Source: Jiangella aurantiaca (GTDB taxonomy: Bacteria; Actinomycetota; Actinomycetes; Jiangellales; Jiangellaceae). Taken from it: a DNA stretch of 42,680 bases. Location: positions 1-42,680 of the forward strand of contig NZ_SMLB01000056.1 in NCBI RefSeq assembly GCF_004349105.1, in the 5' to 3' direction. Under the pieces are notes generated by a model. It was not told where the DNA came from. It was given only the letters and a program-made list of their open reading frames with translations, and did no database searches. Below are positions 1 to 42,680 of the stretch, in pieces. The position numbers and the translations under genes are program-made. The stretch's first letter is position 1. The number at the start of each line of letters is the position of its first letter.

Positions 1-1
1 T

Positions 2-242
2 CATCGACCTCGCCGGCCCCATCATGTTCGCCGTCGACGCTCCCGGCCTTCGGTCGCTGGCCGCCGGCTGGCGCCCGCTCGGCCCCTGGCCCGGCGTCGA
101 GGAGGCCGAGCCCACGGTCAGGGCCGCCGCCGCTGCTGCCCGCTCGGAAGGTCGGGGCGGGGGAGCGGCCCGCGTCCGCCGCACCGGCGGCCGCGTCTGG
201 CGAGGCGTTCGCCGCCGCGTCCGTCGCGCCCTCATCGGCTGA
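2..242 (+). CDS. 3' end of an unidentified protein (truncated by window edge)
   Basis: An open frame runs in from the left edge and stops at TGA 240-242. The visible 79 residues begin IDLAGPIMFAVDAPG and end in a very Arg-rich, low-complexity tail (RRTGGRVWRGVRRRVRRALIG). I do not recognise the family. The hydrophobic start followed by a basic disordered C-terminus is all that can be described. Another frame is also open here, so the frame choice rests on the more protein-like N-terminal part. It converges on the DUF1844 gene, with a palindromic repeat in the gap. Confidence 0.35.
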   Translation, partial: IDLAGPIMFAVDAPGLRSLAAGWRPLGPWPGVEEAEPTVRAAAAAARSEGRGGGAARVRRTGGRVWRGVRRRVRRALIG

Positions 243-276
243 CGCCCCGGCCCGGTGCCGGGGATCCGGGAGCCGT

Positions 277-338
277 CACCAGGATCACCCGAGCCTCAAC
301 ACGCCTGCAATCGTGTTGAGGCTCCCGTAATCCTGGTG
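277..338. repeat. Dispersed palindromic repeat, family A copy 1
   Basis: Two 27-nt arms (277-303 and 312-338) are reverse complements with 3 mismatches and flank the 8-nt loop CCTGCAAT. The element sits between two convergent genes, where it could also act as a bidirectional terminator. Copy 2 (29016-29077) has the identical loop and nearly the same arms, and a degenerate copy lies at 33504-33565. Confidence 0.85.
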
Positions 339-359
339 ATGTGCCCGGCCCACTGCCGA

Positions 360-707
360 CTAGGAGTAGACCGGCCCGGTGTACTTCTCGCCGGGGCCCT
401 GGCCCACCGCATCGGGAATCGTGGACGCCTCCCGGAAGGCCAACTGGAGGGTCTTCAACCCGTCCCGCAACGGCCCCGCATGGTGCGTCCCCAGCGACGG
501 CGCGGCCGCGGTGATAAGTCCCGCCAACGCCTCGATCAACGACCGCGCCTCGTCCAGATCGCGATGTTCCGGCAGGTCCTCGGCCAGTCCGAGGTGGACG
601 GCGGCGGCGCTCATGAGGTGGACGGCCGCGGTGGAGATGACCTCGACGGCGGGGACCTCGGCGATGTCGCGACCGGCCTGGGCCGCGATGTGATCCGGCG
701 TGCTCAT
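360..707 (-). CDS. DUF1844 family protein
   Basis: This 115-residue protein matches the actinobacterial DUF1844 family: a helical core with HLMSAAAVHLGLAED, followed by DLDEARSLIEALAGLI and LRDGLKTLQLAFREAS. The family has no established biochemical role that I know of, but it is commonly encoded next to infC in actinobacteria, as here, where it is divergent from infC. The chosen start is ATG at 707-705 (MSTPDHIAAQ). No signal peptide or membrane segment is visible. The C-terminal 20 residues are Gly/Pro-rich and probably flexible. Identification rests on the recalled family pattern and the infC context. Confidence 0.85.
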   Translation of the reverse strand: MSTPDHIAAQAGRDIAEVPAVEVISTAAVHLMSAAAVHLGLAEDLPEHRDLDEARSLIEALAGLITAAAPSLGTHHAGPLRDGLKTLQLAFREASTIPDAVGQGPGEKYTGPVYS

Positions 708-887
708 TCATGCTAGGCTCTCACACCGACCGGACCGCCTGATCCGAGCCCTCGGGTGAGGCGGCCAGCAAGCGGAGACCTCTCCCACCCGCAACGATCG
801 CACAGATCGTCGGGTTCCCTGGTCAAGGCGTCCACCCGGGCGTCTGAGTGGTCGCGACGCAGGAATGCGGCGCGGCACCGATGGGTT

Positions 888-919
888 GGCCTCTGCGTGC
901 ACGTTCGCGGAGGCCTTTT
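888..919 (+). terminator. Terminator-like hairpin in the infC leader (possible attenuator)
   Basis: GGCCTCTGCG (888-897) pairs with CGCGGAGGCC (906-915), including one T-G pair, around an 8-nt loop. TTTT (916-919) follows directly. The hairpin lies about 40 nt upstream of the infC ribosome-binding site and on the same strand. Its position suggests transcription attenuation of infC-rpmI-rplT. In Bacillus this operon is controlled by L20-dependent premature termination; whether the same ligand acts here is not visible. Confidence 0.6.
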
Positions 920-961
920 GGCATTTCCGCGGCGTGGTCGAGGCACCACCCCGTCGATTTC

Positions 962-975
962 AGGAGGAAGGCATC
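962..975 (+). promoter_or_regulatory. Strong RBS and AUC start codon of infC
   Basis: AGGAGGAA (962-969) is the strongest Shine-Dalgarno match near this gene. It is spaced 3 nt from ATC at 973-975. In-frame ATG or GTG codons near the N-terminus lie far upstream and would add about 36 residues unrelated to IF3. The reading frame after [15 protein letters not shown], is where actinobacterial IF3 normally begins. This site therefore decides the start. Confidence 0.75.
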
Positions 976-1653
976 AGCGCAGAGCCCCGCATCAACGACC
1001 GGATCCGCGTTTCGGAGGTCCGGCTCGTCGGCCCCAACGGTGAGCAGGTCGGCATCGTCCGTATCGAGGACGCGCTCCGGCTTGCGGCGGAGGCCGATCT
1101 CGACCTGGTCGAGGTCGCTCCCGGCGCCCGGCCGCCGGTGGCCAAGCTCATGGACTACGGCAAGTTCAAGTACGAGTCCGCCATGAAGGAGCGCGCGGCT
1201 CGCCGGAACCAGTCGCACGTCCTGATCAAGGAGCAGAAGCTCCGACCCAAGATCGACAAGCACGACTACGAGACCAAGAAGCGGGCTGTCGAGCGCTTCC
1301 TGGCCGAGGGTGACAAGGTCAAGGTCACCATCATGTTCCGCGGCCGTGAGCAGTCGCGGCCGGAGCTCGGCTTCCGGCTGCTGCAGCGGCTGGCCGAGGA
1401 CGTCAACGAGCTTGGCTTCGTCGAGTCGTCGCCGAAGCAGGACGGCCGCAACATGATCATGGTGTTGGGGCCGCACCGCAAGAAGGCCGACGCCAAGGCC
1501 GAGCGCGAGGCGGCGAAGGTCGAGCGGCAGCAGCAGCGCCGCGCCGACGAAGAGGCCGAGCGGGCCGAGCGGACGGCGAGCCGGAAGGCGGCCGAGGCCG
1601 AGAAGGCTCAGCGGGGCGAGGTCGACCGGCCGACCCCCGACAACGAAGACTGA
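973..1653 (+). CDS. infC: Translation initiation factor IF-3 (AUC start)
   Basis: IF3 binds the 30S subunit, prevents 50S joining and proofreads initiator tRNA and start-codon choice. The 226-residue product has the N-domain (about residues 5-75, [35 protein letters not shown]), a linker, and the C-domain (about 83-170, [34 protein letters not shown]). A charged Lys/Glu/Arg-rich tail covers about 170-226; such tails are frequent in actinobacterial IF3. The start is taken as ATC 973-975 because of the adjacent AGGAGGAA and the family N-terminus. Rare start codons are a known autoregulatory device of infC (AUU in E. coli). rpmI follows after 19 nt. Confidence 0.95.
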
Positions 1654-1672
1654 CGAGGAGACAGACGGCGCC

Positions 1673-1867
1673 ATGCCGAAGAACAAGACGCACAGCGGCA
1701 CGAGCAAGCGGTTCCGGATCACCGGGAGCGGGAAGGTGCTGCGCCAGAAGGCGAACCGCCGCCACTACCTGGAGCACAAGCCGTCCACGCTGACGCGGAA
1801 GCTCGCCGGCACCACCGAGGTGGCCAAGCCGGACCAGAGCCGCATCAAGAAGCTGCTCGGCAAGTAA
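1673..1867 (+). CDS. rpmI: Large ribosomal subunit protein bL35
   Basis: The 64-residue basic protein begins [20 protein letters not shown], the L35 signature, and ends SRIKKLLGK. Length and composition are normal for bL35, a 50S subunit protein. The ATG follows GAGGAGA by about 10 nt. It is the middle gene of the infC-rpmI-rplT operon, so its expression is tied to the infC leader. Confidence 0.98.
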
Positions 1868-1925
1868 GCGGCGACCGTCCAGTTCACCCTTCGGCCCGAT
1901 CGGCCGAATCCAGCAAGGAGTACCA

Positions 1926-2315
1926 GTGGCACGCGTGAAGCGGGCGGCCAACGCCCACAAGAAGCGCCGTGAGACCCTCGAGCGGGCCAGCGGCTACCGG
2001 GGTCAGCGCTCCCGGATGTACCGGAAGGCGAAGGAGCAGGTCACACACTCGCTCGTTTACGCCTACCGCGACCGTAAGCAGCGCAAGGGCGACTTCCGGC
2101 AGCTCTGGATCACCCGGATCAACGCGGCCTCCCGGGCCGAGGGCCTGACGTACAACCGCTTCATCCAGGGGCTGCGGCTGGCCGAGGTCGAGGTCGACCG
2201 CAAGATGCTGGCCGACCTCGCGGTGAACGACCCGGGCGCGTTCAAGGCCCTGGTCGAGGTCGCGCGCGCGGCGCTGCCGGCCGATCGCAACGCGCCGGCG
2301 GCTCCGGCGGCCTGA
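1926..2315 (+). CDS. rplT: Large ribosomal subunit protein bL20
   Basis: The 129-residue protein has the bL20 signature [20 protein letters not shown] near its N-terminus and [20 protein letters not shown] in the globular part. bL20 is needed for early 50S assembly and, in Bacillus, represses its own operon. It starts with GTG at 1926, preceded by AAGGAG (1914-1919). An intrinsic terminator follows at 2337. The last residues (NAPAAPAA) are a short Ala/Pro tail. Confidence 0.98.
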
Positions 2316-2336
2316 GCGGCGTCTGTTCGTCCGTCG

Positions 2337-2372
2337 AGACCGGGCCTGCGTCGGCAGGCCCGGTCTTCGTGT
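2337..2372 (+). terminator. Intrinsic terminator after rplT
   Basis: A perfect 12-bp stem (AGACCGGGCCTG 2337-2348 with CAGGCCCGGTCT 2355-2366) closes a 6-nt loop and is followed by TCGTGTGT. It ends the infC-rpmI-rplT operon and separates it from the RNA methyltransferase gene. Confidence 0.85.
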
Positions 2373-2374
2373 GT

Positions 2375-2431
2375 CCGGTGATGATGTCCTCTGGCGGTCG
2401 CAGGGTGACCGCCAGGGATCATGATCACCGG
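2375..2431. repeat. Intergenic palindrome, family B copy 1
   Basis: Imperfect arms of 25 nt (2375-2399 and 2407-2431, about 4 mismatches) surround a 7-nt loop. The left arm (GTGATGATGTCC ... GCGGTCGC) resembles the element at 33714-33767 (GTGATCATGTCC ... GCGGTCGC), suggesting a second dispersed repeat family. It lies directly between the rplT terminator and the next RBS. Confidence 0.65.
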
Positions 2432-2448
2432 AAAATCCTGGAGACCCG

Positions 2449-3258
2449 ATGCTGACCGAACGGTCCGGGCGGGTGCGTGAGGCGCACAAGCTGCTGCGCC
2501 GTGGCGCCCGCGAGAAGGCGGGGCTGTTCCTCGCCGAGGGCCCGCAGGCGGTCCGCGAGGCGGTCGCCGCCGGGGCCGGCCGGGTGGTCGAGCTGTTCGC
2601 GACGACGACGGCGGCGGCGCGGTGGGCACCCATCGTGGCGGCCGCCGAGGACGCCGGCGTGCCGGTATCCATCGCCGCCGACGCCGCCCTCGCCGCGCTG
2701 TCGGAGACGGTGACACCCCAGGGCCTGGTAGCGGTGTGCCGGTCGCTGACGGTGGAGCTCACGGCCGCCCTGGCCGGCGAGCCGCGGCTGGTCGCCGTCC
2801 TCGCCGAGGCCCGCGACCCGGGCAACGCCGGCACGGTCATCCGCTGCGCCGACGCGGCCGGCGCGGACGCCGTCGTGCTCACCCACGGGTCGGCCGATCC
2901 GCAAGGTGGCAAGGCCGTGCGGGCGTCGGCCGGCAGCGTCTTCCACCTGCCGGTCGTGTCCGGTGTCCCGACTGCGGACGCGGTGGCCGCGTTGCGGGAG
3001 CGCGGGCTGACGGTGCTGGCCGCCGACGGCGCCGGCGACCTCGATCTCGACCGGGCCGAGGACGACGGCCTGCTGGCCGGCCCGGTCGCGTGGCTGTTCG
3101 GCAACGAGGCGTGGGGACTGCCGGCCGAGGTCGGCGCGCTGGCCGACCACGTCGTCCGGGTCCCGATCTACGGCCGCGCCGAGAGCCTCAACCTCGCCAC
3201 CGCGGCCGCCGTCTGCCTGTACGGCTCGGCCCGGGCCCGCCGCCGCGCCGCCCGCTGA
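2449..3258 (+). CDS. TrmH/SpoU-family RNA 2'-O-methyltransferase
   Basis: The 269-residue protein has an N-terminal substrate-binding part (RVREAHKLLRRGAREKAGLFLAEG, about 8-31) and a C-terminal SPOUT methyltransferase domain (about 113-265). SPOUT motif 1 is EARDPGNAGTVIR, motif 2 is LFGNEAWGLP and motif 3 is VPIYGRAESLNLATAAAVCLY; motifs 2 and 3 form the knotted SAM-binding site. It likely methylates a ribose in rRNA or tRNA, but the target nucleotide cannot be read from sequence. A SpoU-type methyltransferase after rplT is the usual actinobacterial arrangement. The ATG follows CTGGAG. Confidence 0.93.
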   Translation: MLTERSGRVREAHKLLRRGAREKAGLFLAEGPQAVREAVAAGAGRVVELFATTTAAARWAPIVAAAEDAGVPVSIAADAALAALSETVTPQGLVAVCRSLTVELTAALAGEPRLVAVLAEARDPGNAGTVIRCADAAGADAVVLTHGSADPQGGKAVRASAGSVFHLPVVSGVPTADAVAALRERGLTVLAADGAGDLDLDRAEDDGLLAGPVAWLFGNEAWGLPAEVGALADHVVRVPIYGRAESLNLATAAAVCLYGSARARRRAAR

Positions 3259-3294
3259 CCGCTGACCGCTGACCGCGAGGTGTATCCTTGGTGT

Positions 3295-3507
3295 ATGACG
3301 CGCACCAACATCGATCTCGACGACCAGCTCGTCGACGAGGTCATGCGGCGATACGGAGTCTCGACCAAACGTGAGGCGGTCGATCTCGCTCTGCGCCGGC
3401 TCGTCGGCGTGCCGTTGACGAAGGACTTCCTTCTCGGGCTGCGCGGCGTCGGCTGGGGTGCGGACCTTGACGAACTGCGGTCGGCCGACTCCGCCGCGGC
3501 CGGATGA
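3295..3507 (+). CDS. vapB: Antitoxin, VapB family
   Basis: The 70-residue protein opens with a ribbon-helix-helix-like segment ([20 protein letters not shown] ... [15 protein letters not shown]). A C-terminal toxin-neutralising tail follows ([16 protein letters not shown]). This is the common actinobacterial VapB pattern. ATG 3295 is preferred over an upstream ATG because it matches the family N-terminus. A TATCCT-like -10 lies about 7 nt upstream, so the mRNA may be leaderless. GTGTAT occurs twice (3281 and 3291 area), a possible operator. The stop overlaps the vapC start by 4 nt (ATGA 3504-3507). Confidence 0.88.
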
Positions 3508-3902
3508 TCCTCGTCGACACGTCGGCCTGGATCGACTACCTCCGTGCGGCCGATACGCCGGTGGCCAGGGAGCTGACGGCTCTGATCAGGCGAGGGGCCG
3601 AGGTGGGGATCACGGAGCCGGTGATCATGGAGTTGCTCGCCGGTGCCGACACGCCGACGCGTGCCGATGCGCTGGAGAGGCTCACGAACGGGCTGCCGCT
3701 GTTGAGCGTCGATCCGGTGCTGGACTTCAGGCAGGCATCGGCCGTCTACCTCGCCGTGCGCCGTCAGGGCCGGACCGTGCGCAGCCTCGTCGACTGCCTG
3801 ATAGCGGCCGTCGCCCTGCGGCACGACGTCGCGCTGCTGCACAAGGACGCCGACTACGACGCCATCGCCGACTGCCTGCCGCTGCGCGGGCACCCGGTGT
3901 GA
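3504..3902 (+). CDS. vapC: PIN-domain ribonuclease toxin, VapC family
   Basis: The 132-residue PIN domain carries the expected acidic residues: Asp5 in [11 protein letters not shown], Glu43 in IMELLAG, Asp97 in [11 protein letters not shown], and Asp115/Asp117 in [12 protein letters not shown]. These coordinate Mg or Mn for RNA cleavage. VapC toxins typically cut specific tRNAs or rRNA; the target here is unknown. The length is typical and no active-site residue is missing, so it should be intact. It is translationally coupled to vapB. Its stop codon lies in the loop of a strong hairpin (3885-3916). Confidence 0.92.
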
Positions 3903-3916
3903 TCGGGGTGCCCGCG
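3885..3916. terminator. Hairpin spanning the vapC stop codon
   Basis: CGCGGGCACCC (3885-3895) pairs perfectly with GGGTGCCCGCG (3906-3916). The loop contains the vapC TGA (3900-3902). There is no T-tract, as in many actinobacterial terminators. It lies between two convergent genes and could stop transcription from both sides. Confidence 0.6.
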
Positions 3917-3969
3917 TAGGGCGGCAGCAAGCCGGACATCACCACCGCGCCGCCCGTCGAGCCGCGTCG

Positions 3970-4812
3970 TCACCTGAACGCGGCGGCGAACTCCGCCATC
4001 CGCTCGCCGAAGCCCTCGTGGTCACCGAACCAGACGGCGACGGAGTCAGCGGCGGCCGCGGCGAGCCCGTGCACGGACTCCACGGCGGCGGCCAGCTCGG
4101 CCCGCCCGCCGGGCCACTCGATGCGCGTGCCCGCGCGCAGCGGCTGCCCGGCCAGCGGCCCGTCCTCGCGCAGCGTCCGCAACCGGGCCAGCCGCGACGC
4201 GAACCCGTCGGCGTCGAGCGCGAAGGCGTGCCACTCGTCGGCCAGCGCGGCCGCCCGGCGCAGCGCGGCGTCGGTGGTGCCGCCCACCGCGATCGGCAAC
4301 GGCGTCAGCGGCAGCGGCTCGAACACCCCGCGCTGGAAGCCGAACCGGGGGCCGTCGTATGAGGTGGCCCCGGAGAACAGCGCCCGCAGCAGCCGCAGCG
4401 CGTCCTCGACGTAGGCGCCGCGGCCGGCGTAGTCGGCGCCGACGGCGTCGAACTCGTTACGCTCCCATCCGGCGCCGGCGGTGAGCACCAGCCGCCCGCC
4501 GGACAACCGGTGCACCGTCGCGGCCTGCTTGGCGACGAGGAACGGCTCGCGCAGCGGCAGCACCAGCACAGACATGCCCAGCTGGATCCGCTCCGTCGCG
4601 GCCGCGAGGTACGCCAGCGTGGTCAGCGGCTCGTAGACGCCGCCGTACGTCGGGCCGTACGGCTCCGGCGGCAACAGGTGGTCGGGCAGCAGGACGGCGC
4701 GGTAGCCGAGCCGCTCGGCGAGGACGGCGAGGTCGGTCAGGCGGCCGGGTTCCATCTCGGGCGACTCGTTGGGCAGGACGACCCGCAGTTCGGTGTCGGG
4801 CAGGGTGAGCAT
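3970..4812 (-). CDS. LLM-class (luciferase-like) oxidoreductase, probably F420-dependent
   Basis: The 280-residue protein shows the luciferase-like TIM-barrel pattern: an early strand (ELRVVLPNES), LAERLGYRAVLLPDHLL, TTLAYLAAATERIQLGMSVLVLP, AATVHRLSGGRLVLTAGAGWERNEF and PLPIAVGGTTDAALRRAA. The GAGW-x-x-xEF motif is typical of the F420-using subgroup of actinobacteria, which supports F420 rather than FMN, but the substrate is unknown. It is divergent from a PPOX-family gene (36-bp gap), another family in which F420 use is common, so the pair may be co-regulated. Start ATG at 4812-4810. Confidence 0.88.
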   Translation of the reverse strand: MLTLPDTELRVVLPNESPEMEPGRLTDLAVLAERLGYRAVLLPDHLLPPEPYGPTYGGVYEPLTTLAYLAAATERIQLGMSVLVLPLREPFLVAKQAATVHRLSGGRLVLTAGAGWERNEFDAVGADYAGRGAYVEDALRLLRALFSGATSYDGPRFGFQRGVFEPLPLTPLPIAVGGTTDAALRRAAALADEWHAFALDADGFASRLARLRTLREDGPLAGQPLRAGTRIEWPGGRAELAAAVESVHGLAAAAADSVAVWFGDHEGFGERMAEFAAAFR

Positions 4813-4847
4813 GCGTCGACACTACGCAGTCCTCTTAAGGTGGCCTC

Positions 4848-5375
4848 ATGCCGAACATCGCCACGAACACCACCGTGGATCTCGCCGGGCTGCTCGACTT
4901 CGTCCGGCCGCGCCACCACGGCATCGTCATCACCACCCGCGCCGACGGCGGCCCGCAGGCCTCGCCGGTCACCTGCGGCGTCGACGACTCCGGCCGCATC
5001 GTCGTCTCGACGTACCCCGACCGCGCGAAGGCCAACAACGTCCGGCACCGCCCGCACGCCAGCATCGTCGTGCTCTCCGACGACTTCAACGGCGCCTGGG
5101 TGCAAGTGGACGGGCCGGCCGAGATCATCGACCTGCCCGACTCCATCGAGCCGTTGGTCGAGTACTACCGCAACGTCGCCGGCGAGCACGAGGACTGGGA
5201 CGGCTACCGCGAGGCCATGCACCGGCAGGGCAAGTCGCTGCTGCGCATCACGCCGCAGCGCTGGGGCCCCATCGCGACCGGCGGGTTTCCGGCCCGGCTC
5301 TTCCCCGACGAGGATCAGGGCCACGACCACGGTCACGGCCACGACGACGGCCACGGTCACGGTCACGGGCACTGA
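4848..5375 (+). CDS. PPOX-class flavin/F420 oxidoreductase with His-rich tail
   Basis: The first 150 residues fit the split-barrel PPOX/FDOR family: LLDFVRPRHHGIVITTRADG, PQASPVTCGVDDSGRIVVST, RAKANNVRHRPHASIVVLSD and WVQVDGPAEII. These enzymes bind F420 or FMN and reduce small molecules such as enones or biliverdin-like compounds; the substrate here is unknown. The last 18 residues are almost entirely His, Gly and Asp (about seven His in alternation), which looks like a metal-binding tail and is not part of the fold. A divergent partner gene (LLM family) lies 36 bp away. Confidence 0.85.
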   Translation: MPNIATNTTVDLAGLLDFVRPRHHGIVITTRADGGPQASPVTCGVDDSGRIVVSTYPDRAKANNVRHRPHASIVVLSDDFNGAWVQVDGPAEIIDLPDSIEPLVEYYRNVAGEHEDWDGYREAMHRQGKSLLRITPQRWGPIATGGFPARLFPDEDQGHDHGHGHDDGHGHGHGH

Positions 5376-5468
5376 TGTCCGAGGTCGCCGCCGTCAGCTC
5401 GAACCCGCGGTACCCGATCAGCGCCCCGTGGGTCGTAGACTCGCGGGGTTGTGACCACGCGTGAGTAG

Positions 5469-6595
<1,127 letters not shown>

Positions 6596-6596
<1 letters not shown>

Positions 6597-9088
6597 TGCG
6601 CGTCCCCCTGAGCTGGCTGCGCGAGTACGCGGCGCTGCCCGGCGACGTCAGCCCGCGCGACGTCGCGACCCGGCTGATCCGGGCCGGCCTCGAGGTCGAG
6701 ACCGTCCACGAGGCGGGCGCAGAGCTCGCCGGCCCGCTGGTCGTCGGCCGGGTGCTGGAGTTCACCGACGAGCCGCAGAAGAACGGCAAGACCATCCGCT
6801 GGTGCTCGGTCGACGTCGGCGAGGCGGAGCCACGCGGCATCGTCTGCGGCGCGCACAACTTCGCCGCCGGCGACCTCGTCGTCGTGTCGCTGCCCGGGGC
6901 CGTGCTGCCCGGCGGGTTCGCGATCTCCGCGCGCAAGACGTACGGGCACGTGTCCGACGGCATGATCTGCTCCGCGCGCGAGCTGGGGCTGGGTGACGAC
7001 CACGCCGGCATCATCGTGCTGCAGCCGGACGAGGCGGCGCCCGGCGACGACGCGATCGAGCTGCTGCGGCTGCGCGACGACGTCCTCGACATCGCCGTCA
7101 CACCCGACCGCGGCTACTGCCTGTCCGTCCGCGGCGTCGCCCGCGAGGCGGCGACCGCATTCGGTGTGCCGTACAGCGACCCCGGTGTCCGGCCGGGGCT
7201 CGACATGGCCGGTGACGACGGCTACCCGGTGCAGGTCGAGGACGCGCAGCGCTGCCCGGTGTTCGCCGCCCGCACGGTGACCGGCTTCGACCCGTCCGCG
7301 CCGAGCCCGCGCTGGCTGCAGCGGCGGGTCCAGCTGGCCGGCATGCGGCCCATCTCGCTGGCCGTCGACATCACCAACTACGTCATGCTCGAGCTGGGCC
7401 AGCCGATCCACGGCTACGACCGCGACGCGCTGCGCGGGCCCATCGTCGTCCGCCGGGCCGTGGCGGGGGAGAAGATCACGACGCTGGACGGCGTGGCCCG
7501 GGAGCTGGACACCGACGACCTGCTGATCACCGACGACTCCGGGCCCATCGGCCTGGCCGGCGTCATGGGTGGCGGTTCGACGGAGCTCAGCGACGCCACG
7601 ACGGCGATCGTGGTCGAGGCGGCGCACTTCGAGCCCACCGGCATCGCCCGTACGGCGCGCCGGCACAAGGTGCCCAGCGAGGCGTCCAAGCGGTTCGAGC
7701 GCGGCGTCGACCCCGCGCTGCCCGCGGTGGCGGCGCAGCGGGTGGTCGACCTGCTGGTCGAGCTCGGTGGCGCGACGCAGGAGCCGGGCCTGACGGTGGC
7801 CGGGTCGGTCCCGGCGCCCGAGGTCATCGAGATCCCGGTCGGCCTGCCGGCCCGGGTCGTGGGCGTGGACTACCCGGCCGACGAGGTGACGTCGCTGCTC
7901 ACGGCCGTGGGCGCGCAGGTCTCGCCGGTGGGTGCCGACCGCATCTCCGTCCAGCCGCCCACCTGGCGTTCCGACCTCACCGACCCGTACGACCTGGTCG
8001 AGGAGGTCGCCCGGCTGCATGGGTACGACGCGGTGCCGTCGGTGCTGCCGGTCGCCCCGGCCGGGCGCGGCATCACGCCCGCGCAGCGGCTGCGCCGGCG
8101 GGTCGAGCGCGCCGTCGCCGCGGCGGGTTTCGTCGAGGCGCCGTCGTATCCGTTCGTGGGCGAGGCCGACTTCGACGCGCTCGGCATCCCGGCCGACGAC
8201 GCGCGGCGGGTCGCGCTGCGGCTGGCCAACCCGATCTCCGAGGAGCAGCCGCTGCTGCGCACGACACTGCTGCCCGGCCTGCTGGCGACGCTGCGCCGCA
8301 ACGTCGGCCGCGGCGCCACTGACGTCGCCGTCTACGAGGCCGGGCTGGTGTACCGGCCGGAGCCGGGGCCGCTGCCTGTCCCGCCGCGGCTGCCGGTCGA
8401 CCGCCGGCCCACCGACGACGAGCTGGCCGCGCTGCTCGCCGCCGTGCCGGCGCAGCCGCGCCGCGTCGCCGTCGCGCTGGCCGGCGACCGCGAACCGGCC
8501 GGCTGGTGGGGCCCGGCTCGCCCGGCGACCTGGGCCGACGCCGTCGAGGCCGCGCGGGTCGTCGCCCGGGCCGCCGGTGTGGCACTGCGTGTCGTGAACG
8601 ACGAGCACGCGCCCTGGCACCCCGGTCGCTGTGCCGCGCTGTACGTCGGCGACACCCTGGTCGGACATGCCGGCGAGCTGCACCCGCGGGTCGTCGCGGC
8701 GCTGGGGCTGCCGTCGCGGACGAGTGCGATGGAGCTGGAGCTGGACCGGTTCTTCCCCGGCGGCGTGAGCGACGAGCCGGTGCGTGCCCCGTCGGTCTCG
8801 ACGTTCCCGGTCGCGACGCAGGACGTCGCGCTGGTCGTCGACCTCTCGGTGCCGGCCGCCGACGTCGAGGACGCGCTGCGTTCCGGCGCGGGCGCGCTGC
8901 TGGAGTCGGTGCGGCTGTTCGACGTGTTCACCGGCCCGCAGCTCGGCGAGGGGAAGAAGTCGCTGGCCTACGCGCTGCGCTTCCGCGCGCCCGACCGCAC
9001 GCTCACCGTCGAGGAGACCACCGCCGCCCGCGACGCCGCCGTGGCCGCGGCCGCCGAGCGGACCGGCGCGGTCCTGCGCGGCGCATGA
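6596..9088 (+). CDS. pheT: Phenylalanine--tRNA ligase beta subunit
   Basis: The 830-residue protein begins [20 protein letters not shown]. Domains in order are the OB-fold tRNA-binding domain (about 40-150, [20 protein letters not shown]), the B3/4 editing domain (about 210-380, [32 protein letters not shown]), B5 (about 410-480, [20 protein letters not shown]), a catalytic-like core, and the C-terminal ferredoxin-fold anticodon-binding domain (about 735-830, [16 protein letters not shown]). The protein edits mischarged Tyr-tRNA-Phe and positions the tRNA. The start ATG overlaps the pheS stop, and the stop overlaps the next gene by ATGA. Confidence 0.97.
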
Positions 9089-9906
9089 CGGCCGCCGCGG
9101 TACCGGCGGGGCGGACCGCCCTGATCACGGGCGCCAGCCGCGGCATCGGCCGGGCGCTGGCACTCGGCCTCGCCGACCGCGGCGTCGCGGTGGGGCTGGT
9201 CGCGCGCCGGCGGGAGACGCTCGACCCCGTCGTCGAGGAGTGCCGCCGGCGCGGCGTCGCCGCCGTGGGTGTGACGGCGGACGTCGCGGATCGCGCCGAG
9301 GTCGTCGAGGCGGTGGAGGCGGTCGCCGGCAGCCTCGACCGGATCGACCTGCTGGTCAACAACGCCGGCGCCATCGAGCCGGTCGAGCGGCGGTTCCTCG
9401 ACACCGACGTCGAGGACAGCTGGCGGGTCCTCGAGGTGAACCTGCGCGGCCCGATGCTCGTCACCCGCGCCGCGCTGCCGGTCATGCTGGCCGGTGGCGG
9501 CGGCCGCATCGTCGGCATCAACAGCGGCATGGCGTACCGCGCCCTGGACGCGTACACCGCGTACGGGGTCAGCAAGGGCGCGCTGGCGCGGTTCAACGCC
9601 AGCCTCGCCGTTCAGTACGGCGCTCAGGGAGTGCGGGCCTTCGAGGTGGCGCCCGGCAACGTCCGCACCGCGATGTCGGAGCCGCTGCCGATGTTCGAGG
9701 GGCGCACGGAGTGGACGTCGCCTGACGCGGTCGTCGAGCTGGTGTCGGCCATCAACGACGGCGTGCTCGACGAGTTGTCGGGCCGGTTCTTCCGCGCTGC
9801 CGCCGACACCGTCGAGTCGCTGCTGGCGGCGCGCGAGCGGATCCTCGACGGCGACGCACGGGTGGTCCGGCTGGTTCCCTACGGCCCCGACGACCCGCTC
9901 CGGTGA
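9085..9906 (+). CDS. Short-chain dehydrogenase/reductase (SDR)
   Basis: This 273-residue classical SDR has the Rossmann motif TGASRGIG (about 15-22), the NNAG structural motif (92-95), and a catalytic Ser147, Tyr160 and Lys164 (INSGMAYR ... AYGVSKGAL). Arg41-Arg43 after the second strand (LVARRRET) suggests NADP preference. The oxidised substrate is unknown. It overlaps pheT by four bases (ATGA 9085-9088), so it is read from the pheST transcript, although nothing links it to aminoacylation. It is followed by DnaA-box-like sites. Confidence 0.92.
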
Positions 9907-9907
9907 G

Positions 9908-9929
9908 TTATCCACAGCCCTGTGGACAG
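9908..9929. promoter_or_regulatory. Inverted pair of DnaA-box-like sequences
   Basis: TTATCCACA (9908-9916) is a perfect consensus DnaA box. TGTGGACAG (9921-9929) on the same strand is the inverse of a second box with two mismatches, giving an inverted pair with a 4-nt gap. It lies in the 83-bp space between the SDR stop and the Uma2 gene. Nothing else suggests an origin here; it could be a DnaA titration or regulatory site. Confidence 0.5.
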
Positions 9930-9989
9930 CGATTCGCGGCCGCCGCCTCCGCGCGGCAACATTGGCGGTCGTGACGAACTGGAGGCAGC

Positions 9990-10565
9990 ATGGTGGTCAT
10001 GACCGTTCCGCGCAGCGACGAGCTGCCGCCGCTCAACCCCGGGCCCATCACCCGGGCCGAGCTGGACGCGATGCCCGATGACGGGCGCCGGCACGAACTT
10101 CTCGACGGGGTGCTCCTCGTGACGCCGGCACCGGCTCCGATGCACCAGGTCGCCGTGACACGTCTGCTCCTGATGCTCGACCGTGCCTGTCCGACCGGTC
10201 TGGAGGTCCTTCCCGCGCCCCTCGACGTGGCGCTGAGCGACGACACCGTGCTCGAGCCGGACGTGCTCGTCGCCCGGTTCGAGGACTTCACCGAGCGTGA
10301 TCTGCCGAAGGCGCCGCTGCTGGCGGTCGAAGTGCTGTCGCCGTCGACGCGTCGCTACGACCTGTTGCTCAAGCGATCCCGCTACGAGGCCGCCGGCACG
10401 CCGTCCTACTGGGTGGTCGACCCCGACGAGCCGTCGATCACCGCCTGGGAGCTGCGCGAGGGCGTCTACGCCGAGGCCGGCCGGGCCACTGGCGACGAGG
10501 CACTCGAGCTCACTCTGCCGTACCCCGTCCGCATCGTCCCGGCCGACCTGGTCGCGCCCCGCTGA
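9990..10565 (+). CDS. Uma2-family (DUF820) restriction-endonuclease-fold protein
   Basis: The 191-residue protein matches the Uma2 pattern: ITRAELDAMPDDGRRHELLDG near the start, then the PD-(D/E)xK-like core with Asp in VLEPDVLVA, Glu in LLAVEVLSPSTRRYDL and Lys in LLLKRSRYEAAGTPSYWVVD. The family is abundant in actinobacteria and cyanobacteria, has a nuclease fold, and its function is largely unknown. All core residues are present. The start ATG follows GGAGG (9981-9985) with a 4-nt spacer. It converges on the APH-fold gene with only a 12-bp gap. Confidence 0.88.
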   Translation: MVVMTVPRSDELPPLNPGPITRAELDAMPDDGRRHELLDGVLLVTPAPAPMHQVAVTRLLLMLDRACPTGLEVLPAPLDVALSDDTVLEPDVLVARFEDFTERDLPKAPLLAVEVLSPSTRRYDLLLKRSRYEAAGTPSYWVVDPDEPSITAWELREGVYAEAGRATGDEALELTLPYPVRIVPADLVAPR

Positions 10566-10577
10566 GTCGGCGCGCCG

Positions 10578-11519
10578 TCAGGCCCAGCCGGTGCGGCGGC
10601 GGACCCATGCGAGGGTCGTCGCGTGCTGGGCCAGCTGGAACGCCCGCAGCGTCGGCAGGCCGGGCGGCGCCGGCCGGCGGCCGTACTCGCGGAAGAACCC
10701 GGCCATCCCGGCCAGGAACGCCGTCACGTACCACGGGTCCACGCCGGCCAGCAGCGGGTGACCGTCGAGGTAGGGCTCCGGGTCGCGCCCGTGGAACACG
10801 GCGTTCTTCACCAGCATGACGGAGTCGATCCACGCCGCCCCGCGGAACGCCCACGGCCAGTCCACGAACCACACGCGCGACCCGTCGAGCAGCACGTTGT
10901 CCGCCCGCAGGTCGAAGTGGACCAGCGTGTCGCCGTCGACGACATCGAGCGCAGACGCGGCCAGGTCGGCCAGCCGGTCGAGGTGCCGGCGCTCCCAGGG
11001 GTCGAGATCGGCCGGCGGGTCGGCGGCGAGCGTCCGGTAGCAGAGCATCTGCTCGCGCAGCGCGTCGAGCGCCGGCCGCGGTGACGGCACCGGGCACGGC
11101 GTCAGCGACCGCGACAGCTCCGTCACCGCGGCGGCCACCAGGCGCAGCTCGTCCGGCCGCCACGGGTCGTGTGGCATCCGGCCGTCGACCTCGTCGAAGA
11201 CCAGCGCGACCCAGTCGCCGTCGTCGTAGCATCCACGCAGCCGCGGGACCGGCACGCCGGCCGGCAGCGCCGCCGCCACTACCGCCTCGCGCCGGTGGAT
11301 GCCCGGCGACTCCGGGTTGAGCGGCGTGCCGACCGCCTTGACGAACGCCCGGCCGCCGTCGGCGCAGCGCACCCGCGCGGCCAGGCCGGGGGAGAACCCG
11401 CCGGACTGGTTGACGGCGGCGACGATCGGCGAGCTGAGCACGTCCTCGACGCCGGCCCGCACGGCGGCGGGCAGCGACTCCCAGGTAGCGCGGACTCCGG
11501 AGGCGGTGACGGGCGGCAT
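10578..11519 (-). CDS. Aminoglycoside phosphotransferase (APH)-fold kinase
   Basis: The 313-residue protein has the APH/choline-kinase catalytic signature: HFDLRADN (His201, Asp203, Asn208) and VDWPW (Asp220) in place of DFG. An ATP-lobe Lys lies in RAFVKAVG (about 61). The fold phosphorylates small hydroxylated compounds; members in actinobacterial chromosomes are rarely true antibiotic-resistance genes, so the substrate is open. ATG at 11519-11517 ([17 protein letters not shown]) was chosen because longer in-frame starts would overlap the argC promoter. It is divergent from argC (97-bp gap). Confidence 0.85.
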
Positions 11520-11580
11520 CCCGCCATGCTCGCCGACCGCCGCGATCGGGCGCACGCGATTTAGCGTGACCGGAACCACG

Positions 11581-11616
11581 TTGCATGAAATTGCGGAACT
11601 CTGCATACTCATTCGC
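11581..11616 (+). promoter_or_regulatory. argC promoter with probable ArgR operator
   Basis: TTGCAT (11581-11586), a 17-nt spacer and CATACT (11604-11609) form a sigma70-type promoter. The argC ATG follows the -10 by only 7 nt with no Shine-Dalgarno, so the mRNA is probably leaderless. The region is AT-rich for this genome, with TGCAT/GCATG units at 11582, 11602 and 11615 and ATTC/GAAA half-site-like sequences. This resembles an ARG box, but the exact operator borders are not certain. Confidence 0.6.
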
Positions 11617-12666
11617 ATGGGAGCGACTGTGGCGATCGCGGGAGCGAGCGGCTATGCGGGCGGCGAGCTGCTGCGCTTGCTGCTCGCGCACCCCGAACTC
11701 GGCGTGGGAACGGTGACGGCGCACTCGAAGGCGGGCGACCGCCTCATCACCCACCACCCGCAGCTGATCGGGCTGGCCGACCGGACCCTGGAGCCGACGA
11801 CGGCCGAGGCGCTGGCCGGGCACGACGTAGTGATCCTGGCGCTGCCGCACGGCGCGTCCGCGCAGATCGCCGCGCAGCTGCCCGACGACGTGCTGGTGCT
11901 GGACTGCGGCGCCGACCACCGGCTCACCGACGCCGCGGCGTGGCAGAAGTTCTACGGCACCGAGCACGCCGGCAGCTGGCCGTACGGCCTGCCGGAGCTC
12001 GTCCATGCCGACGGGCACAAGCAGCGCGACGCACTGCCCGGCGCGAAGCGGATCGCCGTCCCCGGCTGCAACGTCACCGCGGTCACGCTCGCGCTGGCGC
12101 CCGGCCTGGCCGCCGGCGTCGTCGCCCCCGACGACATCGTCGCCGTGCTGGCCTGCGGCACGTCGGGCGCCGGCAAGTCGCTGAAGCCGCACCTGCTGGC
12201 CAGCGAGATCATGGGCGCGGCCAGCCCGTACGCCGTCGGCGGCGTGCACCGGCACATCCCGGAGATCCAGCAGAACCTCCAGCTCGCGAGCGGCGGTGCG
12301 CCGGTGACGCTCTCGTTCACGCCGACGCTGGTCCCGATGAGCCGGGGCATCCTCGCGACGGTGACGGCCAAGCTCACAGGCGCGGCGGACGGCGCCGGCG
12401 TGCGGGCCGCGTGGGAGGCGGCCTACGCCGACGAGCCGTTCGTCCACCTGCTGCCGCAGGGCCAGTGGCCCACCACCGCCGCCGTCCTCGGCGCGAACAC
12501 CGCGCACGTCCAGGTGACGGTCGACGAGGCGGCCGGCCGGCTGGTCGCGGTCGCCGCCATCGACAACCTCACCAAGGGGACCGCGGGCGCGGCGATCCAG
12601 TCGGCCAACCTCGCGCTCGCGCTGCCTGAGACTCTCGGCCTGCCGACGACGGGGGTGGCGCCGTGA
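11617..12666 (+). CDS. argC: N-acetyl-gamma-glutamyl-phosphate reductase
   Basis: The 349-residue enzyme carries out the NADPH-dependent reduction of N-acetylglutamyl phosphate to the semialdehyde, the third step of arginine synthesis. The NAD(P)-binding motif is [17 protein letters not shown] (about 6-22). The catalytic Cys151 lies in [13 protein letters not shown], and a substrate-site His in [12 protein letters not shown]. The start ATG 11617 matches the family N-terminus and a leaderless promoter. The frame is open far upstream, but that part is a GC-bias artefact. It is first in the arg operon; its stop overlaps the argJ GTG by 4 nt. Confidence 0.97.
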
Positions 12667-13895
12667 GCGTCACCGCAGCGGCCGGCTTCCGGGCCGCCGG
12701 CGTCGTCGCGGGCCTGAAGCCCAGCGGCAAGTCCGACGTCGCGCTCGTCGTCAACGAGGGCCCGCAGCACAGCGCCGCAGCCGTGTTCACGTCGAACCGG
12801 TGCAAGGCCAATCCCGTGCTGTGGAGCGAGCGGACCATCGTCGACGGCACCCTGACCGCCGTCGTGCTCAACTCCGGCGGTGCCAACTGCTACAACGGCC
12901 CCGAGGGCTTCCAGACCACGCATGCCAGCGCCGAGCTGGTCGCGGAGCTGACCGGCGGCCAGGCGTTCGACGTCGCCGTCTGCTCCACCGGGCTGATCGG
13001 CCAGCCGCTGGACCGGCCGATCCTCGAGGCCGGCATCCGCGCCGCGCACGCCCAGCTGTCGCCCGACGGCGGCCCGGCCGCGGCCGAGGCGATCATGACG
13101 ACGGACACCGTCGCGAAGCAGGCCGTGGTGCAGGGCGGTGCGGGCAGTCGTGGCCCCGCTGGCGAGGCGGAGGAGAGGAGCGGGGCGCCTGGGGTGGCCG
13201 GGGAACCAGGAAAGAACTGGGTCGTGGGCGGCATGGCCAAGGGCGCCGGCATGCTCGCACCCGCGCTGGCCACCATGCTGGTCGTCATCACCACCGACGC
13301 GGCCGCCGACGCAGCGACGCTCGACGCCGCGCTGCGGGCGGCGACGAAGACCACGTTCGACCGGCTCGACACCGACGGCTGCATGTCCACCAACGACACC
13401 GTCGTACTGATGGCCAGCGGCGCGTCCGGTATCACGCCGGCGCAGGACGAGCTGACCGCCGCGGTCACCACCGTCTGTGCCGACCTCGCCGAGCAGCTCT
13501 GGCACGACGCCGAGGGCGCGCACCACGACATCGCCATCGAGATCACCGGCGCGGCCAGTGAGGACGACGCCGTCGAGGTCGCCCGCGCCGTCGCCCGCAG
13601 CAACCTGTTCAAGGCCGCCGTCTTCGGCAACGACCCGAACTGGGGCCGGGTGCTGGCCGCCGTCGGCACCACGCAGGCGGCGTTCGAGCCGGAGAAGATC
13701 GACATCTCGATGAACGGGGTGAAGGTCTGCCGGGCCGGCGGGACGCGGTTCGGCGAGCCGTCGACGTCGGTCGACCTGACCGGCCGCGACGTCCACGTGC
13801 TGGTGGAGCTGAACGCCGGCTCGTCCGCCGCGACGATCCTGACCAGCGACCTCACGCACGACTACGTGCACGAGAACTCGGCGTACTCGACATGA
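12663..13895 (+). CDS. argJ: Bifunctional ornithine acetyltransferase / N-acetylglutamate synthase
   Basis: ArgJ transfers acetyl from N-acetylornithine to glutamate, making the pathway cyclic. The 410-residue precursor should self-cleave between Ala203 and Thr204 in [11 protein letters not shown], the Thr becoming the nucleophile. Family motifs present include [35 protein letters not shown] and [13 protein letters not shown]. Residues about 157-184, just before the cleavage-site block, form a Gly/Ala/Glu/Pro-rich insert that usual ArgJ proteins lack. The start is GTG in a GTGA overlap with argC, and the stop overlaps argB. Confidence 0.96.
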
Positions 13896-14769
13896 CGGGG
13901 ATCCAGAACGGCGCGCTGGCCAAGGCCGGGGTCCTCGTGGAGGCGCTGCCGTGGCTGAAGCGGTTCCACGACAAGATCGTCGTGGTGAAGTACGGCGGCA
14001 ACGCGATGATCGACGACGACCTCAAGCGGGCGTTCGCCGACGACATCGTCTTCCTCCGGCTGGCAGGGCTGAAGCCGGTGATCGTGCACGGCGGCGGGCC
14101 GCAGATCACCGCGATGCTCGACCGCCTCGGCATCGAGAGCGAGTTCCGCGGCGGGCTGCGAGTCACCACGCCCGAGGCCATGGACGTCGTCCGGATGGTG
14201 CTGGTCGGCCAGGTCGGCCGCGAGATCGTCGGGCTGATGAACAGCCACGGGCCGCTCGCGGTCGGGCTGTCCGGTGAGGACGCCGGCCTGTTCACGGCGC
14301 AGCGGCAGTCCGCTGTCGTCGACGGCGAGCCGGTCGACGTCGGCCTGGTCGGCGACGTGGCTGAGGTCGACGCCGGCGCGGTTCTTGATCTCATCGACGC
14401 CGGGCGCATCCCGGTGGTGTCGTCGGTCGCGCCCGACGCGGACGGCGTCGTGCACAACGTCAATGCCGACACCGCCGCCGCCGCACTGGCGGTCGAGTTG
14501 GGGGCGGAGAAGCTGGTCGTGCTGACCGACGTCGAGGGGCTGTACCGGAACTTTCCGGCGGACACCGAGATCGTGCAGGAGATCACCGCCGGCGAGCTGA
14601 CGGCGCTGCTGCCGTCGCTGTCGTCGGGCATGATCCCGAAGATGCAGGCGTGCCTGCGCGCGGTCGAGGGCGGGGTGCCGGAGGCGACGATCATCGACGG
14701 ACGGGTACCGAACTCGCTGCTGCTGGAAGTGTTCACCGATGAAGGCGTGGGAACGATGGTGATCCCGAC

Positions 14770-14773
<4 letters not shown>
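13892..14773 (+). CDS. argB: Acetylglutamate kinase
   Basis: The 293-residue amino-acid kinase phosphorylates N-acetylglutamate, normally the arginine-inhibited step. Visible motifs are VVKYGGNAM (phosphate loop, about 31-39), [10 protein letters not shown] (substrate loop), the [10 protein letters not shown] region, [23 protein letters not shown] and VLTDVEGLY. The N-terminal helix [18 protein letters not shown] is of the kind found in arginine-sensitive hexameric enzymes, so feedback inhibition is likely. It overlaps argJ and argD by ATGA on either side. Confidence 0.97.
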
Positions 14774-19186
<4,413 letters not shown>

Positions 19187-19202
19187 CGGGTACCGTGGCG
19201 GC

Positions 19203-19703
19203 ATGGCTCGGGTCGAGGTGGTCCAGGGCGACATCACCCGCGAGGACGTCGACGCGATCGTCAACGCCGCGAACTCGTCGCTGCGGGGCGGTGGCGGGGT
19301 CGACGGCGCCATCCACCGGGCCGCGGGGCCACGCCTGAAGGAGGCCGGGGCCGCACTGGCGCCGTGCCCGCCCGGCGAGGCGGTGGCGACGCCCGCGTTC
19401 GACCTCGACCCGCCCGTGCGCCACGTCATCCACACGGTCGGGCCGGTCTGGAAGGGCGGCACGCGCGACGAGGCGTCGCTGCTGGCGTCGTGCTACCGCC
19501 GGTCAGTGGAGGTGGCGGACTCGCTGGGAGCGCGGTCGGTGGCGTTCCCGGCCATCTCGACGGGTATCTACGGATATCCGCCCGACCAGGCCGCCCGCAT
19601 CGCCGTCGACACCGTCCGCTCGGTGCCGACCCGGGTGGAACTGATCCGGCTGGTCGCCTTCGACCGCGTGACGTACGACCTGCTCACCGCCGCTCTGGAC
19701 TGA
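19203..19703 (+). CDS. Macrodomain protein (O-acetyl-ADP-ribose deacetylase-like)
   Basis: The 166-residue protein is a single macrodomain: [23 protein letters not shown], the Gly-rich loop [26 protein letters not shown], and the phosphate loop [13 protein letters not shown]. Such stand-alone MacroD-type enzymes hydrolyse O-acetyl-ADP-ribose or remove ADP-ribose from proteins. The conserved Asn, Asp and Gly of the active-site loop (NAANSSL...GGVDGAIH) are present. It lies 16 nt after argH and could share its transcript, but a functional link is not evident. Confidence 0.93.
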
Positions 19704-19723
19704 CGGCCCGCCACCACACCCAA

Positions 19724-19795
19724 GTTGATCTTGGAGTTATGCGGGTATCTATTGGACAAATGGGACCGTAATGGCGGCTTTACTCCAAGATCAAC
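19724..19795. repeat. Long inverted repeat between convergent genes
   Basis: GTTGATCTTGGAGT (19724-19737) and ACTCCAAGATCAAC (19782-19795) are perfect 14-bp inverted arms around a 44-nt, AT-richer loop. The right arm contains the stop codon of the minus-strand methyltransferase (TCA at 19791-19793). It could fold in RNA from either strand and act as a bidirectional terminator, but there is no T-tract. The conserved arms and loop look like a mobile intergenic element. Confidence 0.7.
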
Positions 19796-20549
19796 AATAG
19801 CGGTGGCGGACGGCCAGGAGGGAGAACGCGTTGGGCAGCCGTCCGCGCCAGGCGGCGGCGTCGACGTCGCCGGGGCGCCAGAACGGGTCGGGGTACTCGG
19901 CGAGGTGGCGCAGCTCCAGCCCGGCTTCCAAGACCGCGGTGACGATCTCGCCGAGAGTCGCCTGCCGCTCCACCGCGCCGCGGGCCGGGAAGGTGTCGTT
20001 GACGTGGCTGCGCTCGAAGTAGCCGCGGTCGGCGCGGATCCGCGGCTCGTCGGCGTCCCACGTCCACAGCGGCACGGCGGGATGCGCCTCGTAGACGAAC
20101 AGCGTCCCGCCCGGCCGCAGCATCCGGGCCACGTCGCGGGCCCAGACGCGCAGGTCGGGCAGCCAGATCAGCGCACCCTTGCCGGTGTAGACGAGGTCGG
20201 CGCATCCGTCGCGCAGCGGCGCGCCCGGCAGCTGCCCGACGACGTACCGGCAGGGCAGGCCCAGCTCGTTCGCCCGCCGCTGCGCCGCCGCGACGGCGAC
20301 CGCGCCGAAATCCACCCCGACGACGGACCGCGCGCCGGCCCGCACCAGCGCGGCGTCGTCGAGGCCGTGGCCGCTCTGCAGGTGCACGATCTCGGGCGCC
20401 GTCGCCAGCACCGGCCCGAGCAGCTGGCGCTCCGCCGGCAGCAGCGCCGTGCCCGCCCGCGCCTCGGCCAGCAGCTCGTCGTATTCGTGGACGTGCTTGA
20501 GCGACGCGTCGTCCCAGGCGTCGCGGTTCGCGCGGACGACGTCGCTCAT
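19791..20549 (-). CDS. Class I SAM-dependent methyltransferase
   Basis: The 252-residue protein has a Rossmann methyltransferase core: the SAM-binding strand is degenerate (VHLQSGHGLDDAALVRAG replaces the usual DLGCGxG), then SVVGVDFGAVAVAAAQRRA (acidic Asp at the end of strand 2), LRDGCADLVYTGKGALIWLPDL and MLRPGGTLFVYEAHP. Substrate unknown. The start ATG 20549-20547 overlaps the upstream MmcQ stop by 4 nt (ATGA), so the two form a pair. The stop lies inside an inverted repeat, so the last two codons may derive from the repeat. Confidence 0.88.
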   Translation of the reverse strand: MSDVVRANRDAWDDASLKHVHEYDELLAEARAGTALLPAERQLLGPVLATAPEIVHLQSGHGLDDAALVRAGARSVVGVDFGAVAVAAAQRRANELGLPCRYVVGQLPGAPLRDGCADLVYTGKGALIWLPDLRVWARDVARMLRPGGTLFVYEAHPAVPLWTWDADEPRIRADRGYFERSHVNDTFPARGAVERQATLGEIVTAVLEAGLELRHLAEYPDPFWRPGDVDAAAWRGRLPNAFSLLAVRHRYC

Positions 20550-20971
20550 GCCGGCCGGTGGTCGCTCAGCCAGGCAGTCACCCGGGCGCGGGAGGCGCGG
20601 GCCAGCCAGGCGTCCTGGATCTGCTCGGCCAGCTCGGCGCGGGTCAGCTCGCCCAGCCGGCTGGCGCGCACCAGCACCGAGCGGTGTCCGTTGAAGTGCG
20701 GCGTGGTGAAGTACGGCGTGCGCGGGTCCTGCACCAGCGCCTCCTTCTCCGCCTCGGACTCCACCCACAGCACGATGACGTCGTCGTAGCGCTCGCCCGT
20801 CTCCGGGTCGACGGCGTCGGGGCGCGGGTTGCGGAAGAACACGAACGACTTGCCGCCGACCTGGTAGACAGGCTTGTCCTCGGTGCGCGGGTAGACGGCG
20901 ACGTGCGGCATCGCCAGCGCCAGCTCGTGCACGTCCTCGACCGTGGCCGGCCGGCTGCCGTCGTCCGCCAT
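20546..20971 (-). CDS. MmcQ/YjbR family protein
   Basis: The 141-residue protein fits the MmcQ/YjbR family (CyaY-like DNA-binding fold): TVEDVHELALAMPHVAVYPR, KPVYQVGGKSFVFFRNPR, VIVLWVESEAEKEALVQDPR, YFTTPHFNGHRSVLVRASRL, LAEQIQDAWLARASRA. The molecular role is unknown. The start ATG at 20971 gives the usual family N-terminus; a longer in-frame start at 21046 would add unrelated residues. It is the first gene of a two-gene unit with the methyltransferase. Confidence 0.88.
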   Translation of the reverse strand: MADDGSRPATVEDVHELALAMPHVAVYPRTEDKPVYQVGGKSFVFFRNPRPDAVDPETGERYDDVIVLWVESEAEKEALVQDPRTPYFTTPHFNGHRSVLVRASRLGELTRAELAEQIQDAWLARASRARVTAWLSDHRPA

Positions 20972-21030
20972 GGATTCAGCGTAGTGTGGAGGTCCTCGGA
21001 GCTGATCAGGCTCCCTACCAGGGAGCACCC

Positions 21031-21165
21031 ATGGCCGACAAGTCACCCCGGCAGCACCTGTCCAAAAAGTCGGGCAAGTCGGTCAAGCAGAAGCGCGCGG
21101 ACAAGGAGGCCAAGGCGGCAGCAAAGGACACCGCCGCGATCGTGCCGCCGGTGAGGAAGCGCTGA
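21031..21165 (+). CDS. Small basic protein (44 aa)
   Basis: An ATG preceded by GGGAG opens a 44-codon frame. The product begins MADKSPRQHLSKKSGKSVKQ, contains about 14 Lys/Arg and is predicted to be largely helical or disordered. Short Lys-rich proteins of this sort are widespread in actinobacteria and are of unknown function. The frame ends at TGA 21163-21165. Normal codon use and a reasonable RBS support translation. Confidence 0.65.
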   Translation: MADKSPRQHLSKKSGKSVKQKRADKEAKAAAKDTAAIVPPVRKR

Positions 21166-21198
21166 CCGACCGAAACCTAGTCCTCGCGAGGCGGTGGC

Positions 21199-21423
21199 AT
21201 GACGGCGACAGCGGTGTTGCGTGTCAAGTTCGTCGGCGGCGCGCACATGGACGTCACCATCGAAGGGACCGATGTCGATGAGGACGAGCTGGTCGACCAT
21301 GCCATCTCGGCGCTCGCCACGAGCTCGGGGATGCTGCGCGCCCGGCACGGCGACCGGCTCGTCGTGGTGTTCGCCCGCGGCGTGGCCGCCGTCGAGGTCG
21401 CTCCGCGTGGCGCCGTCCTGTGA
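21199..21423 (+). CDS. Small hypothetical protein (74 aa)
   Basis: This 74-residue ORF starts at ATG 21199 after CGAGGCGG. The sequence alternates beta-type segments (AVLRVKFVGGAHMDVTIEGT, DRLVVVFARGVAAVEVAPRG) with one helix (DEDELVDHAISALATS), suggesting a small alpha/beta fold. I do not recognise a family. It follows the 44-aa basic protein by 33 nt on the same strand and converges on the secreted-protein gene, with a 30-bp GC-rich gap. Confidence 0.55.
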   Translation: MTATAVLRVKFVGGAHMDVTIEGTDVDEDELVDHAISALATSSGMLRARHGDRLVVVFARGVAAVEVAPRGAVL

Positions 21424-21453
21424 CGCGATCGTCGGCGCCGCCGCCGACCGCGG

Positions 21454-23490
21454 TCAGCCCGTCGTGACGACGGCGAACCCGCCGGGGCGCAGGGTGACAG
21501 TGGTCGGCTCGGTCACCGCGCGCGAGCCGACCAGCGAGCCCGTCGCGTCGTAGACCCGCACCGTGCCTGGTCCGGTGACGGTCACCCGCCGCGGCGTGGT
21601 GGCAGCCGAGTGCAGCAGCTCCGCTCGCGCCCCGTCGCCGCCGGTCAGCGTCAGCCGGGAAACCTCGGGCCGGATCAGCAGCGCGTCGAGGTCGACTGTG
21701 CCGCGCTTCACCTCGACGGACACGGCCGAGGCGCCGGACGGGACCGGCCTGGGCAGGAGCTGGGGGAGCAGCGCACCCGGGACGGCCGTGAGGCCCTGGT
21801 CGCCGACGCGGTGCCGCAGCTCGGCCAGCGCCCGGCCGTCCGCCGTCCACACCGACACAGCAGAACCCGCGAGCGGCAGCCAGGACACCGGCTCGACCCG
21901 CCGGGCGCCGTCGGACGGGCCCAGGTCGAACGTCGCGGTCTGGCCGGCGGCCAGCGACAGCAGCGACCCGCTCCACAGCGACTCGCCCGTCCACGCGGAC
22001 TCAGGCGCCCGCACCGTCCCAGTCGTCGACGTCGCCGCCTCGGCCTCCACCAGCCGCAGTCCGTCACGAGCGGCCACCGTCGTCAGCGCCGTCGCCCGGT
22101 CCCGCACCGACGGGTTCGCGTCCAGCGCGAGCATCGACAGCTGGCCGTGGATGGTGCTCTCGGCGCCGCTGTTGCGGTTGATCACGCCATCGGCATTGAC
22201 GCCGTCGAACGTCACGCCGGTCGCGGGGTCGTACATCGGCTCGCCGGCCGGGTTGGCGCCGAAGTACCAGCTCGCCGTCAGCGCCGCCAGCTCGTCGAAT
22301 GCCGGCCGGTCCGCCGCCGCCCCGACCGCCAGCAGCGACTGGAGCCGCGAGTCGACGCCGTAGGCGATCTGGACCCGCTCGGTGGGCGTGGGCAGCCAGC
22401 CGTTGTCCGCGCCGCCCGCCGTCAGCAGCACCGGGACGAACCGCGCCGAGTCGGTGACCGCCGGCTGCACCAGGTCGGGCCGGCCGAGCACCGACGACGC
22501 CGCGGCCAGCGACGCCGGCATCTGCGAGCCCCACGCGTGCCACATCGACCGCGACTGCGCCCACGGCAGGATCGCGCCATACGGCCACCCGGCCGGGTCG
22601 CCGCCGCCCATCGCCGCGACGCCCTCGGCCAGCTTGCGCAGCGCCTCGCGCGCCGCGACGTCCGACGGTGCCGCCGTCACGTACGCCGACAGCCCGAGCA
22701 CCGCCTCGGCCGTCGCGTCCGCGCCGTCGACGATCAGCCACGCCGGGACCCGCAGACCGTCGGCGACGGCGTACTCGCCGTATCGGTCCAGCACCTGCCG
22801 GTCGACAGCGTCGACGGCGAGGTGCAGCCGGTCCCGCAGGAAGGCCGCGAACTCCGGGTCGTCGCCGGCGAAGGCCGCGTACCCCTCGCCGAACGCCCAG
22901 ATCGTCCGCGCCAGCCAGTAGCTGGGCCCGGAGTCCGACGGGTCGGGCAGCTCGACCGGCTCGGCGCTCGGGTTCAGCGTGCCGTCGGCCTGGATCCACA
23001 GCAGGACGTTGCCGGCGTTCGGGCCGCTCGACGTCTGCAGGTAGGCCAGCGACCGCAGCAGCTCGTACGCCTTCTCCCGGCTGGCCTCTGACCCGGTCTG
23101 CCGCCAGTGCCGCAGGTAGACGACGGCCGCGCGGGACACGTCGTCGGCGTTGTAGGCGCCTTGCGAGTAGTGGCCGGTCTCCGGGTCGAGCGGCCCGCCG
23201 CCGATCCGCTCGAACGTTCCACCGGGCCGCGCGTCGGCGTACGTCCACGGGAACGTCAGCGCCGGCTCCTCTGCCAGCCGGTAGGTCGTGTGCCCCTCGA
23301 CCGGCGCGGGGGAGGCCTGGTCGAGCAGGAAGTCCAGGTGCGCGGTGTTGGCCAGGGGCCCGACGGCGCCAGCTTGCGGCTCGGCCGGGTCGGCCTTCGG
23401 CGCCGCCGGGGCGGCCGCCGCCACCAGCGTCCCCGTCGTCAGCAGTGTGGCGGCCAGGGCCGCCGTCCATCCGATCCGCGGTCTCCTCAT
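21454..23490 (-). CDS. Large secreted protein, probable six-hairpin-fold carbohydrate-active enzyme
   Basis: The 678-residue protein has a clear Sec signal peptide (MRRPRIGWTAALAATLLTTG ... AAAAPAAP, cleavage near residue 30). Residues about 45-440 are helix-rich and Trp-rich, with repeated helical-hairpin spacing (DDVSRAAVVYLRHWR, AYELLRSLAYLQ, YWLARTIWAFGEGYAAFA, PYGAILPWAQSRSMWHAWG, ASWYFGANPAGEPMYD). This resembles (alpha/alpha)6 six-hairpin glycosidases. Residues about 450-678 are beta-rich and could be a carbohydrate-binding sandwich. I cannot assign a GH family. As the last gene of a GH130/ABC operon, it may release oligosaccharides outside the cell for import. Its ATG lies 20 bp from the GH130 stop. 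Confidence 0.75.
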   Translation of the reverse strand: MRRPRIGWTAALAATLLTTGTLVAAAAPAAPKADPAEPQAGAVGPLANTAHLDFLLDQASPAPVEGHTTYRLAEEPALTFPWTYADARPGGTFERIGGGPLDPETGHYSQGAYNADDVSRAAVVYLRHWRQTGSEASREKAYELLRSLAYLQTSSGPNAGNVLLWIQADGTLNPSAEPVELPDPSDSGPSYWLARTIWAFGEGYAAFAGDDPEFAAFLRDRLHLAVDAVDRQVLDRYGEYAVADGLRVPAWLIVDGADATAEAVLGLSAYVTAAPSDVAAREALRKLAEGVAAMGGGDPAGWPYGAILPWAQSRSMWHAWGSQMPASLAAASSVLGRPDLVQPAVTDSARFVPVLLTAGGADNGWLPTPTERVQIAYGVDSRLQSLLAVGAAADRPAFDELAALTASWYFGANPAGEPMYDPATGVTFDGVNADGVINRNSGAESTIHGQLSMLALDANPSVRDRATALTTVAARDGLRLVEAEAATSTTGTVRAPESAWTGESLWSGSLLSLAAGQTATFDLGPSDGARRVEPVSWLPLAGSAVSVWTADGRALAELRHRVGDQGLTAVPGALLPQLLPRPVPSGASAVSVEVKRGTVDLDALLIRPEVSRLTLTGGDGARAELLHSAATTPRRVTVTGPGTVRVYDATGSLVGSRAVTEPTTVTLRPGGFAVVTTG

Positions 23491-23510
23491 CGAGACGGCT
23501 CCTCTCGGGG

Positions 23511-24584
23511 TCAGGTGATCGTGCGGTCCAGCCGGGCGACGCCGATCTTGCTGTCGGCCATGCCGTAGAAGACGTAGTGGACGCCGTTGATCTCTTCGAT
23601 CGCCGTCGGGAAGACGACGTTCGGGACGATGCCGCTGCGCTCGTCGTCGGTCTCCGGCGCCAGCAGCGGCTCCTGGGTGCGGGCGAGCACGACGGACGGG
23701 TCGGCGGCGTCGAGCAACAGCGCGCCGGCGGCGTAGTTGACCTGCTGCTGCTGGGCGACCCCCGACGCGAGCACGCCGGTGACGCCGTGGTGCAGCAGCA
23801 GCCAGCCCTCGGGAACACGCAGCGGCGCCGGCCCGCCGCCGATCTTCAGCTCCTCGAACGGGTACTCCGGCCCGGCGAGGAACCGGTGCTCGCGCCAGTG
23901 CACGAGGTTGCGCACGTCCGCCAGCACGTCGGCCAGCGGGACGTAGCCGATCCAGATGCTGTGCCGCTCGTCGGTGATCCCGCGCGGCAGCACGACGCCC
24001 TGACCGGGCCGGATCTCGCCGAGGTCCCACATCGGCCGGTGCAGCACGGCCAGGCTCTCGGTCCCGGACGGCGACGTCACCGGCGTCGGAAAGAAGACGG
24101 TGTCCTTGTTGTGGAAGAGGTTGAGGTCGACGCCGAGGTCGTCGTCGTAGCCGAACAGCGCCGGGCCGAGCCGCCGCCACGACCGCAGGTCCTCCGACAC
24201 GGCCAGCGCCGTGCGCGGACCGAGCGGCCCGTACGCGACGTACGTCATGACGTGCAGCCCGAGCGCCGGGACGAACGTCACGCGCGGGTCCTCGACGCCG
24301 CCGTGCGCCGCGCCGCGCTCCCACGCTCGATCGGGTTCGAGGACCGCGCGTTCCCGCGCCACGCCGACCGGCACGCCGGCGTCGTCGATCACCACGCGGG
24401 CGAGGCCCACCCGCGACACGTTGCCCGCCGCGACCAGCCGGGGGAGCAGGTACAGCACGCCGTCCGGGTCGCGGCCGGACGCCGGGTTGAGCACCCCCTC
24501 GGCCTCGAGTGGATTACCGTCCTCGGGCGCCATGACGACACCCAGCCGGGTCAGCGTGTACGGGATCGCGGTGGAGACGGTCAT
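23511..24584 (-). CDS. GH130 family glycosidase/phosphorylase (beta-mannoside-active)
   Basis: The 357-residue five-bladed propeller enzyme shows the GH130 pattern: catalytic Asp99 in GGVEDPRVTF, then MTYVAYGP, NLFHNKDTVFFP, RHSIWIGY, ELKIGGGPAPLRVPEGWLLL, NYAAGALLLDAADPSVVLAR and ERSGIVPNVVFPTA. Family members phosphorolyse or hydrolyse beta-1,2- or beta-1,4-mannosides. No signal peptide is present, so it acts inside the cell on imported oligosaccharides. Whether it uses phosphate or water cannot be decided from sequence here. It starts at ATG 24584, 2 nt after the upstream permease stop. Confidence 0.9.
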   Translation of the reverse strand: MTVSTAIPYTLTRLGVVMAPEDGNPLEAEGVLNPASGRDPDGVLYLLPRLVAAGNVSRVGLARVVIDDAGVPVGVARERAVLEPDRAWERGAAHGGVEDPRVTFVPALGLHVMTYVAYGPLGPRTALAVSEDLRSWRRLGPALFGYDDDLGVDLNLFHNKDTVFFPTPVTSPSGTESLAVLHRPMWDLGEIRPGQGVVLPRGITDERHSIWIGYVPLADVLADVRNLVHWREHRFLAGPEYPFEELKIGGGPAPLRVPEGWLLLHHGVTGVLASGVAQQQQVNYAAGALLLDAADPSVVLARTQEPLLAPETDDERSGIVPNVVFPTAIEEINGVHYVFYGMADSKIGVARLDRTIT

Positions 24585-24586
24585 GC

Positions 24587-25420
24587 CTAGCCTTTCACGC
24601 CGGAGCCGATGTTCGTGGAGGTGAAGTAGCGCTGGAAGAGGAGGAACAGGACGACGGCGGGTGCCGCCAGCACGACGGCGCCGGCCAGCATCGCGCCGAA
24701 CGGGTTGGCCGCCGACGCCGCGACGTTGCTGATGTAGTTGGCCAGCGAGACCGCGAGGGGCTGCATCGACTGTTCCTTGGTGATGAGGAACGGCCACAGG
24801 AACTCGTTCCACGGCCCGATGAACGTGATCAGCACGACGGTCAGCAGCACTGGCCGGACCAGCGGCAGCGCGACGCTCCACAGTGTGCGCAGATCGCCGG
24901 CCCCGTCGACGGCCGCCGCATCGAACAGCTCGCGGGGGAGCTGCAGGAAGTACTGCCGGAACACGATGACCGCGGTGGAGTTGATGGCGAACGGCAGGAT
25001 CATCCCGAGGTAGCTGTCGGCCAGTCCGTAGTCGCGGGCGATCAGCACGTACAGCGGGATCATCAGCAGCTGGAACGGCACCACCTGCACCAGTACGGCC
25101 AGCGCGAACGTCATGCCGCGGCCGCGCCATTGCAGCACCGCCAGCGCGTACCCGGCCAGCACACCGAACACGACCGTCCCGAGGATCACGCCGCCGGTGA
25201 AGATGCCGGAGTTCACCAGCCCCTGGAACAGGTCGATGCGGTCGTCGATGGCGGCGTAGTTGTCCAGCGTCAGGTTCGACGGGTCCGGGAACGCGCCCGC
25301 CGGTGTCCGGTCCGGTTCGGGCTGCAGCGAGCCGATCACCATGTAGTAGAAGGGGAACAGGAACGCCAGCGCCCCGATCCCCAGGACGACGTAGCGCAGC
25401 ACCGACACACGGCGGGTCAC
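24587..25420 (-). CDS. Carbohydrate ABC transporter permease (MalG type)
   Basis: The 277-residue CUT1-family permease has six membrane segments, beginning with VVLGIGALAFLFPFYYMVIG. The cytoplasmic EAA loop is LPRELFDAAAVDGAGDLRTL ... PLVRPVL, which contacts the ATPase. With the MalF-type partner it forms the membrane channel of a sugar importer. No ATPase gene is in the cluster, so a shared MsiK-like ATPase elsewhere is expected, as in many actinomycetes. It overlaps the upstream permease by ATGA (25417-25420). Confidence 0.94.
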   Translation of the reverse strand: MTRRVSVLRYVVLGIGALAFLFPFYYMVIGSLQPEPDRTPAGAFPDPSNLTLDNYAAIDDRIDLFQGLVNSGIFTGGVILGTVVFGVLAGYALAVLQWRGRGMTFALAVLVQVVPFQLLMIPLYVLIARDYGLADSYLGMILPFAINSTAVIVFRQYFLQLPRELFDAAAVDGAGDLRTLWSVALPLVRPVLLTVVLITFIGPWNEFLWPFLITKEQSMQPLAVSLANYISNVAASAANPFGAMLAGAVVLAAPAVVLFLLFQRYFTSTNIGSGVKG

Positions 25421-26373
25421 GACTCACCACCCCCGACGAAGCGGCGCTGCAGCCATGCGACCAGCAGCACGAGGACGACCAGGATGACGCCGATCGCCGC
25501 GGCCACGCCCGGCGTGCCCTGCTCGATGCCCCGCTGGTACATGATCAGCACGGGCGACGCCGACGCGCCGTTCGGCCCGCCGCCGCCGGTCAGCAGGTAC
25601 GGCTCGGTGAACAGGTTCGCGCCGATGATCGTCGACAGCAGCACCACCAGCACCGTCGCCGGTCGCACGGCTGGCACGGTCACGGACCAGAACGTCCGCA
25701 GCCGGCCCGCGCCGTCGGTCGCGGCGGCCTCGTACAGCTCCCGCGGCACGTTCTGCAGCGCCGCCAGGTACAGCAGGATGTAGAAGCCCAGCTGCTTCCA
25801 GGTGACGAAGAACGCGATCGACGGCATCGCCCAGAACGAGTTGATCAGCCACGGCGGATCCGGCGCCAGCGGCCCCAGCACCTCGTTGACCAGCCCGTCG
25901 CCGCTGAACAGGAACAGCCACACGCTGACGATCGCCACCGACGCCGTCACGTACGGGACGTAGAAGCTGACCCGCAGGAACACGCGCCCGCGGACCACCT
26001 GATTGAGCAGGGTCGCCAGCACGAGCGACAGCACGACCGTCAACGGCACGTTGATGATCAGGAAGATGCCGATGTTGAGGAACGAGCGCCGCACGTCCGG
26101 GTCGGAGAGGACGTTCGTGTAGTTGTCCAGCCCGACGAACGGTCGGTCGACGTCGGCGCCTGGAGCGGCGAAGAAGTAGTCGTGGAACGAGATCCACACC
26201 GCGAAGCCCAGCGGGAACGCGAACACGACCGCGACGAAGGCCAGGTACGGAGCGCTGAACAGCAGCCCGGACGGATTCCGGCCGAGGATGCCGCTCCAGC
26301 GGGACGAGCGCCCCCGCCGAGCCGGGGACGGATCCGCGTCCCCGGCCCGGGGTTCGGCATGAACGACCGTCAT
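25417..26373 (-). CDS. Carbohydrate ABC transporter permease (MalF type)
   Basis: The 318-residue permease has a cytoplasmic Arg-rich N-terminus, then six membrane segments (LLFSAPYLAFVAVVFAFPLG first) and the periplasmic-side loop with FVGLDNYTNVLSDP. The EAA loop is VPRELYEAAATDGAGRLRTF ... PAVRPA. It pairs with the next gene as the heterodimeric translocation pore of the GH130-locus transporter. The start ATG at 26373 lies 12 bp from the binding-protein stop. Confidence 0.94.
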   Translation of the reverse strand: MTVVHAEPRAGDADPSPARRGRSSRWSGILGRNPSGLLFSAPYLAFVAVVFAFPLGFAVWISFHDYFFAAPGADVDRPFVGLDNYTNVLSDPDVRRSFLNIGIFLIINVPLTVVLSLVLATLLNQVVRGRVFLRVSFYVPYVTASVAIVSVWLFLFSGDGLVNEVLGPLAPDPPWLINSFWAMPSIAFFVTWKQLGFYILLYLAALQNVPRELYEAAATDGAGRLRTFWSVTVPAVRPATVLVVLLSTIIGANLFTEPYLLTGGGGPNGASASPVLIMYQRGIEQGTPGVAAAIGVILVVLVLLVAWLQRRFVGGGES

Positions 26374-26385
26374 GTCGGTCGCCCG

Positions 26386-27690
26386 TCAGGACTGGCCCGC
26401 CAGGCCGTCGATCTCGTCGGCGGCACCCTGCAGCGACTCCTGGAGGTCGCCCTCACCGAAGATCACCGACTGCGACCACGCGTCGCGGAACGCCTGCCAG
26501 ATGGCCACCGAGTTGTTCACGTTGGGCACCTCGACGGTGCGGCCGGCCTGGTCGCCGAACACTTCATAGGCCGGGTTGGCGGCGAAGTAGTCCGGGTAGG
26601 TGCCGGGGAGGTCCTGCCGGATCGGCATCTGGCCGGTCATCTCCAGCAGCAGGCCGTCCTGCTCCTCGCTGGTGGCGAACTTCAGCACGTCCCACGCCGT
26701 GGCCTGGTTCTCGCAGGACGTGTAGAGGCCGATGTTCTTGGCGTCGCTGAACGTGTAGGTCTCCTCGGCCGGTGTGCCGGCGGACGTCGGGACCGGGACG
26801 GCGCCCCAGTTGACGTTCTCGCCGTAGACGGCGATGGCCCACGGTCCGACGATGGCCATCGCGGCCTGCCCGTCGGCGAACGAGTCCCCCTGGTAGGCCT
26901 CGCGGCTGGCCAGGCCCTCGTCGTAGAGCGTCTTCCAGAACTCCGCGACGCCGGTGCCGGCGTCGTCGGCGAACGTGGCCTCGCCCTCCTCGATGAGCGG
27001 GGTGCCGCCGGTCTCGGCCGCGTAGAGCGGGTAGAAGTCGAACCAGCTCTGGAAGAACTCGCTGGTCGGCGCCGGCCAGATGGCCTGCGGCGCCGCGCCG
27101 GACGACACGAGCGTGCGCGCGGTCTCGAGAAACTCGTCGTACGTGCTCAGCGGCGGGTTCTCGGGGTCGAGTCCGGCCGCGGCGAACATGTCCTTGTTGT
27201 AGAAGATCATGACCGGATTCGACTTCCAGGGCAGCTGGAAGTACTCGCCGTTCTCGGACTGGTACTGCTCTGCGACGTCGCCACTGCGCTCCTGGATGTA
27301 GCTGTCGCCGTCGTCGAAGCTGGACAGCGACACCAGGCCGCCCTGCCGCTCGAAGTCGGGCACCGCGACGGGCGCGGTGTTGAAGATGAGGCAGGGGGCG
27401 TTGCCGGCGGTGATGGCGGCGCCGATGACCTCCTCGCTGCTGGCCCCGGCCGGGATCTCCTGGGCCTCGATCTGCTCGTCGGGGTGCTCGGCGTTCCAGG
27501 CCTCGACCATCTGCTCGCCCCACGCGACCTCGGCCTCGTTGTTCGAGTACCAGATGGTGATATCGCCGCGGCCGCCGTCGGCGCCTTCGCCTCCGCCGGT
27601 GGACGGGTCGTCGTCGCCACCACACGCCGTGACGGCGAGCAGGCCGGCCGCGGTCAGGGCGCCGGCTATGACTCGGGTGCGTCGTTGCAC
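26386..27690 (-). CDS. Extracellular sugar-binding lipoprotein (ABC transporter, family 1)
   Basis: The 434-residue protein has a lipoprotein signal peptide with lipobox LAVTAC (lipidated Cys23), then a Gly/Asp-rich linker and a two-lobed solute-binding domain of the MalE/UgpB class (DITIWYSNNEAEVAWGEQMV, LPWKSNPVMIFYNKDMFAAAG, ASREAYQGDSFADGQAAMAIVGPWAI). It would capture an oligosaccharide at the cell surface for the two permeases. The neighbouring GH130 suggests a mannoside ligand; that is inference. It lies 28 bp after the lacI stop and is probably on the same transcript. Confidence 0.93.
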   Translation of the reverse strand: MQRRTRVIAGALTAAGLLAVTACGGDDDPSTGGGEGADGGRGDITIWYSNNEAEVAWGEQMVEAWNAEHPDEQIEAQEIPAGASSEEVIGAAITAGNAPCLIFNTAPVAVPDFERQGGLVSLSSFDDGDSYIQERSGDVAEQYQSENGEYFQLPWKSNPVMIFYNKDMFAAAGLDPENPPLSTYDEFLETARTLVSSGAAPQAIWPAPTSEFFQSWFDFYPLYAAETGGTPLIEEGEATFADDAGTGVAEFWKTLYDEGLASREAYQGDSFADGQAAMAIVGPWAIAVYGENVNWGAVPVPTSAGTPAEETYTFSDAKNIGLYTSCENQATAWDVLKFATSEEQDGLLLEMTGQMPIRQDLPGTYPDYFAANPAYEVFGDQAGRTVEVPNVNNSVAIWQAFRDAWSQSVIFGEGDLQESLQGAADEIDGLAGQS

Positions 27691-27718
27691 GGTCGTCTCC
27701 TTCTGTGGGTCCGGGCGG

Positions 27719-28762
27719 TCAGACGTCCGCCCGGGGGGTTGGTTCGGGGCTTCGCGTGGTCGACTCCCTGGGCACGAACCGCGCGGGCGGCAGGTCGGTG
27801 TCGCCGGGCTGCTCGCCGGCGATGGACCGCAGCAGCACCCGCGCGGCGACGGAGCCCCAGCTCACCGCGTCGGAGACCACGGTGCTGAGCGCGGGGAAGA
27901 TGTGCTCACCCACGTCGCTGCCGTCGAAGCCGGTGATCGAGAGCTCGTCCGGCACCCGCAGCCCGGCCCGCTGCGCCACGCCGAGCCCGGCGATCGCCAT
28001 CGGGTCGTTCGCGTAGACGATGGCCGTCGGGTAGTCGGGGCGGGCGAGCAGGTCGCGGGTCGCGCGGACGCCGTCGGCGGCGCGGAAGTCCGTCTCGACG
28101 ACCATGCCGGCGCGCAGGCCGGCACGCGTCATGGCCTCCTCGAAGGCGCGCCTGCGGCGGCTGCCGTGGAGCATGCGGGCCGGTCCGGCGACGTGCGCGA
28201 TGCGCCGGTGGCCGAGCCCGACCAGGTGGTCGACGGCGGCCTCGATGCCGGCGCGGTCGTCCATCGACACTGCGGGGAACGGCGACGGCGTCTCCGGGTG
28301 GCCGAGCGTGACGGCGGGGACGTTCAGCTCGCGGGCCAGTTCGATGCGGGCGTCGTCGTGGCGCAGGTCGGTGATGAAGACGCCGTCCACCCTGCGGCCG
28401 GCGACCAGTTTGCGGTAGGCGGCCAGCTCGGCGTCCTCGTCCGGGACGACGCTCAGCACCAGCGCCTGCCCGGCCGGCGCGAGTTCGCGCTCCACCCCGG
28501 CGATGAACGACGGGTAGAACGGGTCGCCGGTGACGATCTCGGGGTCGCGGGTGATGACCAGGCCCAGCGCGAACGCCCGGTTCACCGAGAGCGCCCGGGC
28601 ACGCAGGCTCGGCTGCCAGCCCAGCTCGCGGGCGGCCTCGAGGATGCGGTCGCGGGTCTGCGCCGACACGCCCGGCCTGCCGTTCAGCGCGAACGACACC
28701 AGGCCCTTGCTGACGCCCGCCCGCTGCGCGACGTCGGCGATGGTCGGACGTTCGGCGGGCAT
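27719..28762 (-). CDS. LacI-family transcriptional regulator of the GH130 locus
   Basis: The 347-residue regulator has an N-terminal LacI helix-turn-helix with hinge (PTIADVAQRAGVSKGLVSFA, about 6-60) and a periplasmic-binding-like effector domain (LGLVITRDPEIVTGDPFYPS onward, ending PARFVPRES). It is the first gene of the operon it most likely represses. Two matching operators lie in its promoter (28784-28820). GGAGG lies about 8 nt before the ATG. The inducer is probably a sugar or oligosaccharide transported by the downstream genes. Confidence 0.94.
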   Translation of the reverse strand: MPAERPTIADVAQRAGVSKGLVSFALNGRPGVSAQTRDRILEAARELGWQPSLRARALSVNRAFALGLVITRDPEIVTGDPFYPSFIAGVERELAPAGQALVLSVVPDEDAELAAYRKLVAGRRVDGVFITDLRHDDARIELARELNVPAVTLGHPETPSPFPAVSMDDRAGIEAAVDHLVGLGHRRIAHVAGPARMLHGSRRRRAFEEAMTRAGLRAGMVVETDFRAADGVRATRDLLARPDYPTAIVYANDPMAIAGLGVAQRAGLRVPDELSITGFDGSDVGEHIFPALSTVVSDAVSWGSVAARVLLRSIAGEQPGDTDLPPARFVPRESTTRSPEPTPRADV

Positions 28763-28783
28763 CGGTGGCGCCTCCAGAGCGGT

Positions 28784-28832
28784 CTAAACCGGTTTAGAGT
28801 CAGAGCCTATACCGGTTTAGGCGCTGCCACAA
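28784..28832 (-). promoter_or_regulatory. lacI/GH130-operon promoter with tandem LacI operators
   Basis: CTAAACCGGTTTAG (28784-28797) is a perfect 14-bp palindrome. CTATACCGGTTTAG (28807-28820) is a one-mismatch copy whose centre is 23 bp away. On the minus strand TTGTGG (28832-28827), a 17-nt spacer and TAGGCT (28809-28804) form a promoter. The distal operator therefore lies in the spacer touching the -10, and the proximal one covers the start point. The central CG and AAACCGGTTT core are typical of LacI-family sites. Confidence 0.85.
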
Positions 28833-29261
28833 GAGGTGGTCCGGATCGCCGGCCCGGCGGCGTGGCGTGCCCTTGAACGGTGCGCCGTGGTCGTCCCGCC
28901 CGGACCCACCGGCCTGAAGTGTCGGCCCGTTCCGTGGGCGGTCGCGTCCGGCTCGCCGAGGATGCAGCGTTGGCCGGGGATGCGGCGTGGGCCGTCCCCT
29001 GCTGCCCGGGGGCTTCACGAGGATTACTGGAGCCTCAACATGCCTGCAATCGTGGTGAGGCTCCGGTAATCCTGGTGATGTACGCGATCGTGGATGATCA
29101 GCAGGGGGACGGCCAACGGTACGAACCCCGGCCAACGCGGCACACCGAGCCGACCCAGGCCCACGAACCGGGTCGAAGAGTTGATCACGTTGAGCAGGCA
29201 TGCTCCCGCTTCCCCAGGAATGCATGCCCGGGGACCGGGAGAACGCCTATGCCGACGGCCG
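28833..29261. other. Gene-free stretch between lacI promoter and VOC gene
   Basis: No convincing gene is present. Short frames on both strands are Arg/Pro-rich and lack family resemblance. The only structured part is palindromic repeat A copy 2 at 29016-29077. Around 29190-29235 there are two GCATGC hexamers in a weak inverted arrangement. Confidence 0.6.
29016..29077. repeat. Dispersed palindromic repeat, family A copy 2
   Basis: The 27-nt arms (29016-29042 and 29051-29077) match as inverted repeats with 4 mismatches around the loop CCTGCAAT, which is identical to the loop of copy 1 at 304-311. The arms also match copy 1 closely (AGCCTCAACA, GTAATCCTGGTGATG). Confidence 0.85.
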
Positions 29262-29645
29262 TCAGCCGCCGGTGGCCTGCCAGAGGCCCATGACGTTGCC
29301 CTCGCTGTCGCGGAAGTAGGCTGCGAAGCCCATCCCCATGACGTCGGTCTTCGGCAGGACGACCGCACCGCCGAGCTGCTCGACCGTGCCCAGCGCGGCG
29401 TCCACGTCGTCGACGTCGATCGTCACGATCGGCCCGGGCCGGTCGGCGTCGCGGGTGAACATGCCGCCGTTGATCGCGCCCGGCTCCTTCGGCCTGCCAC
29501 TCTCGTCCGACGGCGTCGTCGAGACGATGGTGTAATCGACCTCCGGCATCGGCATCAGCTCCCAGCCGAACGCCGCCCGGTAGAACGCACGGGCCCGCTC
29601 CAGGTCGTCAGCGGGGATCTCGAAGTGCACGACTCGTCCGGTCAT
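29262..29645 (-). CDS. VOC family protein (glyoxalase/bleomycin-resistance fold)
   Basis: The 127-residue protein has the VOC beta-alpha-beta-beta-beta pattern: VVHFEIPADDLERARAFYRA, FGWELMPMPEVDYTIV, INGGMFTRDA, PIVTIDVDDVDAALGTVEQL, GMGFAAYFRDSEGNVMGLWQ. Potential metal ligands are His7 and the C-terminal Glu of DSEGN. Such single-domain proteins range from small-molecule enzymes to drug-binding proteins, so the substrate is open. Start ATG at 29645; no operon partner. Confidence 0.9.
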   Translation of the reverse strand: MTGRVVHFEIPADDLERARAFYRAAFGWELMPMPEVDYTIVSTTPSDESGRPKEPGAINGGMFTRDADRPGPIVTIDVDDVDAALGTVEQLGGAVVLPKTDVMGMGFAAYFRDSEGNVMGLWQATGG

Positions 29646-29753
29646 GATGACTGCCCCCTCAGTGTGCTCCTACGGCGAGCGTAGACCCGTTCCGGGCGGC
29701 CGAAGCTGACGTAGATTCGAAGCAGCCGACGTGAGCCGATGAAGGAGCCGACC

Positions 29754-30614
29754 ATGGCGCACAGTCCCAGGACCATCCAGCCGGGCGACGTCCAGGACGA
29801 GCGGGTGGCCCGGCTGCCGCTGACCGCCGCCTACACCTGGGCCTACCTGCCCGTCGTCCTCGACGACGACGGCCGTGCGGTCGACAACGCCGCCGTGGTC
29901 AACGGGCGGCTGTGGCCGCTGCGGTTCGACGAGCATCCCACCACCGCCATGGCCGACGACCTCGACGCGCTGGCCGACGAGGGCCTCGTCTGCCGTTACG
30001 TCGTCGACGGCCAGGCGTACCTGCACGATCCCGCGTGGCGACGGCGGCAGCGGCTGATCCGCCCGGTGAGGTCGGCGCTGCCGCGCTGCCCGGTCCACGA
30101 CTCCGGCATCCGCGAGTTCGTCGACGACACCATCACGTCGGTGCAGGACCAGGTCAGCTCCATCCTCGGCGGCGCCGCCACCAGCGCCGGCACGACGAAG
30201 GTCCGCGACACCGTGGCCCGCATCGTCGAGGACGTCACGTTCCCCGTCGACCCCTCCAAGGCGGCGGCGTACGGCCAGCGCATCCGCGACTTCCTCGGCG
30301 GCACGCCCACCCGCCACGACGACCACCCCGACGACGCCGCGCGCTTCCCGGTCGCCGGCACGGCCGACACCGCGCCCGAGGTCGAATACGACGCCCATGG
30401 TGCCGCCGTCACGAAGGACAGCGGTCCCGCCGACGGCGAGCCGGACACCGACACCGCGTCGGCCGGGGACGCACCGACCAGTGAGGTTCCGGCGGGCGAG
30501 GCTCCGGCCGACGAGCCGCGGCCGGACGAGCCGCCGGCCGGCACCGAGCGCCTGGCGCCGGGCGACGTCTGGCGGGCCGCGACCGACGATCCCACCTCCG
30601 ACACCGGCCGCTGA
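29754..30614 (+). CDS. Protein with phage replisome-organizer-like N-terminal domain
   Basis: Residues about 1-115 (MAHSPRTIQPGDVQDERVAR, LTAAYTWAYLPVVLDDDGRA, ADDLDALADEGLVCRYVVDG, AYLHDPAWRRRQRLIRPVRS) follow the pattern of the winged-helix domain at the start of actinophage replication-initiation proteins ('RTIKPEFW..DDV ... L...GL..RY.V.G..Y'). Residues 115-190 are helical and include a DTITSVQDQVSSILGG stretch. The last 90 residues are acidic, Pro/Thr/Asp-rich and disordered. No DNA-replication ATPase or DnaC-like domain follows. AAGGAG (29742-29747) favours ATG 29754. It lies 82 bp upstream of the DinB2-type gene, same strand. The match is from memory of family patterns. Confidence 0.6.
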   Translation: MAHSPRTIQPGDVQDERVARLPLTAAYTWAYLPVVLDDDGRAVDNAAVVNGRLWPLRFDEHPTTAMADDLDALADEGLVCRYVVDGQAYLHDPAWRRRQRLIRPVRSALPRCPVHDSGIREFVDDTITSVQDQVSSILGGAATSAGTTKVRDTVARIVEDVTFPVDPSKAAAYGQRIRDFLGGTPTRHDDHPDDAARFPVAGTADTAPEVEYDAHGAAVTKDSGPADGEPDTDTASAGDAPTSEVPAGEAPADEPRPDEPPAGTERLAPGDVWRAATDDPTSDTGR

Positions 30615-30696
30615 GCCGCCCGGCCGGGCCGGAGACCGCGGAGCCGATCCGCCCGCCGTCCCGCAGGTTGTCGGCGCGGCCGGACACAATGGCGCT

Positions 30697-31725
30697 GTGT
30701 CCCGCTGGGTCCTGCACGTCGACCTCGACCAGTTCATCGCTGCCGTCGAGGTTCTGCGCCGTCCCGAGCTGGCCGGCAAGCCGGTAGTCGTCGGCGGCGA
30801 CGGCGACCCGACCAAGCGGGGTGTCGTCGCCACCGCCTCCTACGAGGCGCGCGCGTTCGGCGTCCACTCCGGGCTGCCCATGCGCACCGCCGCGCGCCGC
30901 TGCCCTGAGGCCGTCTTCCTCCCGGTCGACAAGCCCGCCTACGAGGCGGTGTCCGAAGACGTCATGACGACGCTGCGCGAGTTCGGCACCGTCGAGGTGC
31001 TCGGCTGGGACGAGGCCTTCGTCGACGCCGGCGAGACCGGCGACGACGACCCCGAGGGCACCGCCCGGCGCATCCAGCGGCGCGTCCGCGAAGCCACCGA
31101 GCTCGACTGCACCGTCGGCATCGGCGAGAACAAGCTGCAGGCCAAGCTGGCCACCGGGTTCGGCAAGCCGGCCGGCGTCGCCACGCTCACCTACGACGAC
31201 TGGTTCGACGTGCTCGGCGATCGCCCCACCGACGCACTGTGGGGCGTCGGCGCGAAGACGGCGAAGAAGCTCGCCGAGATGGACATCCACACCGTCCGCG
31301 ACCTCGCCACCACGCAGCCCGACACCGTGGCCGCGCGGTTCGGGCCCACCATCGGGCCGTGGCTGGTGCGCGTCGCCCGCGGCGTCGCGTCGGCGCGGGT
31401 CACCGGCGAGCCCTGGCTGGCCCGGTCGCGCGGCAAGGAGTTCACGTACCAGCAGAACCTCGAGAACTGGGACGAGGTCGAAGGTGAGGTGGTCCGGCTG
31501 GCGCACGAGGTGGCCCGTGAGGTCGTCGCCGAGCAGCGGCCCGCCGTCCGCGTCGTCGTCAAGGTGCGGTACGCCCCGTTCTTCACCTCCACGCACGGCC
31601 ATAAGCTGACCCAGCCGACGAGCGACGGAGACGCGCTCGCCGCGGCCGCGCTGGTGGCGCTCGGCCGGTTCACCGACCGCCGGCCCGTCCGGCTCCTGGG
31701 CGTTCGCGCTGAGTTCGGCGGTTGA
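30697..31725 (+). CDS. dinB: Y-family DNA polymerase, DinB2 type
   Basis: The 342-residue polymerase has the palm acidic residues Asp9 (LHVDLDQF) and Asp105-Glu106 (LGWDEAFVD), the finger motif ASYEARAFGVHSGLP, VGIGENKLQAKLATGFGKPAG, the helix-hairpin-helix LWGVGAKTAKKLAEM and a little-finger domain ending RPVRLLGVRAEF. The residue at the steric-gate position is Ile14, where ordinary DinB has Phe or Tyr; mycobacterial DinB2 has Leu14 and incorporates ribonucleotides. No C-terminal beta-clamp-binding motif is visible, also as in DinB2. GTG 30697 follows CACAAT by 6 nt without an RBS, so a leaderless mRNA is likely. Confidence 0.92.
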   Translation: MSRWVLHVDLDQFIAAVEVLRRPELAGKPVVVGGDGDPTKRGVVATASYEARAFGVHSGLPMRTAARRCPEAVFLPVDKPAYEAVSEDVMTTLREFGTVEVLGWDEAFVDAGETGDDDPEGTARRIQRRVREATELDCTVGIGENKLQAKLATGFGKPAGVATLTYDDWFDVLGDRPTDALWGVGAKTAKKLAEMDIHTVRDLATTQPDTVAARFGPTIGPWLVRVARGVASARVTGEPWLARSRGKEFTYQQNLENWDEVEGEVVRLAHEVAREVVAEQRPAVRVVVKVRYAPFFTSTHGHKLTQPTSDGDALAAAALVALGRFTDRRPVRLLGVRAEFGG

Positions 31726-31797
31726 GCGACCCGACATCCCGAATGCTCTGGACTCGGCGCCCTCGGGGGAGGACTATGTGCGCCAGGGTGGGAGGGG

Positions 31798-31813
31798 CGC
31801 GCCTGCAGGCGCG
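31798..31813. repeat. Perfect 16-bp palindrome upstream of the Mo-oxidoreductase gene
   Basis: CGCGCCTGCAGGCGCG is a perfect palindrome 23 bp upstream of the ATG at 31837. It could be a dimeric-regulator site or an mRNA hairpin near the RBS. Nothing else in the 111-bp gap stands out. Confidence 0.5.
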
Positions 31814-31836
31814 ACGCGGGGAAACGGGGTGGACCG

Positions 31837-32436
31837 ATGGGGATCGTGTCTCCGGGGTTCCGGAGGAAGCGGCGCGACGAGGACGTCGAGCTGCCGCCGG
31901 GGCAGTACCTGACCGAGGACTTCCCGGTGCTGTCCGCCGGGCCGACGCCGAACATCCCGCTGGACCGGTGGCAGTTCACCATCTCCAGCGAGATCGGCCA
32001 GGAGTACCGGTGGACGTGGGACGAGCTGCTGGAGCTGCCGGCCGAGGAGCCGACGGTCGACATCCACTGCGTCACCAAGTGGTCCAAGCTGGGCACCACG
32101 TGGCGCGGGGTGTCGCTCGACCTGCTCATGGAGGACGTCGAGACGACGGCCGACTACGCCCTCGTGCACAGCTACGGCGGCTACACGACGAACCTGCCGC
32201 TCGAGGACCTGCTCGACGGCAAGGCGTGGGTCGTCTACGAGTTCGAGGGCTCCGAGCTGGCGCCACAGCACGGCGGACCGGCGCGGCTGCTGGTGCCGCA
32301 CCTGTACTTCTGGAAGTCGGCGAAGTGGGTGCGCGGCATCCAGCTGCAGGAGTTCGACGAGCCGGGCTTCTGGGAGAGCGTCGGCTACAACAACTACGGC
32401 GACCCGTGGCGCGAGCAGCGCTACGCGGGCGATTGA
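31837..32436 (+). CDS. Molybdopterin-dependent sulfite-oxidase-like oxidoreductase
   Basis: The 199-residue protein is a single molybdopterin-binding domain of the sulfite oxidase/MsrP superfamily: WQFTISSEIGQEYRWTWDEL, the presumed Mo-ligand Cys78 in VDIHCVTKWSKLGTTWRGV, YALVHSYGGYTTNLPLEDLL, GGPARLLVPHLYFWKSAKWV and LQEFDEPGFWESVGYNNYGD. It lacks the dimerisation and heme domains of true sulfite oxidases. There is no Tat signal (RRKRR is not a twin-Arg signal followed by a hydrophobic stretch), so it is probably cytoplasmic. A TTGA overlap couples it to a flavin reductase that likely supplies electrons. Confidence 0.9.
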   Translation: MGIVSPGFRRKRRDEDVELPPGQYLTEDFPVLSAGPTPNIPLDRWQFTISSEIGQEYRWTWDELLELPAEEPTVDIHCVTKWSKLGTTWRGVSLDLLMEDVETTADYALVHSYGGYTTNLPLEDLLDGKAWVVYEFEGSELAPQHGGPARLLVPHLYFWKSAKWVRGIQLQEFDEPGFWESVGYNNYGDPWREQRYAGD

Positions 32437-33170
32437 GCGCCCGGCTCGAGTGGCGCGTCGCGAAACTCGCCGGAGTCCATCACGAGACCGCGACCGCCCG
32501 GACGCTTCAGCTGGACGTGCCCGGCTGGCCCGGCCATGTGCCCGGCCAGCACGTCGACGTCCGGCTCACCGACGAGGACGGCTACAGCACCCAGCGCAGC
32601 TACTCGCTGGCCGCACCGGCTGACAGTGACCGCGTCGAGCTGACCGTCCAGCGGGTGAAGGACGGCGAGGTGTCGGAGTACCTGACCGACACGTTCTCCG
32701 TCGGCGACCCCCTCGAGTTGCGCGGACCGGTCGGCGGCTGGTTCGTCTGGCACCCGTCGCGTACGGGGCCGGTCCTGCTGGTGGCGGGCGGGTCGGGCAT
32801 CGTCCCGTTGATGGCGATGGTCCGCGCGCGACGGCAGGCACGCAGCCGCGCGCCGTTCCGGCTCATCCACTCCGTCCGCTCGCCCTCCGACCAGTTCTAC
32901 GCGTCCGAGCTGCGCCGCGTCGCCCGCGACGACGGCGGCCTGGACGTCGCCACCCTTTACACGCGGTCGGCACCCACGGGTGTCCCGCGCCCACCTCGCC
33001 GCGTCGGCGCCGCCGACCTGGAGCAGTACGGCTGGCCGCCGCAGTTCGAACCCACCTGCTACGTCTGCGGCCCGACCGGGTTCGTCGAGAAGGTGGCCAA
33101 CACGCTGGTCGGCTTGGGCCACGACCCGCGTCGCATCCGCACCGAGCGCTTCGGCCCGACAGGAGGCTGA
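32433..33170 (+). CDS. FAD/NAD(P)-dependent ferredoxin-reductase-type oxidoreductase
   Basis: The 245-residue protein has an FAD-binding barrel (VPGQHVDVRLTDEDGYSTQR, RSYSLAAP) and an NAD(P)-binding domain (VLLVAGGSGIVPLMAMVR, FRLIHSVRS, CYVCGPTGFVE). It lacks a [2Fe-2S] domain, so it must pass electrons directly or to a separate carrier. The start is TTG at 32433-32435 in a TTGA overlap with the Mo-oxidoreductase stop; no better in-frame start exists downstream before the first conserved strand. The next gene begins 2 nt after its stop. Context says it is the reductase partner of the Mo enzyme. Confidence 0.92.
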   Translation: MSARLEWRVAKLAGVHHETATARTLQLDVPGWPGHVPGQHVDVRLTDEDGYSTQRSYSLAAPADSDRVELTVQRVKDGEVSEYLTDTFSVGDPLELRGPVGGWFVWHPSRTGPVLLVAGGSGIVPLMAMVRARRQARSRAPFRLIHSVRSPSDQFYASELRRVARDDGGLDVATLYTRSAPTGVPRPPRRVGAADLEQYGWPPQFEPTCYVCGPTGFVEKVANTLVGLGHDPRRIRTERFGPTGG

Positions 33171-33172
33171 CC

Positions 33173-33442
33173 ATGACCCAGGACTACCAGGACGGCAACG
33201 CCCTGGCGGGCCCGCTCGCCGAGCTGTTCGCCGTCGACGTCACCGCCGCCAGCGGCCGCTGTGTCAGCTGCGGCCACACCGGCCGGGTCGCCGACCTCCG
33301 CGTCTACGCCCAGGCGCCGGGCTGGGTGGCCCGCTGCCCGGGCTGCGAGCACGTCATGCTCCGGCTGGTCCGGTCGCCCGACGCGGCGTGGCTCGACCTC
33401 CAGGGGACGCTGAGCCTGCGCGTCCCGCTGCCGCCGTCCTGA
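33173..33442 (+). CDS. DUF6510 family zinc-ribbon-like protein
   Basis: The 89-residue protein has two CxxC pairs, Cys30-x2-Cys33 (CVSCGHTG) and Cys55-x2-Cys58 (CPGCEH), typical of a zinc ribbon or rubredoxin-like site. It ends in a beta-rich segment (LDLQGTLSLRVPLP). GGAGG overlaps the preceding stop region. DUF6510 genes commonly accompany this Mo-oxidoreductase/reductase pair in actinobacteria, as I recall, suggesting a third component. Whether the four Cys bind zinc or a redox iron is not known. Confidence 0.85.
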   Translation: MTQDYQDGNALAGPLAELFAVDVTAASGRCVSCGHTGRVADLRVYAQAPGWVARCPGCEHVMLRLVRSPDAAWLDLQGTLSLRVPLPPS

Positions 33443-33503
33443 CGCGGTCGCCCCGACCTCCCGTGAGCCGCAAAAGTCGATGATCGCGGGAGGGTTGGGG
33501 GAT

Positions 33504-33565
33504 CACGAGGATCACCGAAGCCTCATCACGATCGCCGTCGTGGTGCGACACGAGATCTCCTCGTG
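33504..33565. repeat. Dispersed palindromic repeat, family A copy 3 (degenerate)
   Basis: The left arm (33504-33530, CACGAGGATCACCGAAGCCT start) matches the family A left arm well. The right arm (33539-33565) ends CTCGTG and is more diverged. The 8-nt loop ATCGCCGT differs from the other copies. Overall spacing (27-8-27) is the same. Confidence 0.7.
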
Positions 33566-33713
33566 AACGCGATCGTTCGGGGCTCTCCGACCCGATCCGT
33601 TGGTCCGGGGGACGGGCCGCGTCCCGGGCCTGAGAACGGGCAGCTATCAGGGGGACGGGGCGAGCTTGGGCACCACTCGATGTGCACGGGCGTGGCCAAG
33701 TCGCACCGACTGT

Positions 33714-33767
33714 CGTGATCATGTCCCTTCGCGGTCGCCTGACGCGCCGCCACAGCACATGATCAAG
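33714..33767. repeat. Intergenic palindrome, family B copy 2
   Basis: TGATCATGT (33716-33724) and ACATGATCA (33757-33765) are perfect outer arms. The inner sequence GCGGTCGC matches the element at 2375-2431 in order and spacing. Confidence 0.65.
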
Positions 33768-33848
33768 CACACCGCGGTGCCAACCCCCGGCGCACGGTCG
33801 GCCGTCGTTGCGGCCGCTGCCGCGCGGGCGCCATGGGCGACCGTCGGC

Positions 33849-33925
33849 AGGTGAGAACCGTGCTCAGGGGCGGTCTACTGCTGCTCTGGCGGACACCAGA
33901 TCGCCCATGAACACGGCTCTCACCT
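33849..33925. repeat. Long imperfect hairpin with 28-nt arms
   Basis: AGGTGAGAACCGTGCTCAGG starts the left arm (33849-33876). The right arm (33898-33925) is its reverse complement with about 5 mismatches, around a 21-nt loop. The outer 8 bp (AGGTGAGA) are perfect. Confidence 0.75.
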
Positions 33926-33926
33926 C

Positions 33927-33996
33927 ACGTCCCCAGGCGTTCTCCCACTTCACCAGGCATGGATGGGTGGCAGAGCGGGAGGACGCCTTGTGACGT
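33927..33996. repeat. Imperfect hairpin with 20-nt arms
   Basis: ACGTCCCCAGGCGTTCTCCC (33927-33946) is complementary to 33977-33996 with 3 mismatches, around a 30-nt loop. It directly adjoins the preceding hairpin, so the two may form one compound element. Confidence 0.65.
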
Positions 33997-34050
33997 CAGC
34001 CATCGTTGATGATCACGGCCGTCCACAGCACCAACGCCGGCCGGCGAGGT

Positions 34051-35088
34051 TCAGTTCGAGCCGAGAGGTGGCTCAGTCAGCCGCACCCCTGTCGACTCGC
34101 GGAGCATGAGCCACGCCGGCACCGTCTCCACTCCGCCCTCGACCGGCGTCCCGGCGATCATGTCGAGCAGCCGCGTCGCCGCGACCCGGCCCACCTCGCG
34201 CAGGTTCGGGTCGACAGTCGTCAGCGGAGGGCGGCATCCCGCGGCCATCGGCTCCCAGTTGTCGAACCCGACCACCGCGATGTCCCCCGGCACACGGAGC
34301 CGCCGGTCGCGCAGGGTCTCGACCACGCCGCGTGCGAGCTGGTCGGACCCGCAGAAGATCGCGTCGGTGTCGGGGGCGGCGTGCAGCAGCATCTCGGCGG
34401 CTCGCCGGCCCCAGTCCTCGCTCCATTCGCCGTAGAAGACCTGCCCGCCGGCGAGCGACAGGCCCGCCTCGTCGAGCACCTGCTGCAGGCCGGCGGCGCG
34501 CTCGCGGGGGTCGGCGAAGCGTTCGGGGCCGGTGATGTGGCCGATGCGGGTACGTCCGGCAGCCAGCAGGTGCCGCCCGGCGAGCACGCCGCCGCCGACG
34601 TCGTCGGTGGTGACGCAGAAGTCGGACGGGTCGCTGGACCGCGCGATGACGTAGACCACCGGAACCCCTGACGCCACCGCTAGAGGCGCCCGGGTCTGCT
34701 TGCGGCGGCCGGCGACGATGATGCCGTCGACGCGGCGCTCGTCGAGGGTCTGCGCGTGGTGGTACTCGCGGATGGGGTCGTCGCGGGTGTCGCAAAGGAA
34801 CACGGAGACGCGGTCGGCGCCGAGAGCGTCCTCGACGCCGAGCATGAGCGGGTTGCCGAACCGGCCGAACCGGTCGGTGGTGATGACGGCGACGGTGTAG
34901 GTGCGGCCGGACTGCAGGCTCTGCGCCAACGTGTTCGGCCGGAACCCCAGTTCGCGGGCCGCGGCGACGACCCGGGCCCGGGTCTCATCGCGCAGCTGGC
35001 CACGGTTGTTCAGCGCCTTCGACACCGTGCCGACCGACACGCCGGCCCGTGCGGCGACGTCGCGGACGGTTGGCACCCGTTGCGACAC
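34051..35088 (-). CDS. LacI-family transcriptional regulator of the second sugar locus
   Basis: The 345-residue regulator has a LacI helix-turn-helix and hinge (PTVRDVAARAGVSVGTVSKA, LGFRPNTLAQSLQSG; about 4-60) and a sugar-binding effector domain (VAVITTDRFGRFGNPLMLGV, IIVAGRRKQ, IGHITGPERFADPRERAAG, AIFCGSDQLARGV, VVGFDNWEPMAAG). The GTG at 35088 is preferred to an in-frame ATG at 35121 because AAGGGG precedes it and the HTH then sits at the usual distance. It is divergent from the ABC operon, with operator-like palindromes between them. Confidence 0.93.
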   Translation of the reverse strand: MSQRVPTVRDVAARAGVSVGTVSKALNNRGQLRDETRARVVAAARELGFRPNTLAQSLQSGRTYTVAVITTDRFGRFGNPLMLGVEDALGADRVSVFLCDTRDDPIREYHHAQTLDERRVDGIIVAGRRKQTRAPLAVASGVPVVYVIARSSDPSDFCVTTDDVGGGVLAGRHLLAAGRTRIGHITGPERFADPRERAAGLQQVLDEAGLSLAGGQVFYGEWSEDWGRRAAEMLLHAAPDTDAIFCGSDQLARGVVETLRDRRLRVPGDIAVVGFDNWEPMAAGCRPPLTTVDPNLREVGRVAATRLLDMIAGTPVEGGVETVPAWLMLRESTGVRLTEPPLGSN

Positions 35089-35207
35089 CGTTCGATCACC
35101 CCTTCCACCCCGGCGGATCATGCCGCCGCGTCGATCCGTTCATTGTGCCGCGCTTGACGAGCCTGGCGAGGCGCACTAGCGTGCCGAAAGAAAACCTATT
35201 CCGAATG

Positions 35208-35247
35208 TTCACTATACGGCATAGTGAAGTGCAGGAAAACAGTTTCC
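35208..35247. promoter_or_regulatory. Operator-like palindromes between lacI and the second ABC operon
   Basis: TTCACTAT (35208-35215) and ATAGTGAA (35221-35228) are perfect inverted 8-mers with a 5-bp gap. GGAAAACAGTTTCC (35234-35247) is a near-palindrome 6 bp further on. On the minus strand, TATAGT within the first palindrome could be the lacI -10. The block is much more AT-rich than its surroundings, as expected for a shared divergent promoter. Which palindrome the LacI protein binds is not known. Confidence 0.65.
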
Positions 35248-35261
35248 GAAAGTGAGCGCCC

Positions 35262-35486
35262 ATGACGCACTCGAGACCAGCGGGGCCCACGGCGCCGTCG
35301 GGCGCGGCCGGCGTGGCGCTCCGCCCGCTGGGCGTCGACCAGGCCCGCATCACCGGTGGGTTGGCCGCGCACGGCCCGGACGACGAACTGCGGACCACCG
35401 CAGACCACTGCATCCGGCTCACGGTCGCGACGGCCGTCGACGTCGCGGCCTGTCCTACGGCGCCGCTCACGCGGCCGCGACCCTGA
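35262..35486 (+). pseudogene. Short ORF resembling the N-terminus of a GH127-type glycosidase (probable relic)
   Basis: The 74-codon frame includes GVALRPLGVDQARITGGLAA, which resembles the N-terminal block of GH127/GH146 beta-L-arabinofuranosidases ('LRPL---DVRITGGFW'). After about residue 45 the similarity stops and the frame ends. In a shifted frame the following bases read GRRRGLSYGAAHAAATLMIG, which might continue a degraded gene. It sits between the operator and the binding-protein RBS, so it is effectively leader sequence. The assignment is tentative, and it may just be a chance ORF. Confidence 0.35.
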
Positions 35487-35503
35487 TGATTGGAGACCCG
35501 ACG

Positions 35504-36943
35504 ATGCCGCTCTCCACGACCCGACGCCGGCCGGCCCGGCGCCGCCTGGCCCTTGCGTTGGCCGCGGCTGCTGCCACGCTCGCCGTCACCGCGTGCGGTG
35601 GCGGCGACGACACCGACGGGGGCGCCGGCGGCGAGTCGTCCGAGCCGCTGACCTTCTGGACGCTCGAGTCCGAGCCGAACCGCGTCGCCCGCACGGAGGC
35701 GAACCTCGAGCGGTTCACCGAGCAGACCGGCATCGAGGTCGATCTGGTCACGGTCGAGGAGACTGCCGTCCCGCAGCAGATGATCACGAACGCCGCGTCC
35801 GGCACCCTGCCCGACGTCGTCGACCACCCGATGGTCATGACCAGCCGGTGGCTGGGCGACGGGTTGCTCGACGGCGAGGCGGCGCAGGAGGTCGTCGACG
35901 AGCTCGACCCGGCCACGTTCCGCGAGGCGGGGCTGGAGTTCGCCGCCGTCGACGGAGAGGTCGCGGCCGTCCCCACCTCGGGCTGGGGGCTGATCATGCA
36001 TTACCGCAAGGACTGGTTCGACGCCGCGGGCCTGGAGCCGCCGACGTCGTTCGAGAACATCCTGGCCGCGGCGCAGGCCCTGCACGACCCCGAGAACGAC
36101 AGGTACGGCATCGTGCTCGGCAACGACCCGGGCCATCAGGTGACCCAGCAGATCTTCGAGCACTTCGCGCTGGGCAACGGCTGCCAGCTCATCGGGGAGG
36201 ACGACCGGCTCGCGCTCGAGGACGAACGGTGCGTCGAGACGTTCGAGTTCTACGACGAGCTGCTGAAGAACCACTCGCCGGCCGGCACCTTCAACAGCGT
36301 CGACCAGCGCGCCGTCTATCTGGCCGGGCAGGCCGCCATGATGCCGCAGGGCCCGTTCACGCTGCACCGCCTCGCCGGGCTCGAGGACGCCGAGCTGGCC
36401 AACTGCCCGGAGTGCACCGCCGAACCTGGCTACCTCGCCGCCAACACCGGCCTGGTGTCGCAGATCGAGGGCTACCACGGCGACACCGCGCAGTACGGCC
36501 GCATCAGCAACCTCGGCATCACCGTCGACGCCGACACCGAGAACGCGCAGGAGCTGGTGAAGTACCTGCTCGGGGACGGCTACACCGAGTGGCTCGCCCA
36601 GGTGCCCAACGGCATGATCCCGATGCGCACCGGCACCCCCGAGGAGCCGGAGATGTTCGTCGACGCCTGGCAAGAGCTGAACATGGGCGTCGACCGCGAG
36701 GGCACGCTGGTGGAGTACTACGGCGAGGACACAGTCGCAGCCCTGGTCGACGGTGCGCAGAACTTCGACGCGTGGGGCATCCAGCAAGGGTTCGGCGAGC
36801 TGGTCGGTGTCCTGTACGAGCTCACGACCATCCCTGCCGCCGTCGGTGAGGTCCAGAACGGCGTGCTGACGCCCGAAGAGGCAGCCGCCGACGTCCAGCA
36901 GAAGCTGTCCGACGAGCTCGAGCTCATCGAGTCCGCCGGCTGA
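35504..36943 (+). CDS. Extracellular sugar-binding lipoprotein of the second ABC transporter
   Basis: The 479-residue protein has a lipoprotein signal peptide with lipobox LAVTAC (Cys31) and a family-1 solute-binding domain (PLTFWTLESEPNRVARTEAN, VPTSGWGLIMHYRKDWFDAA, GQAAMMPQGPFTLHRLAG, WLAQVPNGMIPMRTGTPEEP). Cys-pairs at GNGCQL/DERCVE and NCPECTAE may form extracytoplasmic disulfides. It starts at ATG 35504, with TGGAG about 10 nt upstream. The frame is open further upstream, but that part lacks a signal peptide. It lies 17 bp before the first permease. Confidence 0.93.
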   Translation: MPLSTTRRRPARRRLALALAAAAATLAVTACGGGDDTDGGAGGESSEPLTFWTLESEPNRVARTEANLERFTEQTGIEVDLVTVEETAVPQQMITNAASGTLPDVVDHPMVMTSRWLGDGLLDGEAAQEVVDELDPATFREAGLEFAAVDGEVAAVPTSGWGLIMHYRKDWFDAAGLEPPTSFENILAAAQALHDPENDRYGIVLGNDPGHQVTQQIFEHFALGNGCQLIGEDDRLALEDERCVETFEFYDELLKNHSPAGTFNSVDQRAVYLAGQAAMMPQGPFTLHRLAGLEDAELANCPECTAEPGYLAANTGLVSQIEGYHGDTAQYGRISNLGITVDADTENAQELVKYLLGDGYTEWLAQVPNGMIPMRTGTPEEPEMFVDAWQELNMGVDREGTLVEYYGEDTVAALVDGAQNFDAWGIQQGFGELVGVLYELTTIPAAVGEVQNGVLTPEEAAADVQQKLSDELELIESAG

Positions 36944-36960
36944 TCCCGTCAGCGAACCCG

Positions 36961-37965
36961 ATGACCACCACCACGCAGGCGCCGCCGGGATCGGACCACC
37001 CCGGCGGCGCCCCGCCCCGCCACGCCCGCCGGCCGGCATCCCCGTCGCGCCGGCGGGAGGCGCGCTTCGCGTACCTGCTCCTGCTCCCGGCGATCCTCGC
37101 CACCGTCGTCCTGGTGCTGCTGCCGCTGCTGTGGAACGTCACGATCAGCCTGCAGAGCCTGCGGCTGATCGAGCTGCGCAACTTCACGCCCTTCGGGTTC
37201 CTGCAGGCTGAACTCGGGTTCGACAACTTCCGGCTGGTGACGGGGCAGCGCGAGTTCTGGTCGACGGTCGGCCGCACCGTCGTCTACGCGCTGGCCGGGA
37301 CGGTGCTGTCGCTGCTGCTCGGCGTGTGGGCGGCGCTGGCGATGCGGCGGCCGTTCCGCGGCCGGGGCGCGGTGAAGGCGCTGCTGCTGGTTCCGTACGT
37401 GCTGCCGGTCGTGGCCGCGGCGTTCGTGTGGCGCACGATGCTGTCGCCGCAGTACGGCATCGTGAACGCTTGGGGCCAGGACTGGTTCGGCTGGTCGCGG
37501 GTGGACTTCTTCGGCCAGCAGACCATCGACCTGCCGCTGGTGGGCAGCGTGCCGCTGGCATTCAGCACGGTCATCGCGTTCGAGGCGTGGCGGTACTTCC
37601 CGTTCGCGTTCATCTTCGTGTACGCCCGGCTGCAGGCGATCCCGCGTCACCTGTACGAGGCGGCGACCATCGACGGCGCCACCATCAGCCAGCAGTTCCG
37701 GTACGTCACGTTCCCGGCGCTGCGCGGTGTGCTGGCGGTGCTGTTCCTGTTGCGGTTCATCTGGAACTTCAACGACTTCACCAACATCTACCTGCTCACC
37801 GGCGGCGGCGCCGGTACACGGGTCATCTCGATCGAGATCTACGAGTGGCTCATCGGGCGGAGCAATCCCGGCGCCGCGGCGGCGCTGTCGCTGATCCTCG
37901 CCGCGGTGATGCTCGTCGTCCTGACGGTGTACGTCCGCTGGCAGGCGAGGAGGGACCAGGCATGA
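36961..37965 (+). CDS. Carbohydrate ABC transporter permease (MalF type), second locus
   Basis: The 334-residue permease has a basic N-terminal tail (about 1-36) and six membrane segments, starting with FAYLLLLPAILATVVLVLLP. The EAA loop is IPRHLYEAATIDGATISQQF ... FPALRG. The loop TPFGFLQAELGFDNFRLVTG is on the outer side. It forms the pore with the next gene. The stop overlaps the second permease by ATGA (37962-37965). No ATPase is encoded here either. Confidence 0.94.
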   Translation: MTTTTQAPPGSDHPGGAPPRHARRPASPSRRREARFAYLLLLPAILATVVLVLLPLLWNVTISLQSLRLIELRNFTPFGFLQAELGFDNFRLVTGQREFWSTVGRTVVYALAGTVLSLLLGVWAALAMRRPFRGRGAVKALLLVPYVLPVVAAAFVWRTMLSPQYGIVNAWGQDWFGWSRVDFFGQQTIDLPLVGSVPLAFSTVIAFEAWRYFPFAFIFVYARLQAIPRHLYEAATIDGATISQQFRYVTFPALRGVLAVLFLLRFIWNFNDFTNIYLLTGGGAGTRVISIEIYEWLIGRSNPGAAAALSLILAAVMLVVLTVYVRWQARRDQA

Positions 37966-38828
37966 GCCGGCACGCGTTCGAGGAACGGTTCTTCCGCATC
38001 GCCCGCTGGGCCAGCATCGCGTTCTTCGTCGCCATCACGGCGTTCCCGCTGCTGGTCATGCTCGGGCTGTCGTTCCGGCCGGTGTCGTCGCTGCTCAACG
38101 AGCCGGGCCGGCTGCTGCCGCGGCCGTCCGAAATCGACCTCGACGGCTACACGCGCATCCTGTCCAGCCGCGACGACGGCGGCTTCGGGTTCGCCGGCTT
38201 CATCGGAAACAGCGCCTACATCGCCGGCGTCACCGTCGTCCTGTCGCTGTCGTTCGGCATCCTGGCCGCGTACGCCGCCACGCGGCTGCGCTACCGGGGC
38301 GCGTCGTTCATCAACGCCGCCATCGTGCTGGTGTACCTGTTCCCGCCCCTGGTGTTCGCCGTGCCGCTGTTCGTCATGTTCACGCGCCTGGGCATGCGGC
38401 CGTCGTTCACCGCGGTGATCATCATCTACTTCGCGTACACGCTGCCGCTGGCGCTGTACATGCTGCGCAACTACTTCAGCAGCGTCCCCGTCGACATCGA
38501 GGAGGCCGCCCGCATCGACGGCGCCTCCCGGATCGGCGTGATCCGCCACGTCGTCGTCCCGCTGTCGGCGCCGGCCATCGCCACCGTCGGCATCTACGTG
38601 TTCATGTCGGCGTGGGACGAGTTCCTGTTCGCGCTGCTCTTCCTGGTCGAGGACCGCGACTCGTGGACCGTCGCCCTGGGCATCAACCAGCTGGAGGCGA
38701 ACGTCGGGACACCGACGACGGTGCTCATGGCCGGGTGCGTAGTGATCACCATCCCGGTGGTCGTGGCGTTCTCGCTGGCCCAGCGCTTCCTCACCGAAGG
38801 ACTCACATCCGGCTCGGTGAAGGACTGA
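37962..38828 (+). CDS. Carbohydrate ABC transporter permease (MalG type), second locus
   Basis: The 288-residue permease has six membrane segments (ASIAFFVAITAFPLLVMLGL first) and the EAA loop VPVDIEEAARIDGASRIGVI ... PLSAPA. It ends QRFLTEGLTSGSVKD, the usual MalG-type C-terminus that reaches the ATPase. The ATG lies in a 4-nt overlap with the MalF-type gene. The enolase-superfamily gene follows after 32 bp. Confidence 0.94.
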   Translation: MSRHAFEERFFRIARWASIAFFVAITAFPLLVMLGLSFRPVSSLLNEPGRLLPRPSEIDLDGYTRILSSRDDGGFGFAGFIGNSAYIAGVTVVLSLSFGILAAYAATRLRYRGASFINAAIVLVYLFPPLVFAVPLFVMFTRLGMRPSFTAVIIIYFAYTLPLALYMLRNYFSSVPVDIEEAARIDGASRIGVIRHVVVPLSAPAIATVGIYVFMSAWDEFLFALLFLVEDRDSWTVALGINQLEANVGTPTTVLMAGCVVITIPVVVAFSLAQRFLTEGLTSGSVKD

Positions 38829-38860
38829 CCCCGTTCGAGAGACACAGTGGAGAAGACACC

Positions 38861-40003
38861 GTGATCGTGACCGATGTTCGTCCCCTCCTGCTCGACCGCT
38901 ACCTGCTGGTCGAGGTTCGGACCGACACCGGCCTGACCGGGCTCGGCGAGTCCGGTGCGTGGGGGTTCCTCGAGGCGTCGGCGGGGGCGGTCGAGGCGTT
39001 CGGCCGCTACCTCATCGGCAAGGACCCGCTGCTCATCGAGCACCACTGGCAGTACATGTACCGCTCCAGCCACTTCGGCGGCTCGGCGGTCATGGGCGCG
39101 TTGAGCGCCATCGACATCGCGCTGTGGGACATCAAGGGCCAGCACCACGAGACGCCGGTGTACGAGCTGCTCGGCGGCCGGGTCCGATCGAAGGCGCGGG
39201 CGTACCGGCACGTCTTCGGCTCCACGCGGTCGGAGTTGGTCGACGGGGTCATCGCCGCCAAGGAGGCCGGGTTCACCGCGGTCGGGCACCTGACGCCGTT
39301 CCTCGACGAGCCGTTCTCCGAGCCGTACTTCGAGACGCACGCGCAGAAGGTCCGCGGCGCCGTCGACGCCGTCCGGCAGTACCGTGAGGCCGTCGGCGAC
39401 TCCGTCGACCTGTGCATCGAGATCCACCGCCGGCTCACCCCGGCCGAGGCCGTGCAGATCGCCCTGGGCATCGAGCAGTTCCACCCGATGTTCATCGAGG
39501 ACCCGGTCCTGCCCGACAACGTCGACGAGATGGCCTACGTCGCAGACAAGATCAACATCCCGATCGCGACGGGTGAGCGGCTCACCAGCATCTGGGAGTT
39601 CGACATGCTGCTGCGCCGCGACGCGGTCCAGTATGTCCGCCCCGATGTCTGCCTGGTCGGCGGCATCACGGGTGCCAAGAAGGTCGCCGCGCTGGCCGAG
39701 GCCCGGCACGTCGGCGTCATCCCGCACAACCCGCTGAGCCCGGTGTCGACGGCGGCCTGCCTGCAGATCGCCGCCAGTGTGCCGAACTTCGTGCTGCAGG
39801 AGTACCCGCTGGGCGAGGACGAGTACCCGAAGAAGGACATCGTCGAGCCTGCCTACGGCTACGACGGCGCCGGCTTCCTCACCATCCCGGACGTCCCGGG
39901 GATCGGCGTGACGCTGCGCGAGGGTGCTGTCGAGGCGGCGCCGCCGAGGCCGTGGGAGATCCAGACGCGGCTGCACATGGACGGCTCCGTGATCGACCAG
40001 TGA
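38861..40003 (+). CDS. Enolase-superfamily (mandelate racemase/muconate lactonizing) acid-sugar dehydratase
   Basis: The 380-residue protein has the capping domain (about 1-110, with GLTGLGESGAWGFLEASAG) and the barrel. Metal ligands are expected from the three barrel-strand acids: Glu in LCIEIHRRLTPAEA, Glu in MFIEDPVLPDN and Glu in PIATGERLTSIWEF. The catalytic His is likely in GVIPHNPLSPVSTAA. The usual K-x-K of strand 2 is not seen; the segment is GFTAVGHLTPF. EIHRRLTP recalls D-mannonate dehydratases. It probably dehydrates an aldonic acid from the sugar taken up by this locus. GTG 38861 is preceded by GGAGA. Confidence 0.88.
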   Translation: MIVTDVRPLLLDRYLLVEVRTDTGLTGLGESGAWGFLEASAGAVEAFGRYLIGKDPLLIEHHWQYMYRSSHFGGSAVMGALSAIDIALWDIKGQHHETPVYELLGGRVRSKARAYRHVFGSTRSELVDGVIAAKEAGFTAVGHLTPFLDEPFSEPYFETHAQKVRGAVDAVRQYREAVGDSVDLCIEIHRRLTPAEAVQIALGIEQFHPMFIEDPVLPDNVDEMAYVADKINIPIATGERLTSIWEFDMLLRRDAVQYVRPDVCLVGGITGAKKVAALAEARHVGVIPHNPLSPVSTAACLQIAASVPNFVLQEYPLGEDEYPKKDIVEPAYGYDGAGFLTIPDVPGIGVTLREGAVEAAPPRPWEIQTRLHMDGSVIDQ

Positions 40004-40083
40004 GGCGGTCGCCGGCGCGGGGCGCGCGGGCGGGGACCGGACACCGTCGTCGATGAGAGGCCGTCGTCGTTGATACTGCTTCG

Positions 40084-40716
40084 GTGGAGACGGCGACGAT
40101 CGACCGCGAGTTCCTGGCCCGGCCGGGCCTCGACGTGGGCCCCGACCTGCTCGGCAGCGTGCTGCGGCACACGACGGCCGAGGGGACGGTGGCGGTGCGG
40201 CTGACCGAGGTCGAGGCGTACCAGGGCGCCGACGACCCCGGCTCGCACGCGTTCCGCGGCCGCACTCCGCGTAACGACATCATGTTCGGGCCGGCCGGCC
40301 ACCTGTACGTCTACTTCACCTACGGCATGCACTTCTGCGCGAACGTGGTGTGCGACGTCGACGGGACGGCGACGGCGGTGCTGCTGCGGGCCGGCGAGGT
40401 GATCGAGGGGTCTGCGCTGGCGGCCGCGCGGCGGCTGTCTGCGCGCTCGCCGCGCGAGTACGCCCGCGGCCCGGCTCGCCTGACGACGGCGCTCGGCCTG
40501 GGCCGGGCCGACAACGGCGTCGACCTGTGTGCTCCCGGGTCGCCGACGCAGCTGCTGCCGGGCGACGACGTCGACCCGGCGCGGGTCCGGTCAGGGCCGC
40601 GCGTCGGCGTCAGCGGGGCCGGTGGCGACGGCGCCGCGTTCCCGTGGCGGTTCTGGCTGGACGGGGAGCCGACGGTGTCCACGTACCGTCCGCACGTGCC
40701 CAAGCGCCGGAAGTGA
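40084..40716 (+). CDS. 3-methyladenine DNA glycosylase (AAG/MPG family)
   Basis: The 210-residue AAG-type glycosylase excises alkylated purines for base-excision repair. Motifs are FLARPGLDVGPDLLGSVLR, the catalytic Glu in LTEVEAYQGADDPGSHAFRG, RTPRNDIMFGPAGHLYVYFT, YGMHFCANVV and YARGPARLTTALGLGRADNG. The GTG start follows GATACT (40072-40077) by 6 nt with no RBS, suggesting a leaderless mRNA. The gene stands 80 bp after the dehydratase and 79 bp before tyrS; it is not linked to either functionally. Confidence 0.94.
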   Translation: METATIDREFLARPGLDVGPDLLGSVLRHTTAEGTVAVRLTEVEAYQGADDPGSHAFRGRTPRNDIMFGPAGHLYVYFTYGMHFCANVVCDVDGTATAVLLRAGEVIEGSALAAARRLSARSPREYARGPARLTTALGLGRADNGVDLCAPGSPTQLLPGDDVDPARVRSGPRVGVSGAGGDGAAFPWRFWLDGEPTVSTYRPHVPKRRK

Positions 40717-40795
40717 TTCGCGCGGGGCGGGAGCCGTGCGGGATCATGGGGACGTTCGTGCTCACATCCCTTCACGAGGAGACCGAGGACCGACC

Positions 40796-42073
40796 GTGAC
40801 CGACATTTTGGACGAGCTGCACTGGCGCGGACTCATCGCGCTGTCCACTGACGAGCAGGCGCTGCGCTCTGCTCTGGCAGCCGGTCCGGTCACCTATTAC
40901 TGCGGCTTCGACCCCACGGCGCCGAGTCTGCACATCGGCAACCTCGTGCAGATCCTGACGATGCGACGCCTCCAGCAGGCCGGCAACGACCCGCTGGCGC
41001 TGGTCGGCGGGGCGACGGGGCTGATCGGCGACCCCAAGATGACCAGCGAGCGCGCGCTGAACGACCGCGACACCGTCGCCGGCTGGGTCGAGCGTATCCG
41101 CAAGCAGATCGAGCCGCTGCTCGACTTCGACGGACCCCACCCGGCGCGCATGGTGAACAACCTCGACTGGACGGCGCCGCTGTCGGCCATCGACTTCCTG
41201 CGCGACGTTGGCAAGCACTTCCGGCTCGGCAAGATGCTGGCGAAAGAGACGGTGAGCGCCCGGCTCAACAGCGACCAGGGCATCAGCTTCACCGAGTTCA
41301 GCTATCAGATCCTGCAGGGCATGGACTACCTCGAGCTGTACCGCCGGTACGGCTGCGTCCTGCAGTCCGGTGGCAGCGATCAGTGGGGCAACCTCACCAG
41401 CGGCGTCGACCTCATCCACCGGGTCGAGCGGCAGTCGGTGCACGCGCTGGCCACGCCACTCGTCACGAAGGCCGACGGCACCAAGTTCGGCAAGACCGAG
41501 AGCGGCACCGTCTGGCTCGACGCCGAGATGACCAGCCCGTACGCGTTCTTCCAGTTCTGGGTGAACGCCGACGACCGCGACGTCATCGGCTACCTCAAGG
41601 TGTTCAGCTTCCGGTCTCGCGACGAGATCGCGGAGCTGGAGCGCGAGGTGACGGAGAAACCGGCGGCCAGGTCGGCGCAGCGCGCGCTGGCCTCCGACGT
41701 CACATCCCTGGTCCACGGGCCGGAGGAGACCGCGAAGGTCATCGCGGCGTCCCGGGCGCTGTTCGGCATGGGCGCGCTCGAGGAGCTCGACGCCGGCACG
41801 CTCAAGGCCGCGCTCGACGAAGCCGGCGCGCCGGCGGTTGAGGCGGGCGAGGAGCTGCCCTCGTACGTCGACCTGTTCGTCCAGTCGGGGCTCGTCGACT
41901 CCCGGTCCGCGGCCCGCCGGGCCATCTCCGACGGCGGGGCGTACGTCAACAATGTCCGGCTCGATCCGGGCCTCTCACCGGAGGACCGGCCCGGCCGCGA
42001 TGATCTTCTGCACGGCCGGTACCTGGTGCTGCGCCGGGGCAAGCGCACCGTGGGCGGCGTCGAGCTCGCGTGA
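40796..42073 (+). CDS. tyrS: Tyrosine--tRNA ligase
   Basis: The 425-residue class I synthetase carries the HIGH motif PSLHIGNLVQ (about 46-52), the tyrosine-site YYCGFDPTAPS and QGMDYLELYRRYGCVLQSGGSDQWGN, the KMSKS equivalent KFGKTESG, and a C-terminal S4 RNA-binding domain (LPSYVDLFVQSGLVDSRSAA ... SDGGAYVNNVRL). All active-site elements are present. The GTG 40796 has GAGG about 8 nt upstream. A long open frame upstream is antiframe sequence of the glycosylase gene. It is followed by a strong terminator. Confidence 0.97.
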   Translation: MTDILDELHWRGLIALSTDEQALRSALAAGPVTYYCGFDPTAPSLHIGNLVQILTMRRLQQAGNDPLALVGGATGLIGDPKMTSERALNDRDTVAGWVERIRKQIEPLLDFDGPHPARMVNNLDWTAPLSAIDFLRDVGKHFRLGKMLAKETVSARLNSDQGISFTEFSYQILQGMDYLELYRRYGCVLQSGGSDQWGNLTSGVDLIHRVERQSVHALATPLVTKADGTKFGKTESGTVWLDAEMTSPYAFFQFWVNADDRDVIGYLKVFSFRSRDEIAELEREVTEKPAARSAQRALASDVTSLVHGPEETAKVIAASRALFGMGALEELDAGTLKAALDEAGAPAVEAGEELPSYVDLFVQSGLVDSRSAARRAISDGGAYVNNVRLDPGLSPEDRPGRDDLLHGRYLVLRRGKRTVGGVELA

Positions 42074-42152
42074 TCTCGTCGCCGTAGGGCTCTGACCTGC
42101 GGAAACGTGGGTGAGACGGCCGTCACAGCGATTGGCTGGGCCAGGATTTGAC

Positions 42153-42201
42153 TCCCGCTCCCCGGGGCCGTAGGTTTCTCTTCGGCTCACGGGGAGCGGG
42201 A
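42153..42201 (+). terminator. Hairpin terminator after tyrS
   Basis: TCCCGCTCCCCG (42153-42164) and CGGGGAGCGGGA (42190-42201) form a perfect 12-bp stem. The 25-nt loop contains an inner CCG/CGG pairing. There is no T-tract. It separates tyrS from the rRNA promoter region. Confidence 0.7.
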
Positions 42202-42305
42202 CGCCGGAAACGGCGGCCGGCCTGCAGAGTCACCACCACCTCAGCTCGCTGAGCAGACCCATGTCTGGGTCCGGTCAGAGCGGGTGGCGGGAGCTGCGAA
42301 CGGGT

Positions 42306-42334
42306 TTGTCTCGGCGAACCAGACGCAGTAGGCT
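42306..42334 (+). promoter_or_regulatory. Putative rRNA operon promoter
   Basis: TTGTCT (42306-42311), a 17-nt spacer and TAGGCT (42329-42334) match a vegetative actinobacterial promoter. No ORF follows to the window end, which fits a stable-RNA promoter. Confidence 0.7.
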
Positions 42335-42680
42335 TAAGGAACTGCTTCGGGCAGGGGCTCTGATTCCAGAGCCGTCCGCCAGGCCAACCGCCTGGCGTTG
42401 ACCGAAGAAGATCCACAACCGGATCGAAGCGTCCCACGCTGACGCCCTTGCGGGTGGCTTGTGGGTGCGTCCGATTTTTGAGAACTCAACAGTGTGCCTG
42501 ATGATGTTTGGTTGATGCCAATTGTTTGTGTCCTCGGGCTGATCCTCTTTTTTGGGGGTTGGTTTTGGGGTTCCTTTGGTGACGCGACAGCTTCTTACCG
42601 GGGGTTGTTGTGTTGCTGGGGTTGAGTTTCTTCTGATGATGGTTGATGGCCCTGCCTTTTGGGTGGGGTGGTCGGAATAT
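42335..42680 (+). ncRNA. Leader (5' external transcribed spacer) of an rRNA operon
   Basis: The stretch has no ORF and shows the signs of an rrn leader: a GGCTCTG-ATTC-CAGAGCC hairpin (42356-42373), a CGCCAGGC/GCCTGGCG hairpin (42377-42397), and TTTTGAGAACTCAACAGTG (42476-42494). The last strongly resembles the antitermination-box region upstream of 16S in mycobacteria and related genera. A T/G-rich low-complexity tract follows (42500-42680), unlike the rest of the window. The mature 16S 5' end is not reached. The transcript start is inferred from the promoter. Confidence 0.75.

Follow-up and report, generated by a model that had tools for sequence, protein, structure and literature searches.

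An actinobacterial DinB2-type polymerase with an isoleucine steric gate and a retained threonine at the second sugar-discrimination position

The window analyzed here, a stretch of 42,680 nucleotides from Jiangella aurantiaca, carries on its forward strand, at positions 30697–31725, an open reading frame that begins with GTG and, stop codon included, specifies a protein of 342 amino acids (LHVDLDQFIAAVE). Profiles, alignment, a structural model, and fold matches all identified the product as a dinB2/dinP-type Y-family DNA polymerase (DNA polymerase IV): it scored 521 bits against NCBIfam NF002883 (PRK03352, DNA polymerase IV equivalog), for which the cut-off is 330, and matched both Pfam IMS and Pfam IMS_C. 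An AlphaFold2 model built from 55 sequences (mean pLDDT 95.9, pTM 0.87) had as its top structural matches four complexes of MsDpo4 (DinB2) with DNA (Z 39.1–39.6, rmsd 1.4–1.7 over 342 residues), and the closest solved protein is Mycobacterium smegmatis DinB2 (MsDpo4; PDB 4dez and 6jul–6juo; MsDinB2 below). We aligned the protein with E. coli DinB (L335, dinB of NC_000913) and MsDinB2 (PDB 4dez). As shown by this alignment, Asp9 (codon 9, 30721–30723) and Asp105–Glu106 (codons 105–106, 31009–31014) correspond to the catalytic metal ligands of both references, and all three residues are kept in 280 of 280 distinct relatives with a non-aromatic gate. The protein thus has the Y-family fold, the little finger, and the catalytic D and DE of the DinB2/DinP group, together with a non-aromatic steric gate (Ile14) and neither a clamp-binding motif, by pattern search, nor a C-terminal extension, and it clusters with MsDinB2 away from aromatic-gate DinB (a 95-row clade, SH-aLRT 100, against 11 aromatic rows). 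The initial annotation had called it a DinB2-type polymerase, and the PRK03352, IMS, and IMS_C matches, the fold, and the tree placement agree: among the error-prone repair polymerases of actinobacteria, a family already known, it is an ordinary representative.

The little-finger domain and C terminus are encoded by 31426–31725 (IMS_C match, residues 244–338), and the protein stops directly after the little finger, without any tail or extension. A pattern search of the window protein found no clamp-type motif, as had been claimed from the sequence before; the same pattern did recover QDDLF in a DinB1-type paralog of the host, and two mycobacterial proteins of the DinB1 type gave QESLF. Among 278 clade members with a readable C terminus, a single one (L100) had a loose match to the pattern in its last 60 residues, and this match lies inside the last little-finger strand. 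Recruitment independent of the clamp is plausible for the window enzyme, judging by the absence of the motif. MsDinB2 resembles the window protein in family, fold (Z 39), length, catalytic residues, and aliphatic gate, and it too has been described as having no predicted clamp motif (PMC10159617); the two are 52% identical and differ in Leu14 versus Ile14, in Cys47 versus Thr46, and in their position on the tree, where MsDinB2 sits on a filter-less branch and the window protein outside it. E. coli DinB (Pol IV) shares with the window protein the fold, the catalytic residues, and a Thr at the second sugar-discrimination position, and differs in its Phe13 gate, its C-terminal clamp motif (PMC3096655), and an identity of only 31%.

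Two observations speak for the GTG start: the alignment with relatives begins at residue 1, and a start codon is kept in the upstream alignment, where 12 regions (10 distinct ones) taken from Jiangella and its close relatives, loci with a minus-strand match being left out, show GTG in 11 cases and ATG in 1. A −10-like element, CACAAT, lies on the plus strand at 30685–30690 and ends 6 bases before the GTG start; its extended form, CA[CG]AATG, was present in all 12 of these upstream regions. Between 30685 and 30699, where CACAATG is followed by the GTG start, no obvious ribosome-binding site can be seen by eye. This arrangement suggests a leaderless transcript for dinB2. Four simple patterns revealed no SOS-like box near the gene. 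A conserved operon partner was considered and rejected, because no neighbor was kept outside Jiangellaceae in 80 named loci (the best 80 of 519). The downstream genes for a molybdopterin oxidoreductase, an FAD/NAD reductase, and a DUF6510 protein accompany dinB2 in 4 of these 80 loci (flanks of up to 5 kb), all of them in Jiangellaceae, and the upstream gene (29739–30614, 291 amino acids) is found beside it in 5 of the 80, again in Jiangellaceae only. The product of this upstream gene has no Pfam match at E 0.01.

The steric-gate position is occupied by Ile14 (codon ATC, 30736–30738), which shares its alignment column with Phe13 of E. coli DinB and Leu14 of MsDinB2, just as the initial annotation had placed it. 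That annotation had also put forward an alignment of actinobacterial DinB2 proteins at position 14 as a check, and among the relatives read here the non-aromatic gates were Ile, Leu, Val, and Gln. Were the real gate a different residue, Ile14 would be irrelevant for sugar choice; we consider this very improbable because residue 14 aligns without gaps with the experimentally tested Phe13 and Leu14 and adjoins the invariant F13, and we found no point in favor of such an alternative. An Ile gate in actinobacterial DinB2-like enzymes is not new, having been in print since 2014: the study that founded the DinB2 clade gives, in the text available to us, L, I, or V as the gates of the group and lists Ile in nine actinobacteria and Val in two (PMC4176160). 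The nine Ile-gate proteins, from Amycolatopsis mediterranei, Kribbella flavida, and seven other actinobacteria, share the gate with the window protein, and nothing in that text sets them apart from it or reports an assay of them (PMC4176160). Nor is the Ile gate rare, an idea that we rejected because Ile is the commonest state in our sample, with 138 of the 280 non-aromatic-gate relatives. Every one of the 12 genomes of the genus carries the gene (84–100% identity), 11 of them with an Ile gate and 1 with Leu, so the gate of the window protein is not a chance feature. The exception, an 88% identical orthologue in another genome of the genus (G007; L015, 1501–2517, minus strand), is a natural Ile-to-Leu gate swap by one base (ATC, CTC).

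A second sugar-discrimination position, which was absent from the earlier reading of the sequence, is the polar filter in the fingers, which we take to be Thr43 in E. coli DinB and Cys47 in MsDinB2. Substitution C47T reportedly lowered rNTP use by MsDinB2 sharply (work ascribed to Johnson et al. 2019). In the window protein, the same alignment column holds Thr46 (codon ACC, 30832–30834), so that the protein does not have the Cys at the finger position, and hence the lack of a polar filter, that goes with the rNTP-adept M. smegmatis type. The Sulfolobus Dpo4 chain also has Thr at this position, and in the deposited MsDpo4 chain 6jum Thr replaces the Cys. The filter has been described as working together with the gate (PMC7084774; PMC11253446; PMC9130138). 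Its mechanism is disputed, few of the hydrogen bonds having been judged convincing and a steric "sensor" in the fingers being preferred (PMC10639073), a view that still leaves the finger residue a role. Four different codons are used for Thr in this column. Thr46 may nevertheless be retained for reasons besides sugar choice, because the column, although conserved, is not exceptionally so, 63 of the 342 columns showing no more changes than it does.

We read gate and filter in 316 distinct homologs, which came from searches of the genus, the best named-genome matches, the phylum, the class, the Mycobacterium-containing family, and the genus Mycobacterium. The whole protein was the query at the level of genus, phylum, class, and family. 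The phylum search gave a match in 43 of 396 genomes at E 1e-60 and the class search in 98 of 393 at E 1e-75, with at most five candidates scored per genome in both; the family search, with at most fourteen candidates per genome, included seven of its many lower, aromatic-type rows and left out a DinB2-like row without its N terminus (G529); and the Mycobacterium genus search, with at most ten candidates per genome, contributed its best 30 rows, of which 27 were new and all of these L/C (gate/filter). The named-genome scan, represented by its 80 best confirmed stretches out of 519, is biased toward Ile, one of its six patterns having contained Ile. Some assignments of relatives to Mycobacterium or Jiangella rest on identity to named sequences.

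Among the 280 relatives with a non-aromatic gate, which are distinct but not independent sequences and make up a non-random sample that includes near relatives, the states were I/T in 138, L/T in 33, V/T in 14, L/C in 48, Q/C in 46, and L/S in 1, giving 185 with a Thr filter and 95 without. All 95 come from one family of genomes, which has I/T, L/T, and V/T proteins as well, elsewhere on the tree. The named loci of Amycolatopsis (14 loci), Lentzea, and Saccharothrix are I/T, as are those of Actinomadura except for one L/T. The filter of the 35 aromatic-gate homologs was Thr in 19 cases; the other 16 had Ala, Gly, Cys, or Ser. Excluded from the 280 was L137, whose gate is unreadable and whose filter reading is unreliable; this DinB2-like gene (genome G073) matches from residue 51 only and has one internal TGA, so this copy may be decaying, or the frame may be in error. 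In phage records, a cut-off of E 1e-20 gave 25 relatives, every one of them less than 60% identical to the window protein.

The history of the two positions was followed on a tree of 106 representatives, made by a quick method with the gate and filter columns masked and with SH-aLRT as its only support measure, without bootstrap. The non-aromatic-gate proteins formed one clade (the 95 rows, SH-aLRT 100, referred to above), and within it the 26 non-Thr rows (Cys or Ser), namely MsDinB2 and 25 rows belonging to the family in which its nearest relatives are found, formed a single branch (SH-aLRT 98) outside which the window protein falls. Because these 26 rows form one branch, MsDinB2, the protein tested for RNA synthesis, belongs, as far as this tree can tell, to a derived, filter-less subgroup. 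The fewest changes on the tree are one from aromatic to non-aromatic gate and, within the clade, one from Thr to non-Thr filter. The gate column changed 21 times in the clade, which is average variability (198 of the 342 columns have no more changes), and the filter column twice. A statistical coupling of gate and filter was set aside, because the filter left Thr in a single event that supplies one independent pair; the association of the two states is therefore no proof of coupling. Set against branch length, there was 1 filter change in the open-gate clade and 4 in the 11 aromatic rows (P = 0.013; 0.025 after omission of the longest row), a comparison of little weight because the aromatic rows were assembled ad hoc. 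Thr is also not the sole candidate for a functional difference, because residue 58 (30868–30870 in the window) is Ser in 185 of 185 Thr-filter members and Ala in 95 of 95 Cys/Ser-filter members, and the little-finger residues 248, 289, and 292 likewise separate the two groups.

The filter-less proteins include a Gln-gate branch of 46 distinct sequences, always with a Cys filter (for example, L163, 1501–2529, minus strand, and L134, 1501–2553, plus strand); the Nocardia farcinica protein (L336, 301–1353) is Q/C. A polar Gln gate could contact the ribose 2′-OH. Among the matches listed in the open-licence literature, which Johnson et al. 2019 lies outside, there was no report of a Gln-gate DinB2 or of the Thr/Cys split of the group. 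The sole Ser-filter member with a non-aromatic gate, L162 (1501–2508, minus strand; codon AGT, Leu gate), lies inside the Cys branch and, from its sequence, could be a Thr–Ser–Cys intermediate.

Our preferred reading, to which we assign a probability of about 0.6, is that the window encodes a stand-alone, presumably clamp-free translesion polymerase of the actinobacterial DinB2/DinP type, in which the gate is open, the Thr filter is kept, and sugar selectivity is intermediate. The analysis itself shows what the enzyme is, which residues it has, how these are distributed on the tree, and, by pattern, that the clamp motif is absent; the selectivity, like the recruitment and the cellular role of the enzyme, we infer. 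Catalysis would be of the ordinary two-metal Y-family type through D9, D105, and E106. Ile14 in place of an aromatic gate would leave the 2′-OH of an rNTP less blocked on the palm side, and Thr46 in the fingers would retain discrimination from a second direction, so that net selectivity would fall below that of an aromatic-gate DinB and clearly above that of MsDinB2. Two published enzymes frame this expectation. Changing the gate of E. coli DinB (by a substitution that the available text leaves unspecified) raised ribonucleotide incorporation from <10^-5 to ∼10^-3 (PMC3901139). In magnesium, MsDinB2 showed a kpol difference of 2.6- to 6-fold and a 26- to 78-fold weaker affinity for rNTPs (PMC4176160). 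The effect in E. coli DinB is real yet smaller than the near-loss of discrimination in MsDinB2, and we predict for the window enzyme a value of ∼10^-3, like that of the gate-changed E. coli protein, and not RNA polymerization of the MsDinB2 kind. Because the second barrier, Thr46, looks intact, the window enzyme probably makes RNA less freely than its mycobacterial cousin. No assay of an Ile-gate/Thr-filter enzyme was found among the matches listed in the same open-licence literature.

The initial annotation had gone further: its DinB2 type, Ile gate, and missing clamp motif stand, and its step from likeness to MsDinB2 to ready use of rNTPs is weak in view of Thr46. On that account, the Ile gate makes a polymerase that, like MsDinB2, is adept with rNTPs and lays ribo-patches, Thr46 being of minor importance. 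The gate alone can indeed decide in some proteins, since MsDinB2 loses RNA synthesis with L14F and DinB1 gains it with F23L (PMC4176160). Seven presumed mycobacterial DinB1 proteins (M. smegmatis DinB1 not among them) have Gly at the filter, however, so that the F23L gain probably occurred in a filter-less protein and does not contradict intermediate selectivity. A point that does count against intermediate selectivity is that work on Dbh and Dpo4 is cited among the studies in which removal of the aromatic gate raised rNTP use, although Dpo4 has the Thr filter (PMC4176160). Against ready rNTP use stand the gate-changed E. coli DinB, which stays near 10^-3 (PMC3901139), and the history of the clade, with a single departure of the filter from Thr against 21 changes of the gate. 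Overall, we regard an rNTP-adept window enzyme as unlikely.

A further explanation holds that the aliphatic gate mainly adapts how bases and lesions are handled, with improved synthesis on undamaged DNA, an altered lesion range, and increased slippage, sugar selectivity being incidental. Consistent with this, the gate change in E. coli DinB boosts synthesis on undamaged DNA (PMC3901139) and brings greater sensitivity to nitrofurazone, F13V leaving a −1 frameshift signature (PMC3096655), and L14F in MsDinB2 alters overexpression phenotypes (PMC10159617). Altered lesion handling may therefore be the selected property of a changed gate, as these analogies suggest. No results on lesion bypass by an I/T enzyme came to light in the literature consulted, and the explanation is compatible with the preferred reading of an open gate and retained filter, in which the gate may count equally for lesion choice and copying of undamaged DNA as for ribose; as an account in which sugar selectivity is merely incidental, we think it possible, with the balance somewhat against it.

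More tentatively, the preferred reading can be extended to the whole DinB2 group, which may be functionally split. The majority, including the window protein, would combine an open gate with an obligatory Thr filter and would not be RNA-capable, and ribonucleotide polymerization would have arisen once, through loss of Thr in the Mycobacterium/Nocardia lineage, where a Gln gate evolved that may bind the ribose 2′-OH, yielding polymerases that prefer rNTPs or use them equally well. A 2026 survey describes the DinP/DinB2 group as naturally ribonucleotide-adept (PMC12926913). Because the sole DinB2 tested for RNA synthesis in the literature searched sits on the filter-less branch, this group-wide description may not hold. 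The result is thus a useful correction that limits the reach of the mycobacterial finding, the window protein itself being ordinary.

The host genome (6.6 Mb, with the window as contig C54) contains six Y-family matches. Their gate/filter states are I/T in the window protein, L/T in L004, F/T in L002, Y/A in L001, and F/C in L005; the sixth, L006 (contig C20), is a weak and longer match (E 4.1e-6 with the window protein) that could be ImuB-like. L004 (also L020; contig C32) is a second DinB2-like polymerase, 58% identical to the window protein, and three of the 12 genomes of the genus have such a copy. The DinB1/DinX paralog L002 is, like the window protein, a Y-family polymerase with a Thr filter, and differs in its aromatic gate, its QDDLF motif, and its C-terminal extension. 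The host therefore has three of the four natural combinations, closed gate with Thr (L002), closed gate with non-Thr (L001 and L005), and open gate with Thr (the window protein and L004), and these, taken with T46C and I14F variants of the window enzyme, would allow the disputed idea of a polar filter to be tested on natural proteins.
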